From: Neoarius graeffei
Lineage: Eukaryota > Chordata > Actinopteri > Siluriformes > Ariidae
Assembly: GCF_027579695.1 (NCBI RefSeq)
Contig: NC_083579.1
Location: 67,466,871 to 67,530,870 of the forward strand
DNA: 64,000 nt
Reading direction: 5' to 3'
Shown: in pieces, positions 1-64,000 of the stretch
Numbering within the stretch: the first letter of the stretch is position 1
How the letters are laid out: the number at the start of each line of letters is the position of its first letter
Made by a program: the position numbers and the translations under genes
The notes under the pieces: model-generated
The model's input: the letters and a program-made list of their open reading frames with translations, nothing else
Databases searched by the model: none
Told to the model about the DNA's origin: nothing

Positions 1-649
1 CATGTCTTGTACACTATCTTTTTTTAAAAAGGCTCAACAATCCAAGCCACCCATATGGAACCTTGCACCATGTATAATTTTAAGACCATTTAGAAAAGCT
101 CTTGCAATGCTTGGCTCCCCTACTGTACACTAACTACTGCTACTGGAGCACATGTGAAAGATAAAGTGGGAGATTTGCTCCCAGGACAAACCTCAAACAT
201 GTCATAGTTGTGATGACAAATTTCACAGATATGTGTTTATTTCCTCCACTAACACACCAAATTTGCCTCATGAAAGCCTTGGTAAATTACCTGATGAGCT
301 GAATCAGATGTGCTAAATGAGGTGGAATGCTAAACTCTGCATTTTCATGGTCCTCCAGCCTGACACCCCTGCTTTTGAGAATAAAAGACATGATCAAACA
401 CAGAAGGGTTTCTTGACTGCCGTTCTGAGACCCTCTGCATAACAGAGGTTGAAAGTTTCCATATTGGCAACACACTGATTAGCTTATCATCAAACCCTCA
501 TAATTGGATCAGAACTCTGGTGTTCAAGATCTCTTATGTATAAAATGAGAATTTACTCTCGGGTTTGGTGGTTGTTGTTTCCCCCCCCCCCCCCTTTTCC
601 CAATACTATTGAAACTGCCTGGCAAAATCAATGCAAATGCTGAGTTCAT
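1..649. other. no gene recognised
   Basis: I see no gene or repeat family I can name here. A run of C (about 580-594) is the only simple repeat. The 62-codon open frame on the minus strand has no recognisable motif. Confidence 0.5.
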
Positions 650-960
650 ATGTATGAATTCATTTATTCATTGTTCATCTTAAGCAATTGCTTTATGCCT
701 GCTTAAGGTCATGGTCGATACAGACCCTATCCTGGGAACTTTAGACGTAAGACTGAATACACCCTGGATGTGAGTTCACTATGCACACACACACACCGAG
801 GAGCAATTTTAGCTGAACCAATCCACCTACTGCCATGGTTTTGATTTTGGGAGCTACCACACTGGAAAACCCAGAGGAAACTCACATGGATATAAGAAGA
901 ACATGCACAGAAACTCCCCACATAGACAGTAATCTGAGCTCAGAATTGAACAGGCAGCCA
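650..960 (-). mobile_element. decayed tRNA-type SINE, second tail type
   Basis: Read on the minus strand this keeps the order of a common fish SINE: header words for 'first-letter' GTGTGGGGAGTTTCTGTG..., a CTCCGGTTT-like block, a sentence-like run around CCACCTACTGCCATGG, and the ending around GACCATGACCTTAAGCAGG. It is heavily diverged, so an old copy. It differs in its 3' half from the abundant SINE found elsewhere in the window. Confidence 0.45.
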
Positions 961-1281
961 AATAAAACGGGCTGCATTTACACACAAACTTTTTGCAACA
1001 ACTGATATAGTAAGGACTATAAAATGGAAGCATTTTTGTATGTTTTATTCTGCAAGTCCACTGAAGAACATTGGGGGTGGAGGAGGGATCCTTTTGTTAT
1101 CAATGCTTACAACCTAACATTTACTTTTATGGTGAATATCAGAATAATCAGAAACAAGTGTAACAAGATGATGTTTTAATAAGGTTAGGTAACTACACAG
1201 AACTCCTTAGTGATATTCCAAAACAGTGCATTGTCAGGGTTTCAGTACATCAAGCCAGAATCTATTGGTGTATTTAATATA

Positions 1282-2913
1282 CAGTCCCCTCTGAAAGAAT
1301 TGCAACTACAAGGCCAATTATGTTGTTTTTTGCTATACACTGAACATTTGGGTTTGAGATCCAAAGATGAATATAAAACGATAGATCAGAATTTCAACTT
1401 TCATTTCCTGATATTTACATGTTGACTTGTGTAACAATTTAGAACGTGAAACCTTTGGTGACAGACCACATAATTTGTAGGTAAGCAAAAGTATTAGAGC
1501 AGACAGTGTTAACGTTGATTAAAGGGGATAATACTTAATATTTGGCTGCATCCAGCTGACAACAATCTGGCATCACTAATCCGTTGCATTCTTTTGTAAT
1601 GCTTTTCCAGGCTTGTATTGTAGCTTCTTTCAGTTGTTTGTTTTGGGGGTTTATCCCTCTAGTCTCCTCTTGAGAAGATCAGATGCATGCTCACCTGTAT
1701 TTAGGGGTCTTCTAAAACCTAAACTGACTTGGCCAATCTAAAACCTTCCATTTTTGCCCCCAGACAAAGTCCACTGTTGTGTTTGTAGTGTGTTCTGGAT
1801 CAGTGTCTTGCTGCATGATGAAGTTCTTCCCAATTAGATTGAATGCATTTTTCTGTAAACTGGCAGACAGAATGTTTCTGTAGATTTCTGAATTAATTCT
1901 GCTGCTATCATCATGATTTACATCATCAATAAAGTTTAGTGAGCCTATTCCAGAAGCAGCCATGCAGGCCCAAACCACGACATTAACTTCAACATGCTTG
2001 ACTGATGAGCTTGTATGTTTTGGACCATGAGCATATCCTTTCTTTCTCCACACTTTGGCCTTTCCTTCACTTTGATAGAAGGTAATCTTGGTGCCAGAAC
2101 TTGGTTCCAGAACTTTTGTGGCTCATCTGTGTATTTCTTTACGGATTCCATCAAGAATCTAGCTTTCTGATTCTTACTGCTGATGAGTGGTTTGTATCTT
2201 GTGGTACGGCCTCTATATTTCTGCTCTTAAAGTCTTCTTCAAATGGTGAATTGTGATACCATCACCCCTGCCCTTTGGAGGTTGTTGGTGATGTCACGGC
2301 CTGTTGCTTTTGGTTTTTTTTTTTTTTTTCCAATTTTCACAAATTTTCTGTCATCAAATTGGTCTTGTTGTACTTGGCTGAATAGTCTGATGTCTGGTTG
2401 TTAGTACATCAGTGATTTCTTTCTTTTTCAGGACATTCTAAAATGTTGTATTGGCTATGCCCAATGCTTGTACAATGGCTCTAATTGATTTTCCCTCTTC
2501 TCAGCTTCAAAATGCCTTACGTTTCTCCCACAGACAGCTCTCTGGTCTTCATGTTGGTTTATCCTTTTTAACAACAAATGTAGTCTTCACAGAGAAAACC
2601 CAGAGCTCAATTCAAGAGTAGACATTCAGAGCACTGAATACGTAACCATACTAACAGTGCACACCCGGGTAACAAGAAAGACCTGCCAGTAACATACTCC
2701 AATATTTATGATCCACTGAAAAATGTCTGATTCTAAACAAAAGGTTCAAAATTATTTTACATGTCTAGAGGTAAATTTTCAGAAATGAAAGCCAACATTC
2801 TGATCTATTCGCTGGCATTCATCTTTTGATCCAATCAGAAACCCGAATGTCTTCAGTATACAGCAAAACCAAAAGAATTGACCTTGTTGTTCCAATACTT
2901 TCAGAGGCAACCG
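1282..2913 (-). mobile_element. Tc1-like transposon with long terminal repeats, decayed
   Basis: Terminal inverted repeats of roughly 200 bp face each other. The left end begins CAGTCCCCTCTGAAAG and the right end is its diverged complement. Both ends are flanked by TA (1280-1281 and 2914-2915), the Tc1/mariner target. On the minus strand, 2053-1712 reads a transposase core with VVWACMAASGIGSLNFIDD and MQQDTDPEHT, matching the Tc1 catalytic domain; upstream pieces lie in other frames. The long inverted repeats suggest the IR/DR group. It is inactive. A second, shorter copy of this family is at 38741-39796 and a third at 20665-21611. Confidence 0.85.
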
Positions 2914-3570
2914 TATAAAATGCATAACACAATTTTTAAATGAGTATAACCCATGCCACATGTTCCGGAAAAGGACAGTTGCTTAAAATCATCAACAAAC
3001 TTAGGTAGTTAATTCAGGTATGTTTAAATACATTTATTGGCAGAAGGCAGTACGTTGAAATTATGATCTCAAAAAACAATTTGTGTACTGCGTTTGTTTT
3101 TAAAGGACAGACTTATTATATGTTTACACTTTTCTGTGCACATTATATGTCAGATCTTAAGCTTTCTTTTCCAAATTGAAGAAATGGAGCCAAGTGACAT
3201 GCATGTATTAACATCAAGGCAGACATCACGGTTAACAGCACAGCAGGTAGTGTGCTCTCATTACTAATTACTGAATCTTGACCGATATGACCAATGTGCT
3301 TGTTTGTCATTTTGACTTCCTGGTACCAGTGGTATAGTAACATTTCCAAGACAAGGGCATACTAATGAGTGGACACACCTAATTATTGCAGGGCATGGTG
3401 CAAAATAAATGGTCACACAATACAAACTACAGTATATTAGCTTCTCAGTTTCTGTGTACTCCCTGATACTGAAAGCATTTAATCAAAATATGTACTGTGC
3501 TACAGTGATTATTTAAATCATTAGTCCCTAGATATCATTTATTAGGTTTGCATAAATTACATCAGAGTAA
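2914..3570. other. no gene recognised
   Basis: Unique-looking AT-rich sequence between two transposons. I see no exon, promoter or repeat family I can support. Confidence 0.4.
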
Positions 3571-3571
3571 T

Positions 3572-4331
3572 ACATTCTCAGAAATATTTTGGGTGTTAAA
3601 CTGTACCTTTCCTTGGTATCATTGGGGTGGTATCCTGAAAAGGGCTTCCTTTTCAGGTGTATCTTTTACCTGGAAAGGTACATAAAGTGTCTCTGTAAAG
3701 TATTACTATTTATTACTCTATTACAGCCAGCACGGTGGTGTAGTGGTTAGCACTGTCGCCTCACAGCAAGAAGGTTCTGGGTTCGAGCCCAGTGGCTGAC
3801 AAGGGCCTTTCTGTGTGGAGTTCGTATGTTCTCCCCGTGTCCGCGTGTTTCGTCCTGGTGCTCCGGTTTCCCCCACAGTCCAAAGACATGCAGGTTAGGT
3901 TAACTGGTGACTCTAAACTGACCGTAGGTGTGAATGTGAGTGTGAATGGTTGTCTGTGTCTATGTGTCAGCCCTGTGATGACCTGGCGACTTGTCCAGGG
4001 TGTACCCCGCCTTTCACCCGTAGTCAGCTGGGATAGGCTCCAGCTTGCCTGCGACCCTGCACGGGATAAGTGGCTACAGATAATGGATGGATGGATGGAT
4101 GGATGGATACTCTATTACACTAAGATAATTAAAAGGTACAAGAGTGGTTCCTAATGTATAATTCTGTATCTTAAAACACATTTAAAGGTACACTACATTC
4201 ATGTTACCAATGTGAAACATACATACTAGTCTACTACAAGTTTTTTTTTTCTTTAAGGTGTATGCTATAGGTGTTCTATATACTCCTCAAGAAAATATAC
4301 AGTTTAGGACTGTACTTTTTTTTCTGAGAGT
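3572..4331. mobile_element. probable MITE carrying a SINE
   Basis: The left edge (TTCTCAGAAATATTTTGG, followed by TTAAACTGTA) and the complement of the right edge (CTCTCAGAAAAAAAAGTAC, followed by CTAAACTGTA) look like diverged terminal inverted repeats. A SINE (3726-4107) sits inside. No coding sequence. The family is not named and the exact ends are uncertain. Confidence 0.4.
3726..4107 (+). mobile_element. tRNA-headed SINE, full length, GGAT tail
   Basis: Type copy of the abundant SINE of this window. The head has a pol III A box (GGTGTAGTGGTTAGC) and B box (GGTTCGAGCCC) like a tRNA. The body runs through CCCCCACAGTCCAAAGACAT and GTCAGCTGGGATAGGCTCC, and the tail is (GGAT)n. A 12-bp target duplication, TACTCTATTACA, lies at 3714-3725 and 4108-4119. 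Two tails recur among the copies: ACAGATAATGGATGG and AGAGATAATGAGATGAG. Confidence 0.95.
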
Positions 4332-4459
4332 TTAGTCCCCTCAGAAACGTGATTTGAGATTGGAACTGGGGTGAACGTTGGGGTGACACAGTCTATTTCA
4401 AAGGGTGTAAATGCTACCTTGTGCTACCCCTGCTTGAATATAGAAGGTAGACTGTAGAC

Positions 4460-5945
4460 TGCATAAATATGACCTAAAACATCATCGGATTTTCACACAA
4501 GTCCTAAAAGTAGATAAAGAGAACCCAGTTAAACAAATGAGACAAAAATATTATACTTGGTCATTTATTTAGTGAGGAAAATAATCCAATATTGCATATC
4601 TGTGAGTGGCAAAAGTATGTGAACCTCTGCTTTCAGTATCTGGTGTGACCCCCTTGTGCAGCAATAACTGCAACTAAACGTTTCCGGTAACTGTTGATCA
4701 GTCCTGCACACCGGCTTGGAGGAATTTTAGCCCGTTCCTCCGTACAGAACAGCTTCAGCTCTGGGATGTTGGTGGGTTTCCTCACATGAACTGCTCACTT
4801 CAGGTCCTTCCACAACATTTCGATTGGATTAAGGTCAGGACTTTGACTTTGGCCATTCCAAAACATTAACTTTATTCTTCTTTAACCATTCTTTGGTAGA
4901 ACAACTTGTGTGCTTATGGTTGTTGTCTTGCTGCATGACCCACCTGCTCTTGAGATTCACTTCATGGACAGATGTCCTGACATTTTCCTTTAGAATTCAC
5001 TGGTATAATTCAGAATTCATTGTTCCATCAATGATGGCAAGCCATCCTGGCCCAGATGCAGCAAAACAGGCCCAAACCATGATACTACCACCACCATGTT
5101 TCACAGATGGGATAAGGGTCATATGCTGAAATGCAGTGTTTTCCTTTCTCCAAACATAACGCTTCTCATTTAAACCAATAAGTTCTATTTTGGTCTCATC
5201 CGTCCACAAAACATTTTTCCAAAAGCCTTCTACCTTGTCCACATGATCTTTAGCAAACTGCAAATGAGCAGCAATGTTCTTTTTGGAGAGCAGTGGCTTT
5301 CTCCTTGCAAACTTGCCATGCACACCATTGTTGTTCAGTGTTCTTCTGATGGTGGACTCATGAACATTAACATTATCCAATGTGAGAGAGGCCTTCAGTT
5401 GCTTAGATGTTACCCTGGGGTCCTTTGTGACCACTCCTGGGGAGGGTAACAATAGTGTTGAATTTCCTCCATTTGTACACAATCTGTCTGACTGTGGATT
5501 GGTGGAGTCCAAACTCTTTAGAGATGGTTTTGTAACCTTTTCCAGCCTGACAAGCATCAACAACGCTTTTTCTGAGGTCCTCAGAAATCTCCTTTGTTCA
5601 TGCCATGATACACTTCCACAAACATGTGTTGTGAAGATCAGACTTTGATAGATCCCTGTTCTTTAAATAAAACAGGGTGCCCACTCACACCTGATTGTCA
5701 TCCCATTGACTGAAAACACCTGACTCTAATTTCACCTTCTAATTAACTGCTAATCTTTGAGGTTCACATACTTTTGCCACTCACAGATATGTAATATTGG
5801 ATCATTTTCCTCAATAAATAAATGACCAAGTATAATATTTTTGTCTCATTTGTTTAACTGGGTTCTCTTTATCTACTTTTAGGACTTGCGTGAAAATCTG
5901 ATCATGTTTTAGGTCATATTTATGCAGAAATATAGAAAATTCTAT
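4460..5945 (-). mobile_element. Tc1-like transposon, decayed copy
   Basis: The terminal repeats share a long block containing GGTCATATTTATGCAGAAAT and a block around ATGACCAAGTATAATATTTT. Both outermost ends are lost. The minus-strand frame 5563-4997 encodes the transposase core: RRTLNNNGVHGKFARRKPLL, the first catalytic aspartate in WTDET, and KHGGGSIMVWACFAASGPG. The N-terminal helix-turn-helix part is shortened and the C-terminal part is in another frame. A better copy of the same family is at 36384-37831. Confidence 0.9.
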
Positions 5946-6050
5946 AGAAATGTCCTTTAAAAGCTAAAATCATCTCATATATGTATCATGTATTATTGCT
6001 TTTTAACATTTCCAGCTTACTGATTTGCCTACTTCTTCTACTACAGAGTG

Positions 6051-6075
6051 TAATAATAATAATAATAATAATAAT
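6051..6075. repeat. (AAT)n microsatellite
   Basis: Eight uninterrupted AAT units. Confidence 0.95.
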
Positions 6076-6136
6076 ATAGTTATCTCACGTATACGTCTCA
6101 GTAACATCTAGGTACATCCCTATGTATAAACTTTAA

Positions 6137-8990
6137 CCTCCTAGGACCTGGCGTCCATATGCGTGGACATCACATTTTGGGTTGTCTAGACCACAACACT
6201 AAATTTTGCTCTACAAGGGCCTGGTGTCCACTTATGAGGCCATTATACTGTTACCTAGTGGTGGCAGAAGAGTATAACACATTACAGGTTAGATTCAAGA
6301 TGGCTGACAACACACCCAGAAGTTCAGATGGCAACTCCCGATCCAAACATCGACCAGGTAAAAAATTTGATCAGATTTCATGGCTGATTCTTGTTCAGAT
6401 ATGTATAAAAGTGTTCAATGTTTGTTATGGAAGTCAAATTTTACAAAAGTTAGTAACTGTAACGATTTACTATGTCACTAAACATGATGCACACATATGT
6501 GGACTTACGGACTTAGTTTTGTTAGTTTGTTGACAATGTCCACAAATGTGGACAGAGGGAGTCATATTATGCTAGCAACAAAATGTGAGAATGAAATTGT
6601 ATTTTGGGATGATTTAGGCAAAAAAACAATAGTTTACTACAGTACAAGCAGATATAGCATGTTTTATAAATAAATCTACATAATTTTTAATTTGATTTTT
6701 CTCATGATGTATTTTTCCAGAACGTTATTCTCTGTCAAAAGCACTGGAGTTACTGGGGTTAATTGGTGGAGACAACTCAGAGGTGGAAGATTTGTCAGAC
6801 ATTGATGATCCCGTAGGGGATGCTGAATATCAACCCCCACGACAGGAGCCAAGCAGCAGTGAGGAGGACAGTAGTGGGTATGAGGACCCCATTCCACAGC
6901 CCTCTCAGCTTATCAGGGGACGTAAACGTCTCCGTGATGAATATGAAGGATATCGTTCAGATCGTGACATTGCCAGATCATGCACTCCTAGACGTCGCTC
7001 TCGGATACAGCAAGATGAGGCTGATGTCTCAATGTCCCTGAAGAAACAACACCAGGACCAAGCCATCAAGAACAGTCCAAGAAAGGGCATGGGATGTGAT
7101 GGAGGGCTTCTTCACTAACACCAAATCAAGCCCAGTTTGAGCATGAGGAGGAAACTGTGCAGGACAGAGAGAACTGGACCCTACTGGACTATATAGAACA
7201 GTATATTGATAAAGATTTGATGAAAATGATTGCAGATTGCTCTAATGCTACATCACTGGCTAGAAGTGGGAACCCACTCAACACATCCACTGATGAAATA
7301 TATCATTTTTTTGGTGCCTGTATTTTGATGTCTTGCGTACCGTATCCTGCAATCAGGATGTACTGGTCCAAAACCTTTAAACTCCCTGCCATCACTTACA
7401 AGTTCACACGTGACAGATTCTTCAGACTGAGGAGATCACTCAAAGTGCTCATTGATGATGATGTTCCAGAGGATCTGAGAGAGTGTGATAAATTCTGGAA
7501 GGTGAGGCCTTTTCTGAACTGCATTCTGAAAGGCTGCAAATCTCAGGCTCGACCAGAATGCGTTTCCATTGATGAGCAGACGATTCCATTCACAGGAGCT
7601 TGTCCGTGCCGACAATATCTGCCAATGAAACCAAGTCCAGTTGGCATGAAAAACTTTGTTTGTGCAACAGCAGATGGTATTGTGCTGGATTTTGACATTT
7701 ATCAAAGTGCAGATGCACTCCTTGAGCAGGTTGAAGAACCAGGGGATCTGGGTTTGGGAGGCTTGGTTATAGATCGTCTGTCTCAAACTCTGCATCCTAA
7801 TACAAATATCTACTGTGATCGGTTCTTCACATCCATCCAAGGTGTGGAACACATGATGAAGAAGCAGATGTATGTAACTGGTACAGTTATGAAGAATCAG
7901 GTCGCTGCAGCAGTACAGAAGCTACCAACTGACAAAAGAATGAAAAAGGATGGAAGAGGTACATCAGCACAAGTTACCACTGAGGATGGAAAGATTTGTG
8001 TGGTGAAGTGGTATGACAGTAAACCGGTATTGATGATGTCTGCTGTTCATGATTGAGAGCCAGAAGACTACTGCCAGAGATGGGACAAAAAACTAAAATG
8101 ATATGTGACCATCTCACGACCAAATATCATCCATGAATACAACTCCAAGATGGGTGGAGTTGACCTTGTCGATAGAATGATGAGTTACTATCGCATGAGT
8201 GGCCGTACAAAGAAATGGACGCTGCGGATGCTAATGCACTTTACAGATCTGGCTTTAGCCAACAGCTGGCTACTGTATTACAAAGACCTTACTGTATGTG
8301 GCACACCAAAGAAGAACATCATGCAGTTCCTTGAATTTCGTATGGAAGTGGCCATGACCTTCTTGGCTCAGCATGCCAATGACTTTTCAGAGCAGGAAGA
8401 CGACCCAGACGTGTCATTCCAAGGGAAAAAGCATCCAGTGAAGCCATTGCCCCATGTCTCATTCCGCAGGAGGGCTAATGCACATCTGCCAGAGATGGTA
8501 AACATGAAGAATGCAGCGCACTGCAGAGCCAAAGGTTGCTCAGGGAAAACTCGAGTGCAGTGTGTTACATGCAAGGTGTTCCTCTGCTTACAGGCAGATC
8601 GCAACTGTTACACAGCCTTTCACACATAGGTGTAAACATGTTCCCATAGGGAAAAGAAAGTTTGAAGTAGCAGTTTTGGAGTGTAAGTGAAATGTTTCAT
8701 GCAGTGTTAATGGACAATTGTTGTTTCTATTTTTGTTTTGCACTCAAGAAAAATGCTGCTGTGTTCAGGCACAAAATAAAGAGTTTTGCACATCATTACT
8801 TAATTGTGACTTCATTGTGTTTTATTGAAATCTAAAACGAAAGTCCTCATAGGTGGACATCATTTTTCTCAGAAACTACATCATGTAAAAAGATAATTCT
8901 TTGTTTTTACACTCATCAGGTGCCAATCAGCCCAAATAGAAAAGAGAAATTAAAAATACATGCCATACAAGAGTTCGGGTCTTAGGAGGT
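6137..8990 (+). mobile_element. piggyBac transposon, nearly complete
   Basis: TTAA duplications at 6133-6136 and 8991-8994 flank inverted ends (left CCTCCTAGGACC, right GGTCTTAGGAGG with one mismatch inside). Subterminal GTGGACAT words occur at both ends. The 2854-bp element holds a spliced transposase gene. TTAA targeting plus this transposase identifies the piggyBac superfamily. The right end lies 40 bp from the fos serum-response cluster. Confidence 0.95.
6300..8629 (+). pseudogene. piggyBac transposase (PGBD-type), broken
   Basis: Exon 1 (6300-6357) starts MADNTPRSSDGNSRSKHRP and ends at a GTAAAA donor. Exon 2 opens after TTTTTCCAG at 6720; the phase-1 join is in frame and leads into RYSLSKALELLGLIGG and an acidic N-terminal region. 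The DDE_Tnp_1_7 core follows: the first catalytic aspartate in SIDEQTIPFTG, the second in YCDRFFTS, the third in KMGGVDLVDRMM. A cysteine-rich C-terminus (HCRAKGCSGKTRVQCVTCKV) is the usual zinc-binding tail. Breaks seen: a frameshift near 7100 and in-frame TGA codons at 8054 and 8098. A fish piggyBac with a small first exon is unremarkable; the few breaks suggest a fairly young copy. Confidence 0.93.
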
Positions 8991-9020
8991 TAAAGAAGGA
9001 CTCAAAAATGGAATCCCACT

Positions 9021-9069
9021 ACGTCACTGTCCTTATATGGCCAACTTCCCGTTCGACTATGTTGCGTCA
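9021..9069. promoter_or_regulatory. serum-response-like cluster upstream of fos
   Basis: A perfect CArG box CCTTATATGG lies at 9031-9040. An Ets-type GGAAG on the opposite strand is at 9045-9049. TTCCCGTTC at 9046-9054 resembles the mammalian c-fos SIE (TTCCCGTCAA). TGCGTCA at 9063-9069, followed by CTGCAGG, resembles the FAP site next to the human SRE. ACGTCA at 9021 is a CRE half. The human c-fos SRE region combines the same site types but sits about 0.3 kb from the start site; here it is about 1.07 kb before the fos start codon. Function is inferred. Confidence 0.65.
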
Positions 9070-9094
9070 CTGCAGGACGTAGGCGCAATTGAAA

Positions 9095-9969
9095 AGATAC
9101 ACAAGATGAGCCTGGGTTGCCAGATTGGATTTTTTTCGAACTTCAATGTGCTGTTACATGAAGTATAAAGAGACAAACTTTAAACCAAAACTGCAACATT
9201 TAATACAAATAAAAATAGTTACAAACGAAATAGATTTGCAAAATTCTAATTCCAAAAGTTTTTTTTCACGTTCCAGATGTGAATTCATCCTTTCGTGTTC
9301 CGGATTTAAGAGGGGATTTGGCATCCCAGAGGTTATGAGGCTGGAGCAGAATTGCAATTAGATGCAGCGCAGCAAGGAATTACCTAATGATGGTTCCACC
9401 CTGTGTAAATACACTGTATACTATAATTTATAGGTCTAATGGCTTTATGGGATTATATTTTTATTTGATTATGAGTTACACATCTGTATGTAGCACAGGT
9501 TTCTCATTCAAGATTCAGTTGCCATGAAAAGACCTAATAACAACTTGTGCATATATCTATGCTTATAAATAAAAATGTCTCAGCTTGGCTATTTTATTGT
9601 TGGGGCTACACATTATACCATATTATATATTTCATTCATTTTTTTTTTATTGTGGATATGTGTTAGCTTTTAGAGCACTAGGGGTGCATCAGTAGCCCAT
9701 TTTATGAATGAACATGATGCTCTGTCACAGGAGGACCAACAAGATCCAGCAATTACACAGCATTATGCAGGGGAGGAAAAAGGATTTGATTCAGATAGTT
9801 GTATAATAATATTGGGTACTAAAATAGACTATAAGAAGAGTATCGGTTCGTCGAAGCAGGTGCCATTGTGAAAAGATGCTCCCCGCAGCCAAAATGGTAC
9901 AGCCTCGGTTCATTCATAAAATTCTGAGGGAATATATAGGAGGGGCTTGTATAGCTGGTTTATCAGTGA
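9095..9969. other. fos upstream region, no gene recognised
   Basis: AT-rich DNA between the CArG cluster and the TATA-like site. No coding exon or repeat family is recognised. A TATA-like ACTATAATTTATAGG near 9420 could mark an alternative start. Confidence 0.4.
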
Positions 9970-9991
9970 CCAGGTTTATATATAAACCTGG
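9970..9991 (+). promoter_or_regulatory. probable fos TATA box inside a palindrome
   Basis: Two 11-base halves, CCAGGTTTATA and TATAAACCTGG, form a perfect 22-bp palindrome with TATATATAA at its centre. It lies about 110 bp before the fos start codon, a suitable spacing for a TATA box and a short leader. Confidence 0.6.
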
Positions 9992-10098
9992 AAAAGGGAG
10001 ACTGGAATCAAGGAAGCAAGGCTGAGAGAGAGAGGGGATCCGTGGTTTCTTTCTTTTTCTTTCTTTCTTTCTTCTGGAAACGTGTCCTGCGTGGAAAA

Positions 10099-12241
10099 AT
10101 GATCCTTAGCAAAGCTGGTGTGGAGTCTGTGTCACACTGCAGTTCTGCATCTCCTGTCGGGAAGCTGATGGAGACCACACAGGTAGGCAACATCACTAAA
10201 CATCACAGTATAATAATGATGTCGAGTCAAATGACAATCCTTCTGTGCAAACAGTGGAATAACAATCCTGTCTGTGTGCTATATTTCCATAAGCTTAATG
10301 TGAAATTATTATAAAGTTCTTAATTAAAAAATAGAATGAAATCTGACTGGCAGCATATTTTAGATTTGTTGTTGTTTATGAATTTAAAACCAATTTATAT
10401 AGAAGCAGCATCTAATCATGTGGTTAATTAACTGCCTGCGTTTTCTATATTAAGATCAGATCAGATCAGATAAGATGTGTATCTAATTGTTATTATGTAA
10501 GATTGTCTTAAACATCGTTGTTGTCGTGCTTCAGTGTTGAAGTGGCTCTGCAGCGGTTCTCTCTGTGTGGAGACTCCGCAGCAGCTCTGCGTCACCGCTG
10601 ACGTCAGCGACAATGGAAAAGTCAAATATTGATCAGGGAGACTATTTTTGGACACCAGGCAACTTCAAGAAAGACTCCTGCTTAGATGCAACAGCGTCAT
10701 GCCTAGGCTCATTCATAGAAAGTGTGTTTATGATGAAAGATCTTCATGCAATAACTTCAATAAAGCAAAAGAAAGAAAGTATCTATTTTATGATGCAGTG
10801 TAGCTATGATTAATTAGTAGCTGCATTGCTACACTGAATGCAGGGCCCGGGGCCGGACCTTGAGGCACCTGCGGCTCCGTTTGTCCCCACAGTAACTGCG
10901 ATCTCCACCAGTCCAGATTTGCAGTGGATGGTGCAGCCGACCATCATCACATCTGTCTCTCCGTCTGCGACCAGACCTGAACCCGGAGAGCCAGCGGCCA
11001 AGAAGAGTGGGGCCAAAGCGAAGAACACCTCCAGGAAGGGAAAAGTCGAGCAGGTAGGTGACTCACGTTGACTGTTATTATACAGCCCGCTTTGAGTCAG
11101 ACGTAATCAGGAGTTGATATAAACTACACTCCCTGAGAGCTGCGCCATGGCATGATGCCATCTTCACATGGCACATCCACTTCACAGTGTGTCTACAACA
11201 ACAACCTAAGCTATTTATAGTCGCAGTGCGGAGAGAGATGAATTTCTTCCTGAAGGTGTATTGCCATGGGAAGATCTTATAGCTGAAATGGGTTAGATCC
11301 ATCATGATAATCGCTTCCCATCTGTCTTTTTCCCGCCGAGCAGCTCACGCCAGAAGAGGAGGAGAAGAAGAGAATAAGGAGAGAGAGAAATAAAATGGCT
11401 GCAGCAAAGTGCAGGAACAGACGGAGAGAGCTCACAGACACCTTGCAGGCTGTAAGCTGAAATGCCAATGCATTGAAAATCAAAATTTAAAATGGTACCA
11501 CGTTCAGTAAGCCTTGTTATTATTATGATTATTATTTTTTTTTTTAAAAACCCACCTCATTTCTTATAGGAAACAGACAAGCTGGAAGAAGACAAAGCAG
11601 CTTTGCAGGCAGAAATAGCAAACCTTCTAAAAGAAAAAGAGAGACTTGAGTATATTCTTGCTGCGCACAAGCCTATATGCCAGCTGCCTGAAGAGCTGGA
11701 AAGCATTTTCCCAGAGTCGCCACAGCCTCTTCCTTCTTCAGAGATATCTGGCCAACTTCCAGAGGATGGTGCGCAGGACACCCCTTCTCTGCAAGACTTG
11801 GAGACTCCTTCTGTTCCACCCACAGCTATCTCAGGCAACTCTAATATCCTGCTGTGCTCCAGCGCAGAGGTCAGTTTGTGCGACCTTGAGCCGTCACTGG
11901 ATGTCAAAGAGGAGCTGCTGGAAAATATCCTTGGCAGTGTGGATGAGGACAGGATCTCTTTGGAAAAAGCACGCTCAGTCCCTGACATCGACCTCAACGG
12001 TTCTCTAGGCTTCACAGACTGGGAAACCCTGTACAAGTCTGTGGCCAATGATCTGGAGCCCTTAAGCACCCCTGTGGTGAGTGCCTCCACCCCGACATGC
12101 AGCAATTACCTGTCCATCTTTACGTTTGCTTGTCCTGAGCTGGACTCTCTGACTGAGGAACTGGATGGCTGCAAAGGTGGGGTATCCAAATCTGACACCA
12201 GTGTGGATCTTCTAAACTCTCCTACACTCCTGGCATTATAA
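10099..12241 (+). CDS. fos: c-Fos, AP-1 bZIP transcription factor, four coding exons
   Basis: Exons: 10099-10182, 10844-11053, 11344-11451, 11570-12241; all introns have GT-AG ends and phase 0. The 357-residue product compares with 380 in human FOS. Landmarks: HCSSASPVG in exon 1 (human RCSSASPAG); [20 protein letters not shown] in exon 2; basic region [19 protein letters not shown] at residues 108-126; zipper leucines 132, 139, 146, 153, 160, then His167 as in c-Fos. The C-terminus keeps [19 protein letters not shown] and the family ending SSPTLLAL-like NSPTLLAL. Fos dimerises with Jun in the nucleus and binds TGACTCA sites. The start is the Met just before the conserved CSSASP block; exon 1 encodes only 28 residues against about 47 in human. 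Which teleost duplicate (fosaa or fosab) is not resolved. Upstream CArG and intronic CRE sites fit immediate-early control. Confidence 0.96.
10596..10609. promoter_or_regulatory. palindromic CRE in fos intron 1
   Basis: CGCTGACGTCAGCG is a perfect 14-bp palindrome with the full CREB/ATF core TGACGTCA at 10599-10606. It sits in intron 1, in a locally GC-rich stretch. Mammalian FOS also has intron 1 control; here autoregulation or CREB control is an inference. Confidence 0.65.
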
Positions 12242-12530
12242 ACATATATCCAGTGGAAAGGAGGGTTTCACAGTCTCAATTACTAGATATCACTGTGTTG
12301 TGATATCTGAGAAGAGTGGTATTGGTGTGAAGCCAGCGGCATCCACAGGATGTGTAATGCGACCAAGAAAGTCTTGGTTTACCCTCTTCCAGATACTCTT
12401 GATGTAGCTAAGAGCATGAAAAAAAAATCTATGACATCCTATCCTATGGACACTTATGAACTCTGTCCTGATTCAAAAAGCATGCGCAAAGATCTATTAT
12501 TGAATAATATATAAATAAATGAATGAATGA

Positions 12531-12585
<55 letters not shown>

Positions 12586-12957
12586 AGAGTTTTATATCTG
12601 TTTTATCTTCTGTGAGGTCTTCTGTAAGCTATATTGTGCACTGTTCGCTGTGCAGTTTTGTGTTTTTGATGGCAATAGTTTATCATTGTTGTGCTTTAGT
12701 ATATATTCTTGACAGTTCTTACATACCTCAGTGTCATCATGCAGTCTTGTGTTATGACATCATTAATAATGTTTAGAGTTTTCCATGAAAACATCCAGTG
12801 GTATATCAATCGAAATGTATTTTATGATACTTTATTTTTCTACCTTATAAATTTTTTGACGTGTGCATCAGATGAAAAGAGTTAAATGAGCACTGATTTC
12901 TTATGAATTAATAATCACATTAAATATTCATGCAGTGTGGGATTGGTTTAATTTCTA
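12242..12957 (+). other. fos 3' untranslated region and flank
   Basis: Follows the fos stop codon. AATAAA words occur near 12511 and 12530, just before an (AT)n tract. No ATTTA pentamer cluster of the mammalian c-fos type is evident. The polyadenylation site is not certain. Confidence 0.55.
12535..12582. repeat. (AT)n microsatellite
   Basis: Uninterrupted AT dinucleotides in the fos 3' region. Confidence 0.95.
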
Positions 12958-13165
12958 TTCATCTCAGCGTTCCATGTTCTCCCTGTATTTGCGTAGGTTA
13001 ACTCTGGGTTCTCTGGTTTCCTCATATTTCCACCTATACCCATAGGTGGCTCAATTATGTAAATGTACCCGTTGTTCCTGGACACGACTCCTATAAATTC
13101 TCCACCTCAACTCCTGACCAGGATAAAGAGCCTAATGAAGTTGAAACAAATGAAGACATGTTTAA
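12958..13165 (+). mobile_element. decayed SINE, second tail type
   Basis: Starts in the GTTCTCCCTGT block, then shows CTGGTTTCCTC and ends with CTGACCAGGATAAAG. The order matches the SINE type at 650-960, in the opposite orientation. Strongly diverged, hence old. Confidence 0.45.
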
Positions 13166-13309
13166 TTATTTGCAATTAATGTTAATAATGTGTGTTTAGC
13201 ATTAATTTAGCTGTAACAACTCTCCTGAGGGCTATGTTCCGAGTAAACATAATGCCAGTAATGTAATGAGACATCAGTAGTGGTATCATGTCAAGTGGTG
13301 TATCTCATC

Positions 13310-13660
13310 CGGGTGGCATGGTGGTGTAGTGGTTAGTGCTGTTGCCTCACAGCAAGAAGGTTCTGGGTTTGAGCACAGTGACCGATGGGGGCTTTTCTGT
13401 GTGGGGTTTGCATGTTCTCCCTGTGTCTGTGTGGGTTTCCTCCAGGTGCTCCGGTTTCCCCCACAGTCCAAAGACATGCGGTTAGGTTAACTGTCTACTT
13501 TAAATTATCCATAGCTGTGAATGGTTGTTTCCCAAGCCCAGAAATGGGAGGGTTGTGGCAGGAAGGGCATCTGGCATAAAACTATACTCCATTTAATATG
13601 ACATGCGGATCAATAGAATCCACATGAACCCTAACCTGGCAACAGTGCTGGACAAGGGAG
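13310..13660 (+). mobile_element. tRNA-headed SINE with a different tail
   Basis: The head and first body block match the abundant SINE (GTAGTGGTTAGTGCTG, CCACAGTCCAAAGACATG). The 3' part is different, with GGAGGGTTGTGGCAGGAAG and a GGACAAGGGAG-like ending. It shows a shared head joined to another tail. Confidence 0.7.
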
Positions 13661-13728
13661 AAGAAGACGATGATGGTGTGGGTGGGTGGATTTAATTCAT
13701 TTATTAGATGAAAACAAATGTTTAGAAC

Positions 13729-13938
13729 TGGTGACACGGTGGTGTAGTGGTTAGCACTTTCGCCTCATAGCAAGAAGGTTCTGGGTTTGAGCCCAGTGGC
13801 TGACGTGGGCCTTTCTGTGTGGACTTTATCCAGGGTGTACCCTGTCTCTCACCCACAGTCAGCTGGAATAGGCTCTAGCTTGCCTGTGACCCTGTAGAAC
13901 AGGATAAGCGGCTACAGATAATGGATGGATGGATGGAT
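13729..13938 (+). mobile_element. SINE, internally deleted, unit 1 of a head-to-tail row
   Basis: Has the tRNA-like head and B box, then jumps from the GTGTGGACTTT block straight to TCCAGGGTGTACCC, losing about 170 bp, and ends in (GGAT)n. The next SINE begins at once. Confidence 0.85.
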
Positions 13939-14318
13939 GCACACAGTAGTGTAGTGGTTAGCACTGTCACCTCACAGCAAGAAGGTTCTGGGTTTGAGCC
14001 CAGTGGCTGACATGGGCCTTTCTGTGTGGACTTTGCATGTTCTCCCCGTGTCTACATGGGTTTTCTCCGGGTGCTCCGGTTTCCCCCACAGTCCAAAGAC
14101 ATGCAGGTTAGGTTAACTGGTGGCTCTAAATTAACCGTAGTTGTGAATGTGAGTGTGAATGGTTGTTTGTCTCTATGTGTCAGCCCTGCGATAACCTGGT
14201 GACTTGTCCAGGGTGTACCCCACCTCTTGCTGATAGTCAGCTGGGATAGGCTCCAGCTTGCCTGTAGAACAGGATAAGCGGCTACAGATAATGGATGGAT
14301 GGATGGATGGATGGATGG
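13939..14318 (+). mobile_element. SINE, full length, unit 2 of the row
   Basis: The head begins in the GGAT tail of the previous unit (CACACAGTAGTGTAGTGG). The body is complete and ends in a longer (GGAT)n run. Confidence 0.9.
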
Positions 14319-14470
14319 ACACAGTGGTGTAGCGGTTAGCACTGTTGCCTCACAGCAAGTGAGTTTGCATGCTCTCCCTGTGTGAATGGTTGCCTCTATG
14401 TGTCAGCTCTATGTGTGATGATCTGGTGACTTGTCCAGGGTGTAGCTCCAGCTTGCCTGTACAGGATGTT
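14319..14470 (+). mobile_element. SINE, heavily deleted, unit 3 of the row
   Basis: Again starts directly in the GGAT run. Only the head, a short middle and part of the 3' region remain. Confidence 0.8.
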
Positions 14471-14491
14471 TAGAACCTTATACAGTAGGCA

Positions 14492-14672
14492 ATATCCATC
14501 CATCCATCCATCCATCCATCCATTATCTGTAGCCGCTTATCCTGTCCTACAGGGTCACAGGCAAGCTGACTATGAGTGAGAGGCGAGGTACACCCTGGAC
14601 AAGTCGCCAGGTCATGGGGAAAACATCCACACAGAAAGGCTGGGCTCGAACCCAGGACCTTCTTGTGGCAAT
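14492..14672 (-). mobile_element. SINE, internally deleted, opposite orientation
   Basis: Begins with the complement of the GGAT tail ((ATCC)n) and reaches a partial B box. About half the body is missing. Confidence 0.8.
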
Positions 14673-14707
14673 ATGTTGAATAAAATAAAATATCAACTAG
14701 CCTAGGG

Positions 14708-15081
14708 CGGCACGGTGGTGTAGTGGTTAGCGCTGTCGCCTCACAGCAAGAAGGTCCTGGGTTCGAGCCCCGGGGCCGGCGAGGGCCTCTCTGTGTGGAG
14801 TTTGCATGTTCTCCCCGTGTCCGCGTGGGTTTCCTCCGGGTGCTCCGGTTTCCCCCACAGTCCAAAGACATGCAGGTTAGGTTAACTGGTGACTCTAAAT
14901 TGACCGTAGGTGTGAATGTGAGTGTGAATGGTTGTCTGTGTCTATGTGTCAGCCCTGTGATGACCTGGCGACTTGTCCAGGGTGTACCCCGCCTTTCGCC
15001 CATAGTCAGCTGGGATAGGCTCCAGCTTGCCTGCGACCCTGTAGAAGGATAAAGCGGCTAGAGATAATGAGATGAGATGAG
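14708..15081 (+). mobile_element. SINE, full length, GATGA tail
   Basis: A young-looking copy with a 16-bp duplication, ATCAACTAGCCTAGGG, at 14692-14707 and 15082-15097. Tail AGAGATAATGAGATGAG. Confidence 0.95.
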
Positions 15082-15195
15082 ATCAACTAGCCTAGGGTTT
15101 AACTAGAATGCCTTGTATTGTCAGTTGTGCTAAGATTACAGGTTTGATTGGTGAAATGTGCCTTTCCATGTGGCTTTAGTGTCTGGATAGCTTAT

Positions 15196-16099
15196 ACACT
15201 ACCGTTCAAAAGTTTGGGGTCACCCAGACAATTTTGTGTTTTCCATGAAAAGTCACACTTTTATTTACCACCATAAGTTGTAAAATGAATAGAAAATATA
15301 GTCAAGACATTTTTCTGGCCATTTTGAGCATTTAATCGACCCCACAAATGTGATGCTCCAGAAACTCAATCTGCTCAAAGGAAGGTCAGTTTTATAGCTT
15401 GGCGGCACGGTGGTGTAGTGGTTAGCGCTGTCGCCTCACAGCAAGAAGGTCCGGGTTCGAGCCCCGTGGCCGGCGAGGGCCTTTCTGTGCGGAGTTTGCA
15501 TGTTCTCCCCGTGTCCGCGTGGGTTTCCTCCGGGTGCTCCGGTTTCCCCCCACAGTCCAAAGACATGCAGGTTAGGTTAACTGGTGACTCTAAATTGACC
15601 GTAGGTGTGAATGTGAGTGTGAATGGTTGTCTGTGTCTATGTGTCAGCCCTGTGATGACCTGGCGACTTGTCCAGGGTGTACCCCGCCTTTCGCCCGTAG
15701 TCAGCTGGGATAGGCTCCAGCTTGCCTGCGACCCTGTAGAAGGATAAAGCGGCTAGAGATGATGAGATGAGATGAGATGAGTTTTATAGCTTCTCTAAAG
15801 AGCTCAACTGTTTTCAGCTGTGCTAACATGATTGTACAAGGGTTTTCTAATCATCCATTAGCCTTCTGAGGCAATGAGCAAACACATTGTACCATTAGAA
15901 CACTGGAGTGCTGGAAATGGGCCTCTATACACCTATGGAGATATTGCACCAAAAACCAGACATTTGCAGCTAGAATAGTCATTTACCACATTAGCAATGT
16001 ATAGAGTGGATTTCTGATTAGTTTAAAGTGATCTTCATTGAAAAGAACAGTGCTTTTCTTTCAAAAATAAGGACATTTCAAAGTGACCCCAAACTTTAT
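15196..16099 (-). mobile_element. Tc1-type MITE (copy 1) interrupted by a SINE
   Basis: Begins after TATA with CACTACCGTTCAAAAGTTTG and ends in the complementary GACCCCAAACTTT, slightly truncated. Without the SINE it is about 510 bp and has no coding capacity. Copies 2 and 3 (48201-48729 and 60806-61326) lie in the opposite orientation and are intact. Confidence 0.9.
15401..15779 (+). mobile_element. SINE, full length, inside the MITE
   Basis: The 13-bp duplication AGTTTTATAGCTT at 15388-15400 and 15780-15792 shows that it inserted into the MITE. GATGA tail. Confidence 0.95.
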
Positions 16100-16239
16100 A
16101 TATATATAGTTTTAATTTTTTTTAGATGAGCTCTTCTCCGGCTGTTCAGGGTTTAGTGGGTTGTTTGTTTTCTGGTATCTAAGGGGTGGAGTGAACAGGA
16201 CTTCCCTCACTCACTTCACTTCTCCCCTTCTCTCTGCCC

Positions 16240-16459
16240 CCTGCTTCTTTTTGGTGCAGGACAGTTTTTTTTTTTTTTTTCCTGCATCCCTGCTTACGTC
16301 TGGCTGCCGGAGCACACAGAGTTCCGCATTCCCGAGTCCTCCCAGCCAGGGATCAGTATCTAAACGTGCTGATGCAACGCTTTCCCTTGTTCAAAATCTA
16401 CTCCAGACCCCCAGCTGACCTGAAGAAGGCACACCAAGGGAACGCGGGATCAAAGTCAG
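16240..16459 (+). other. candidate untranslated first exon (possibly jdp2)
   Basis: A low-repeat, GC-richer block ends in a strong donor, CAAAGTCAG then GTAAGCCG at 16460. It is followed by purine-rich, less repetitive sequence. No long frame with a recognisable product is present. jdp2 needs a 5' untranslated exon (its first coding exon has an acceptor 23 bp before the ATG), and this is the best donor of that kind upstream. The link is inference; it could belong to an unknown transcript. Confidence 0.35.
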
Positions 16460-17200
16460 GTAAGCCGCAAAGTTTAGGAACTTTAACAGGAAGGAGCAGG
16501 AGGAGGAGGTGGAGGAGGAGGATTGGGGTTTTGCACGGCGCCACGCTCGCACAGCTCTTTCTTATTCATTTATTTGTGTCGGGGGGGAAAAAACACACAA
16601 ACATTTCCGTCATTTTGTGCAATCTTGTGTTTTTTTTTAATTTATAATAGTGCAAAAAAAAAAGTGTGCATTCACACATGTCTTTATTCGTTTTTGTTGT
16701 ATTGTGTGGCGCTGTAGCGCATTTATGCAAATTCTCCTGAGCACATCTTTACTAATTACACACCACCATGCCTTTGAGTTGATCTGGATTTTTCTGGCTC
16801 TTGCTGAAGATCTGTGGAGCGAACATCCTGAATAATCGCTACATAAAGCGGAAATGCTCGTGACATTGAGAATTAAAATGTTTCCACTCGGCTCGTGCTG
16901 GTTACTTTTCTCCTGTTATGTAAGACACACTACATGTTTTACTGACGACCCACTTCCGCTTTGAGACTGACTCATAACACAGGGCGTTACTCTGGACCTT
17001 AAAGTAAATCCAGGCTGTTTATTATATACGTTGCATCTTGAATATCTGTGTTTTTAACATGTCGAGAATAATAACTCTGTCCTGTAATCCATGGAGACGC
17101 TTTGTTCATGCTGGAAACAAAACAAAACCACCCCAAGCTTGAATTTATTCTGCAATAAACAATGTCCATTTGTTTTTTCTGCATAATATCTAAAGTCTTT
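16460..17200. other. no gene recognised
   Basis: Low-repeat sequence after the candidate exon, including a (GGA)n patch near 16496-16525 and T/A runs. It may be regulatory sequence of the neighbouring promoter; nothing more specific can be supported. Confidence 0.35.
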
Positions 17201-17271
17201 CAGGTGAATTCAAATACCTGGGGTCAGCCGTGCAGGAAAATGGGGGGGGGACTGCGATGGTGAGGTAAGAA

Positions 17272-17908
17272 TATGGGGTGCCAAGTGTCACCGGGCCCAT
17301 TTCGTCATCACAAAATGCATGTCGTTGGACGAAATGCATTTCGTCCATCACGAAATGCATTTCGTCCCACAAAATGCATTTCGTCTATCACAGAATGCAT
17401 TTTGTCATCACAAAATGCATTTCGTTGGACGAAATGCATTTTGTCCATCACGAAATGAATTTCGTCCATCACGAAATGCATTTCGTCTACAGAATGCAGT
17501 ATGGTAGATCACAGAATGCATTTCGTCCATCACAGAATGCATTTCGTCCGACGAAATGCATTTTGTGATGACGAAATGCATTCTGTGATGGACAAAATGA
17601 ATTTCGTCCATCACGAAATGCATTTCGTCCATCACAGAATGCATTTCGTCTGACGAAATGCGTTTTGTGATGATGAAATGCATTCTGTGATGGACGAAAT
17701 GCATTTCGTGATCTACCATACTGCATTCTGTAGACAAAATGCATTTCGTGATGGACAAAATGCATTTTGTCCATCACAGAATGCATTTTGTCATCACAAA
17801 ATGCATTTCGTCGGACGAAATGCATTCCGTGATGGACGAAATGCATTCCGTGATGGACGAAATGCATTTTGTCCATGAAATGGGCCCGGTGACACTTGGC
17901 ACCCCATA
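17272..17908. mobile_element. foldback element made of palindromic ATGCAT units
   Basis: Inverted ends TATGGGGTGCCAAGTGTCAC / GTGACACTTGGCACCCCATA are flanked by a 6-bp duplication TAAGAA (17266-17271 and 17909-17914). The interior is about two dozen imperfect repeats of GAAATGCATTTCGTC with spacers such as CATCACA and GGAC, arranged so that the two halves can pair. No coding sequence; the open frames in it come from the repeat itself. It sits inside a LINE. Confidence 0.9.
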
Positions 17909-18119
17909 TAAGAAAGACCTCAAATTGCAGGCAGGGTGGAGCGGTTAGAGAAGGATTTCGGGAGTCGTTTGTGATAGGAAAATCTCAGCAAAGGTAAGCT
18001 GTATAAGACAGTCGTGAGACCAGCTGTGATGTATGGATTGGAGACCGTACCCTTAACGAAGAAACAGGAGGTGGCAAAGTCGAGGAGGTTTGCGATGGGA
18101 GTGACGAGGTTGGAAGAAG

Positions 18120-18424
18120 AAGAAGAAACGTTTGTCACATGCACAGTGAAATTCATCCTCTGCATTTAACCCATCTTGAAGCAGTGAACACACACCCAGA
18201 GCAGTGGGCAGCCACACCAGAGCGCCCGGGGAGCAGTCAGGGGTTGCTCAAGGGCACCTCAGCCCAAGGCCAACCCACGTCATGTCTTTGGATTGTGGAG
18301 GAAACCCACACAGACACGGGGAGAACATGCAAACTCCACACAGAAAGGCCCTCGCTGGCTGCTGGGTTCGAACCCAGAACCTTCTTGTTGTGAGTCGACC
18401 GTGCTAACCACTACACCACCGTGG
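18120..18424 (-). mobile_element. tRNA-headed SINE, 'CCCTTGAG' tail type
   Basis: Head at the right (complement of GTGGTTAGCACGG). The 3' half differs from the abundant type: it runs through TGCCCTTGAGCAA and GCTCTGGGTGTGTG to GGGTTAAATGCAGAGG and TTTCACTGTGCATGTG. It interrupts the LINE. Two more copies: 32398-32720 and 40718-41115. Confidence 0.9.
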
Positions 18425-18690
18425 ACAGGATAAGGAGCAAGCACATCAGAGGGACCGCACATGTGGAGAGTTTGGGAATTAAGTTAAGAGAGATGAGATG
18501 GTATGGGTGAATCCTGAGAAGAGATGCAGAGCATGTTGGAAGGAGAATGTTGAGGATAGAGCTGCCAGGTGCATGAAAACAAGGAGGATGTGGACATGAA
18601 AGTGGTAGAGAAGGATGCGGAAGACGAAAGATCTGCTGTGGTGACCCCTAATCGGGAGCAGCCAAAAGAAGATCCAAAGTCTTTCAGAGA

Positions 18691-19260
18691 ATAAAGAATA
18701 GTAGTTAAAAGGAAGTTTCGGTAAAGCCTCATGTCCTCTTTGAACATCATTCCATTGACATTTCGTCCCACTTTGTTTTTTGTTTGTTTGTTACAATAAC
18801 CTCCACTCTTCTGGGAAGGCTCTCCACTAGGTTTTGCAGAGCAGCTGAGGGATTTGTGTCCATTCGGCATTAGTAAGCTCAGGGACTGCTGACTGATGAA
18901 GTTTGGGGTGTCGTCGGTGTTCCAGTTCAACCCGAACGAAGGTGTTCATTAGAATTGAGGTCAGGGCTCTGTGCAAGACACTCGAGTTCTTCCACTCCAA
19001 CCATGTCAGATTATGTCTTCATGGAGCTCGTTTTGTGCACAGGAACATTGTCATGCTGGAACAGATTTGGGACTCGGTTCCAACGAAGAAAACTTGTAAT
19101 GCGAGACGTTCTAGAGAATTATGCGCTTCCAACTTTATGGTAACAGTTTAGTAAAAAAAAGTCCCACGTATTTGTATGATAGTCAGGTGTCCACATGTGC
19201 GTAATTTATGCTGTTTGTTTATTAAAGGAACAATCAATACCGAAGCACTTTTTTTATTTA
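18691..19260. mobile_element. decayed DNA-transposon-like repeat
   Basis: Contains ACATTGTCATGCTGGAACAG, TTATGCGCTTCCAACTTTATGG and GTCAGGTGTCCACATG. I recall these words from a widespread fish repeat with Tc1-like ends. No reading frame survives. Family assignment is uncertain. Confidence 0.4.
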
Positions 19261-19281
19261 AAAAATATTGATATTGAAATC

Positions 19282-19485
19282 AGGTCCTGGGTTCGAGCCC
19301 AGTGGTATCTGTAGGTGTGAATGTGAGTGTGAATGGTTGTTTGTCTCCGTGTCAGCCCTGCGGTGACCTGGCGACTTGTCCAGGGTGTACCCCACCTCTC
19401 ACCCATAGTCAGCTGGGATAGGCTCCAGCATGCCTGTGACCCTGTTGAACAGGATAAAGTGGCTACAGATAATGGATGGATGGAT
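19282..19485 (+). mobile_element. SINE, 5' truncated, GGAT tail
   Basis: Starts at the B box (GGTCCTGGGTTCGAGCCC), lacks the middle block and resumes at GTAGGTGTGAATG. AAAATATTGAT-like duplications flank it (near 19260 and 19489). Confidence 0.85.
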
Positions 19486-20105
19486 ATCAAAATATTGATT
19501 CTGGTGCTAATTTGCTGTATATTCATTATTTTGATATGTTAGCTGGTGCCGACCATGCTGATGTCACAGAGAAACATTGTAGTGCAGTTACACTGGAATT
19601 TAATAGGAGGGGGAAATTATCAACAATTTTAAACCATTTTCCAGTGATGTTTGTCATATTAATGAGAAATCCAGCGGAGAAGTAGTGGAGACAGGAAACA
19701 TTTGACTCAAATTTCCAGCATGCAGTGCTGCTTTAAGACACAGTGGTGCTGAATTACAGCAGAGACTTGGCTTGGCGACAATGGGGTTGATGGTGGTATT
19801 AACATGAAAGTTGAAGGTATGGAACCTGATCTATTTGAGCAGAGCGTACAGATGAAGATCTGAGAGAGCTGGACAGACTCCGGGACTAAAATGCTGCTGC
19901 GTTACTCTCTTTAAGTGAAGCTGAAGTGAGCGCTAAAGCTGAGGCCATAAGTTCACATGCACCTAGATTAACAACATTCGCGCTCAATGTTTCACCACTA
20001 CACACGTTTCATGTTACTGTACATTTCCTCTGCTAAGTCAGTTTTTCACTTTATTTCCATAAGAGGTCATTTTGAAATAATATCTAAGAGACAAATGTAT
20101 TTAAG
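19486..20105. other. no gene recognised
   Basis: No exon or named repeat could be supported. Confidence 0.4.
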
Positions 20106-20109
20106 GTTT

Positions 20110-20664
20110 TATTTGCTATGTCAGATTTTTAATGGGTCGAAAGTTTACATTCAGTTTGTTAGTATTTGGTGGCTTTTTTTTTTAATTGCTTAAACTTAAA
20201 TCAAAAGCTTGGTCACCTTCTAGAAGCATCTCACAATACTTTGCTAGAATTTTTGCTCATTCATCCTGACAGAACTGGTTTGTAACTTAGGTTTGTGGAC
20301 CATCCTAAGGTATGCTTAGGATGAGTGTCCTGCTGGGAGACCTTGACTTTCTGGCTGATGTCTTAAGGTGTCTTAAGTATTTCTTGATAATCCTCCTTCC
20401 TCATGATGCCAGTCCGTTTCCAGTAAAACAACCCCACAACGTGATGCTGCCATCTCCATGCTTCACAGCTGGAATGGTGTTCTTTGGATTAAAAGCCTCT
20501 CTGTTTTTTTCCCATACATAGCACTGATCATTATGGCCAAACAGAATTATTATTTTTTTGTTTCATTTACCCAGAGGTCACGCTTCCAAAAAGCTAGGCC
20601 TTTGTCCTGGTTATCACCTGCAAACTTCAGTCTGGCCTTTTTTTTTAATGCTGGTCTTGGAGCA
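20110..20664 (-). mobile_element. Tc1-like fragment of a third family
   Basis: Minus-strand words: GGTCGAAAGTTTACATTCAG near the left end, CTTCCTCATGATGCCAG, ACGTGATGCTGCCATCTCCA, and CATTATGGCCAAACAG. These match the middle of the Tc1 family common in salmonids and other fish. Internally deleted. Its right edge abuts a Tc1 fragment of another family in the opposite direction. Confidence 0.75.
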
Positions 20665-20999
20665 CAGTGGAGGTAGTGTCATGGCTGAGGCTTGCATGAC
20701 TGCTTCTGGGAATAGGCTTACTAATCTTTAATAAAGATGTAACTCATGATGGTAGCAGCAGAATGAATTCAGAAGTCTACAGAAACATTCCATATGCCAG
20801 TTTACAAAGAAATTCATCCAATCTAATCTAATCATGCAGCAAGACATTGACCCAGAACACACTTCCAACACAACAAAGGACTTCATGAAGGTGTTAACAT
20901 GGGTGGGTGTGGACTAGACTAGTCAAGTCGGTGATCAGACCTTAACCCAACTGAGCATGCATTTCACCTCCTGAAGAGGAGACTGAAGGGAGGACACCC

Positions 21000-21030
<31 letters not shown>

Positions 21031-21611
21031 AAAGGCGCCCCTGAACGAAGCTGTGCTACAAGCCTGGAAAAGCATCCAGAATAATGCAACAGTTTGATGA
21101 TTGCTTGATTCAGTTATTGCAAGCAAGGTATATGCAACCGAATATTCTGCATTATTTACTTTTACTTACTATAGAACAGCTTCAGTCTGTCATCTATTAT
21201 ACGGTACTTTTTTTTTTTTTAAGATTTTTTTTGGGCTTTTTTCACCTTTATTGGATAGGACAGTGTAGAGACAGGACAGGAAATGAGTGGGAGAGAGAGA
21301 CGGGGAGGGATCGGGAAATGACCTCGGGTCGGAATCGAGCCCAGGTCCCCGGATTTATGGTATGGCGCCTTAGCCACCTGAGCCATGGCACCCCCTATTA
21401 TACGGTACTTTTGCTTACCTAAAATTGTGGTCTGACGGCAAAGGTGCCATGATCCAAATTGTTTAATGCATCTAGATGTAAAGATGAGGAATTGAAAGCT
21501 GAAATTCTGATCTATCAGCATATCTTTTCATCTCAAACCCAAATGTTTTCAATGTGCAACAAAACAAAAGAATTGGCCTTGCTGTTCCAATACTTTTGGA
21601 CACGACTATGT
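20665..21611 (+). mobile_element. Tc1-like fragment (family of 1282-2913), + strand
   Basis: Starts within the transposase (complement of the GGTAGTGTCATGGCTGAGGC block), passes ATCATGCAGCAAGACATTGA (QQD motif) and CTTAACCCAACTGAGCATGC (the downstream catalytic glutamate region), then the 3' terminal repeat to about 21611. A second SINE type (21212-21394) splits the terminal repeat. A C-run followed by an A-run interrupts it near 20998-21033. Confidence 0.8.
21212..21394 (-). mobile_element. second SINE family (GGCGCCATACC type)
   Basis: On the minus strand: GGTGCCATGGCTCAGGTGGC head, GGCGCCATACCATAAATCC, B box GGGCTCGATTCCGAC, CACTGTCCTATCCAATAAAG and an A-rich tail. A 18-bp duplication, CTATTATACGGTACTTTT, lies at 21194-21211 and 21395-21412. 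Different from the abundant SINE; another copy is at 29573-29745. Confidence 0.93.
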
Positions 21612-21654
21612 ACAAGTATTTGCTTTTAGATCAATTAATGTACAGACATATTTG

Positions 21655-21888
21655 CTTGGGTGGTGTAGTGGTTAGCACTGTCTCGTCACAGCAAGAAGGT
21701 CCGGGTTCGAGCCCCGTGGCTGGCGAGGGCCTTTCTGTGTGGAGTTTGCATGTTCTCCCCGTGTCCGCGTGGGTTTCCTCCGGGTGCTCCGGTTTCCCCC
21801 ACAGTCCAAAGACATGCAGGTTAGGCTAATTGGTGGCTCTAAATTGACCGTAGGTATGAATGTGAGTGTGAATGGTTGTGTCTCTCTA
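21655..21888 (+). mobile_element. SINE cut off by the neighbouring MITE
   Basis: Head and first two-thirds are present, ending at GAATGGTTGTGTCTCTCTAT where the MITE starts. The 3' third is not found beyond the MITE. Confidence 0.85.
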
Positions 21889-21889
21889 T

Positions 21890-22563
21890 GGCCAAGTTTA
21901 CATTAGACCGTATCTGTCTCGTTTTCTTCGCGGATGCACTGTCCGTTTACATTAAAACACCTGGAAACGCCGGGAAACGGGAATCCGCCAGGGTCCATGT
22001 ATTCAAATCTAGATCGTGTCTGGTCCGGTGCTGTGTAAACATTGAGAATACGCGGATACGCTGTGCTGAGCTCTAGCTGGCATCGTCATTGGACAACGTC
22101 ACTGTGACATCCACCTTCCTGATTCGCTGGCATTGGTCATGTGACACGACTGCCGAAAAATGGCACGGACTTCCGCCTTGTATCACCTTTCATTAAAGAG
22201 TATAAAAGTATGAAAATACTGCAAATACTGATGCAAATACTGCCCATTGTGTAGTTATGATTGTCTTTAGGCTTGCCATCCTTCCACTTGCAAGTAGTAA
22301 GTGATATGCACTGAGATCACACACACAGCGGCTCAGTCCCGAATCACTGCTCGTGCGCTATACTCGCGCGCTCTGTGAGCTGCGCAGGGCTGGAGTGCGC
22401 ACCCTCCAGAGGGCACTCGCTGTTCAGGGCGGAGTGATTTGGAGCGCAGGATGCCTGCGGAGCCGAGTGTATCCGTGTATTGGCGTTGCTGTGTGCACGC
22501 GAATCGTTTTAAAAACGTTAATCTGATGATCCGCTGATACGGTCTAATGTAAACCCCACCTGA
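21890..22563. mobile_element. hAT-like MITE
   Basis: Inverted ends share GTTTACATTAGACCGTATC. The interior has short inverted motifs such as ATACGCGGATACGC and is rich in CpG. No coding capacity. A target duplication could not be fixed, so superfamily assignment is tentative. Confidence 0.7.
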
Positions 22564-24389
22564 GAATGATGTATTTTCTGTCTTCTGAGAAGTTAAATGC
22601 AGCGTAATTTCCTTTGGTGCCAATATTAGTCAAAAAGCATGATGATTAATGTAGGAAACTGTTAACCAAAATGAAAATGCACCGACCAGCATGTTAATGA
22701 AAGATGTTTAAACTAAAGTCAAGTCAGAATTTCATTGCAAAATTTAATCTTGTACAACATTTAAGATAACAGTGAGCAGATTTTCCTCTTAAATCTGAGT
22801 GATAAAAACAGATGGAGCTATTTACACAGTAACCGTTAGGGTTTTGAGGTGCAGTTGGAACACTCCTGCTGTATGACAATATTTGGTTTTGTTTTGTTTC
22901 AATACGTATAATTATAGCAGTATATTTGTATGGCATTATTTGTATGATGTATATTTGTATGGCATTTGGTTACTATAAACCCCCACTATTTCGTGCTTCA
23001 CGCTGTGACACTGAAGGTGGTTGATTTAACTGAAGTCTCTTGAAGTTATAAAGGTCGATGCCATTATGTAGCATTATGGACTCTGTTATGCAATGAGAAG
23101 TGCACTTTCATTGCTTCCAGATTTTCTTGACCTCATGTTGCCATGCATAAATTTTCAGAACTGAAACTGATTCTTGGCTCTACTGACTTTTTAAATAAAC
23201 CTTGTTCTTCATAATAAATAGTAACTTTTCATATTTTCAGATATCATTTTCATGTTGATTGGGAACAATTTAATCTTAAACAGCCAGATAAACAAACGTG
23301 CTTGGATTCTTATATTTAAGTGAACTTTGGAAGTCTTATTTTTCATTTGGATATTAAATGAACTTATGTGTTAGATGGGATGTGACAGTGTGTCAGAGTG
23401 GAAGAGATTCTGCTGAATCGGTCTGTGTAGCTAGAAGAAAAATGTGCTGATCTGGGATATTTTCCCCTTAGATAGCAATACGTTTTAAGCCACTTGATGG
23501 TATCATCCACTGTAGTTTGAATGTGAATAGTGTGCAGCAGTATGGTGTGGTCTGGTCCCACCATGGAACAGTAAAAGTGAATAGGCCTGTTACAGTGCTT
23601 TACAGTGTGTTCTACAGTTAGAATAGCAAGTGGGTTTCTTTTTTTAGCACATACTCGTGCTGTAGTTGTTTTCCAGCTGTAACTAATAAACTGGTTTGTT
23701 TGTTTTTTTTAAGTTTAAGAGGGATAAAATAAGGCTGTCGTACAGTCAATCTGACTTGTATTATCTTCTTGTTGTTTTCAGAAGACAGCCATTCTTCAGC
23801 AGAGAGGCCGAAATTATGAAGATTGCCATAATTTATCAACTCGCTGATCTTGCCAAAGTATGGAATCCAAGGCAAAATGTACTGAAAACCATATTTAAAA
23901 ATCATCCTCCTAATTATAGCCGTGTCGCTTCAGGGAAATCTTGGTTTGAATTTTAAGAAATGAAAGTTCTTTTTTTTTTTTTCCTGATGTAATTCCGTTA
24001 CTGACTTTTCTTTCCTCATAAAAGATTTTGCGTTCAGAGTTAAACATGGCCAATCTTTCTATGCTTTTTTAGGGTGAAAATATACCCCATACAATGTGAA
24101 ATTTTTATTTAATACCATTATCTTGAGTCCTGTAACTAAAAAAAAAAAAGTTACCACATTTTGTTGTGAATATAATTCAGTTACCGAAGAACTACCCAAA
24201 TATTAAAAGGCTGTTTTTAAATTAAATGCTATTTTTTGAGGGTTGGTTTGTTTGTCTGTCTGATCGCAGACTCCCAAACATGTTCCGAATGGGTGATAAA
24301 TGTTATAGTCTGAACACATGTACAACAAGTAATAAGAACTATGACGACCCACAACCAACTCAAAGCGAAGCTTTTGAATTGCAGGCGCA
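22564..24389. other. no gene recognised
   Basis: Low-repeat AT-rich sequence in the fos-jdp2 interval. No exon with recognisable product. If jdp2 starts at about 16.2 kb this is its first intron, where conserved control elements could lie; I cannot identify any by eye. Confidence 0.4.
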
Positions 24390-24398
24390 GGCAACCAC

Positions 24399-24966
24399 TA
24401 GCCTGGGCCCGTCCATCCTAAGCGTGACGCAACACGAGGGCCTGTTGCGAGCTTAGTCTGGCCAGGCAAGCTATCTACAGCTCTTCCAAGCTCCCGAAAA
24501 ATCGGGAACCAATCAACTTTGAGCATCTCCAACGGCCCTGGGTAGAGGCGTGTTCGAGGCAGTGACGTAGTAGAACTGCGACCGGAAGCCATAGATTGTT
24601 TACAGAATCTATGCCGGAAGCGCTTCATTCACTAGAAACATTACGAACATAGAGCAAGTTCTCATTGAAAACGGAGCAAAGAGCAGCCCTGGAGGTATTT
24701 ATTGAAAGGAAGGATGTTTTCGCCTTGTTCCCGACCGGCTTCGGTAAGAGTTTAATCTACCAGTTAGCCCCGTCGCGTCACATACGTCAGAGGAAAGAGT
24801 GATGTGATTGGTTTAAGCTTCGTCACAGCCTTTTCTGGCTTCGACCAGTAGCAAACTGAGGCATTTCAGGGAGGCGGGTCAACCACGGGCTCTGGGAAAC
24901 GGTTGGGCTTAATATCTTGGCCAGACCAATAGCTCGTAGAGCTTTGCAGTCGCGTTAGCCAGACTA
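24399..24966 (+). mobile_element. short element carrying a RecQ-like helicase segment
   Basis: A 9-bp duplication GGCAACCAC (24390-24398 and 24967-24975) flanks ends TAGCCTGG / complement TAGTCTGG. Inside, 24668-24799 reads KTEQRAALEVFIERKDVFAL, then FPTGFGKSLIYQLAP: a Walker A motif (GFGKS) in the context of RecQ-family DEAD-type helicases. A TGA follows at 24800. The rest of the helicase is absent, so it is non-autonomous. Confidence 0.75.
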
Positions 24967-24975
24967 GGCAACCAC

Positions 24976-26920
24976 AGCAATAACAATTCTCCCCAATCCG
25001 TGTTCTCTGTGAACGGAGTAAATGGAGCAGAGTTCTGGCAAGAGAACGATTACTTATATGATGTAAGACAATATCCCTTCTCTAAGCTCCATAATAAAAA
25101 AAAAAATAATAAAAAAAATCTTTCTGCAATCAGCTACCACAAGGAAGATGATGAATGTTTTGTGCATTTGAGGACAAGGTTCCAGGATCAGATGCTCTTT
25201 CTTGGCGATCTCTCCAAGTGAAAGTTAGTGTAAAGTGTGCACTTTGTTGGGTCTCGCATGGTGTGCATTTCAGCAAGCCATAACTGTAATACAACTGTAA
25301 GCAGTACAGTACTTCTGGGATTTTTAAAGTGGTGCAGTGTTGACTAGACGTTAGTAAACTGCTTGTGATGACCAGCCTTTGAACATCTAGCCAGTTATAG
25401 TTAGATACGTCTAATCAGTCATAGCTCATAGTGCAAAAATGGAAAGCTATTGTATCGCCTCAAAATGTCAAATGAAATGCCTAGGGGGTATCTGACTGGT
25501 TTTCATTTATTCCCTTGGAGAGGTCAGGAATGGTGGCTATTGTGGCTTGCATTTTCACAGAGGGACATAAACACACCACCCTCTCCCTAACAGCACTGTA
25601 CTGTGCAGTGACCGTTTCCAAACGGAACGGTTTTGTTGAACGGTTAGGAGAAGACGCCTGTTCTGTCCAGAAACCAGTCATGCCATTTGTTGACGCTGCA
25701 GGTAAGATGAAGTTCTTTTCTGTTGGTTATCCCTCCGTCATTGCCAATGTTTCAAATGCTGTAAAATGAATTCTCGGGCTTCAGCAACAAATACAGTCAC
25801 TGTCTGAAGGCATGCCCTGGAACTTTCCGTATCTTCACCACCAGGTCCCTGCTAGCACCAACGGATGATTTTTATACTCTGGTTGTTTTTCTCTCTGTAT
25901 TTTGTGTTGAGCGTGCAGACTGCACCTGTGCTAACTCTTCATTGGCATTCTGTGAATTAACGTCCGAGAGAAGTGTCACTGCTTCGTTGTCAGACGTGTT
26001 GCTTTTCATGTGAAAGCAAATAAAATATCACACTTGCAGCAGAAGCCATCATGTTCAGGAAACGGGTGGCAGACCGTAGGTTGAGTCAAACAGAATTGCT
26101 TTATAGAGTAACCTTTCACCATGAAACAATGTAGTTAAAATCTCCCTTGATAACATTGCTGGCTGAGAGATATAGGATGTTAACTGAAGGTATCACTGCT
26201 CCATTGGAACATTTAATGTAGCATTAAATAAAAACAGCCTCAAATATTGTCCCTTACAGCAAACTATATTGTTCCTGCTGCAGTATGCTTCAAGCCACTG
26301 CTCCTGATGCATCCATTCATGAGTGCAGGACCCCCAGGTATCCAATGCACAGCAAGTTTGTTGATGCAGTGGACAAGATTTTTTTTTTTTTTTTTTACAT
26401 ATATTAAGGATGTTGAGAAAGTGTGTGCTGTTTATATGCCGTCAACCCCCCGTGGCACTTGCCGAGTGCCATGACGCTGGTAGTCTCACCTTTTTATTCT
26501 TCTTACTGATTTACTTCATGACAAGGTAACACCACTTGTCAATGAATGGTGGCATGCTTTTGATTAGTTTTCTACTTGATAACAGCAGGATTATTCAGTC
26601 ATGGGTTTGGATTGTATCGGTTGACTAGGACAGTGAGGGTGAGCTAGTATCCAAGGGCATAGTTTATTTTGAATAGGGCACGATCGTTCAGGCAAAAAGG
26701 TCTGAACCAAACAGGCACTGAATCAGCATTCAAAACAAAAGGAACAGGCAAAAGGCATTAATTGATAAACAATCCAGAATGATCAAAAACTAGAAAAACC
26801 AAGCGGGATATAGAGGCAAGGTGTTGGAGTGAGCTAATGGAAAACTGGGAGCAATATGAACACTTTTGTAACTGAATACAAATGTTACTCAGAATGAACA
26901 GATACCATCAAGCCATGAAG
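24976..26920. other. no gene recognised; one possible donor site
   Basis: A 63-codon frame (25515 on) ends at GACGCTGCAG then GTAAGATG (25702), which looks like an exon end, but the encoded sequence matches nothing I know. AACGG words cluster at 25621-25650. A T-run lies at 26382-26395. Nothing firm. Confidence 0.35.
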
Positions 26921-26924
26921 GGGC

Positions 26925-27120
26925 TTAGGGGAAGCCATGGCCTAAAAGTTTTGGGACCAAAAGGTTGCTGGTTCGATTCACTGGACCAGCAAGAATCGCT
27001 GAAGTGCCCTTGAGCAAGGCACCTAACCCCCAACTGCTCCCCAGGCTGTACTGGGCATGCTGTACGTCACTCTGGATAAGAGCGTCTGCTAAATGCCATT
27101 AATGTAATGTAACGTAACTA
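26925..27120 (+). mobile_element. third SINE type (GATAAGAGCGTCTGC tail)
   Basis: A tRNA-like part with B box GGTTCGATTC is followed by GAAGTGCCCTTGAGCAAGGC and ends TCTGGATAAGAGCGTCTGCT and AAATGCCATTAATGTAATG. This ending is common in fish SINEs. A related piece lies at 47552-47745 on the minus strand. Confidence 0.85.
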
Positions 27121-27189
27121 TACCACTTATCTGTCAGGGTCACGGGGGAAACTGGAGCCAATCCCAGCTGACTTCAGGTGAGAGGCGAT
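27121..27189 (-). mobile_element. SINE 3' fragment
   Basis: Complement of the abundant SINE's end (AATCCCAGCTGACTTCAGG) only. Confidence 0.6.
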
Positions 27190-28870
27190 CGCCAAGGAAA
27201 AACTCCCTCAGACGACATGAGGAAGAAACCTTGAGAGGAACCAGACTCAAAAGGGAACCCATCCTCATTTGGGCAACAACAGACAGCCTGACTATAATAT
27301 TAACAGTTTTAACAGGTATAACCCTCAACTGTCCTCATGGGGCCGTCCTTCACAGGAGCGGTGTGATAAAACTCCGACCAGACACAGGGCACCAGGATGG
27401 ATCAAGCAGGTCCGAGGGGCAGAAGAGGCCAGCATCTCAATCCCAGGATCAACATGTAACTCAGAGGGACAGATTGGGGGGGAAGAGAGAGAGAATGAAA
27501 ACACAGGTTGTTAGGTATGCCCTAAAAATGACAAGTATTAAATCTGTGTGGTAGGCTCGCAGAGACGAGAGTCTTTACATTAGGCATAACACACAACAAT
27601 GGCATGTTAATATGGTAAAAAATATCATGACCTGCTCTGGCTGGATGCTTGATTGGGTGATGGGAGCACACTCCTCAGCAATGATGAGATGCAGATGGGA
27701 CCCTTAGGGCTGGCCAAGACAATTCAGTTACATTTCACCGGGTCTGGGACATGCGACAGAATGTCTGACGGCCGATTCCCTGCAGGCTACGATAGCCAGT
27801 CGAGGTCTCCACCCTCTCCACCAAAAGATTTCCTGTTGACTCCATGTAACTCAGAGGGACAGATTTGGGGTGGGGGGGAGGGAAAGAAAACACAGGTTGT
27901 TAGGTATGCCCAATGTCACCTGAATAAGTAGGAGCAGTATACATATTGCACCGAGTACAAGCAGGGACTCCGGCAACTAACTATGACAGCATAACTAAAA
28001 GGAGAGAGCCAGAAGGTAATACAGGCATGAGGGAGCCCCGGGACATAAAGCAGCCAGCCACTACACCGTCAACAAACTCGAGTGAGCAAGCGAGTGGGGA
28101 CTGACAGCATCCATACATCCCAGTTTACCAAAACACTCTATGTCTGAGGACCCTCCAGATCTACACCTTTACCTCATAAACACCATTAACAAAAGGCTTG
28201 ACTAAACAGATATGTTTTCAGCCTAGACTTAAATGCTGAGACTGTGTCTGATTCCCGAACACTACTTGGAAGGCTGTTCCATAACTGTGGGCCTTTGTAA
28301 GAAAAGGCTCTGCCCCCTGATGTAGCCTTCGCTATACGAGGTACCAGCAGATAGCCTGCACCTTTTGATCTAAGTAGGCGTGGCGGGTCATAGAGGAGCA
28401 GAAGTTCACTCAGGTACTGTGGTGCGAGACCATTTAGTGCTTTAAAGGTCAATAGTAGTATTTTATAATCAATACGAAATTTGATTGGGAGCCAATGCGG
28501 TGTGGATAAGACAGGCGTGATGTGGTCATATTTTCTAGTTCTAGTAAGGACTCTTGCTGCGGCATTTTGAACTAACTGGAGCTTGTTTATGCACTTATTG
28601 GAACATCCAGACAGTAAGGCATTACAATAATCCAACCTGGAGGTAACGAAAGCATGGACTAGTTTTTCTGCATCATGCAATGACATTAAATTTCTTATCT
28701 TTGCAATATTTCTGAGATGAAAGAAAGCTATCCGGGTGATATCAATGTGAGTTTCGAATGAAAGACTGGGGTCAATAATCACTCCGAGGTCTTTTACTGC
28801 TGCACGTGAAGAAACAGAAAGGCCATCCAGAGTCACTCTGTAATCAGAAAACTTACTTCTAGCTGGTGTC
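27190..28870 (-). mobile_element. L2/CR1-group LINE, 3' portion
   Basis: The minus-strand frame from 28870 to 28186 encodes the C-terminal reverse-transcriptase region: VKDLGVIIDPSLSFETHI, AFVTSRLDYCNALLSG, LQLVQNAAARVLTRTRKYDH, LHWLPIKFRIDYKILLLTFK-like PHWLPIK, GPQLWNSLPSSVRES, ending FKSRLKTYLF. The 3' untranslated part reaches about 27190 and includes GGAACCAGACTCAAAAGGGA and a duplicated CATGTAACTCAGAGGGACAG block. 5' truncated. The terminal frame is uninterrupted over about 230 codons, so the copy is fairly young. Confidence 0.85.
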
Positions 28871-29261
28871 TTCATCCACGTTGTTTTCCCGGCGCTTGGT
28901 GATGCCATGACAACCGGGAAAAGGAAGTACATTTTCACGCATGCGCATATTTCATTTCCGCATTATTACTATCGTATAGCACGGTCGCAAAAACTACCGC
29001 GTGAACGCAAGTAGGGCTGCACCGGTGCTAACATGCTTCTCTCTAGTAAGCAGGTTTGTGACGTGTGAACGCTCCACAAAATTTACACCGGTGTAAGATA
29101 TATCGCAACAAAATACATCGGTGCAGCATCGATGCAAATATGTGCCGTGTGAACACCCCTTTAGAGTAGCCAGTTTTCTTAATCTGCATTTCTTTGGACT
29201 GTGGGAAGAAACCCATGTTCTAAACAAATGTGAATGCAGATAAAAATAAGTGCATTTTATT
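28871..29261. other. unassigned, MITE-like
   Basis: Words such as GTGTGAACGC and GTGTGAACACCCC repeat here, and CACCGGTG occurs as a palindrome. It resembles a small hAT-type MITE but I could not define the ends. Confidence 0.3.
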
Positions 29262-29519
29262 ATTATAGGGCTGACACATGGAGACAAACAACCGTTCACA
29301 CCTACGGTCAATTTAGAGCCACCAATTACCCTAACCTGCATGTCTTTGGACTGTGGGGGAAACCGGAGCACCCAGAGGAAACCCACGCAGACACGGGGAG
29401 AACATGCAAACTCCACACAGAGAGGCCTGCATTGGCCACTGGGCTCGAACCTAGAACCTTCTTGCTGTGAGGCGACAGTGCTAACCGCGACAGTGCTAAC
29501 CACTACACCACTGTGCCAC
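29262..29519 (-). mobile_element. SINE, 3' truncated
   Basis: Head at the right edge, with the last GACAGTGCTAACC piece duplicated. It ends within the CTGACACATGGAGAC block. Confidence 0.88.
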
Positions 29520-29572
29520 CACATTTTATATATAAGAGTTTGGTTCCAAAACGGCAAATTTGAAAATTTGTG

Positions 29573-29745
29573 GGGGCGTCGTGGCTCAGGTGGATAAGGC
29601 GCCATACCATAAATCCGGGGACCCGGGTTCGATTCCGACCCGAGGTCATTTCCCGATCCCTCCCGTCTCTCTCTCCCCCGCTCATTTCCTGTCTCTACAC
29701 TGTCCTATCCAATAAAGGTCAAAAAAAGTCTTTAAAAAGAAAAAT
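29573..29745 (+). mobile_element. second SINE family, full length
   Basis: Same family as 21212-21394: GTCGTGGCTCAGGTGG, GGCGCCATACCATAAATCC, B box GGGTTCGATTCCGAC, then TCCTATCCAATAAAG. Imperfect flanks GAAAATTTG / GAAAAATTG. Confidence 0.9.
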
Positions 29746-30471
29746 TGAAACTCCCATCAAACCATCAGCAATTATCATGTCTTACTCGTACCATATTCAG
29801 TTTTCGCCAAAACACAATATCTGCCGTTGATTTACACACTGCATGCCTTTTGTTCCAAAACGCAACAAGCGCCATCACCAATTTTTCTCAAAACCAGACA
29901 TCCATTTGGCCAATCAGAGGCCACCATTGGCATGAAGTCTTCTAAGATGGCTGCGCCCATGAAGTAGGAAATCGCTTCATCACTTCTCGCATTTATTGGA
30001 CAATTTTATGCTGAATTATGAATAATTTTGATAAAATAATCTAAAAAAAATCTCTAAAATAATGTGTCGTGAAAACACGGTTAAATGCATTTTAAATAGA
30101 AAGGGATATGTAGCATTTTGGGGGGGAAAATGCAATGGCGTGGATATGTAGTGACTTGACAAAAAAATAATTACTTGTTCAGTTAAAAGCTGTTAATTAT
30201 TTCTGGATTTCATTTTTGAAGTTTATTATCATTAAAGGACATGGGACATGGATTTTTTTCTGGGTATAATTATGTATAAAGGACATAAGAAATGCTATCT
30301 AAATCACTGCAGGGCGTCAAAAATGTGAAAATCATCACATTATTCAACTTTTTTATACATCAGCGTAAAACAATGATTCGTTAATTAGCTAGGTGGTCAC
30401 GTGACCCGTGACATCACAAAAACTTTCCAAGGAGCCAGCGCTTGGGAATCTAATGTAAACGGGTTACCGAA

Positions 30472-30664
30472 ATGGACACCATCGACAGTGACATTCCCGA
30501 TGTTTCACAGAGATGTGAAGTTAGACCCTATCAATTCGAACCGATAGCTGGAAATTCACATGAACATGGATCTTGTCTTTACTCTGACGGGTCAGATGAT
30601 TCTGAGAGTGAGAGTTCATTCAATCCCCATGAAACTGAAAGCGGTCGGCTGGATAACACTTCCT
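30472..30664 (+). CDS. acidic first exon, P2X7-C-terminus-like
   Basis: ATG at 30472 encodes MDTIDSDIPDVSQRCEVRPY, then QFEPIA and an acidic serine-rich run (SDGSDDSESESS), ending RLDNTS before a TG|GTAAGT donor at 30665. The motif RPYQFEP with a following R-N-x-x-W resembles the start of the P2X7-C-terminal-like domain found in many fish transposon-linked genes; the cysteine part would lie in a missing downstream exon. It is on the opposite strand to the THAP exon. Assignment is inference. Confidence 0.4.
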
Positions 30665-31011
30665 GGTAAGTTAAAAACAATTCTGCTCAAAGGCTAATGA
30701 TCTGTTGAAAGAAGTATTATTTTTGTATCATACACTGAAAGTTCATCATAGATCTAGCTAAAGTCCGTTGCAAGCTAGTTTTTTTTTTTGCTGATATTTT
30801 TCGAGATTGATTGATTGAGATACAATGCTTCCAGAGTCCGAGATGAAAACATTCAAAATGGCGAAACGCCATCACACAGCCAACAACACTACGCCATTTG
30901 TCGAAAGAGATGAAAATTAAGAAAAGTTAAACAAACTTACCAACATAACATTTATTTAAATGTCCATTAATGTTACAGGATTTTTTGACTGTCTCTACAG
31001 TTGTAGGAATG

Positions 31012-31311
31012 TTAGGCCCTGTATATTATGGCGCTATCACTGCCTCCATGAACCCGGCTATACGGCCTCTTAAATTTGGCTTGGCAATTAATATCGCTCA
31101 GTACCTGAGTATTAATGTTGAAAGAATCCTCAGTGAAATGGTCCGAACACAGTTTGTGGGAAACAGTAGGTGCAAAGTTTTTTCTACGGCAGTAGTGAGC
31201 CCACACTTTCCTCAGCTTCGGGTCCTTGGGGAATGCAAAAAAACTTACTCCAGGGCATTTCCCATTGAAATTATTGCAACCATAAGCAGCACAATACACC
31301 ATGATGTTCAA
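31012..31311 (-). CDS. THAP zinc-finger exon of the Kolobok-like element
   Basis: The 99-residue frame begins MNIMVYCAAYGC and carries the full C2CH signature: Cys7, Cys12, Cys55, His58, with Pro28, Trp37 and Phe59 (KLCSDHF) in their usual places. THAP domains bind DNA and in Kolobok and P elements form the N-terminus of the transposase. The frame closes 40 residues after the finger, without the AVPTIF box, so this is a fragment. The domain itself looks intact. Confidence 0.8.
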   Translation of the reverse strand: MNIMVYCAAYGCNNFNGKCPGVSFFAFPKDPKLRKVWAHYCRRKNFAPTVSHKLCSDHFTEDSFNINTQVLSDINCQAKFKRPYSRVHGGSDSAIIYRA

Positions 31312-31524
31312 TGTACGTTAAAGACTATAAAAACAATTTTCTTGTCATTCACTTCTCCATTCATCTACCCGCTTGTGCTGTGCCCGAAAGTTTTTGTGAC
31401 GTATGATCACGTGACAGCGGCTCTTCCGGTTGTAAAATATGCATATCGGAGCTCGAGCAGAAATGCCATATAATCATCACGAATATAACGATTTTGCTGA
31501 ATTTAATAGATGATTTTGTATTTG

Positions 31525-31659
31525 GCCCTGTGATGACCTGGCGACTTGTCCAGGGTGTACCCCGCCTTTCGCCCGTAGTCAGCTGGGATAGGCTCCAGCT
31601 TGCCTGCGACCCTGTAGAAGGATAAAGCGGCTAGAGATAATGAGATGAGAATGAGATGA
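31525..31659 (+). mobile_element. SINE, 5' truncated at GCCCTGTG
   Basis: Starts exactly at GCCCTGTGATGACCTGG, with a 13-bp duplication GATTTTGTATTTG at 31512-31524 and 31660-31672. GATGA tail. The copy at 39886 starts at the same base. Confidence 0.95.
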
Positions 31660-31851
31660 GATTTTGTATTTGTTGATGCAATTAATTCATATTTTAATGG
31701 AAAGAAACTGATATAGCGTGCATTTATGTTTCATGTCCCATGTCCTTTAAGGAGTTAGTCAATAAAGTTTAAAACAGGATACAGTGGTTTTCCTTTTCTC
31801 ACTTCCCGTAATCAGAAAAAGTGATTTTTCTCAAAACAGTGGAATTGGATA

Positions 31852-31979
31852 TGCAAGGGGCTGCAAAAGTAGGTATACAGTAATGAAAAACAAAACATTT
31901 AGTATTCAATGAAACCTAGCACCACTATTATAATACTGGAATAATCCTTACTGTATACCTACTTTTGCAGCCCCCTGTG
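31852..31979. mobile_element. 128-bp mariner MITE
   Basis: The TA-flanked element has inverted ends containing GGGGCTGCAAAAGTAGGTAT and its complement. The inner sequence TACAGTAATGAAAAACAAAA closely matches the start of the mariner-like element at 63591, which suggests it is its deletion derivative. Confidence 0.85.
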
Positions 31980-32397
31980 TAGCGTTTTGGAACCAAACTC
32001 GTATATAATTTTTATTTATTTATTTATCTATCTATCAATCAGCTTCCCAGAAAAGTTCACAGAGCATCTGTGTAAAACAAGGTGTGTATCTGGACTGGGA
32101 TCCCATGTGACACAGCAAAAAAAAAAACAAAACGTCATGCAAGCAGGAAGGTTTTTTATAAAAACCTGTATGCGGATACAAGTGCTCAGTCTGAGACAAA
32201 GCTCAAACCAAGCCCGTGAATGTGTATTGGTATGCAATGTATTTACATAATTTCCTCATTCATCTTTAGTAACTGCCTGGTCAGGGTTGCGATGGTTTAA
32301 AGTACTAGTCAGTTTGTATTTGGGAAATGGAAGCAACTAAATTTATTATAAAATACTGTTGATGGGTACAAAAGAAAGAAAGCACAACTTTATTCAT

Positions 32398-32720
32398 CAC
32401 ACACTTGTGAAATTTCCTCTCTGCATTTAACCCATCTGAAGCAGTGAACACATGCATGCACGCACACACCCAGAGCAGTGGGCAGCCATGCTAACAGCGC
32501 CCGGGGAGTTAGGTGCCTCGCTCAAGGGCACCTCAGCCCAAGACCGTCCCATATTAACCTGCATGTCTTTGGACTGTGGAGGAAACCGGAGCACCCGGAG
32601 GAAACCCACGCGGACACGGGGAGAACATGCAAACTCCACGCAGAAAGGCCCCCTCCGGCTGCTGGGTTCGAACCCAGAACCTTCTTGCTGTGAGGCGACC
32701 GTGCTAACCACTACACCACC
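32398..32720 (-). mobile_element. SINE, 'CCCTTGAG' tail type
   Basis: Same composite as 18120-18424: tRNA-like head at the right, then the GCCCTTGAGCGAGGC and CCACTGCTCTGGGTGTG blocks, ending TGGGTTAAATGCAGAG. Confidence 0.9.
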
Positions 32721-33499
32721 AAAAATAATGATTTATAAAAACAGACCTGTGCACATCTCTAGTTGAGACCAGCTATGAACTGTCAGAGCAAGAACTCTCA
32801 GATCATGATGACGGAACATGCTGTCAGAGCAAGAATTCACAGACCATGCTGACCGTGCTGGAATTTCTACATCTGGGGTTTTCCACTGTTTCCAGAGGTA
32901 TAGATGTATGGTTCATTAAAGGGGAGGAAAAAAATATATATTTTTTCCACACTCTGTTCAGCTTTAAATCCCAATACAGATAGTCATAATGTTACACAAT
33001 ATACCCTGTTAAACAGTGAGTTAATGAGGATATAACGAGAATCAGGTGAGAGTTCTGGAAGTGGACTAATATTTTGGTGGTGATATTGTGAGGACAAAGA
33101 TGAGTTTATACTCCTCAAAAAGGACTTTTTGCAGACTGATGAGCTGCAGCATCCCACCCTCTAAATTACATTTGAAGAAATGCGATTTCCCAGCTGAAAG
33201 GATTCAGTGGGTTCTTCAACCCATTTGAAGATTTGGACTATCTGCTTGCTAAAAAGACCTGGATAGTAATCCTCACACAGTTAGCAGAATTAGCAGTAGC
33301 CTTTGTGTGGATCGGTGCCGACGGGGTGGAATTTGGCTCAGACTCACACAAGCAGGATTTGACATTTCAGATCTATCTCTCTCACTTCTTCCAGCTTATC
33401 CCACTTGGGTGTGGGGTTGCTGCCATGGGGACCCTATTGATCCACATATCATAATGCATAGTTTTACACCAGATGCACTTCCCTGCTGCAACCCTCCAG
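32721..33499. other. no gene recognised
   Basis: A short near-duplicate (CTGTCAGAGCAAGAA twice, 32777 and 32820) is the only structure seen. Confidence 0.4.
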
Positions 33500-33504
33500 G
33501 CTTA

Positions 33505-33697
33505 GGAAACACCTATGGGCAATTTAGAGTAGACAGGTTATCTAACTGCATGTCTTTGGACTGCGGGGGAAACCCATGTGGACACGGGGAGAACATGCAA
33601 ACTCCATACAGAAAGGCCTCTGTTGGCCACAGGACTCGAACCCAGAACCTTCTTGCTGTGAGGCGACAGTGCTAACCACTTCACCACTGTGCCACCT
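33505..33697 (-). mobile_element. SINE, 3' truncated
   Basis: Head at the right edge; ends near the GGCAATTTAGAGT block. Confidence 0.85.
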
Positions 33698-34098
33698 GAC
33701 ATCGCAAATCTAACATTCCACCTTTTGTCCACTTGCATATTGCATGTGTGTATTGCTGCCATTGATTTTTATTTATTTATTTTTTTTAACAAGTAATGTA
33801 AACTTTCACTTGGTCAGAGTAACTTGATGACAAAGAGCATCTGTATACCCTTATCAAAAAGAAGTATATTCAATTAAGTACTATTTCCTTAAGTATACTT
33901 TTGTGTACCAAGTATACTGATATCAATGTACTTATAGTATACTTATCTAATACTTCTTGGGACTAAATTGGCCCACTTTTAGTTTATAAAAAGTATACTT
34001 TAAGTCTAAGAGAAGTAAACTTTGACTATACAATGAGTATTTTTTACTGCAAGTATACCACAAGTAAACTTTTTACCGTATATACTAATAGTTTACTA

Positions 34099-35703
34099 CA
34101 ACCCCGATTCCAAAAAAGTTGGGACAAAGTACAAATTGTAAATAATAACGGAATGCAATAATTTACAAATCTCAAAAACTGATATTATATTCACAATAGA
34201 ACATAGACAACATATCAAATGTCGAAAGTGAGACATTTTGAAATTTCATGCCAAATATTGGCTCATTTGAAATTTCATGACAGCAACACATCTCAAAAAA
34301 GTTGGGACAGGGGCAATAAGAGGCTGGAAAAGTTAAAGGTACAAAAAAGGAGCAGCTGGAGGACCAAATTGCAACTCATTAGGTCAATTGGCAATAGGTC
34401 ATTAACATGACTGGGTATAAAAAGAGCATCTTGGAGTGGCAGCAGCTCTCAGAAGTAAAGATGGGAAGAGGATCATCAATCCCCCTAATTCTGCACCGAC
34501 AAATAGTGGAGCAATATCAGAAAGGAGTTTGACAGTGTAAAATTGCAAAGAGTTTGAACATATCATCATCTACAGTGCATAATATCATCAAAAGATTCAG
34601 AAAATCTGGAAGAATCTCTGTGCGTAAGGGTCAAGGCCAGAAAACCATACTGGGTGTCCGTGATCTTCGGGCCCTTAGACGGCACTGCATCACATACAGG
34701 CATGCTTCTGTATTGGAAATCACAAAATGGGCTCAGGAATATTTCCAGAGAACATTATCTGTGAACACAATTCACCGTGCCATCCACCGTTGCCAGCTAA
34801 AACCCTATATTTCAAAGAAGAAGCCGTATCTAAACATGATCCAGAAGCGCAGGCGTCTTCTCTGGGCCAAGACTCATTTAAAATGGACTGTGGCAAAGTG
34901 GAAAACTGTTCTGTGGTCAGATGAATCAAAATGTGAAGTTCTTTATGGAAATCAGGGATGCCGTGTCATTCGGACTAAAGAGGAGAAGGATGACCCAAGT
35001 TGTTATCAGTGCTCAGTTCAGAAGCCTGCATCTCTGATGGTATGGGGTCGCATTAGTGGATGTGGCATGGGCAGCTTACACATCTGGAAAGACACCATCA
35101 ATGCTGAAAGGTATATCCAGGTTCTAGAGCAACATATGCTCCCATCCAGACGACATCTCTTTCAGGGAAGACCTTGCATTTTCCAACATGACAATGCCAA
35201 ACCACATACTGCATCAATTACAGCATCATGGCTGCGTTGAAGAAGGGTCCGGGTACTGAACTGGCCAGCCTGCAGTCCAGATCTTTCACCCACAGAAAAC
35301 ATTTGGCGCATCATAAAATGGAAGATATGACAAAAAAGACCTAAGACAGTTGAGCAACTAGAATCCTACATTAGACAAGAATGGGTTAACATTCCTATCC
35401 CTAAACTTGAGCAACTTGTCTCCTCAGTCCCCAGACGTTTACAGACTGTTGTAAAGAGAAAAGGGGATGTCTCACAGTGGTAAACATGGCCTTGTCCCAA
35501 CTTTTTTGAGATGTGTTGTTGTCGTGAAATTTAAAATCACCTAATTTTTCTCTTTAAATGATACATTTTCTCAGTTTAAACATTTGCTATGTCATCTATG
35601 TTCTATTCTGAATAAAATATGGAATTTTGAAACTTCCACATCAGTGCATTCCGTTTATATTTACAATTTGTACTTTGTCCCAACTTTTTTGGAATCAGGG
35701 TTG
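34099..35703 (+). mobile_element. Tc1-like transposon (TTGGGACAAAG family), nearly complete
   Basis: TA-flanked (34097-34098 and 35704-35705), with inverted ends CAACCCCGATTCCAAAAAAG and GGAATCAGGGTTG. The transposase starts at 34461 (MGRGSS); the long open part is 34554-35240, with a helix-turn-helix (SSSTVHNIIKRFRKSGRISV), the first Asp in WSDES, HDNAKPHT for the second, and SPTENIW for the Glu. In-frame stops occur at 34530, after SWLR (35238) and near 35328. Few breaks, so a relatively young copy. Confidence 0.93.
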
Positions 35704-36027
35704 TAGTTCTATACTTGTAGTCCACTACAAGTATACATGTAGTTTACAAAAGCATACTTCACAGTATACTGGAAATATACTTCGAGTCCACTTTTTAGTT
35801 TATAAAAGTATACTTTATAGCATATTGGAAATATACTATTAGTTACTGGTTATATACAGTACATCTAGTTCACTTTTTAGTTTTGACGTATACTGCAATT
35901 ACCCTTCTAGGTACACTTAGTTTTCTAACCCTTACCTCATGCACACTACCAGTAGACAACTTAAGTGTTTTGTACCTTAAGTTACAATGAAGTTATAAAG
36001 GTAAGAATTCACAAAATAACAGATACG

Positions 36028-36379
36028 GGCAGCACGGTGGTGTAGTGGTTAGCGCTGTCGCCTCACAGCAAGAAGGTCCGGGTTTGAGCCCCATGGCCGG
36101 CGAGGGCCTTTCTGTGCGGAGTTTGCATGTTCTCCCCATGTCCACGTGGGTTTCCTCCGGGTGCTCCGGTTTCCCCCACAGTCCAAAGACATGCAGGTTA
36201 GGTTAACTGGTGACTCTAAATTGACCGTAGGTGTGAATGGTTGTCTGTGTGTCAGCCCTGTGATGACCTGGCGACTTGTCCAGGGTGTACCCCGCCTTTT
36301 GCCCGTAGTCAGCTGGGATAGGCTCCAGCTTGCCTGCGACCCTGTAGAAGGATAAAGCGGCTAGAGATAATGAGATGAG
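36028..36379 (+). mobile_element. SINE, full length, replacing the Tc1 left end
   Basis: Complete head to GATGA tail. It joins directly to the truncated Tc1 on its right; no clear duplication. The Tc1's first roughly 150 bp are missing at this join. Confidence 0.9.
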
Positions 36380-37831
36380 ATTTATTTATTGAGGAAAATG
36401 ATCCAATGTTACATATCTGTGAGTGGAAAAAGTATGTGAACCTCTAGGATTAGCAGTTAATTTGAAGGTGAAATTAGAGTCAGGTGTTTTCAATCAATGG
36501 GATGACAATCAGGTGTGAGTGGGCACCGTTTTATTTAAAAAACAGGGATCTATCAAAGTCTGATCTTCACAACACATGTTTGTGGAAGTGTATCATGGCA
36601 CGAACAAAGGAGATTTCTGAGGACCTCAGAAAAAGCGTTGTTGATGCTCATCAGGCTGGAAAAGGTTACAAAACCATCTCGAAAGAGTTTGGACTCCACC
36701 AATCCACAGTCAGACAGATTGTGTACAAATGGAGGAAATTCAAGACCATTGTTACCCTCCCCAGGGGTGGTCGACCAACAAAGATCACTCCAAGAGCAAG
36801 ACGTGTAATCGTCAGCGAGATCACAAAGGACCCCAGGGTAACTTCTAAGCAACTGAAGACCTCTCTCGCATTGGCTAATGTTCATGAGTCCACCATCAGG
36901 AGAACACTGAACAACAATGGTGTGCATGGCAGGGTTGCAAGGAGAAAGCCACTGCTCTCCAAAAAGAACATTGCTGCTCATCTGCAGTTTGCTAAAGATC
37001 ACGTGGACAAGCCAGAAGGCTATTGGAAAAATGTTTTGTGGACGGATGAGACCAGAATAGAACTTTTTGGTTTAAATGGGAAGCATTCCATTTGGAGAAA
37101 GGAAAACACTGCATTCCAGCATAAGACCCTTATCCCGTCTGTGAAACATGGTGGTGGTAGTATCATGGTTTTGGCCTGTTTTGCTGCATCTGGGCCAGGA
37201 CGGCTTGCCATCATTGATGGAACAATGAATTCTGAATTATACCAGTGAATTCTAAAGGAAAATGTCAGGACATCTGTCCATGAACTGAATCTCAAGAGAA
37301 GGTGGTTCATGCAGCAAGACAACGACCCTAAGCACACGAATCATTCTACCAAAGAATGGTTCAAGAAGAATAAAGTTAATGTTTTAGAATGGCCAAGTCA
37401 AAGTCCTGACCTTAATCCAATCGAAATGTTGTGGAAGGACCTGAAGTGAGCAGTTCATGTGAGGAAACCCACCAACATCCCAGAGTTGAAGCTGTTCTGT
37501 ATGGAGGAATGGGCTAAAATTCCTCCAAGCCGGTGTGCAGGACTGATCAACAGTTACCGGAAACGTTTAGTTGCAGTTATTGCTGCACAAGGGGGTCACA
37601 CCAGATACTGAAAGCAAAGGTTCACATACTTTTGCCACTCACAGATATGTAATATTGGATAATTTTCCTCAATAAATAAATGACCAAGTATAATATTTTT
37701 GTCTCATTTCTTTAACTGGGTTCTCTTTATTTACTTTTAGAACTTGTGTGAAAATCTGATGGTGTTTTCGGTCATATTTATGCAGAAATATAGAAAATTC
37801 TAAAGGGTTCACAAACTTTCAAGCACCACTG
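36380..37831 (+). mobile_element. Tc1-like transposon, best copy of its family, 5' end lost
   Basis: The transposase starts MARTKEISEDLRKSVVDAHQ at 36595. The paired helix-turn-helix, GRPTKITPRARR linker, [14 protein letters not shown] and LNPIEMLW (D, D, E) are all present. It runs in one frame to GGHTRY at 37611, except for TGA at 37246 and 37447. Right end AAGCACCACTG precedes TA. It is the same family as 4460-5945, in opposite orientation. Confidence 0.93.
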
Positions 37832-37934
37832 TATCTCTAAGTCAATAAAAAGTAAACTGAAAGCATACTCTTATTTTTAGTTTAAAGGAAGTATACTAGA
37901 CGCGCACTTGAATAAACTTCTTTTTTGTAATAGT

Positions 37935-38735
37935 AACTGCGCATGTTCAGTCTGTTGTGCGTCAATCAATTTGAGAGCAAATGTATTTCTCTCATCTCAG
38001 TAAAATCAATTATTCACTGCACTTAAAGAAGCACCTTCTGCCAGGAAAGGTTTCACGCATCGATACTGTCAATGACCTATTAACAGCTTCCTTTATTTTT
38101 GGTGTTTTCACTTTCCTTACAATGTTGCTGTTCAAAGCCGAGGAACTTCCTCATGTGAAATATTTTGTTTTATTTCCAAGGAGTTGTTGCACAGTACACT
38201 CTAATCAGCACCGTTCTACCAAACATGCTCATTACATGTTGGTGGCAGCAGTCTGAGACTTCCTACCCCTATCTAAAATTATGCTTTTGGATCCACCTGT
38301 CCCTACCATACTATAAATTTGATGAGACTTGCATTAAGCTTTGAAATTTTGGAAGTTCTTGTCATGGTTAATGCGTTTCATTGCATTTTTAAAAGTGCTT
38401 TCAAGAGCAGATCCATATCTTAATCCAACTTGTCATATTTGATTATATTTTAGGTTGCTCACTATGGTGCTCGGAGTGTATTTTCGTGCTCTATAGGACT
38501 TTCGGGTGAAAATCTAAACAAAGGGAACACTGTTGTATTCCATTTATTTTTCCAAATTAATCATGCTGTCATCGCTTGAATACATGCTTGTCCTAGCTGG
38601 CCCACATGGAGTTTTATTTGGAAACATACACCAAGTTTCAAGGATGGAGATTTGAGTGGATTTCACTCAGGAAACTGCTCGCTGTAATGGTATTCGCTAT
38701 GATGGAGCACGTATAGATGCATTATACTCATCTTA
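37935..38735. other. no gene recognised
   Basis: Apparently single-copy AT-rich sequence; no support for a gene. Confidence 0.4.
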
Positions 38736-38740
38736 AGCTG

Positions 38741-39796
38741 TAGTCTCCTCTGAAAGTATGAGAAGAGCAAGGCCAGTTCTTTTGTTTTTGCTATACGCTG
38801 GAGACATTTGAGATCAAAAGAGGAATATGAGATGATGGATCAAAATTTCAGCTTTCATTTCCTGATGTTTACGCCAGCACGTGTTAAACAACTTGGAACA
38901 TGGAACCTTTGGTGAGCAAAAGTACTGGAACAGATAGTCGTAAAGTAAATAAATACCACTCTTTTTTTATTTGGTTGCATGTTCTTTGCTTGCAATAACT
39001 GCATCAAGCTGGCCTCCTACAAACATCACCAAACTGTTGCAGTCTTCTGTTGTGATGCTTTTCCAGGCTTGTACTGCAGCTTCTTTCAGTTGTTTGTTTT
39101 CTCCTTCCAGTCTCCTCTTCAGGAGGTGAAATGCATGCTCCGTTGGGTTAAGGTTTGGTGATTGACTTGGCCAGTCTAAAACCTCCCCTCCGATGAAGTC
39201 CTTTGTGTTGCCAGTGTGTTTTGGTTCAGCGTCTTGCTGCATGATGAAATTTATCCTAATTAGATTGGATGCATTTCTGTTTAAATTGAAGGCGGAATGT
39301 TTCTGTAGACTTCTGAATTCATACTGCTGCTACCATCATGAGTTACATCATCAATAAAGTTCAGCGAGCCTGTTCCAGAAGCAGCCATGCAAGCCCAGGC
39401 CATCACACTGCCTCCACTGTGCTTGACTGACGAGCTTGTATATTTTGGATCATGAGCAGATCCGTTCTTTCTCCACGCTTTGGTCTTTCCATCACTTTGG
39501 TAGAGGGTAAACTCTATGGGAGAAAATTTAAGCTTTTCTCCCATAGACAGCTCTCTAGTCTTCATGTTGGTTTATCCTTTTTTTTTTTTTTTTTTTTTTT
39601 TTACGGCAAATGCGGTCTTCACCAAAGGTGCCATGCTCCAAGTTGTTTAACACATCTAGATATAAATATCTGGAAATGAAAGCTTTAATTCTGATCTGTT
39701 GTCTCATACATATTTTGATCTCAAATCCAAATGTCTTCAGTGTATAGCAAAAAAAAAAAAGGCTTTGTTGTTCTAATACTTATGGAGCAGACTGTG
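38741..39796 (-). mobile_element. Tc1-like transposon, deletion copy
   Basis: Same family as 1282-2913. Minus-strand pieces 39565-39281 (KHSGGSVMAWACMAASGTGS) and 39242-38967 (QQDAEPKHT, SPNLNPTEHAF) give the catalytic D and E regions. The N-terminal half is deleted. A T-run lies at 39579-39602. Confidence 0.85.
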
Positions 39797-39885
39797 TATT
39801 TAATAGACTCCTGTAGTTTTGTAACTGCAACATGTGTTCTTTTGTTGGATTTATTACTTATTTCTACCACACAAATATACATGGA

Positions 39886-40014
39886 GCCCTGTGATGACCT
39901 GGCGACTTGTCCAGGGTGTACCCCGCCTTTCGCCCGTAGTCAGCTGGGATAGGCTCCAGCTTGCCTGTGACCCTGTAGAACAGGATAAAGCGGCTAGAGA
40001 TGAGATGAGATGAG
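39886..40014 (+). mobile_element. SINE, 5' truncated at GCCCTGTG
   Basis: Begins at the same internal base as the copy at 31525. Duplication AAATATACATGG at 39873-39884 and 40015-40026. Confidence 0.95.
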
Positions 40015-40247
40015 AAATATACATGGGGGGGAAAAAAATAAGTGTACAAATAATTTCAATAGAAGTTCATGTCTCACAGTTTGTCTGCTCAATCACAAAT
40101 TATGGAGTTTGTTAAATATGCAACATGGCCATGGGGTCAGATTCCAGGCCTGGCTAGCCATAGCACTGCAATATATATATATTTTTTTCCCCTTAACTTG
40201 ATTTAGCTTATGAACTAATTATAAAACCCTTCATAAATTAGATGCAG

Positions 40248-40608
40248 GGCGGCACGGTGGTGTAGTGGTTAGCGCTGTCGCCTCACAGCGAGAAGGTCCG
40301 GGTTTGAGCCCCGTGGCCGGCGAGGGCCTTTCTGTGTGGAGTTTGTATGTTCTCCCCATATCCGCGTGGGTTTCCTCCGGGTGCTCCGGTTTCCCCCACA
40401 GTCCAAAGACATGCAGGTTAGGTTAACTGGTGACTCTAAATTGACCGTAGGTGTGAATGTGAGTGTGAATGGTTGTCTGTGTCTATGTGTCAGCCCTGTG
40501 ATGACCTGGCGACTTGTCCAGGGTGTACCCCGCCTTTCGCCCGTAGTCAGCTGGGATAGGCTCCAGCTTGCCTGCGACCCTGTAGAACAGGATAAAGCGG
40601 CTAGAGAT
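40248..40608 (+). mobile_element. SINE, full length
   Basis: 12-bp duplication AATTAGATGCAG at 40236-40247 and 40609-40620. Confidence 0.95.
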
Positions 40609-40717
40609 AATTAGATGCAGTTTGGTAAAGCAGGCTAAACACTATTGCTAATGCCCTGTAAAACCAGAGCTTAACACATGATCTTTCTGCATTCCTTATG
40701 TTTTAACAGAAAATGGC

Positions 40718-41115
40718 GACGTAGTGGTTAATACTGTTGCCTCACAGCAAGAAAGTTCTGGGTTCGAGCCCAGCAGCCAACAGGGGCCTTTCTGTGTGCA
40801 GTTTGCATGTTCTCCCCGTGTCTGCGTGAGTTTCCTCTGGGTGCTCCAGTTTCCCCCACAGCTCAGACGTGCGGTTAGGTTAACACAGGGCAGCCATGGT
40901 CTGAGGTTGGGCTGAAGTGCCCTTGAGCAAGGCATCTAACCCACAACTGCTCCCTGGGTGCTGTAACATAGCTGCCCACTGCTCTGGGTGTGCTCATTGC
41001 TCACTTGTGTGTGTTCATTGCTTCAGATGGGTTAAATGCAAAGGATACATTTCACTGTGTGCTCAAGTCTGTGCTTGAGTGTACGTGTGATTAAAGGCTT
41101 CTTGGCTTGGCTTGG
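40718..41115 (+). mobile_element. SINE, 'CCCTTGAG' tail type, full
   Basis: tRNA-like head, then GAAGTGCCCTTGAGCAAGGC, CCACTGCTCTGGGTGTG, GGTTAAATGCAAAGG, TTTCACTGTGTG, and a (GGCTT)n-like end. It is the most complete copy of this type here. Confidence 0.9.
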
Positions 41116-42214
41116 AAATCACGACTGCATTTGAAAGAATCCGTCACTCCTGTTGTGTCTTGCACTTTATTATGATCACTAGAAAGTCTTAATTCTGTCC
41201 TACATTTTCCTGCATGCTTAGATGTTAATGTTGACGTGAAACTGGCAAGGGTTCTTTTATCTGAAAAACTGCCTTTAAGAAAAAAAAAAACAGTAGCTTA
41301 GATGCAAGTTGTTCTTTCTTTTGCATTATCAGGTGCAGAAACCGTTATGTAGCCAGCATCCACTGCAGACACAAAATGAGCTCTTGAATTCCATTGCAGA
41401 CTTCATTTCCAGCCTCGAGTCTTGTTAAAAGTGGGTGTTTTTTTTCTGAAAAGGATTTTTGGAGCAGGCCAGTGGTGGAGGCCGATGACATTGTGCTGTT
41501 CCTCTGTGGCCACATTCCAGTGTTCTGACACAGAGAGCGGTGAGCAGGCCGGCGTGGGGGGGAAAGCGGGCAGCGGGCGGGTTTTGGCTGGCTCGCTCTC
41601 TTCTCTCTACGGGATAAAGGGGAATGTGTCTGGGACTACTTTTGTGTGTGCCTTTCAGCCTGGCCTCTGGAGCGAGTCTTGCCAAAGCGGCTGTAAATGG
41701 GAGTATGCTATGGAAGGGTGGAGAGGGAGCTTGTGAGATGTATATTGTTTGTGTGGCATGGAGTGGCAGGGGGAAAAAAGGAGCAGGGGAAAGGTAGTGT
41801 ATGTGTGATTTTACTCAGTTTGGATGTAAAATGTTATTGACTGGTAGTGATGATGGGCTGGTTGTGTTTTGTGAAGTCTGTGTGTATGGTCGAACGTGCA
41901 TGCACTGGGGCGTAGACGTGCCACTTTATCCATCAAGGATATGTTAATCTGGGGGACTATGGTTTAAGAACTCGCCCGTATTATTAGAAAAATGTTGCAG
42001 GCTTAAATAAGCAGGCGTGCATGTTTACAGTACGACCATATGCTATAAATTAAAGTTGCATCATTCATGTAATTTTTTTTTTTTTTGGATTATTTAACAA
42101 CCAAGGTTTTACAGAAAGGCCACACTCTGTTTTGCAGCAGTCTGTTTTGTCTCCATAGAGATTAAGTACTTAAGTGAAAATGATCTCCAATTCCTCTCAT
42201 GATGTGTGTTCTAG
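41116..42214 (+). other. jdp2 upstream intron, with a GC-rich low-repeat block
   Basis: 41440-41760 is GC-rich, lacks repeats and carries ACATTCC (41512) and GGAATGT (41621), TEAD-like words in opposite orientation. It could be an enhancer or an alternative first exon of jdp2. The rest is unremarkable. Confidence 0.35.
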
Positions 42215-42237
42215 CTGTGGTGAAGGGCGTGTATGCC

Positions 42238-43498
42238 ATGATGCCCGGACAGATCCCTGACCCTTCGGTGACGGCAGGCTCTTTACCCAGCCTGGGCCCG
42301 CTGGCTGGGATCTCTGCCACGACACTGACAGACCAGCTGAAATACGCCGACCTGTGCAGCCTCGGAGCCATGCTGTCTCCGCTGCACCTCTTGGGCAAGC
42401 TGAGCAAGCACCATCTTCCTATTAAAGCAGAGGTGAGGCATGAAATTAGTTTGTTTACCAAGTGATCTTGGTGTTAGCGCAGCAAATTTAGCTTGAAAAC
42501 ATGGTACACCCGAATGTTGGAACCTAGTAAGTACTAAATTGTATAAAAAAAATTAAGTTTCGCAGGGCAAATTTATTCACAACTCTTCCATGAAATGGAA
42601 GTTTAGTTAATTATTATTTAGGTGCAGAATATCGCTTTGAATTTACTCGGAATATTTGATCTATTATTGTTCTTATGAATATCACTACTGCAAAGAGAAT
42701 ATGTCCAAGATCTAGAAATGCAGAAGTTTATGAATTGCATTTTTATATCTACAAAGAACAATGAGTCCATCTAGTGGGCTGTCAGTAATTACAGTACATG
42801 AAGTAATTACAGTACATGAAGTACGAGACCGAAGACAGTGTTGTCCTTTGTCATCTGATTAAAGGCCTAGTCAGGATATCAGGCACATGAAACGATCTAT
42901 TCATCAATCTTTATTAACTTTGCATCATCGTGATTGTTCATTGTACCGCCCCAACTGCATTTAACCAGAAAGCAAAGACACATTTAAGAACATTTCACTT
43001 GGTTTTGTGACTCTGTAAATACCCGTTTGACCTAATGAAGTAATGTAGACTTTGGTACCTCATTTAGAAAGATGAGGAGGAGGAGAGGAGGAAGAGGAGG
43101 CGAGAAAAAAACAAAGTGGCAGCAGCACGATGTCGAAACAAAAAGAAAGAGCGAACGGAGTATCTACAAAGGGTGGGTTTTCTTTTTTTTTTTTAAGTTT
43201 CAATGATTACACTACAGCACCCTGCATGTCAACAACTAGACAGAATACTGCCTGTAACATCCACACTACAAAATCAATTATAATGATAATCATTCTGAAA
43301 CTGTGGCCTCAGGAATCCGAGAGGTTGGAGATGATGAACTCTGAGCTCAAAGCGCAAATCGAGGAGCTGAAGCACGAGCGCCAGCAGCTTATCCTCATGC
43401 TCAACCGTCACCGGCCGACATGCATCGTGAGGACAGACAGTGTGAAAACCCCCGAGAGCGAGGCGAACCCCCTCTTGGAGCAGCTAGAGGCCAAATGA
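42238..43498 (+). CDS. jdp2: Jun dimerization protein 2 (bZIP), three coding exons
   Basis: Coding exons 42238-42432, 43068-43172 and 43313-43498; GT-AG introns, phase 0. The product is 161 residues (human 163). The start MMPGQIPDPSVTAGSLPSLG matches human JDP2; the acceptor CTAG at 42211-42214 lies 23 bp before it, so the leader is spliced. Basic region RRKRRREKNKVAAARCRNKK, then zipper leucines 98, 105, 112, 119, 126 and His133. The C-terminus is RPTCIVRTDSVKTPESEANP. JDP2 dimerises with Jun or ATF2 in the nucleus and represses AP-1 and CRE sites, partly through histone deacetylases. It sits 30 kb downstream of fos on the same strand, as in mammals. Confidence 0.97.
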
Positions 43499-44340
43499 GG
43501 AAAAGTGCAGAGACTCAGAGTGGTGCTTTTCCACACTTACTGTTTACAGGTTAGCTTCCATACAGCTAGCTAGAAGCACTTAGCTCTAAACTCTTGGACA
43601 TTTTAAGGTTGAACGAGTAAAGCACTCCAACCCGTATGCTTGGAGTGTTTGAGCCTTTGTGGAACCCACGCATACATGTCCCAATCAGATTGGGCAACGT
43701 GCTGACAGTTACAAGTTTGTAGTACCTTTTTTTTTTTTTTTTTTCCCCCCCCGTTTGTGGTCATTCTGTGCCTAATGGTTTTACCTTAATCCAACGAGGC
43801 AGTTTGTAACAGATAGCAAAAACAAAATGCACTTCCTCAAGGTATCATGTAAGATCTGTGTTTTCGGCAATGCAACTGGATGATTTGTGCTATGTTCAAG
43901 TCATGATATGCCCTCATGAAATTGCTTTTACTGTTCTTTCTTTCTTTCTTTCTTTCCTCCTTCCTTTCTTTCTTTCTTTCAAGACGCAGGCGTCATGTAT
44001 GCACATATACAGTATATGGACTGTTTACATCTTGTTCTTATAGTTACCGACAATTTATATATATATATAAATATATTATTTTTTTTCTGATTTTTATACT
44101 TCATGTACATTACATTATATGGACTGTTATCACTAGATGTGATACATTTTATATTACCGCTATATAACAGATAGTTATATAACCCCTTTTTTTCTGTGAC
44201 TTACTTATTATGTTTAATGGCTGTGAAGAAATGCAAACAATATACACTATGTATTTGGGAAGTATATTCTACAGTCCTTTAATTATTAAATCAGTTCTTC
44301 TTCAACTGTTTTAATACCTTCTGTGCATTTTAAATTGTTC
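43499..44340 (+). other. jdp2 3' untranslated region and flank
   Basis: T-run at 43728-43744, a TTTC/TTCC microsatellite at 43937-43980, an (AT)n patch near 44056. No other gene seen. The exact polyadenylation site is not evident. Confidence 0.5.
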
Positions 44341-44346
44341 AATCAT

Positions 44347-44354
44347 GCCCCCCC

Positions 44355-44385
<31 letters not shown>

Positions 44386-44386
44386 A
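44347..44386. repeat. C-run followed by A-run
   Basis: About 28 C then about 11 A; may be unreliable in length. Confidence 0.9.
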
Positions 44387-44399
44387 CAATCGTATTCTG

Positions 44400-45830
44400 A
44401 TATTTTTATCGATAAACCAAAAAGCTATACCAGGCAATGGCTACTTGTACCCTTCACAAGAAACATTGAGTTCATAAGTTAGCTAATCCAGAATTTTGCT
44501 ACCTGAATTCTGTCTGGGCAGCGTACAGTAAATATGATCACATAACACCTACTCTTAAAGGAACAGTCCACCGTACTTCCATAATGAAATATGCTCTTAT
44601 CTGAATTGAGACGAGCTGCTCCGTACCTCTCCGAGCTTTGCGCGACCTCCCAGTCAGTCAGACGCAGTCAGACGCGCTGTCACACCTGTTAGCAATGTAG
44701 CTAGGCTCAGCATGGCCAATGGTATTTTTTGGGGCTGTAGTTAGATGCGACCAAACTCTTCCGCGTTTTTCCTGTTTACATAGGTTTATATGACCAGTGA
44801 TATGAAACAAGTTCAGTTACACAAATTGAAACGTAGCGATTTTCTATGCTACGGAAAGTCCGCACTATAATGACAGGCGTACTAACACCTTCTGCGTGCT
44901 TCGGCAGCGCATTGATATCTGAGCTCCGTATCAATGCGCTGCCGAAGCGCGCAGAAGGTGTTAGTACGCCTGTCATTATAGTGCGGACTTTCCGTAGCAT
45001 AGAAAATCGCTACGTTTCAATTTGTGTAACTGAACTTGTTTCATATCACTGGTCATATAAACCTATGTAAACAGGAAAAACGCGGAAGAGTTTGGTCGCA
45101 TCTAACTACAGCCCCAAAAAATACCATTGGCCATACTGAGCCTAGCTACATTGCTAACAGGAGTGACAGCGCGTCTGACTGCGTCTGACTGACTGGGAGG
45201 TCGCGCAAAGCTCGGATAGGTACGGAGCAGCCCGTCTCAATTCAGATAAGAGCATATTTAATTATGGAAGTACGGTGGACTGTTCCTTTAAGGAACTGAA
45301 GCTTTTGCCTGTGTCTGATTTGTTCACCATAAGAGATGCCATACTTGTGTATAAATGCATGAATAATCTTGCCACTAATTATCTTACTAGATTGTTCAGG
45401 AAACACTCCAGTATACATCAACATAATGCTAGGAACAGGAACAATCTGAATGTCCCCAAGTGTCGTCCTGCCAAGGCACAGAACTCTTTTCTTTATCGAA
45501 GGGTCTCTGGCTCGATCTCACTCCCAGAAGCAATTTCCAAGTCTCCTATATCCGTATCCATTTTTAAATGTAACTTAAAGTTGCATTATTTTGAGAGGTG
45601 GTTGTACACCTTGTTCTGTTCAGTTTGATAACATTTGTAAATATTACTCTTATTAGGTTTTGATAATTCCTTTCTATACATTTCCTTAGAATATTTTCAT
45701 TTATTTTATATTATTTGTAATTACAATTATTTGTTTTTACAGCACTTGTAAATTGGGTATGAAGACCCCATTTTGGGAACCTAATAAAGAGTATTGCATT
45801 GTCTTGTATTGTATTGTAAGTAGCTATGGA
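44400..45830 (+). mobile_element. LINE 3' fragment (CR1/jockey-like), interrupted by a foldback
   Basis: The coding sequence DHITPTL (44537-44557 region) continues after the insertion as KELKLLPVSDLFTIRDAILV, YKCMNNLATNYLTRLF, ending NLKLHYFERWL. The shape (HITPxLKELxWLPV) is the reverse-transcriptase C-terminal region of CR1/jockey-type LINEs. The 3' end is a TATTG/TTGTA repeat near 45800-45828. Confidence 0.75.
44559..45287. mobile_element. 729-bp near-perfect palindrome, TTAA foldback MITE
   Basis: TTAA at 44555-44558 and 45288-45291. Ends AGGAACAGTCCACCGTACTT and complement. Two arms of about 360 bp are almost identical in inverted orientation, centred near 44923 at GAGCTC, with practically no loop. 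Twin open frames (minus from 45000, plus from 44846) are the same sequence read from each arm. The AGG-ending tips and TTAA suggest a Kolobok/piggyBac-type origin. Confidence 0.92.
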
Positions 45831-45896
45831 GAGTTCAGCTTTGACTTAGAAGCATCAGCTGAAGAATATTACTAATTTTCCATTAACTTGAATGCA

Positions 45897-46257
45897 ATGG
45901 GCAGCACGGTGGTGTAGTGGTTAGCACTGTCGCCTCACAGTAAGAAGGTCCTGGGTTCGAGCCCAGTGGCCAGCGAAGGCTTTTCTGTGTGGAGTTTGCA
46001 TGTTCTCCCGGTGTCTGTGTGGGTTTCCTCCAGGTGCTCTGGTTTCCCCCACAGTCCAAAGACATGCAGGTTAGGTTAATTGGTGGCTCTAAATTGATCA
46101 TAGGTGCGAATGGTGGTTTGTCTTTGTGTGTCAGCCCTGCGATGACCTGGTGACTTGTCCAGGGTGTACCCTGCCTCTCACCCATAGTCAGCTGGGATAG
46201 GCTCCAGCTTGCCCGCGACCCTGTAGAACAGGATAAGCGGCTACAGATAATTGATGG
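45897..46257 (+). mobile_element. SINE, full length, GGAT-type tail
   Basis: TTGAATGCAAT / TTGAATGTAAT flank it as a slightly diverged duplication. Tail ACAGATAATTGATGG. Confidence 0.9.
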
Positions 46258-46673
46258 ATTGAATGTAATTTAATTTTTAAAAAATTAATTATTCTTAGAA
46301 AAAGGTGTACTGCATGTGCACAGCAGAGTTACTGATGCATTTGCACAAATCATAAATGGATGAAGACTGCACAATTGACTGTGTGGCAAAGGTGCTTATA
46401 TTTATGACTGTGTTTATCAAGCACATACAGTATGTGTCGTGACACTGCTGCGGTTCTAACAGTACCGTGATCATTGACCTTTTAAAAAATCTTAAATTTT
46501 AAGAACATGAAGTGGACCCGTTATGCGAACCTTGGTGCACTATAAAAACCGTTACTATAGCAACAAAATAAGAGATGGTATAGAAACAGAAAGGATGCAA
46601 AACTGAACTCAAGGCTGAACTGAGGAATGTGGGAGATGCAAGGATCCAGCTGCAAATAACTGTTTATTAGGGA
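46258..46673. other. no gene recognised
   Basis: CTATAAAAACC at 46540 followed by GTTACTATAGCAAC at 46551 is a TATA-like plus RFX X-box-like pair with no recognised exon after it. Confidence 0.35.
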
Positions 46674-46677
46674 TTAA

Positions 46678-47368
46678 AGTGCATATCCTGGACCAATTTT
46701 GTCTATGAAAGTATGTCCCTTTACACACTCATCCAGAAGGGTAATTTTGCACAAGGCCATCTGTCTACAGCAGAAAAAAATAAAATAACAAAACGTGTCT
46801 GGAAAAATCCCAAGGGAGTCTGGAGCCAGATTCGTGATGTCACCTGCGGAAGCGCCAGCAGGCTGCACGAGCTTGCACGGTTTCAGTGCACAGCCTGTGT
46901 AGACCAAGTTTAGCAGCTAGCGATTTTGCATTGAAATATGGAATTGTTACCTGAGCGCAATGTTTCTTCACCTTTGGATGAAGAATATAACGAGATGTCA
47001 GAATTGGGGCTTCATGTGTTTGGATTTGATGATGATTCAAGTAGTGAAGACGATGGAGACAACACCGAGGATGTAAATAATACGGTCGTTTTCTCATAAA
47101 CAAACCAGCGCTGACATAGGATTCAGACGGAGGGGTCCTGCACGTGATGTCACAAAAATCAACGTTTGCCCGGGAATCCAAATACCAAGTTTTTTCAGAG
47201 GCGGACCAATTCGCCTCAAATGGCTTGATTTCAACTGAATTTTTCTGGTATTGCGCAAGGTAAAAAAAAAAATGCACAAAATGCAAAATGTGACTTATAT
47301 TTGACCAAATTTAATATAAAATAGAATTACATTGATCTTGCTCCTGAATTTACCTGCAATTATGCACT
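46678..47368 (+). mobile_element. second Kolobok-like TTAA element with acidic exon
   Basis: TTAA at 46674-46677 and 47369-47372, with short inverted ends AGTGCATA. Inside, ATG at 46939 reads MELLPERNVSSPLDEEYNEM, then an acidic run (FDDDSSSEDDGDNTED) up to a GTAAAT donor-like site near 47070. The acidic N-terminal exon recalls that in the element at 30472. No transposase core. Confidence 0.6.
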
Positions 47369-47551
47369 TTAAGCTGGCATGAGTAACTCTGATGATGCAT
47401 GCTGCTTTGTACTTAACTTTAGCTCTTGTCTGTGTTCGGACCAGAGTAAGCCTGATGTACAAAATATCATGAACCTCCTTGACTGTCGCAGCAGTACAGT
47501 GTGTTCCAGAGCATGCAAAAGAAGTCGACATGCTCATCATACGTTATATTA

Positions 47552-47745
47552 CATCACAGGCCTTTAGCAGACACTGTTATCCAGAGCGACGTAGAACAAG
47601 CACACACACAACAGTTGGGGGTTGGGTGCCTTCCTCAAGGGCACGTCAGCCATGGAGTTTTCCTGCTGGTCCTGGGACTCGACCCAGCAACCCTTTGGGC
47701 CATGTCGCTAACCTTTAGGCAATGGCTGCCCGTGAACACTGCAGA
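47552..47745 (-). mobile_element. fragment of third SINE type
   Basis: Complement reads like 26925-27120: CCTTTAGCAGACACTGTTAT and CCAGAGCGAC at the 3' end, GGGTGCCTTCCTCAAGGGCA in the middle, and a diverged tRNA-like end. Confidence 0.7.
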
Positions 47746-48115
47746 CATGGAAATGAATGAATGAATGAACGCTGTACTTTTAAAACAAGTGTTTCTCAGG
47801 GTTCTTAACGCCTCAAGCTTTCTAAACAGGTTCTTCTTGCAATTTTGCCATACTGTAATATAAATAATTAATTTCAAAATAACTCTTGTCGGCGAATGCA
47901 AATTCACAAATGCATTTGTGGTCTTTGTGACTTATTCCTGCATTGACAATGAAAACAAGTCAGAAACTGCAACAACACTAAATATCGTCGGTCACCACAT
48001 GATTTTGTTCAAATAAAATGATTGACTGATGCTGATCAGTTTACTGCAAAATGTATTCATGCAGGAACAGAGCAGCTGTGACAAAGAACCAAAACTCATT
48101 CTGAAGTGATTAGGG
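47746..48115. other. no gene recognised
   Basis: Includes a short (AATG)n patch at 47752-47768; otherwise plain AT-rich DNA. Confidence 0.4.
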
Positions 48116-48123
48116 CTATCGAA

Positions 48124-48153
48124 CAGGGGCGCAGATAGGATTTTTGAACTGGG

Positions 48154-48205
<52 letters not shown>

Positions 48206-49601
48206 CCGTTCAAAAGTTTGGGGTCACTTTGAAATGTCCTTATTTTTGAACGAAAAGCACTGTTCTTTTCAATGAAGATCACTTTAAACTAATCAGAAAT
48301 CCACTCTATACATTGCTAATGTGGTAAATGACTATTCTAGCTGCAAATGTCTGGTTTTTGGTGCAATATCTCCATAGGTGTATAGAGGCCCATTTCCAGC
48401 AACTCTCACTCCAGTGTTCTAATGGTACAATGTGTTTGCTCATTGCCTCAGAAGGCTAATGGATGATTAGAAAACCCTTGTACAATCATGTTAGCACAGC
48501 TGAAAACAGTTGAGCTCTTTAGAGAAGCTATAAAACTGACCTTCCTTTGAGCAGATTGAGTTTCTGGAGCATCACATTTGTGGGGTCGATTAAATGCTCA
48601 AAATGGCCAGAAAAATGTCTTGACTATATTTTCTATTCATTTTACAACTTATGGTGGTAAATAAAAGTGTGACTTTTCATGGAAAACACAAAATTGTCTG
48701 GGTGACCCCAAACTTTTGAACGGTAGTGTGTATACATGTTATTTCACCTCCCTCACTGCCATCACCAGGAACTACCTGCAGGCCAGGACAATGATAACAT
48801 TTTAACATAGCCTATAGAAATCCAAAGTTTACACATTATCATCACGCACAGAAATTGCAAAACTGCAAAACTAGTTTTAAAACCGCTAAATTCCAACTGT
48901 TAAACATACCGAGAGGTTGGGCTACGTGTGTGTGTGTAAAGTGTAAACCAGTGCATCCTGACTTTCTAACTATGCCTGTGTGTTGCGTGAGCGGCAGTCA
49001 GTCAACAACTCTTCGCAAAGTTTCCTTATGAAACAATATGCTCGCTGAAATTATGGCAGGGAACGCCAGATTAAACATTAAAACTGCCTTCTGAGCACTG
49101 TATCTACAGACTACCACCGAAAGAAGGAGGCTACCAGAAAGGCATCTCTACTCCGTACGATTTTACTTTCACTACGACATTACTTTGAACAGACTATCAA
49201 AAAATTGCAAGGTGATATAAGGCACAGTTTACTTACAGTCATTTTTTTTTTAAACGATGCAATCGTTTTCTGCCTTTTGGCACCCTTCATCATGCCGTGT
49301 TGGGGTCCTGAACTAGGAGGAGCTGTCCCTGATATGCCTGTCAAACTTGTGGGTAACCATAGCAACCAAGCTCGAGCTCACAACCTGTGCAGTCTGCGCA
49401 GTTGCAACTATGTATGTACTGCTGTGCACCTCAATAAACCGAATGGTAATTAGTCTTTTGATTTTTCCATGAGGTTTGCCTTATGCAAAGAAAGACAGCA
49501 TAGACGTTTTTTCCTCCTTATAAGTGGGGGGGACCGAACAAGGTGAATTTAAATCTGGGTGGGACGAATCCCCCCCGTCCCCCCCTCTATCTGCGCCCGT
49601 G
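48124..49601. mobile_element. hAT-like element carrying a Tc1-type MITE
   Basis: The 8-bp duplication CTATCGAA (48116-48123 and 49602-49609) and inverted ends CAGGGGCGCAGATAG / CTATCTGCGCCCGTG identify a hAT-type element. An (AT)n(AC)n tract and MITE copy 2 lie near the left end. No transposase; 49353-49366 is an RFX X-box-like GTAACCATAGCAAC. Confidence 0.85.
48201..48729 (+). mobile_element. Tc1-type MITE, copy 2
   Basis: CACTACCGTTCAAAAGTTTG to its exact complement, about 529 bp. It begins in an (AC)n tract, so the TA flank is blurred. Confidence 0.93.
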
Positions 49602-49912
49602 CTATCGAAGCCTACTGGTTTCTAAAGAATCCTCCTCTGTCGTGGTCAAAAGTAAGAGCTATTCGTTACTCATTCTTAGAAGATCGTGTTTAAAATCCAG
49701 GAGCGCCACTGTTGCACCATCAGTTGTGTTCAATAAGGAATAAATCATGACCGGAAGTTCTGTTTATAAGAAAAAGATCAATGATCAGATGGTGTGATAT
49801 GACCCAACATGAAGAAAAGTATTGAAAGATATTGAAGTTGATTCTTGCCCTACAACTGCACATCCTGATGTTTTATTCCTCTTATACCACAGCAGTTTGC
49901 TCACAGTTACAT

Positions 49913-50285
49913 CTCATCTCATTATCTCTAGCCGCTTTATCCTTCTACAGGGTCGCAGGCAAGCTGGAGCCTATCCCAGCTGACTACGGGCGAAAGGCGG
50001 GGTACACCCTGGACAAGTCGCCAGGTCATCACAGGGCTGACACATAGACACAGACAACCATTCACACTCACATTCACACCTACGGTCAATTTAGAGTCAC
50101 CAGTTAACCTAACCTGCATGTCTTTGGACTGTGGGGGAAACCGGAGCACCCGGAGGAAACCCACGCGGACACGGGGAGAACATGCAAACTCCACACAGAA
50201 AGGCCCTCGCCGGCCCCGGGGCTCGAACCCAGGACCTTCTTGCTGTGAGGCGACAGCGCTAACCACTACACCACCGTGCCACCCC
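49913..50285 (-). mobile_element. SINE, full length
   Basis: 13-bp duplication CTCACAGTTACAT at 49900-49912 and 50286-50298. GATGA tail on the left. Confidence 0.95.
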
Positions 50286-50391
50286 CTCACAGTTACATTT
50301 TTTCATTAATTAAAGAACACCCGTTTTTCATGCATTGATGGTTATATTTATTGTTGTGTAACATCAGGAAAAGGGACAGTGGTCGTGCATG

Positions 50392-50640
50392 GGTACGGTG
50401 GTTCAGTGGTTAGCATTGTCACCTCACAGCAAGAGGATTCCAGGTTCGAACTTCATGGCCGATGGGGACCTTTCTGTGTGGAGTTTGCATGTTCTCCTCG
50501 TGTCTGGGTGCTCTGGTTTCCCCCAAAGACATGCGGTTAAGTTAACTGGCTAATTCAGAATTGCCCAAAGGTGTGTGTGTGAAAGGTTATTTGTCTAGCA
50601 AAGCTGCGACAGGCCAAACAAGCTGGCAGTAGATAAAGTG
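50392..50640 (+). mobile_element. old SINE with unusual tail
   Basis: Diverged tRNA-like head and first body block, then a different end (AAAGCTGCGACAGGCCAAAC). A similar word (GAAGCTGAGACAGACCTAGC) recurs at 50734, so the tail segment is partly duplicated. Confidence 0.65.
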
Positions 50641-51062
50641 TACCTTGTAAGATCCACTCTACAGGCGTCCGGGTGGGTGAGTAAGTAAATAAGGTCATCA
50701 CATAATTAAGCTGAGTAAAGTAAGTGTCCGGTGAAGCTGAGACAGACCTAGCAAGATGGTGGTAGATGAAGTGTGCACAAGATAAGAGGTTGTCAGTTGG
50801 CCAACAGGGCATTAGAAAAAGCAGCAACATAAGGAAAACTAGTTACTCTTGTCATTTACATGACTGGAACGTCAAACAGTTGTTCCTTCACCTTTTTATT
50901 CTCTCATAAGACAAAGAAAAAACACAGTTTGACTGTAACAATTGCTCACGCCTTGAACTCCTTCGACAAGTGTTTACTGTCCTCCAGAAGTTTTCACAAT
51001 ATCAACAGTTATACATTATTCCTTGTTAAATAACAATACATTTTTCAATCCATGTATGAAAC
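50641..51062. other. no gene recognised
   Basis: Apart from the duplicated SINE-tail word, nothing identifiable. Confidence 0.4.
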
Positions 51063-51063
51063 T

Positions 51064-51442
51064 GGGCGGCACGGTGGTGTAGTGGTTAGCGCTGTCGCCT
51101 CACAGCAAGAAGGTTCTGGGTTCGAGCCCAGCAGCCGGCGAGGGCCTTTCTGTGTGGAGTTTGCATGTTCTCCCCGTGTCCGCGTGGGTTTCCTCCGGGT
51201 GCTCCGGTTTCCCCCACAGTCCAAAGACATGCAGGTTAGGTTAACTGGTGACTCTAAATTGACCGTAGGTGTGAATGTGAGTGTGAATGGTTGTCTGTGT
51301 CTATGTGTCAGCCCTGTGATGACCTGGCGACTTGTCCAGGGTGTACCCCGCCTTTCGCCCGTAGTCAGCTGGGATAGGCTCCAGCTTGCCTGCGACCCTG
51401 TAGAACAGGATAAAGCGGCTAGAGATAATGAGATGAGATGAG
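51064..51442 (+). mobile_element. SINE, full length
   Basis: Intact head, boxes and GATGA tail; target duplication not clear. Confidence 0.93.
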
Positions 51443-52108
51443 ACTTCTAAATCATCGAGTCAGTACAAGAACATTTTAGAGTCCAAACGTTCATTTTCCA
51501 TTACATATGAGATGAGATGTATGAAACTTTATTTGATTTGGCAAATATAATTATCAGAACAAGCACATTTGTATAAACCTGTGATTTGCCATGCAGCTGG
51601 GACTATTGACAGAACTGCCGTTATAGAAAATAAAGCAAAACCTTCTGCACTTTTAAGGGACTTTTTTTTTTTTACTTTGCTTGAAATGACCCAACAAAAT
51701 GAATGCTGTGTGTTCTGCATTTGAAATTCACTCCTTAGGTTTCAGCTGGGTCATAAAAGTGTTCATATGATATGATATGTGATATCTTAGTACAAGTACT
51801 GTATATCTTATTTATTGGATCTCTGATGGCAAGCGAATGTTCCATTGAACCAGATTAACAGGGAAATGCACTCTGGCCTTTTGCATGTAACAAGTTATGT
51901 CAGGAAAGACCAAGGAACAAGCATGCACATTTTATATACATGTGATGACGTTTACAGACTTGTAAACTAAGAATAATAAGGAAAGATCAACATATGCTTC
52001 AGCTGCCACAGCACAGGTCCTGGTGTTAATAATTTGGTCCCATAGTAATAAGTCATATTTACTTTGTTTTTCCCATTGTTTGGACTTGTATACGGAATGC
52101 AAAAGAAT
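51443..52108. other. no gene recognised
   Basis: AT-rich single-copy-looking DNA. Confidence 0.4.
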
Positions 52109-52120
52109 TACTTGTGCCAT

Positions 52121-52492
52121 CTCATCTCATTATCTCTAGCCGCTTTATCCTGTCCTACAGGGTCGCAGGCAAGCTGGAGCCTATCCCAGCTGACTACGGG
52201 CGAAAGGCGGGGTACACCCTGGACAAGTCACCAGGTCATCACAGGGCCGACACATAGACACAGACAACCATTCATACTCACATTCACACCTACGGTCAAT
52301 TTAGAGTCGCCACTTAACCTAACCTGCATGTCTTTGGACTGTGGGGGAAACCGGAGCACCTGGAGGAAACCCACGCGGACACGGGGAGAACATGCAAACT
52401 CCACACAGAAAGGCCCTCGCCAGCCACGGGGCTCGAACCCAGACCTTCTTGCTGTGAGGCGACAGCGCTAACCACTACACCACCGTGCCGCC
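52121..52492 (-). mobile_element. SINE, full length
   Basis: 12-bp duplication TACTTGTGCCAT at 52109-52120 and 52493-52504. Confidence 0.95.
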
Positions 52493-52504
52493 TACTTGTG
52501 CCAT

Positions 52505-53135
52505 ATGTGTTCCAAATATTTCTTTGAGCTTCTTAGTGTTTGTAGTCTGGAATACATATTGATGGACAGGTCTACCAAGCTGACTGTATACAATGCTATA
52601 GTCCTACCATCGCTTCTTTATGGATCTGAAACATGGCCGACTTTAGTCCACCATCTACGCCACCTCAAAGTGTTCCACCAAAGATCCCTCAGGCAAATCT
52701 TAAATGTCAAGTGGTGGCATCGTGTGACCGATGTCGAGGTTCTACAACGTGCAAATCTCCATCTTGATTGAACCTATGCTACGCAGCAACAGGCTCCGCT
52801 GGCTTGGCCACGTGTCCAGGATGGATGACTCTAGAGTCCCCAAACAGCTACTCTTTGGCAAGCTCAAACATGGAAAGTGCTCTAGGGGTAGACCCTGTAA
52901 AAGATGGAAGGACTGCGCCAAAGAAGACCTTAACCTCTTTGTGATTGACAGCCAGTCCTGGTAGCAGCGCGCCCAGGATCGCCATGCTTGGAGAGGCCAT
53001 CTCCTCGCCGGAAGACAACTATGCGAAAAGAAACTTAAGGGCAGAGTAGAATCAAAAAGATGCAGAAGACATGAAAGGGCTGGACGGGTCCCTCATCGTC
53101 AGTGACTGACAGGGACCTTAAGTAAGTAGTAAGTA
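52505..53135 (+). mobile_element. LINE 3' fragment (RTE-like)
   Basis: 52560-52960 encodes KLTVYNAIVLPSLLYGSETW, LRQILNVKWWHRVTDVEVLQ and, one frameshift later, LRSNRLRWLGHVSRMDDSRV, RGRPCKRWKDCAKEDL. These are C-terminal reverse-transcriptase words. It ends in an AAGT-like repeat (TAAGTAAGTAGTAAGTAC). Confidence 0.8.
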
Positions 53136-53166
53136 CATATTGATAATGCCACATGTAGTATACATA

Positions 53167-53714
53167 CAGTACCAGTCAAAAGTTTGGACATAGCTTCTAA
53201 TTCAATGGTTTTTCTTTATTTTTATTCATTAAAAGACACTTCTTCGTGTCTTAAAGTAATGATGGATGTCGTTTCTTTTTACTTAGTTGAGCGGTTCTTG
53301 ACATAATATGGACTACTACAGTTGTGGAATAGGGATATTTACTGTATTTTTATTATTTACTATTTACTGTTTGATCTCAAGCACATTAAGAAGGCGAGAA
53401 GTTGCACTAATTAACTTTTGACGAGGCACCTGTTAACTGAAAAGCATTCCAGGTGACTATCTCGTGAAACTGTTTAAGATAATGCCAATGGTGCGTAAAC
53501 CGTCATCAAGGCTACTTTGAAGAATCTAAAATATGAAAAATATTTTCAGGTTGTTTTTTTCTTCACTTTTTTGTTTAGCACATAATTCAATATATGTTCC
53601 ATGTGTTATTTCAAAGTTTTGTTGTCTTCAGTATTGCTCTACAATGTAGAAAATAGTCAAAATGCAGAAAAACCTATGAATGAGTAGGTGTGTCCAAACT
53701 ATTGACTGGTACTG
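53167..53714. mobile_element. Tc1-type MITE (CAGTACCAGTCAAAAG family)
   Basis: TA-flanked, with inverted ends CAGTACCAGTCAAAAGTTTG and CAAACTATTGACTGGTACTG. 548 bp, no coding capacity. Confidence 0.9.
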
Positions 53715-53969
53715 TATATTGGCATACACTTAATGTGGAATTAGCACTACAGTGAGTCTTATAGCCTTCATTTGATTCCAACTTTTTCCTAACCTTTTGA
53801 GTTACCTTAAGGATGTTGCTGTTAAGCTCTTTCATCAAAGAGATCACTGCACATTATGTGTAATTTTTGCATGTTGAGAAAATTAGGCCTATTTGGTGTG
53901 CATTTGTGTTTTAATTGTGGTTTTGTGTAGCGCTGCAATGTTACATGTTCAAGAAAAAATTGTACTAAC

Positions 53970-54102
53970 CTGGGGTGGGTTTCCCAAAAGCATCGTAGCA
54001 CAAAGATCATCGTTAAATGGGAAAGCGAGCAGCACAATGAACACTCTCTCTCCTAGTTAAGATGCTCTTAGCGTTAAGAGGCTTTTGGGAAATCCACCCC
54101 TG
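53970..54102. mobile_element. small hAT-like MITE
   Basis: Inverted ends GGGTGGGTTTCCCAAAAGC and GCTTTTGGGAAATCCACCCC, 133 bp. Target duplication not clear. Confidence 0.75.
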
Positions 54103-54347
54103 TATGTTTACTTGTTATTGGGAAGGTACCCTCAAGGCTACGTCTTTCAAACCTATAAAATGTATCCTTCACTGGGAAATGTTGATATAAACATCCATCT
54201 TTATGATTTAAGGTACATAAATGCACAGGAATAAGTTTTTAGAATAAAGCTTTTAAGATCTACACTAAAGGTACAAAATTGACAAGGGAAGATACACCAA
54301 AGAAAAATAACATGTTTGCATTAAATAGGCAAAATTGTAGATGTTAT

Positions 54348-54704
54348 GGGGCGGCACAGTGGTGTAGTGGTTAGCACTGTCGCCTCACAGCAAGAAGGTC
54401 CTGGGTTCAAGCCCAGGGGCTGACGAGGGCCTTTCTGTGTGGAGTTTGCATGTTCTCCGCGTGGGTTTCCTCCGGGTGCGCTGGTTTCCCCCACAGGCAT
54501 GCAGGTTAGGCTAATTGGTGGCTCTAAATTGACCGTAGCTGTGAGTGTCAATGGTTGTCTGTGACTATGTGTCGGTCCTGCGATGACCTGGCAACTTGTC
54601 CAGGGTGTACCTCGCCTCTCGCCCATGGTCAGCTGGGATAGGCTCCAGCTTGCCTGCGGCCCTGTAGGACAGGATAAGCGGCTACAGATAATGGATGGAT
54701 GGAT
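54348..54704 (+). mobile_element. SINE, full length, GGAT tail
   Basis: 11-bp duplication GTAGATGTTAT at 54337-54347 and 54705-54715. Confidence 0.95.
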
Positions 54705-54769
54705 GTAGATGTTATTTTAGTCAGTACTACATTTTTTCCCTTTGGATGCAATCCTTCAGTAGGTAAAAA

Positions 54770-56395
54770 TAAATATCGGTAACACACTACTGTAAATCAA
54801 CTACAATGATTTTGCGTATCACCTTGTAAGGGCCGATGTATCGTACTTGTAATTTCTTACAAGTGCCTGGTTCTCGGAGGTCCTTTGTGGAGACCCATAC
54901 CCAATCTTCCGAGGAGTATTCTGGATTCTTGCCACTATGTTTGTCCACGTAGTGTTTGTACTTGGTATTTACTTATTCAAGTCTCTGATGTACTTCCTCC
55001 CACACATGCTGACTTTTCTCAAACCACGTATCTACTGCTGGTAGTTGAGAAGGTGTGTCATTCCATGGAAACGGGGTGTTGGCAGCCAAGCATCCACTGG
55101 AATGTTGTTAATAGTGTGGCAGAGTGCTTGAGAGAATTCTGTGCATACTCGGCCCATGGGAGAAACTGTGCCCAGTCCCTTTGATTTATCATGCAGAAGA
55201 TATGTAGAAAACATCTTATTTCCTGATTTGCACACTCCACCTGCCCACTGGATTGTGGGTGATATCTGGACATAAGACTTACGGATATGCTGAGTCTGTC
55301 CATAAAATTGGTCTATAGTCAGGAGATGAATTGAGGACCCCGGTCGCTTACAATATCTTCAGGAATACCAAAATAGTGGAATACATGGTTGAACAACAGT
55401 TCGGCTGTTTGGAAGGCTGTGGGTAGACCTGGTAGAGGGATGAGTTGGAGTGCTTTGGAAAAATGGTCTATGACTACCATGATGACAATGTTGCTTTGAG
55501 AGGGTGGTAAATCTGTGATGAAGTCTATTGCTATGTGTGACCAGGGTCTCTGAGGCACTGGGAGAGGGCCTAACTTTCCTGCAGGTGGGGCGTTTGGTAC
55601 CTTGGCTTGGGCGCACGCTGAACATGAGGACATGAAATGGTTTATGTGTGACATGTTTTTCCACCAGTATTTGTTCCTTATTAGCTGATAAGTGTGGTGA
55701 TTGCCAGGGTGACCCCTGGCTGGTGAGGAGTGGGCCCAGGTGATGAGTCTACCCCAATCTCTGGTGGGACATAGAGGAGTCCTGGGAGGCAGAGAAACTT
55801 CGACTGAAAACTTTTCCAGTAGTGGAATGAGTTGTGTGGCTGCGGGAGTTGTGGGGACGTGTGATGGAAGGGCCTGCATCACAACAGCAGCAAGCTGAGC
55901 CATCCTGGTGTTTAAGTCGCACAGCATCTGCTGATGTTCCCCCAACAGGCGTCCTTGAGCATTGAGAGCAGTTTGCTTTCCCTCCTTTGCTTCATCCATG
56001 CTGTGGTGAAGTATCCTGTCAGAAATGCAGGCACTTACAGATGTAGGTGCAAGGGGAGACTGGGGTCGTGCAAAATGTCGGAGGTATCCAAATCGGCATT
56101 CAGGAAGCAATGTCAGTAAACTAGCGAGGGTCGGGCGATCAACAAACAGGGCAGCGTAGAACAAGTGAAAAGACGAGGTCAAGCTGAAATAGAAACAAGG
56201 TCAATGAACTGGCAAGGCTATCAGAAAACAAATGGCTCAGTGTGAGTGGGAAAGAACACCAAAAGATACTTTGCGAGGAGCTACTTTGAGAGTGGGGCTT
56301 ATATAGGTGTGTAGCTGATTGTACTATGACCTGCAGGTGGAGTGATTAGTAGTCAGGTGACAGAGGGCGCTGTGGTTCTTGGATGTATCATACTT
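54770..56395 (-). mobile_element. Ty3/Gypsy LTR-retrotransposon fossil, partial
   Basis: Minus-strand remnant with an integrase region (zinc-binding and catalytic-core parts) and a gag-like part beside it in an order that shows internal loss. No flanking LTR pair was recognised. Broken, with several breaks; old to middle-aged. Parts of it recur in the next entry. Confidence 0.8.
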
Positions 56396-57900
56396 GTAAT
56401 TTCTTACAAGTGCTTGGTTCTTGGCGGTCCTTTGTCGAGACCCATACCCGATCTCCTGGGGAGTATTCTGGGTTCTTGCCTCCATGTTTGTCCACATAGT
56501 GTTTTCACTTGGTATTTACTTTTTCAGGCGGCACGGTGGTGTAGTGGTTAGCGCTGTCGCCTCACAGCAAGAAGGTCCGGGTTCGAGCCCCGTGGCCGGC
56601 GAGGGCCTTTCTGTGCGGAGTTTGCATGTTCTCCCCGTGTCCGCGTGGGTTTCCTCCGGGTGCTCCGGTTTCCCCCACAGTCCAAAGACATGCAGGTTAG
56701 GTTAACTGGTGACTCTAAATTGACCGTAAATGTGAGTGTGAATGGTTGTCTGTGTCTATGTGTCAGCCCTGTGATGACCTGGTGACTTGTCCAGGGTGTA
56801 CCCCGCCTTTCGCCCATAGTCAGCTGGGATAGGCTCCAGCTTGCCTGCAACCCTGTAGAAGGATAAAGCGGCTAGAGATAATGAGATGAGATTTACTTTT
56901 TCAAGTCTCTCATGTACTTCCTCCCACACTTGTTGACTTTTCTTAAACCATGTATCTACTGCTGATAGTTGAGAAGGTGTGTTGTTCCATGGAAACAGGG
57001 GGTGTTGGTAGCCGAGCATCCACTGGAATGGTGTTAATAGTGTGGCAGAGTGCTTGAGAGAATTCTGTGCATACTCGGCCCATGGGAGAAACTGTGCCCA
57101 GTCCCTTTCATTTCTCATGCAGAAGATACGTAGAAAACATCCTATTTCTTGATTTGCACACTCCACCTGCCCATTGGATTGCGGGTGATATCCAGACATA
57201 AGACTTACGGATACGCCGAGTCTGTCCATAAAATTGGGTGTTGTAGTTCAGAGCGGCCATGTTTGAATGCCGCTCTAAGCTTGTGTTCTCTGAGCCGTTA
57301 CTGACAGAAACCTTAAGGAGTTCCCTCTAGGAGCTATTGACTTTCTGGACCATCTCCTTCCTCTGGGTGCTGGCTTGTCTGGGTGTAGGCTGTGGAAGTC
57401 TTGTGTGAGTAGTGGGTCTAGTAGGTCCTTGTGGTTCACCCAGCTACATTCTTCTGGGCTGTAGCCCTCCCAATCCACGAGGTATTCCAGCTGACCTTGC
57501 CTGCGGCGAGAGTTTAGAATCTTCTTTACCTGGTAGATGGGTTCTTCCTCAGAGTCTGGAGAGGGGGGTTCTGGGGGGGGGGGGGGGGGGGGGTTCTGTG
57601 GCTAGGGGACCCTGTATGGCAGGCTTCAGGCAAGATACATGAAATTTTGGTGCCATTCTGCTGTGTGGTGGGCGTTCTAGTTTATATGAAACTTAGTTGA
57701 TTTTGCGTATCACCTTGTAAGGGCCTTGCCTTTACATACTTGTAAAGTATGCCCATTTACCTGCCCATTGGATTGCGAGTGATATCCGGACATAAGACTT
57801 ACGAATACGCTGAATCTATCCATAAAATTGGGTGTTGTAGTTCAGAGCGGCTATGTTTGAATGCCACGCTAACCTTGTATTTTCTAAGCCGTTACTCACA
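56396..57900 (-). mobile_element. Ty3/Gypsy fossil, second partial copy with chromodomain-like tail
   Basis: Repeats the integrase-end segment of the preceding fossil and adds a chromodomain-like C-terminal part, plus a short third repeat of the junction near 57700-57890. A SINE lies inside. Broken at several places and clearly not functional. Chromodomain-bearing Gypsy elements are common in fish. Confidence 0.75.
56527..56890 (+). mobile_element. SINE, full length, inside the Gypsy fossil
   Basis: 13-bp duplication ATTTACTTTTTCA at 56514-56526 and 56891-56903. It post-dates the fossil. Confidence 0.95.
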
Positions 57901-58282
57901 GTAATATTTACAAATAAGTAATATTAGTTACTAATGCTTCCTTAATGATGAATTAATCCGTGCACTAATCTTTTGCACATCAGGAAATAATGAAGCATCC
58001 AATCACCATCCACTTCAATAGGAACATCTGTACATTTATGCAGTTATCCAATCAGCCAATCATGTGGCAGCATCCATCCATCCATCCATCCATTGATTAT
58101 CCGTAACCGCTTATCCTGTGCAGGATTACGGGCAAGCTGGAGCCTATCCCAGCTGACTATGGGCAAGAGGTGAGGTACACCCTGGACAAGACACCAGGTC
58201 ATCGCAGGGCTGACACATAGAGACAAACAACCATTCACACTCACACCTACGGTCAATTTAGAGCCACCAATGACCCTAACCC

Positions 58283-59393
58283 ATAACTACGTCATCGCTT
58301 GTTTACCGCAATGCATTATGGGCGATACCCAGGGTCAGCTCTGCCGTATTGTTTACTTTTGCCTTTGTTAAACACTGCATTGTTCTATCTAACCAGTTTT
58401 AACCATGTCGCCTAAAGTGAATTGCTGTGTGCCTTACTGTATCTCCACAACAAAGAGAACACCTTATTTGAGCTTTTATCAGCTACCAGTTGAGAAGAAG
58501 AGAAGAAAGAAATGGATAAGTTTAATCTGCAACGAAAACCTTCGAACTGAATCGACATGGACAAGTGTTTATAACTTGTATTTCTCTGGCGGGAAAAAGA
58601 TGTACTTAAACTGTGACCCAGCAATATTTTCATGGTCTGCGGAATGGCCTTCGGTTATCGAAGATTATAACAATCAACATTGTTCATTGTCTGAAACTAG
58701 CGATATTCAAAAGCCTGTAAAACAAAGAAGCATTCTTCGGCCTTTGCCTCTCAACGTGCTGAAGCACTCGCCAGCCAACTAAGCCTGTTAGACTGATAAA
58801 ACTCCCAAACCACCAAGGGTTCTCTTTTGGGTATGTATAATGTTCAGTGTACCTCACTAGCGGCATTTATTGAAGAAAATGCATTTATACTGAACATGAC
58901 ATGGCAGATCAGCGGGTTTCCAATTTTTTTTTTTGTAATGTTTCCTGCTATCAAGTTTTATTTAACTAATCACTCATTTATCACTCGGACCGTTATTCAC
59001 CCACGAATCCCCTGTGATAGCACTGCAACGTGCCAATTCCTGATAGATTTGTTTTCTCAATAAAGTTTAGCTGGTGCAATATACGTCCTCAGAAATAAGA
59101 CATTCTGAGATTTGATGTTGTTGTTGTACAGTGTGGTAGATTCTGTCTAGACTCTTACCTTCTCACCAAGCTTGATCTGGATTCCGATTTTCTCTGCTGC
59201 AAACCCTCGACATGTTATCCACCTCTTTAAATCACCAATTTCATCGTCTTCCATGACAGAGCAGGGCAAAATCACTCCTCTCACGTAAAGTTAATCTGAC
59301 ATCCATCATATCGCTCAACTACCGACCCTGGCTATCCCCCACAATGCATTGCGGTAAACAAATGATGACATAGTTAAGCTTGGGGGCTATTAG
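58283..59393 (+). mobile_element. THAP-bearing inverted-repeat element in a SINE
   Basis: Bordered by CCTAACCC (58275-58282 and 59394-59401), an 8-bp duplication. Long inverted repeats lie just inside: left TGTTTACCGCAATGCATTAT, right complement TGTTTACCGCAATGCATTGT, extending over about 50 bp. An 8-bp duplication plus THAP would fit a P-element-like transposon; hAT is possible. Ends are approximate because the right repeat has about 17 extra bases. Confidence 0.7.
58405..58782 (+). CDS. THAP-like protein with two zinc ligands lost
   Basis: A 125-residue frame starts MSPKVNCCVPYC. Cys7/Cys8 and Cys12, Pro28 and Trp37 fit a THAP domain, and VYNLYFSGGKK aligns with the usual xCxxHFxGGK. The third and fourth zinc ligands are Tyr56 (TAT at 58570) and Tyr59 (TAT at 58579) where Cys and His are expected, each one transition away. 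The finger should not fold around zinc. The frame ends without a transposase domain. Confidence 0.65.
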   Translation: MSPKVNCCVPYCISTTKRTPYLSFYQLPVEKKRRKKWISLICNENLRTESTWTSVYNLYFSGGKKMYLNCDPAIFSWSAEWPSVIEDYNNQHCSLSETSDIQKPVKQRSILRPLPLNVLKHSPAN

Positions 59394-59700
59394 CCTAACC
59401 CGCATGTCTTTGAACTGTGGGGAAAACCAGAGCAAACCCACAGGGAGAACATGTAAACTCCACACAGAAAGGCCCCCATCAACCACTGGGCTTGAACTCA
59501 GAACCTTCTTGCTGTGAGGCAACATTACTAACCACTACACCACCGTGCCGCCTTCATGTAGCAGTAGTACCATCATAAAATCATGTTTATACAGTTCTAG
59601 CTTCAGTTAATGTTCATATCACACATCAGAATGGGGAAAAAGTATGATATCTGTGATTTTAACCATGTTGTTACAATTGTTGGTTGTTAGTACCAAATAG

Positions 59701-60077
59701 GGGCGGCACGGTGGTGTAGTGGTTAGCACTGTCGCCTCACAGCAAGAAGGTCCTGGATTCGAGCCCAGTGGCCAATGAGGGCCTTTCTGTGTGGAGTTTG
59801 CATGTTCTCCCCGTGTCCGTGTGGGTTTCCTCCAGATGTTCCGGTTTCCCCCACGGTCCAAAGACATGCAGGTTAGGCTAATTGGTGGCTCTAAACTGAC
59901 CGTAGGTGTGAATGTGAGTGTGAATGGTTGTCTGTGTCTATGTGTCAGGCCTGCGATGACTTGGTGACTTGTCCATGGTGTACCCCGCCTCTAGCCCATA
60001 GTCAGCTGGGATAGGCTCCAGCTTGCCTGCGACCCTGTAGGACAGGATAAGCAGCTACAGATAATGGATGGATGGAT
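59701..60077 (+). mobile_element. SINE, full length, GGAT tail
   Basis: Short duplication CCAAATAGG on both sides (near 59692 and 60082). Inserted in the Tc1 remnant. Confidence 0.92.
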
Positions 60078-60109
60078 GGTCCCAAATAGGTTGGTTTATA
60101 TATTTCAGA

Positions 60110-60486
60110 GGGCGGCACGGTGGTGTAGTGGTTAGTGCTGTCGCCTCACAGCAAGAAGGTCCTGGGTTCGAGCCCCGGGGCCGGCGAGGGCCTTTCTGTG
60201 TGGAGTTTGCATGTTCTCCCCGTGTCTGCGTGGGTGTCCTCTGGGTGCTCCGGTTTCCCCCACAGTCCAAAGGCATGCAGGTTAGGTTAACTGGTGACTC
60301 TAAATTGACCGTAGGTGTGAATGTGAGTGTGAATGGTTGTCTGTGTCTATGTGTCAGCCCTGTGATGACCTGGCGACTTGTCCAGGGTGTACCCCACCTT
60401 TCGCCCGTAGTCAGCTGGGATAGGCTCCAGCTTGCCTGCGACCCTGTAGAAGGATAAAGCGGCTAGAGATAATGAGATGAGATGAG
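60110..60486 (+). mobile_element. SINE, full length, GATGA tail
   Basis: 12-bp duplication ATATATTTCAGA at 60098-60109 and 60487-60498. Inserted in the Tc1 remnant only 32 bp from the preceding SINE. Confidence 0.95.
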
Positions 60487-60805
60487 ATATATTTCAGAAA
60501 CTGCTGATCTTAGACTTTCATCCACACGGAATGGTGCGAAAAACAAAACATATGGCGTGAGTGACAGTTCTGTGGGTGGAAACACCTTGTTGATAAGAGA
60601 AGTCAGAGGAAAATGGCCAGACTGGATCTGTTATAATCACTCTTTACAAACAAGCGGAAAAGCATCTCAGCAAGCACAAAACATCGAGGTGGATTGGTTT
60701 CAACAGGAGAAAACCACACTCCATGATTGGCTGATGAGATAACTGCATAAATGTGCAGGTGTACCTAGTGTATTAATTATGAATCATGAATAATGCAATA
60801 ACATA

Positions 60806-61326
60806 CACTACCATTCAAAAGTTTGGGGTCACTTTGAAATGTCCTTATTTTTGAAAGAAAAGCACTGTTCTTTTCAATGAAGATCACTTTAAACTAATCA
60901 GAAATCCACTCTATACATTGCTAATGTGGCAAATGACTATTCTAGCTGCAAATGTCTGGTTTTCGGTGCAATATCTCCATAGGTGTATAGAGGCCCATTT
61001 CCAGCACTCCAGTGTTCTAATGGTACAATGTGTTTGCTCATTGCCTCAGAAGGCTAATGGATGATTAGAAAACCCTTGTACAATCATGTTAGCACAGCTG
61101 AAAACAGTTGAGCTCTTTAGAGAAGCTATAAAACTGACCTTCCTTTGAGCAGATTGAGTTTCTGGAGCATCACATTTGTGGGCTCGATTAAATGCTCAAA
61201 ATGGCCAGAAAAATGCCTTGACTATATTTTCTATTCATTTTACAACTTATGGTGGTAAATAAAAGTGTGACTTTTCATGGAAAACACAAAATTGTCTGGG
61301 TGACCCCAAACTTTTGAACGGTAGTG
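60806..61326 (+). mobile_element. Tc1-type MITE, copy 3
   Basis: TA-flanked (60804-60805 and 61327-61328), ends CACTACCATTCAAAAG and CTTTTGAACGGTAGTG. About 521 bp. It closely matches copy 2 and lies just upstream of the flvcr2 promoter. Confidence 0.95.
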
Positions 61327-61417
61327 TATTACAGTACTTATTTGTGGAATTTATAAGAAGTTATTCAGGGAATGTATCACGTGCTGTGCTTTAAAGCCTG
61401 GGGAGGAGGAGGCAGGA

Positions 61418-61423
61418 TATAAA
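61418..61423 (+). promoter_or_regulatory. possible flvcr2 TATA box
   Basis: TATAAA in GGCAGGATATAAATCC after a GGAGGAGG stretch, about 155 bp before the start codon, with no transposon in between. Confidence 0.45.
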
Positions 61424-61576
61424 TCCGCATGGATTGACCCACTGATATGAGAATGTCAGAGTTCTGGGCACGCTTTATTCCCAGGTTCGTTTGTTACTGA
61501 CATTTTGCTGAGGTGGAAACTTGAACAGAAGTCAGATCTACCAGGCGGAACATGTACAATCGCATTAACTTTCAAG

Positions 61577-62110
61577 ATGCCACAGGAAGAAACTAGTGTC
61601 TCCAAAAGGGAGCGCGCAGAAGACCAAGGCGAAGGCACGGACGCGCGTACTGAGTGCGCTCAGGAGTCTCCAACCCGCCTGTACAGGAGAAGATGGCTGA
61701 TCGTTTTGCTCTTCAGCTCATATTCTCTGTGCAATTCGTATCAGTGGATCCAGTATGGAATCATCAGCAACATCTTCATGGATTTTTACAGCGTGAGCGC
61801 GTTCGCTGTAGACTGGATGTCCATGGTTTACATGCTCACTTACATACCACTGGTCTTCCCAGTAACGTGGCTTTTGGACAGGAAAGGGCTGCGAGTCGTT
61901 GCGCTCGTAGCCACCGCTGTGAACTGCGCGGGCGCATGGGTTAAAGTCGTGAGCGTCAAGCCGCACCTGTTCTGGGTGAGTGTGTTCGGGCAGGTCGTGT
62001 GCTCCATCGCGCAGGTGTTCATCCTCGGCATGCCGTCTCACATCGCCGCCGTGTGGTTCGGCCCGGAAGAAGTGTCCACCGCCTGCTCCATCGGCGTCTT
62101 CGGCAACCAG
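61577..62110 (+). CDS. flvcr2: FLVCR2 transporter, first coding exon only
   Basis: 178 residues end at FGNQ with a GTGAGT donor at 62111, the same place as in the human gene; later exons lie beyond 64000. A polar N-terminal tail (about 40 residues) is followed by [82 protein letters not shown], and [20 protein letters not shown] with [19 protein letters not shown]: about five membrane helices of a major facilitator protein. These closely match FLVCR2, a plasma-membrane choline transporter of brain endothelium earlier linked to heme and calcium. The Met at 61577 was chosen because it starts the hydrophilic tail; an in-frame Met at 61505 is an alternative. Confidence 0.93.
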
Positions 62111-62249
62111 GTGAGTCCATTGCACCTGGTGCGCAATCAAGAGCGCCGTGAAGTTGGACCTTTGGAAAATAAGGTCCATTATTGGACCTTTAGAGGCACG
62201 GCAGCTTCTCACTGGGGCAGTTCCCTCTAAGCCACTTATTTGTACCCAT

Positions 62250-62584
62250 CCATGCATCCATCCATCCATTATCTGTCACCGCTTATCCTGTTCTACAGGG
62301 TCGCAGGCAAGCTGGACCCTATCCCAGCTGACTATGGGCGAGAAGCGGGGTACACCCTGGACAAGTCGCCAGGTCATCGCAGGCCTGACACATAGAGACA
62401 AACAACCATTCTCACTTACAGTCAATTTAGAGCCCCCAATTAGCCTAACCTGCACTGTGGGGAAACCCACACAGACACGTGGAGGACATGCAAACTCCAA
62501 ACAGAAAGGCCCTCACCGGCCGCGTACCCAGAACCTTCTTGCTGTGAGTCGACAGTGCTAACCACTACACCACCGTGCCGCCCA
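62250..62584 (-). mobile_element. SINE, shortened, GGAT tail
   Basis: In flvcr2 intron 1. The middle is shortened around GCACTGTGGGGAAACCC. No clear duplication. Confidence 0.88.
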
Positions 62585-62597
62585 AGTAGGTATTTTT

Positions 62598-63588
62598 TTT
62601 TTATTGGGTGCCATATCAAAAGACATCGGCGACCAATTGCCTAGTGTAGAACAAGTGGAACAGTTTTTGGGTCGATTTTTGGGACCACTGCTTGATTTGG
62701 TCCATCAACGTCAGCCGTTGTTTTCCTGGTGATCTTTTTCCAGGGACTTTTCCAGAGAGTGCCAGGTGTTCTAGTTTTCCTTTTCGGATGATATGCCCAA
62801 GGAATTTTATTTGTCTGCCCCGAATTATTGCAAGCAGTTTTCGTTGGTATTCTGCTTCTTGAAGAACTTCGACATTGGATTTCCTCGCAGTCCAAGGAAT
62901 TTTGAGCATTCTACGCAGGAACCACATCTCAACTGCTTCTATTCGACTCAGGTCTGCCTTGCGCAACGTCCAAGACTCGGCACCATACAACAGAATGTGC
63001 CAGATGTAGCACTGAAGAACTCGTAGACAGGTGTTAATCGAGATTTTCATGTTGCAAAGAACACTCTTCATTGAAGAAAAGGCCTGTTTTGCCTGTGCTA
63101 TCCTGGACTTGATTTCCTTTGTAGGTTTCGCGTCGTCTGTAATGATTGAGCCGAGGTATTTAAACTGCTGTACTTGTTTGAGTTGTACTCCATTCAGAGT
63201 GATTTTACAATTCTTGGGTTGTTGTCTGGAAAGGACCATGCATTCGGTTTTATCTGTATTTATAGCCAAGCCATATTCTGTACTTTCTTTTACTAGACAA
63301 TCCACTAGCCTCTGTAGCTTTTCTTCTGATGTCGCAATTAAAACCGTGTCATCAGCATACCTAATGTTTGTGATGTTTACACCTCCGATTATCAAGCCTT
63401 CTAGGTCGTCAAGAGGGCGGAGGGTCTGCTCGCTGTAGAGGTTGTAAAAGTCTGGTGACTGTACACATCCCTGTCGCACTCCTCATTCGATTTTCACCCA
63501 TTCACTGAGAGAGTTGTTCTGACGGATCGCAGCTGTTTGATGGAAGTATAAGGATTGAATTATTCTTAAATCTTTGTCAAAAATGTCC
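62598..63588 (-). mobile_element. RTE-type LINE 3' part in flvcr2 intron 1
   Basis: The minus frame 63479-62616 has the reverse-transcriptase catalytic motif NIRYADDTVLIATSEEK, then LNGVQLKQVQQFKYLGSIIT, LLYGAESWTLRKADLSRIEA, FLRRMLKIPWTARKSNVEVL and GHIIRKGKLEHLALSGKVPG. One in-frame stop precedes RQGCVQSP. The 5' side ends where the mariner element starts at a TA. Confidence 0.88.
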
Positions 63589-63590
63589 TA

Positions 63591-64000
63591 CTTGCTTTTG
63601 ACAAGTAGGTATACAGTCATGAAAAACAAAACATTTGCACAAAACGTCATTTTATTGATTAGACAAACATATCAATCTCTCAAGTGTTCAAACTGTTTGC
63701 CCCCGGCATTCACACACTCCACTAGTCGAGTGGGGACACCCATGCACACTCTGGCACAAAGGTCTTTATCAGCATCAATTTCCTGGCAAGCCTTCCGTAT
63801 GAACTCAATCATGGCATCAACAGAACATGGCTTGCGTGTGAAAACCCTATCTTTTATACATCCCCAGAAAAAGAAGTCCATAGGGGTGAGATCCGGTGAA
63901 TGTGGTGGCCAGTCAACGCCTCCCCGACATCCAATCCACCTGTTGGGAAATTCTTTGTCAAGTAACGCACACACATTGAGTGCGAAGTATGGTGGCGTCC
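63591..64000 (-). mobile_element. mariner/Tc1-superfamily element, runs off the window
   Basis: Starts after TA (63589-63590); the end contains CAAGTAGGTATACAGTCATG. The minus frame 63974-63672 gives the transposase C-terminus with VDWPPHSPDLTPMDFFFWGC (catalytic carboxylate region) and KDLCARVCMGVPTRLVECVN. It is intact as far as visible. It inserted in the LINE. Confidence 0.85.

Follow-up and report, generated by a model that had tools for sequence, protein, structure and literature searches.

A high-copy family of near-loop-free palindromic TTAA elements in Neoarius graeffei, in all likelihood Kolobok-type MITEs, and the loss of single arms from its copies

The signature of the T2-MITE is a terminal AGGRR together with TTAA, and teleost short inverted-repeat elements (Izsvak et al. 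1999) are cited along with T2 for the same TTAA/AGGRR signature (PMC6004289; here and below, the cited papers are represented by excerpts). Ends of the form 5'-RR/YY-3' are described as setting Kolobok apart from piggyBac (PMC9587614). For an inverted repeat in the goldentouch intron of the Midas cichlid, formation of a cruciform or hairpin has been discussed (PMC8758764), and a review relates palindromes in general terms to secondary structure, double-strand breaks and deletions (PMC7999016). The element described here is one of the many copies of what is very probably a palindromic MITE family, apparently without coding capacity, that carries TTAA duplications and AGGAA tips and is mobilised in trans by a Kolobok-type transposase. 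The kind of family is ordinary, namely a TTAA/AGGRR MITE; what is unusual is a full-length, near-loop-free palindrome at thousands of sites.

The palindrome and its setting in the window

Within the window, the whole 64,000-nucleotide stretch of DNA analysed here, an earlier note made from the sequence had placed a palindrome with hardly any loop at 44559-45287. Both the position and the architecture proved exact: the element measures 729 bp with TTAA on either side, and an inverted-repeat search returned two arms of 364 nt each, 98% complementary and separated by 11 nt, the 364-nt calls taking in the TTAA and one further flanking base. Self-alignment of the arms gave 6 ungapped mismatches in 359 pairs, and the inverted self-match across the whole element is 97.8%. 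The features of the locus are as follows:

44470..44558, plus strand: LINE frame left of the insertion, open, with LINE-protein alignment from about 44530
44555..44558, plus strand: left TTAA target-site duplication
44559..44922, plus strand: left palindrome arm, tip AGGAACAGTCC
44655..44674, plus strand: 10-nt tandem duplication in the left arm, two units of CAGTCAGACG, one unit missing in some copies
44918..44928, no strand: imperfect 11-nt centre, an asymmetric motif
44924..45287, minus strand: right palindrome arm
45288..45291, plus strand: right TTAA target-site duplication
45292..45628, plus strand: LINE frame right of the insertion, with LINE-protein alignment to about 45598

Folded as RNA, the element strand reaches -703.8 kcal/mol, compared with a mean of -206.7 for 20 shuffles, none of which folded as well (z=-60); if the palindrome is transcribed, the product would be a 360-bp hairpin RNA. 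The longest ORF wholly within the element encodes 77 aa, and no further matches to the element were found within the 64-kb window at E <=1. Taking out the element and one TTAA restores the LINE codons D-H-I-T-P-T-L-K-E-L-K-L in frame, as had been read before, and a LINE protein read from 28189-28962 on the minus strand spans the rejoined junction unbroken (tblastn E=8e-14, 30% identity); a stop lies immediately upstream of the open stretch at 44470-44558.

The window is crowded with other transposons, and comparison of the window with itself gave numerous overlapping inverted self-matches at 17271-17909. The single Rfam match in the window, UnaL2 at 27049-27102, lies away from the palindrome, and no tRNA was found in the window. 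An exon at 61451-62227 resembles the solved FLVCR2 (E=1.5e-70), and two ORFs at about 11.6 kb and 43.3 kb resemble FOS and JDP2; Pfam gave no support for such an identity for either ORF, and the search of solved structures gave none for the JDP2-like ORF. The palindrome begins about 1.06 kb (43495-44559) past the stop of the ORF resembling the last exon of JDP2, with a poly-A-like ATTAAA at 44285 before it and an AATAAA at 45783 after it.

Copies across the genome and the loss of single arms

Further copies, which the earlier note had proposed to look for, were found in the window's own genome (2.34 Gb, 38 contigs). A one-arm query gave 868 candidates. In the 40 scored, identity was 96% or higher in every arm match of nearly full length (query position 1 to 359 or further). 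Matches to the 26-nt end, allowing up to 3 mismatches, number 12,079 (6070 + 6009), against none for the reversed control. If every copy had two ends, this would correspond to some 6,000 of them; how many independent insertions these represent is uncertain, since one-ended copies push it up and duplicated segments push it down; 140 fetched loci form 120 insertion clusters, 20 of the 140 being redundant, so that the end count includes segmental duplicates. Of the loci L001-L100, 81 are two-ended, and all but one of these (80 of 81) are flanked by TTAA on either side; the far end likewise adjoins TTAA in every one of the 34 two-ended copies of a second sample (L109-L148). The copies fall into three length classes of about 729, 675 and about 855 bp, every one of them palindromic. 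The 855-bp subfamily (L042, L043, L051, L070, L071) has a longer palindromic centre and the family tips, and the 675-bp subfamily (L055, L058, L060) a diverged interior and the family tips. Viral-contig, genome-contig, plasmid and phage collections gave 0 matches each to the element, and a literature text search with six short strings of it returned nothing. Literature searches on palindrome loss, or on a palindromic Kolobok/TTAA family already described, brought up related work, none of it matchable to the element sequence; Repbase and Dfam, which lay outside the search, may catalogue the family.

A sample of 100 copies, all selected for one perfect 26-nt end, divides into 59 full palindromes free of gaps, 22 copies with both ends but a gap inside, and 19 one-ended copies. 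The corresponding numbers are 34/13/13 for a sample from contig C1 (n=60), which comprises 33 loci picked for both ends perfect and 27 of the 32 single-perfect-end places among the matches listed, and 25/9/6 for a sample (n=40) made of the first 40 new places of 152 matches defined by three flanking bases and a perfect end. As the C1 loci were chosen by end perfection, the figure of 19 in 100 should not be read as a rate.

Single-arm relatives, for which the earlier note had proposed a search, thus exist, and at least three of them arose by deletion after insertion and are not ancestors of the palindrome. In one duplicated segment, six two-ended copies have flanks that are 98.5-100% alike on both sides (L056, L057, L059, L061 and L062 gapless, L099 with an internal gap), and two further copies, L092 and L098, have the same left flank and no right end. 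The left flanks, up to 200 bp, of all eight loci are 99-100% alike, and stretches of up to 4.9 kb in L098 and L092 align to L061 extended by its right flank. Aligned in this way, L098 passes from position 378 of the element to 2.58 kb beyond it, with 2.93 kb gone, and L092 passes from about position 432 to 1.24 kb beyond it, with 1.54 kb gone. In another segment, the sequence of L091 picks up 60 bp outside the right end of L064. Arm loss in L091, L092 and L098 followed insertion, and for the other 16 one-ended copies we infer deletion as well. The loss of arm plus flank in two copies of one duplicated segment suggests breakage of palindromes at their centre. The segment carrying this identical insertion is scattered across several Mb of the largest contig (C1), these eight loci being examples.

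The positions of the breaks bear on how the arms were lost. Relative to the centre, the 19 one-ended copies break at -140, -6, +6, +6, +10, +13, +19, +22, +23, +38, +41, +67, +70, +83, +120, +140, +146, +223 and +226 nt, the one truncation 140 nt before the centre being L144. Of these 19 breaks, 18 fall at -10 nt or later (p=6e-5, binomial against uniform) and 10 are no more than 50 nt from the centre (p=1.4e-4). When each duplicated segment contributes a single event, 16 events remain, of which 15 fall at -10 or later (p=4e-4). The number within 50 nt is then 8 to 10, varying with the event kept (p from 1e-3 to 2e-5); one count kept the centre-nearest event for each of two duplicated segments, and the other choices gave 8 or 9 of 16 (p=1e-3 and 2e-4). 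L089 is also gapped across the centre, and L086 and L093 belong to other length classes; leaving out these three truncated copies gives 15/16 and 9/16 (p=4e-4 and 2e-4). The significant figures depend on pooling the 40-copy sample with the 60-copy C1 sample: the cleanest 40-copy sample taken by itself has 6 truncated copies, 5 of them broken at or past the centre, which is non-significant (p=0.12). These statistics cover 19 truncations in the palindromic family alone.

Internal gaps were analysed in the same manner. The 12 gaps of the 729 class have 24 endpoints, 5 of them no more than 6 nt from the centre (p=8e-5); 7 of the 12 gaps have no endpoint that close, among them the gap of L099, which arose after insertion. 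From this test, 11 gapped two-ended copies of the 855 class were excluded because their gaps may be subfamily differences. Five one-ended copies of a first, similarity-ranked set (L013, L017, L027, L032, L039) break at 372-392; they and L037, whose arm is incomplete, stand outside the counts. No second arm was found within a further 3 kb of L079, L084, L087 and L098. The cluster L072/L114/L123, whose partial matches are 87-91% and reversed, was unused, and L088 has just one flank in common with its cluster.

An alternative source of one-armed copies is abnormal integration, whether one-ended or through a hairpin, in place of deletion. Many junctions do lie just past the centre, as expected from a hairpin tip that is opened at integration. 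Against this, L092 and L098 are missing not only the right end but also about 1.24 and 2.58 kb of the right flank that the six two-ended copies retain, and L091 resumes 60 bp beyond the right end of L064. These observations answer the case for three copies of the 19, and we consider abnormal integration unlikely as the general explanation; deletion after insertion is the reading that we retain.

Ends, target sites and the putative transposase

Three hallmarks of the T2-MITE/Kolobok group were found in the element, namely a TTAA duplication, AGGAA..TTCCT ends (AGGRR, RR/YY) and a high copy number, and from these sequence features we infer a Kolobok transposase as the mover. Kolobok membership is read from the ends and TTAA alone, since no autonomous element with matching ends, which would encode a THAP/DDE/H2CH transposase, was found: a search of the own genome for a partner with the identical 10-nt tip and a different interior gave 4 matches against 3 for the control, and a second partner pattern, a weak one in that some of its letters admitted the family's own base, gave 0 matches. 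Two other TTAA-flanked elements of the window are relevant to this assignment:

6137-8989: piggyBac element, TTAA ends, CCTCCTA tips
30236-31746: Kolobok-like element, TTAA at both ends, tip AGGACATGGGACAT

The first of these brings in a piggyBac transposase as mover, for instance that of the 6137-8989 element itself, which would make the family a piggyBac-type MITE. That element lies about 36 kb away from the palindrome and shows DDE_Tnp_1_7 homology in two open stretches in one frame, 7100-8053 (E=2e-41) and 8102-8626 (E=2e-8). The palindrome also has the TTAA target-site duplication of the piggyBac superfamily, and C. elegans PALTTAA2 has been named alongside piggyBac (PMC1431705). The ends tell a different story, with palindrome tips of AGGAACAGTCC versus CCTCCTA at both ends of the window's piggyBac. 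The termini of piggyBac are of the type 5'-CC..GG-3', whereas the element ends in AGG..CCT. Its RR/YY ends are a mark given for Kolobok and not for piggyBac (PMC9587614). A piggyBac-type origin is therefore improbable, and a Kolobok-type transposase remains the candidate mover.

The second element, at 30236-31746, had been likened to the palindrome in the earlier note on account of its tips. The resemblance holds for the TTAA and the AGG ends, but just 5 of the first 14 bases are alike, AGGA plus one later base; tips in common beyond these were rejected by this comparison. The tip given for full-length Xenopus Kolobok is AGGACATGTCAACCCC, which is closer to the tip of the 30236 element than to that of the palindrome (PMC6004289). 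On its minus strand, the 30236-31746 element encodes a THAP domain (E=9e-14) within a short intact THAP-only frame (ORF 31012-31317). A first look at the own genome gave 17,503 candidates for the THAP stretch; of the 150 scored, 149 are stop-free, and most of the copies listed keep an identical 101-aa frame. This THAP-only family is perhaps non-autonomous with a retained DNA-binding domain, or simply young.

Arm divergence, palindrome breakage and comparison with known systems

Both arms of 40 independent 729-class copies, the window copy among them, were analysed over 345 columns. Mean arm distances are 2.4% within a copy, 2.9% between copies and 1.6% to the consensus. The two arms of the window copy are 1.7% apart, close to that family mean distance to consensus, which supports the recent insertion proposed in the earlier note in a relative sense, without years. 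The recent formation of the palindrome, proposed there as well, found no support, since the family, with its thousands of ends, inherits the palindromic form. A recent de novo palindrome was rejected in view of the palindromic copies at many insertions. As the palindrome is a family trait, arm differences date the insertion and not the formation of the palindrome, and the window element is one young copy, its age being relative. For gapless palindromes the mean arm divergence is 2.4% in the 729 class (n=48), 2.8% in the 675 class (n=3) and 4.0% in the 855 class (n=8).

Reading divergence in this way would fail if gene conversion kept the arms alike, as arm identity would then be uninformative on age. 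Sequence has indeed passed between arms at some time: several common variants sit on either side of the oriented centre, and 303G and 70G are commoner in both arms than in one (5 versus 3 and 8 versus 6 copies). The 10-nt tandem unit is single in one arm in 10 copies and in both arms in 6, and in oriented copies with one single-unit arm this arm lies to one side of the centre in 6 and to the other in 4; the asymmetric centre motif has a single orientation in 38 of 40 copies scored (18 versus 20). Since these older common variants occur in both arms or on either side of the centre, exchange between arms or copies probably happened during the amplification phase. Private mutations behave otherwise, with 95 in one arm against 3 in both, or 62 against 0 outside CG/TG/CA contexts, and a copy's own other arm is strictly the nearest for just 6 of 80 arms. 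As private mutations are mostly one-armed, fixed copies show no detectable arm homogenisation, and arm divergence therefore reflects the time since insertion or since the arms of the source copy last matched. Ongoing arm-to-arm gene conversion in fixed copies was rejected on these one-armed mutations, and we regard it as a very remote prospect; independent divergence of the arms is the reading adopted here.

Finally, a false fold-back palindrome made by sequencing or assembly, a kind of artefact that missed adapters and fold-back reads are known to produce and against which the earlier note had warned for assemblies, is scarcely conceivable and was rejected, because the identical palindrome occurs at many unrelated sites (140 loci, forming 120 insertion clusters), 80 of 81 paired loci have TTAA on either side, arm and centre variants are common to separate insertions, the arms bear private substitutions, and an artefact would also mirror the flanks and would not stop at TTAA.

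Taken as a sequence of events, an older element would first have become palindromic when one of its ends was copied by fold-back, after which a Kolobok-type transposase recognising the identical ends most likely moved it in trans. As its copies show, the already palindromic element inserted at TTAA with duplication and spread, and its two arms then decayed independently. Where a cruciform is extruded, it or a hairpin tip would presumably be cut and resected, with the loss of one arm. Long near-perfect palindromes are expected to be unstable, and the centre-break or tip-cutting model describes their breakage; despite this expected instability the family reached thousands of sites. Whether its copies naturally record, across the genome, how palindromes break in the germline, with damaged copies that have lost all or part of one arm, frequently from the centre or just past it as tip-cutting predicts, is in our judgement evenly balanced. 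If so, the arm divergence of each copy would be its own clock. Copies start as nearly one palindrome and their arms then diverge independently, which arranges them by age; how fast, in which direction and at which breakpoints an animal germline loses palindromes could be measured on such a series without a transgene. In practical terms, further copies should be sought before a lone near-loop-free palindrome of an animal assembly is declared recent or an artefact.

Among described systems, the Kolobok-type T2-MITE of Xenopus is alike in its TTAA, terminal AGGRR, non-autonomous nature, high copy number and signs of recent activity (PMC6004289). It differs, in a comparison by description only, in having terminal inverted repeats where the present family has full-length palindromes, as far as the excerpt of that study describes (PMC6004289). 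Teleost short inverted-repeat elements are alike in being inverted repeats of fish that are cited beside T2 (PMC6004289). C. elegans PALTTAA, from a nematode, is palindromic and TTAA-associated by name alone, and PALTTAA2 is paired with piggyBac in the text cited (PMC1431705). The 8.2-kb piggyBac-derived inverted repeat in the goldentouch intron of the Midas cichlid is likewise from a fish, near-identical and transposon-derived; unlike the apparently non-coding 729-bp family, it is described as a single insertion with a 4.1-kb stem and transposase similarity (PMC8758764).
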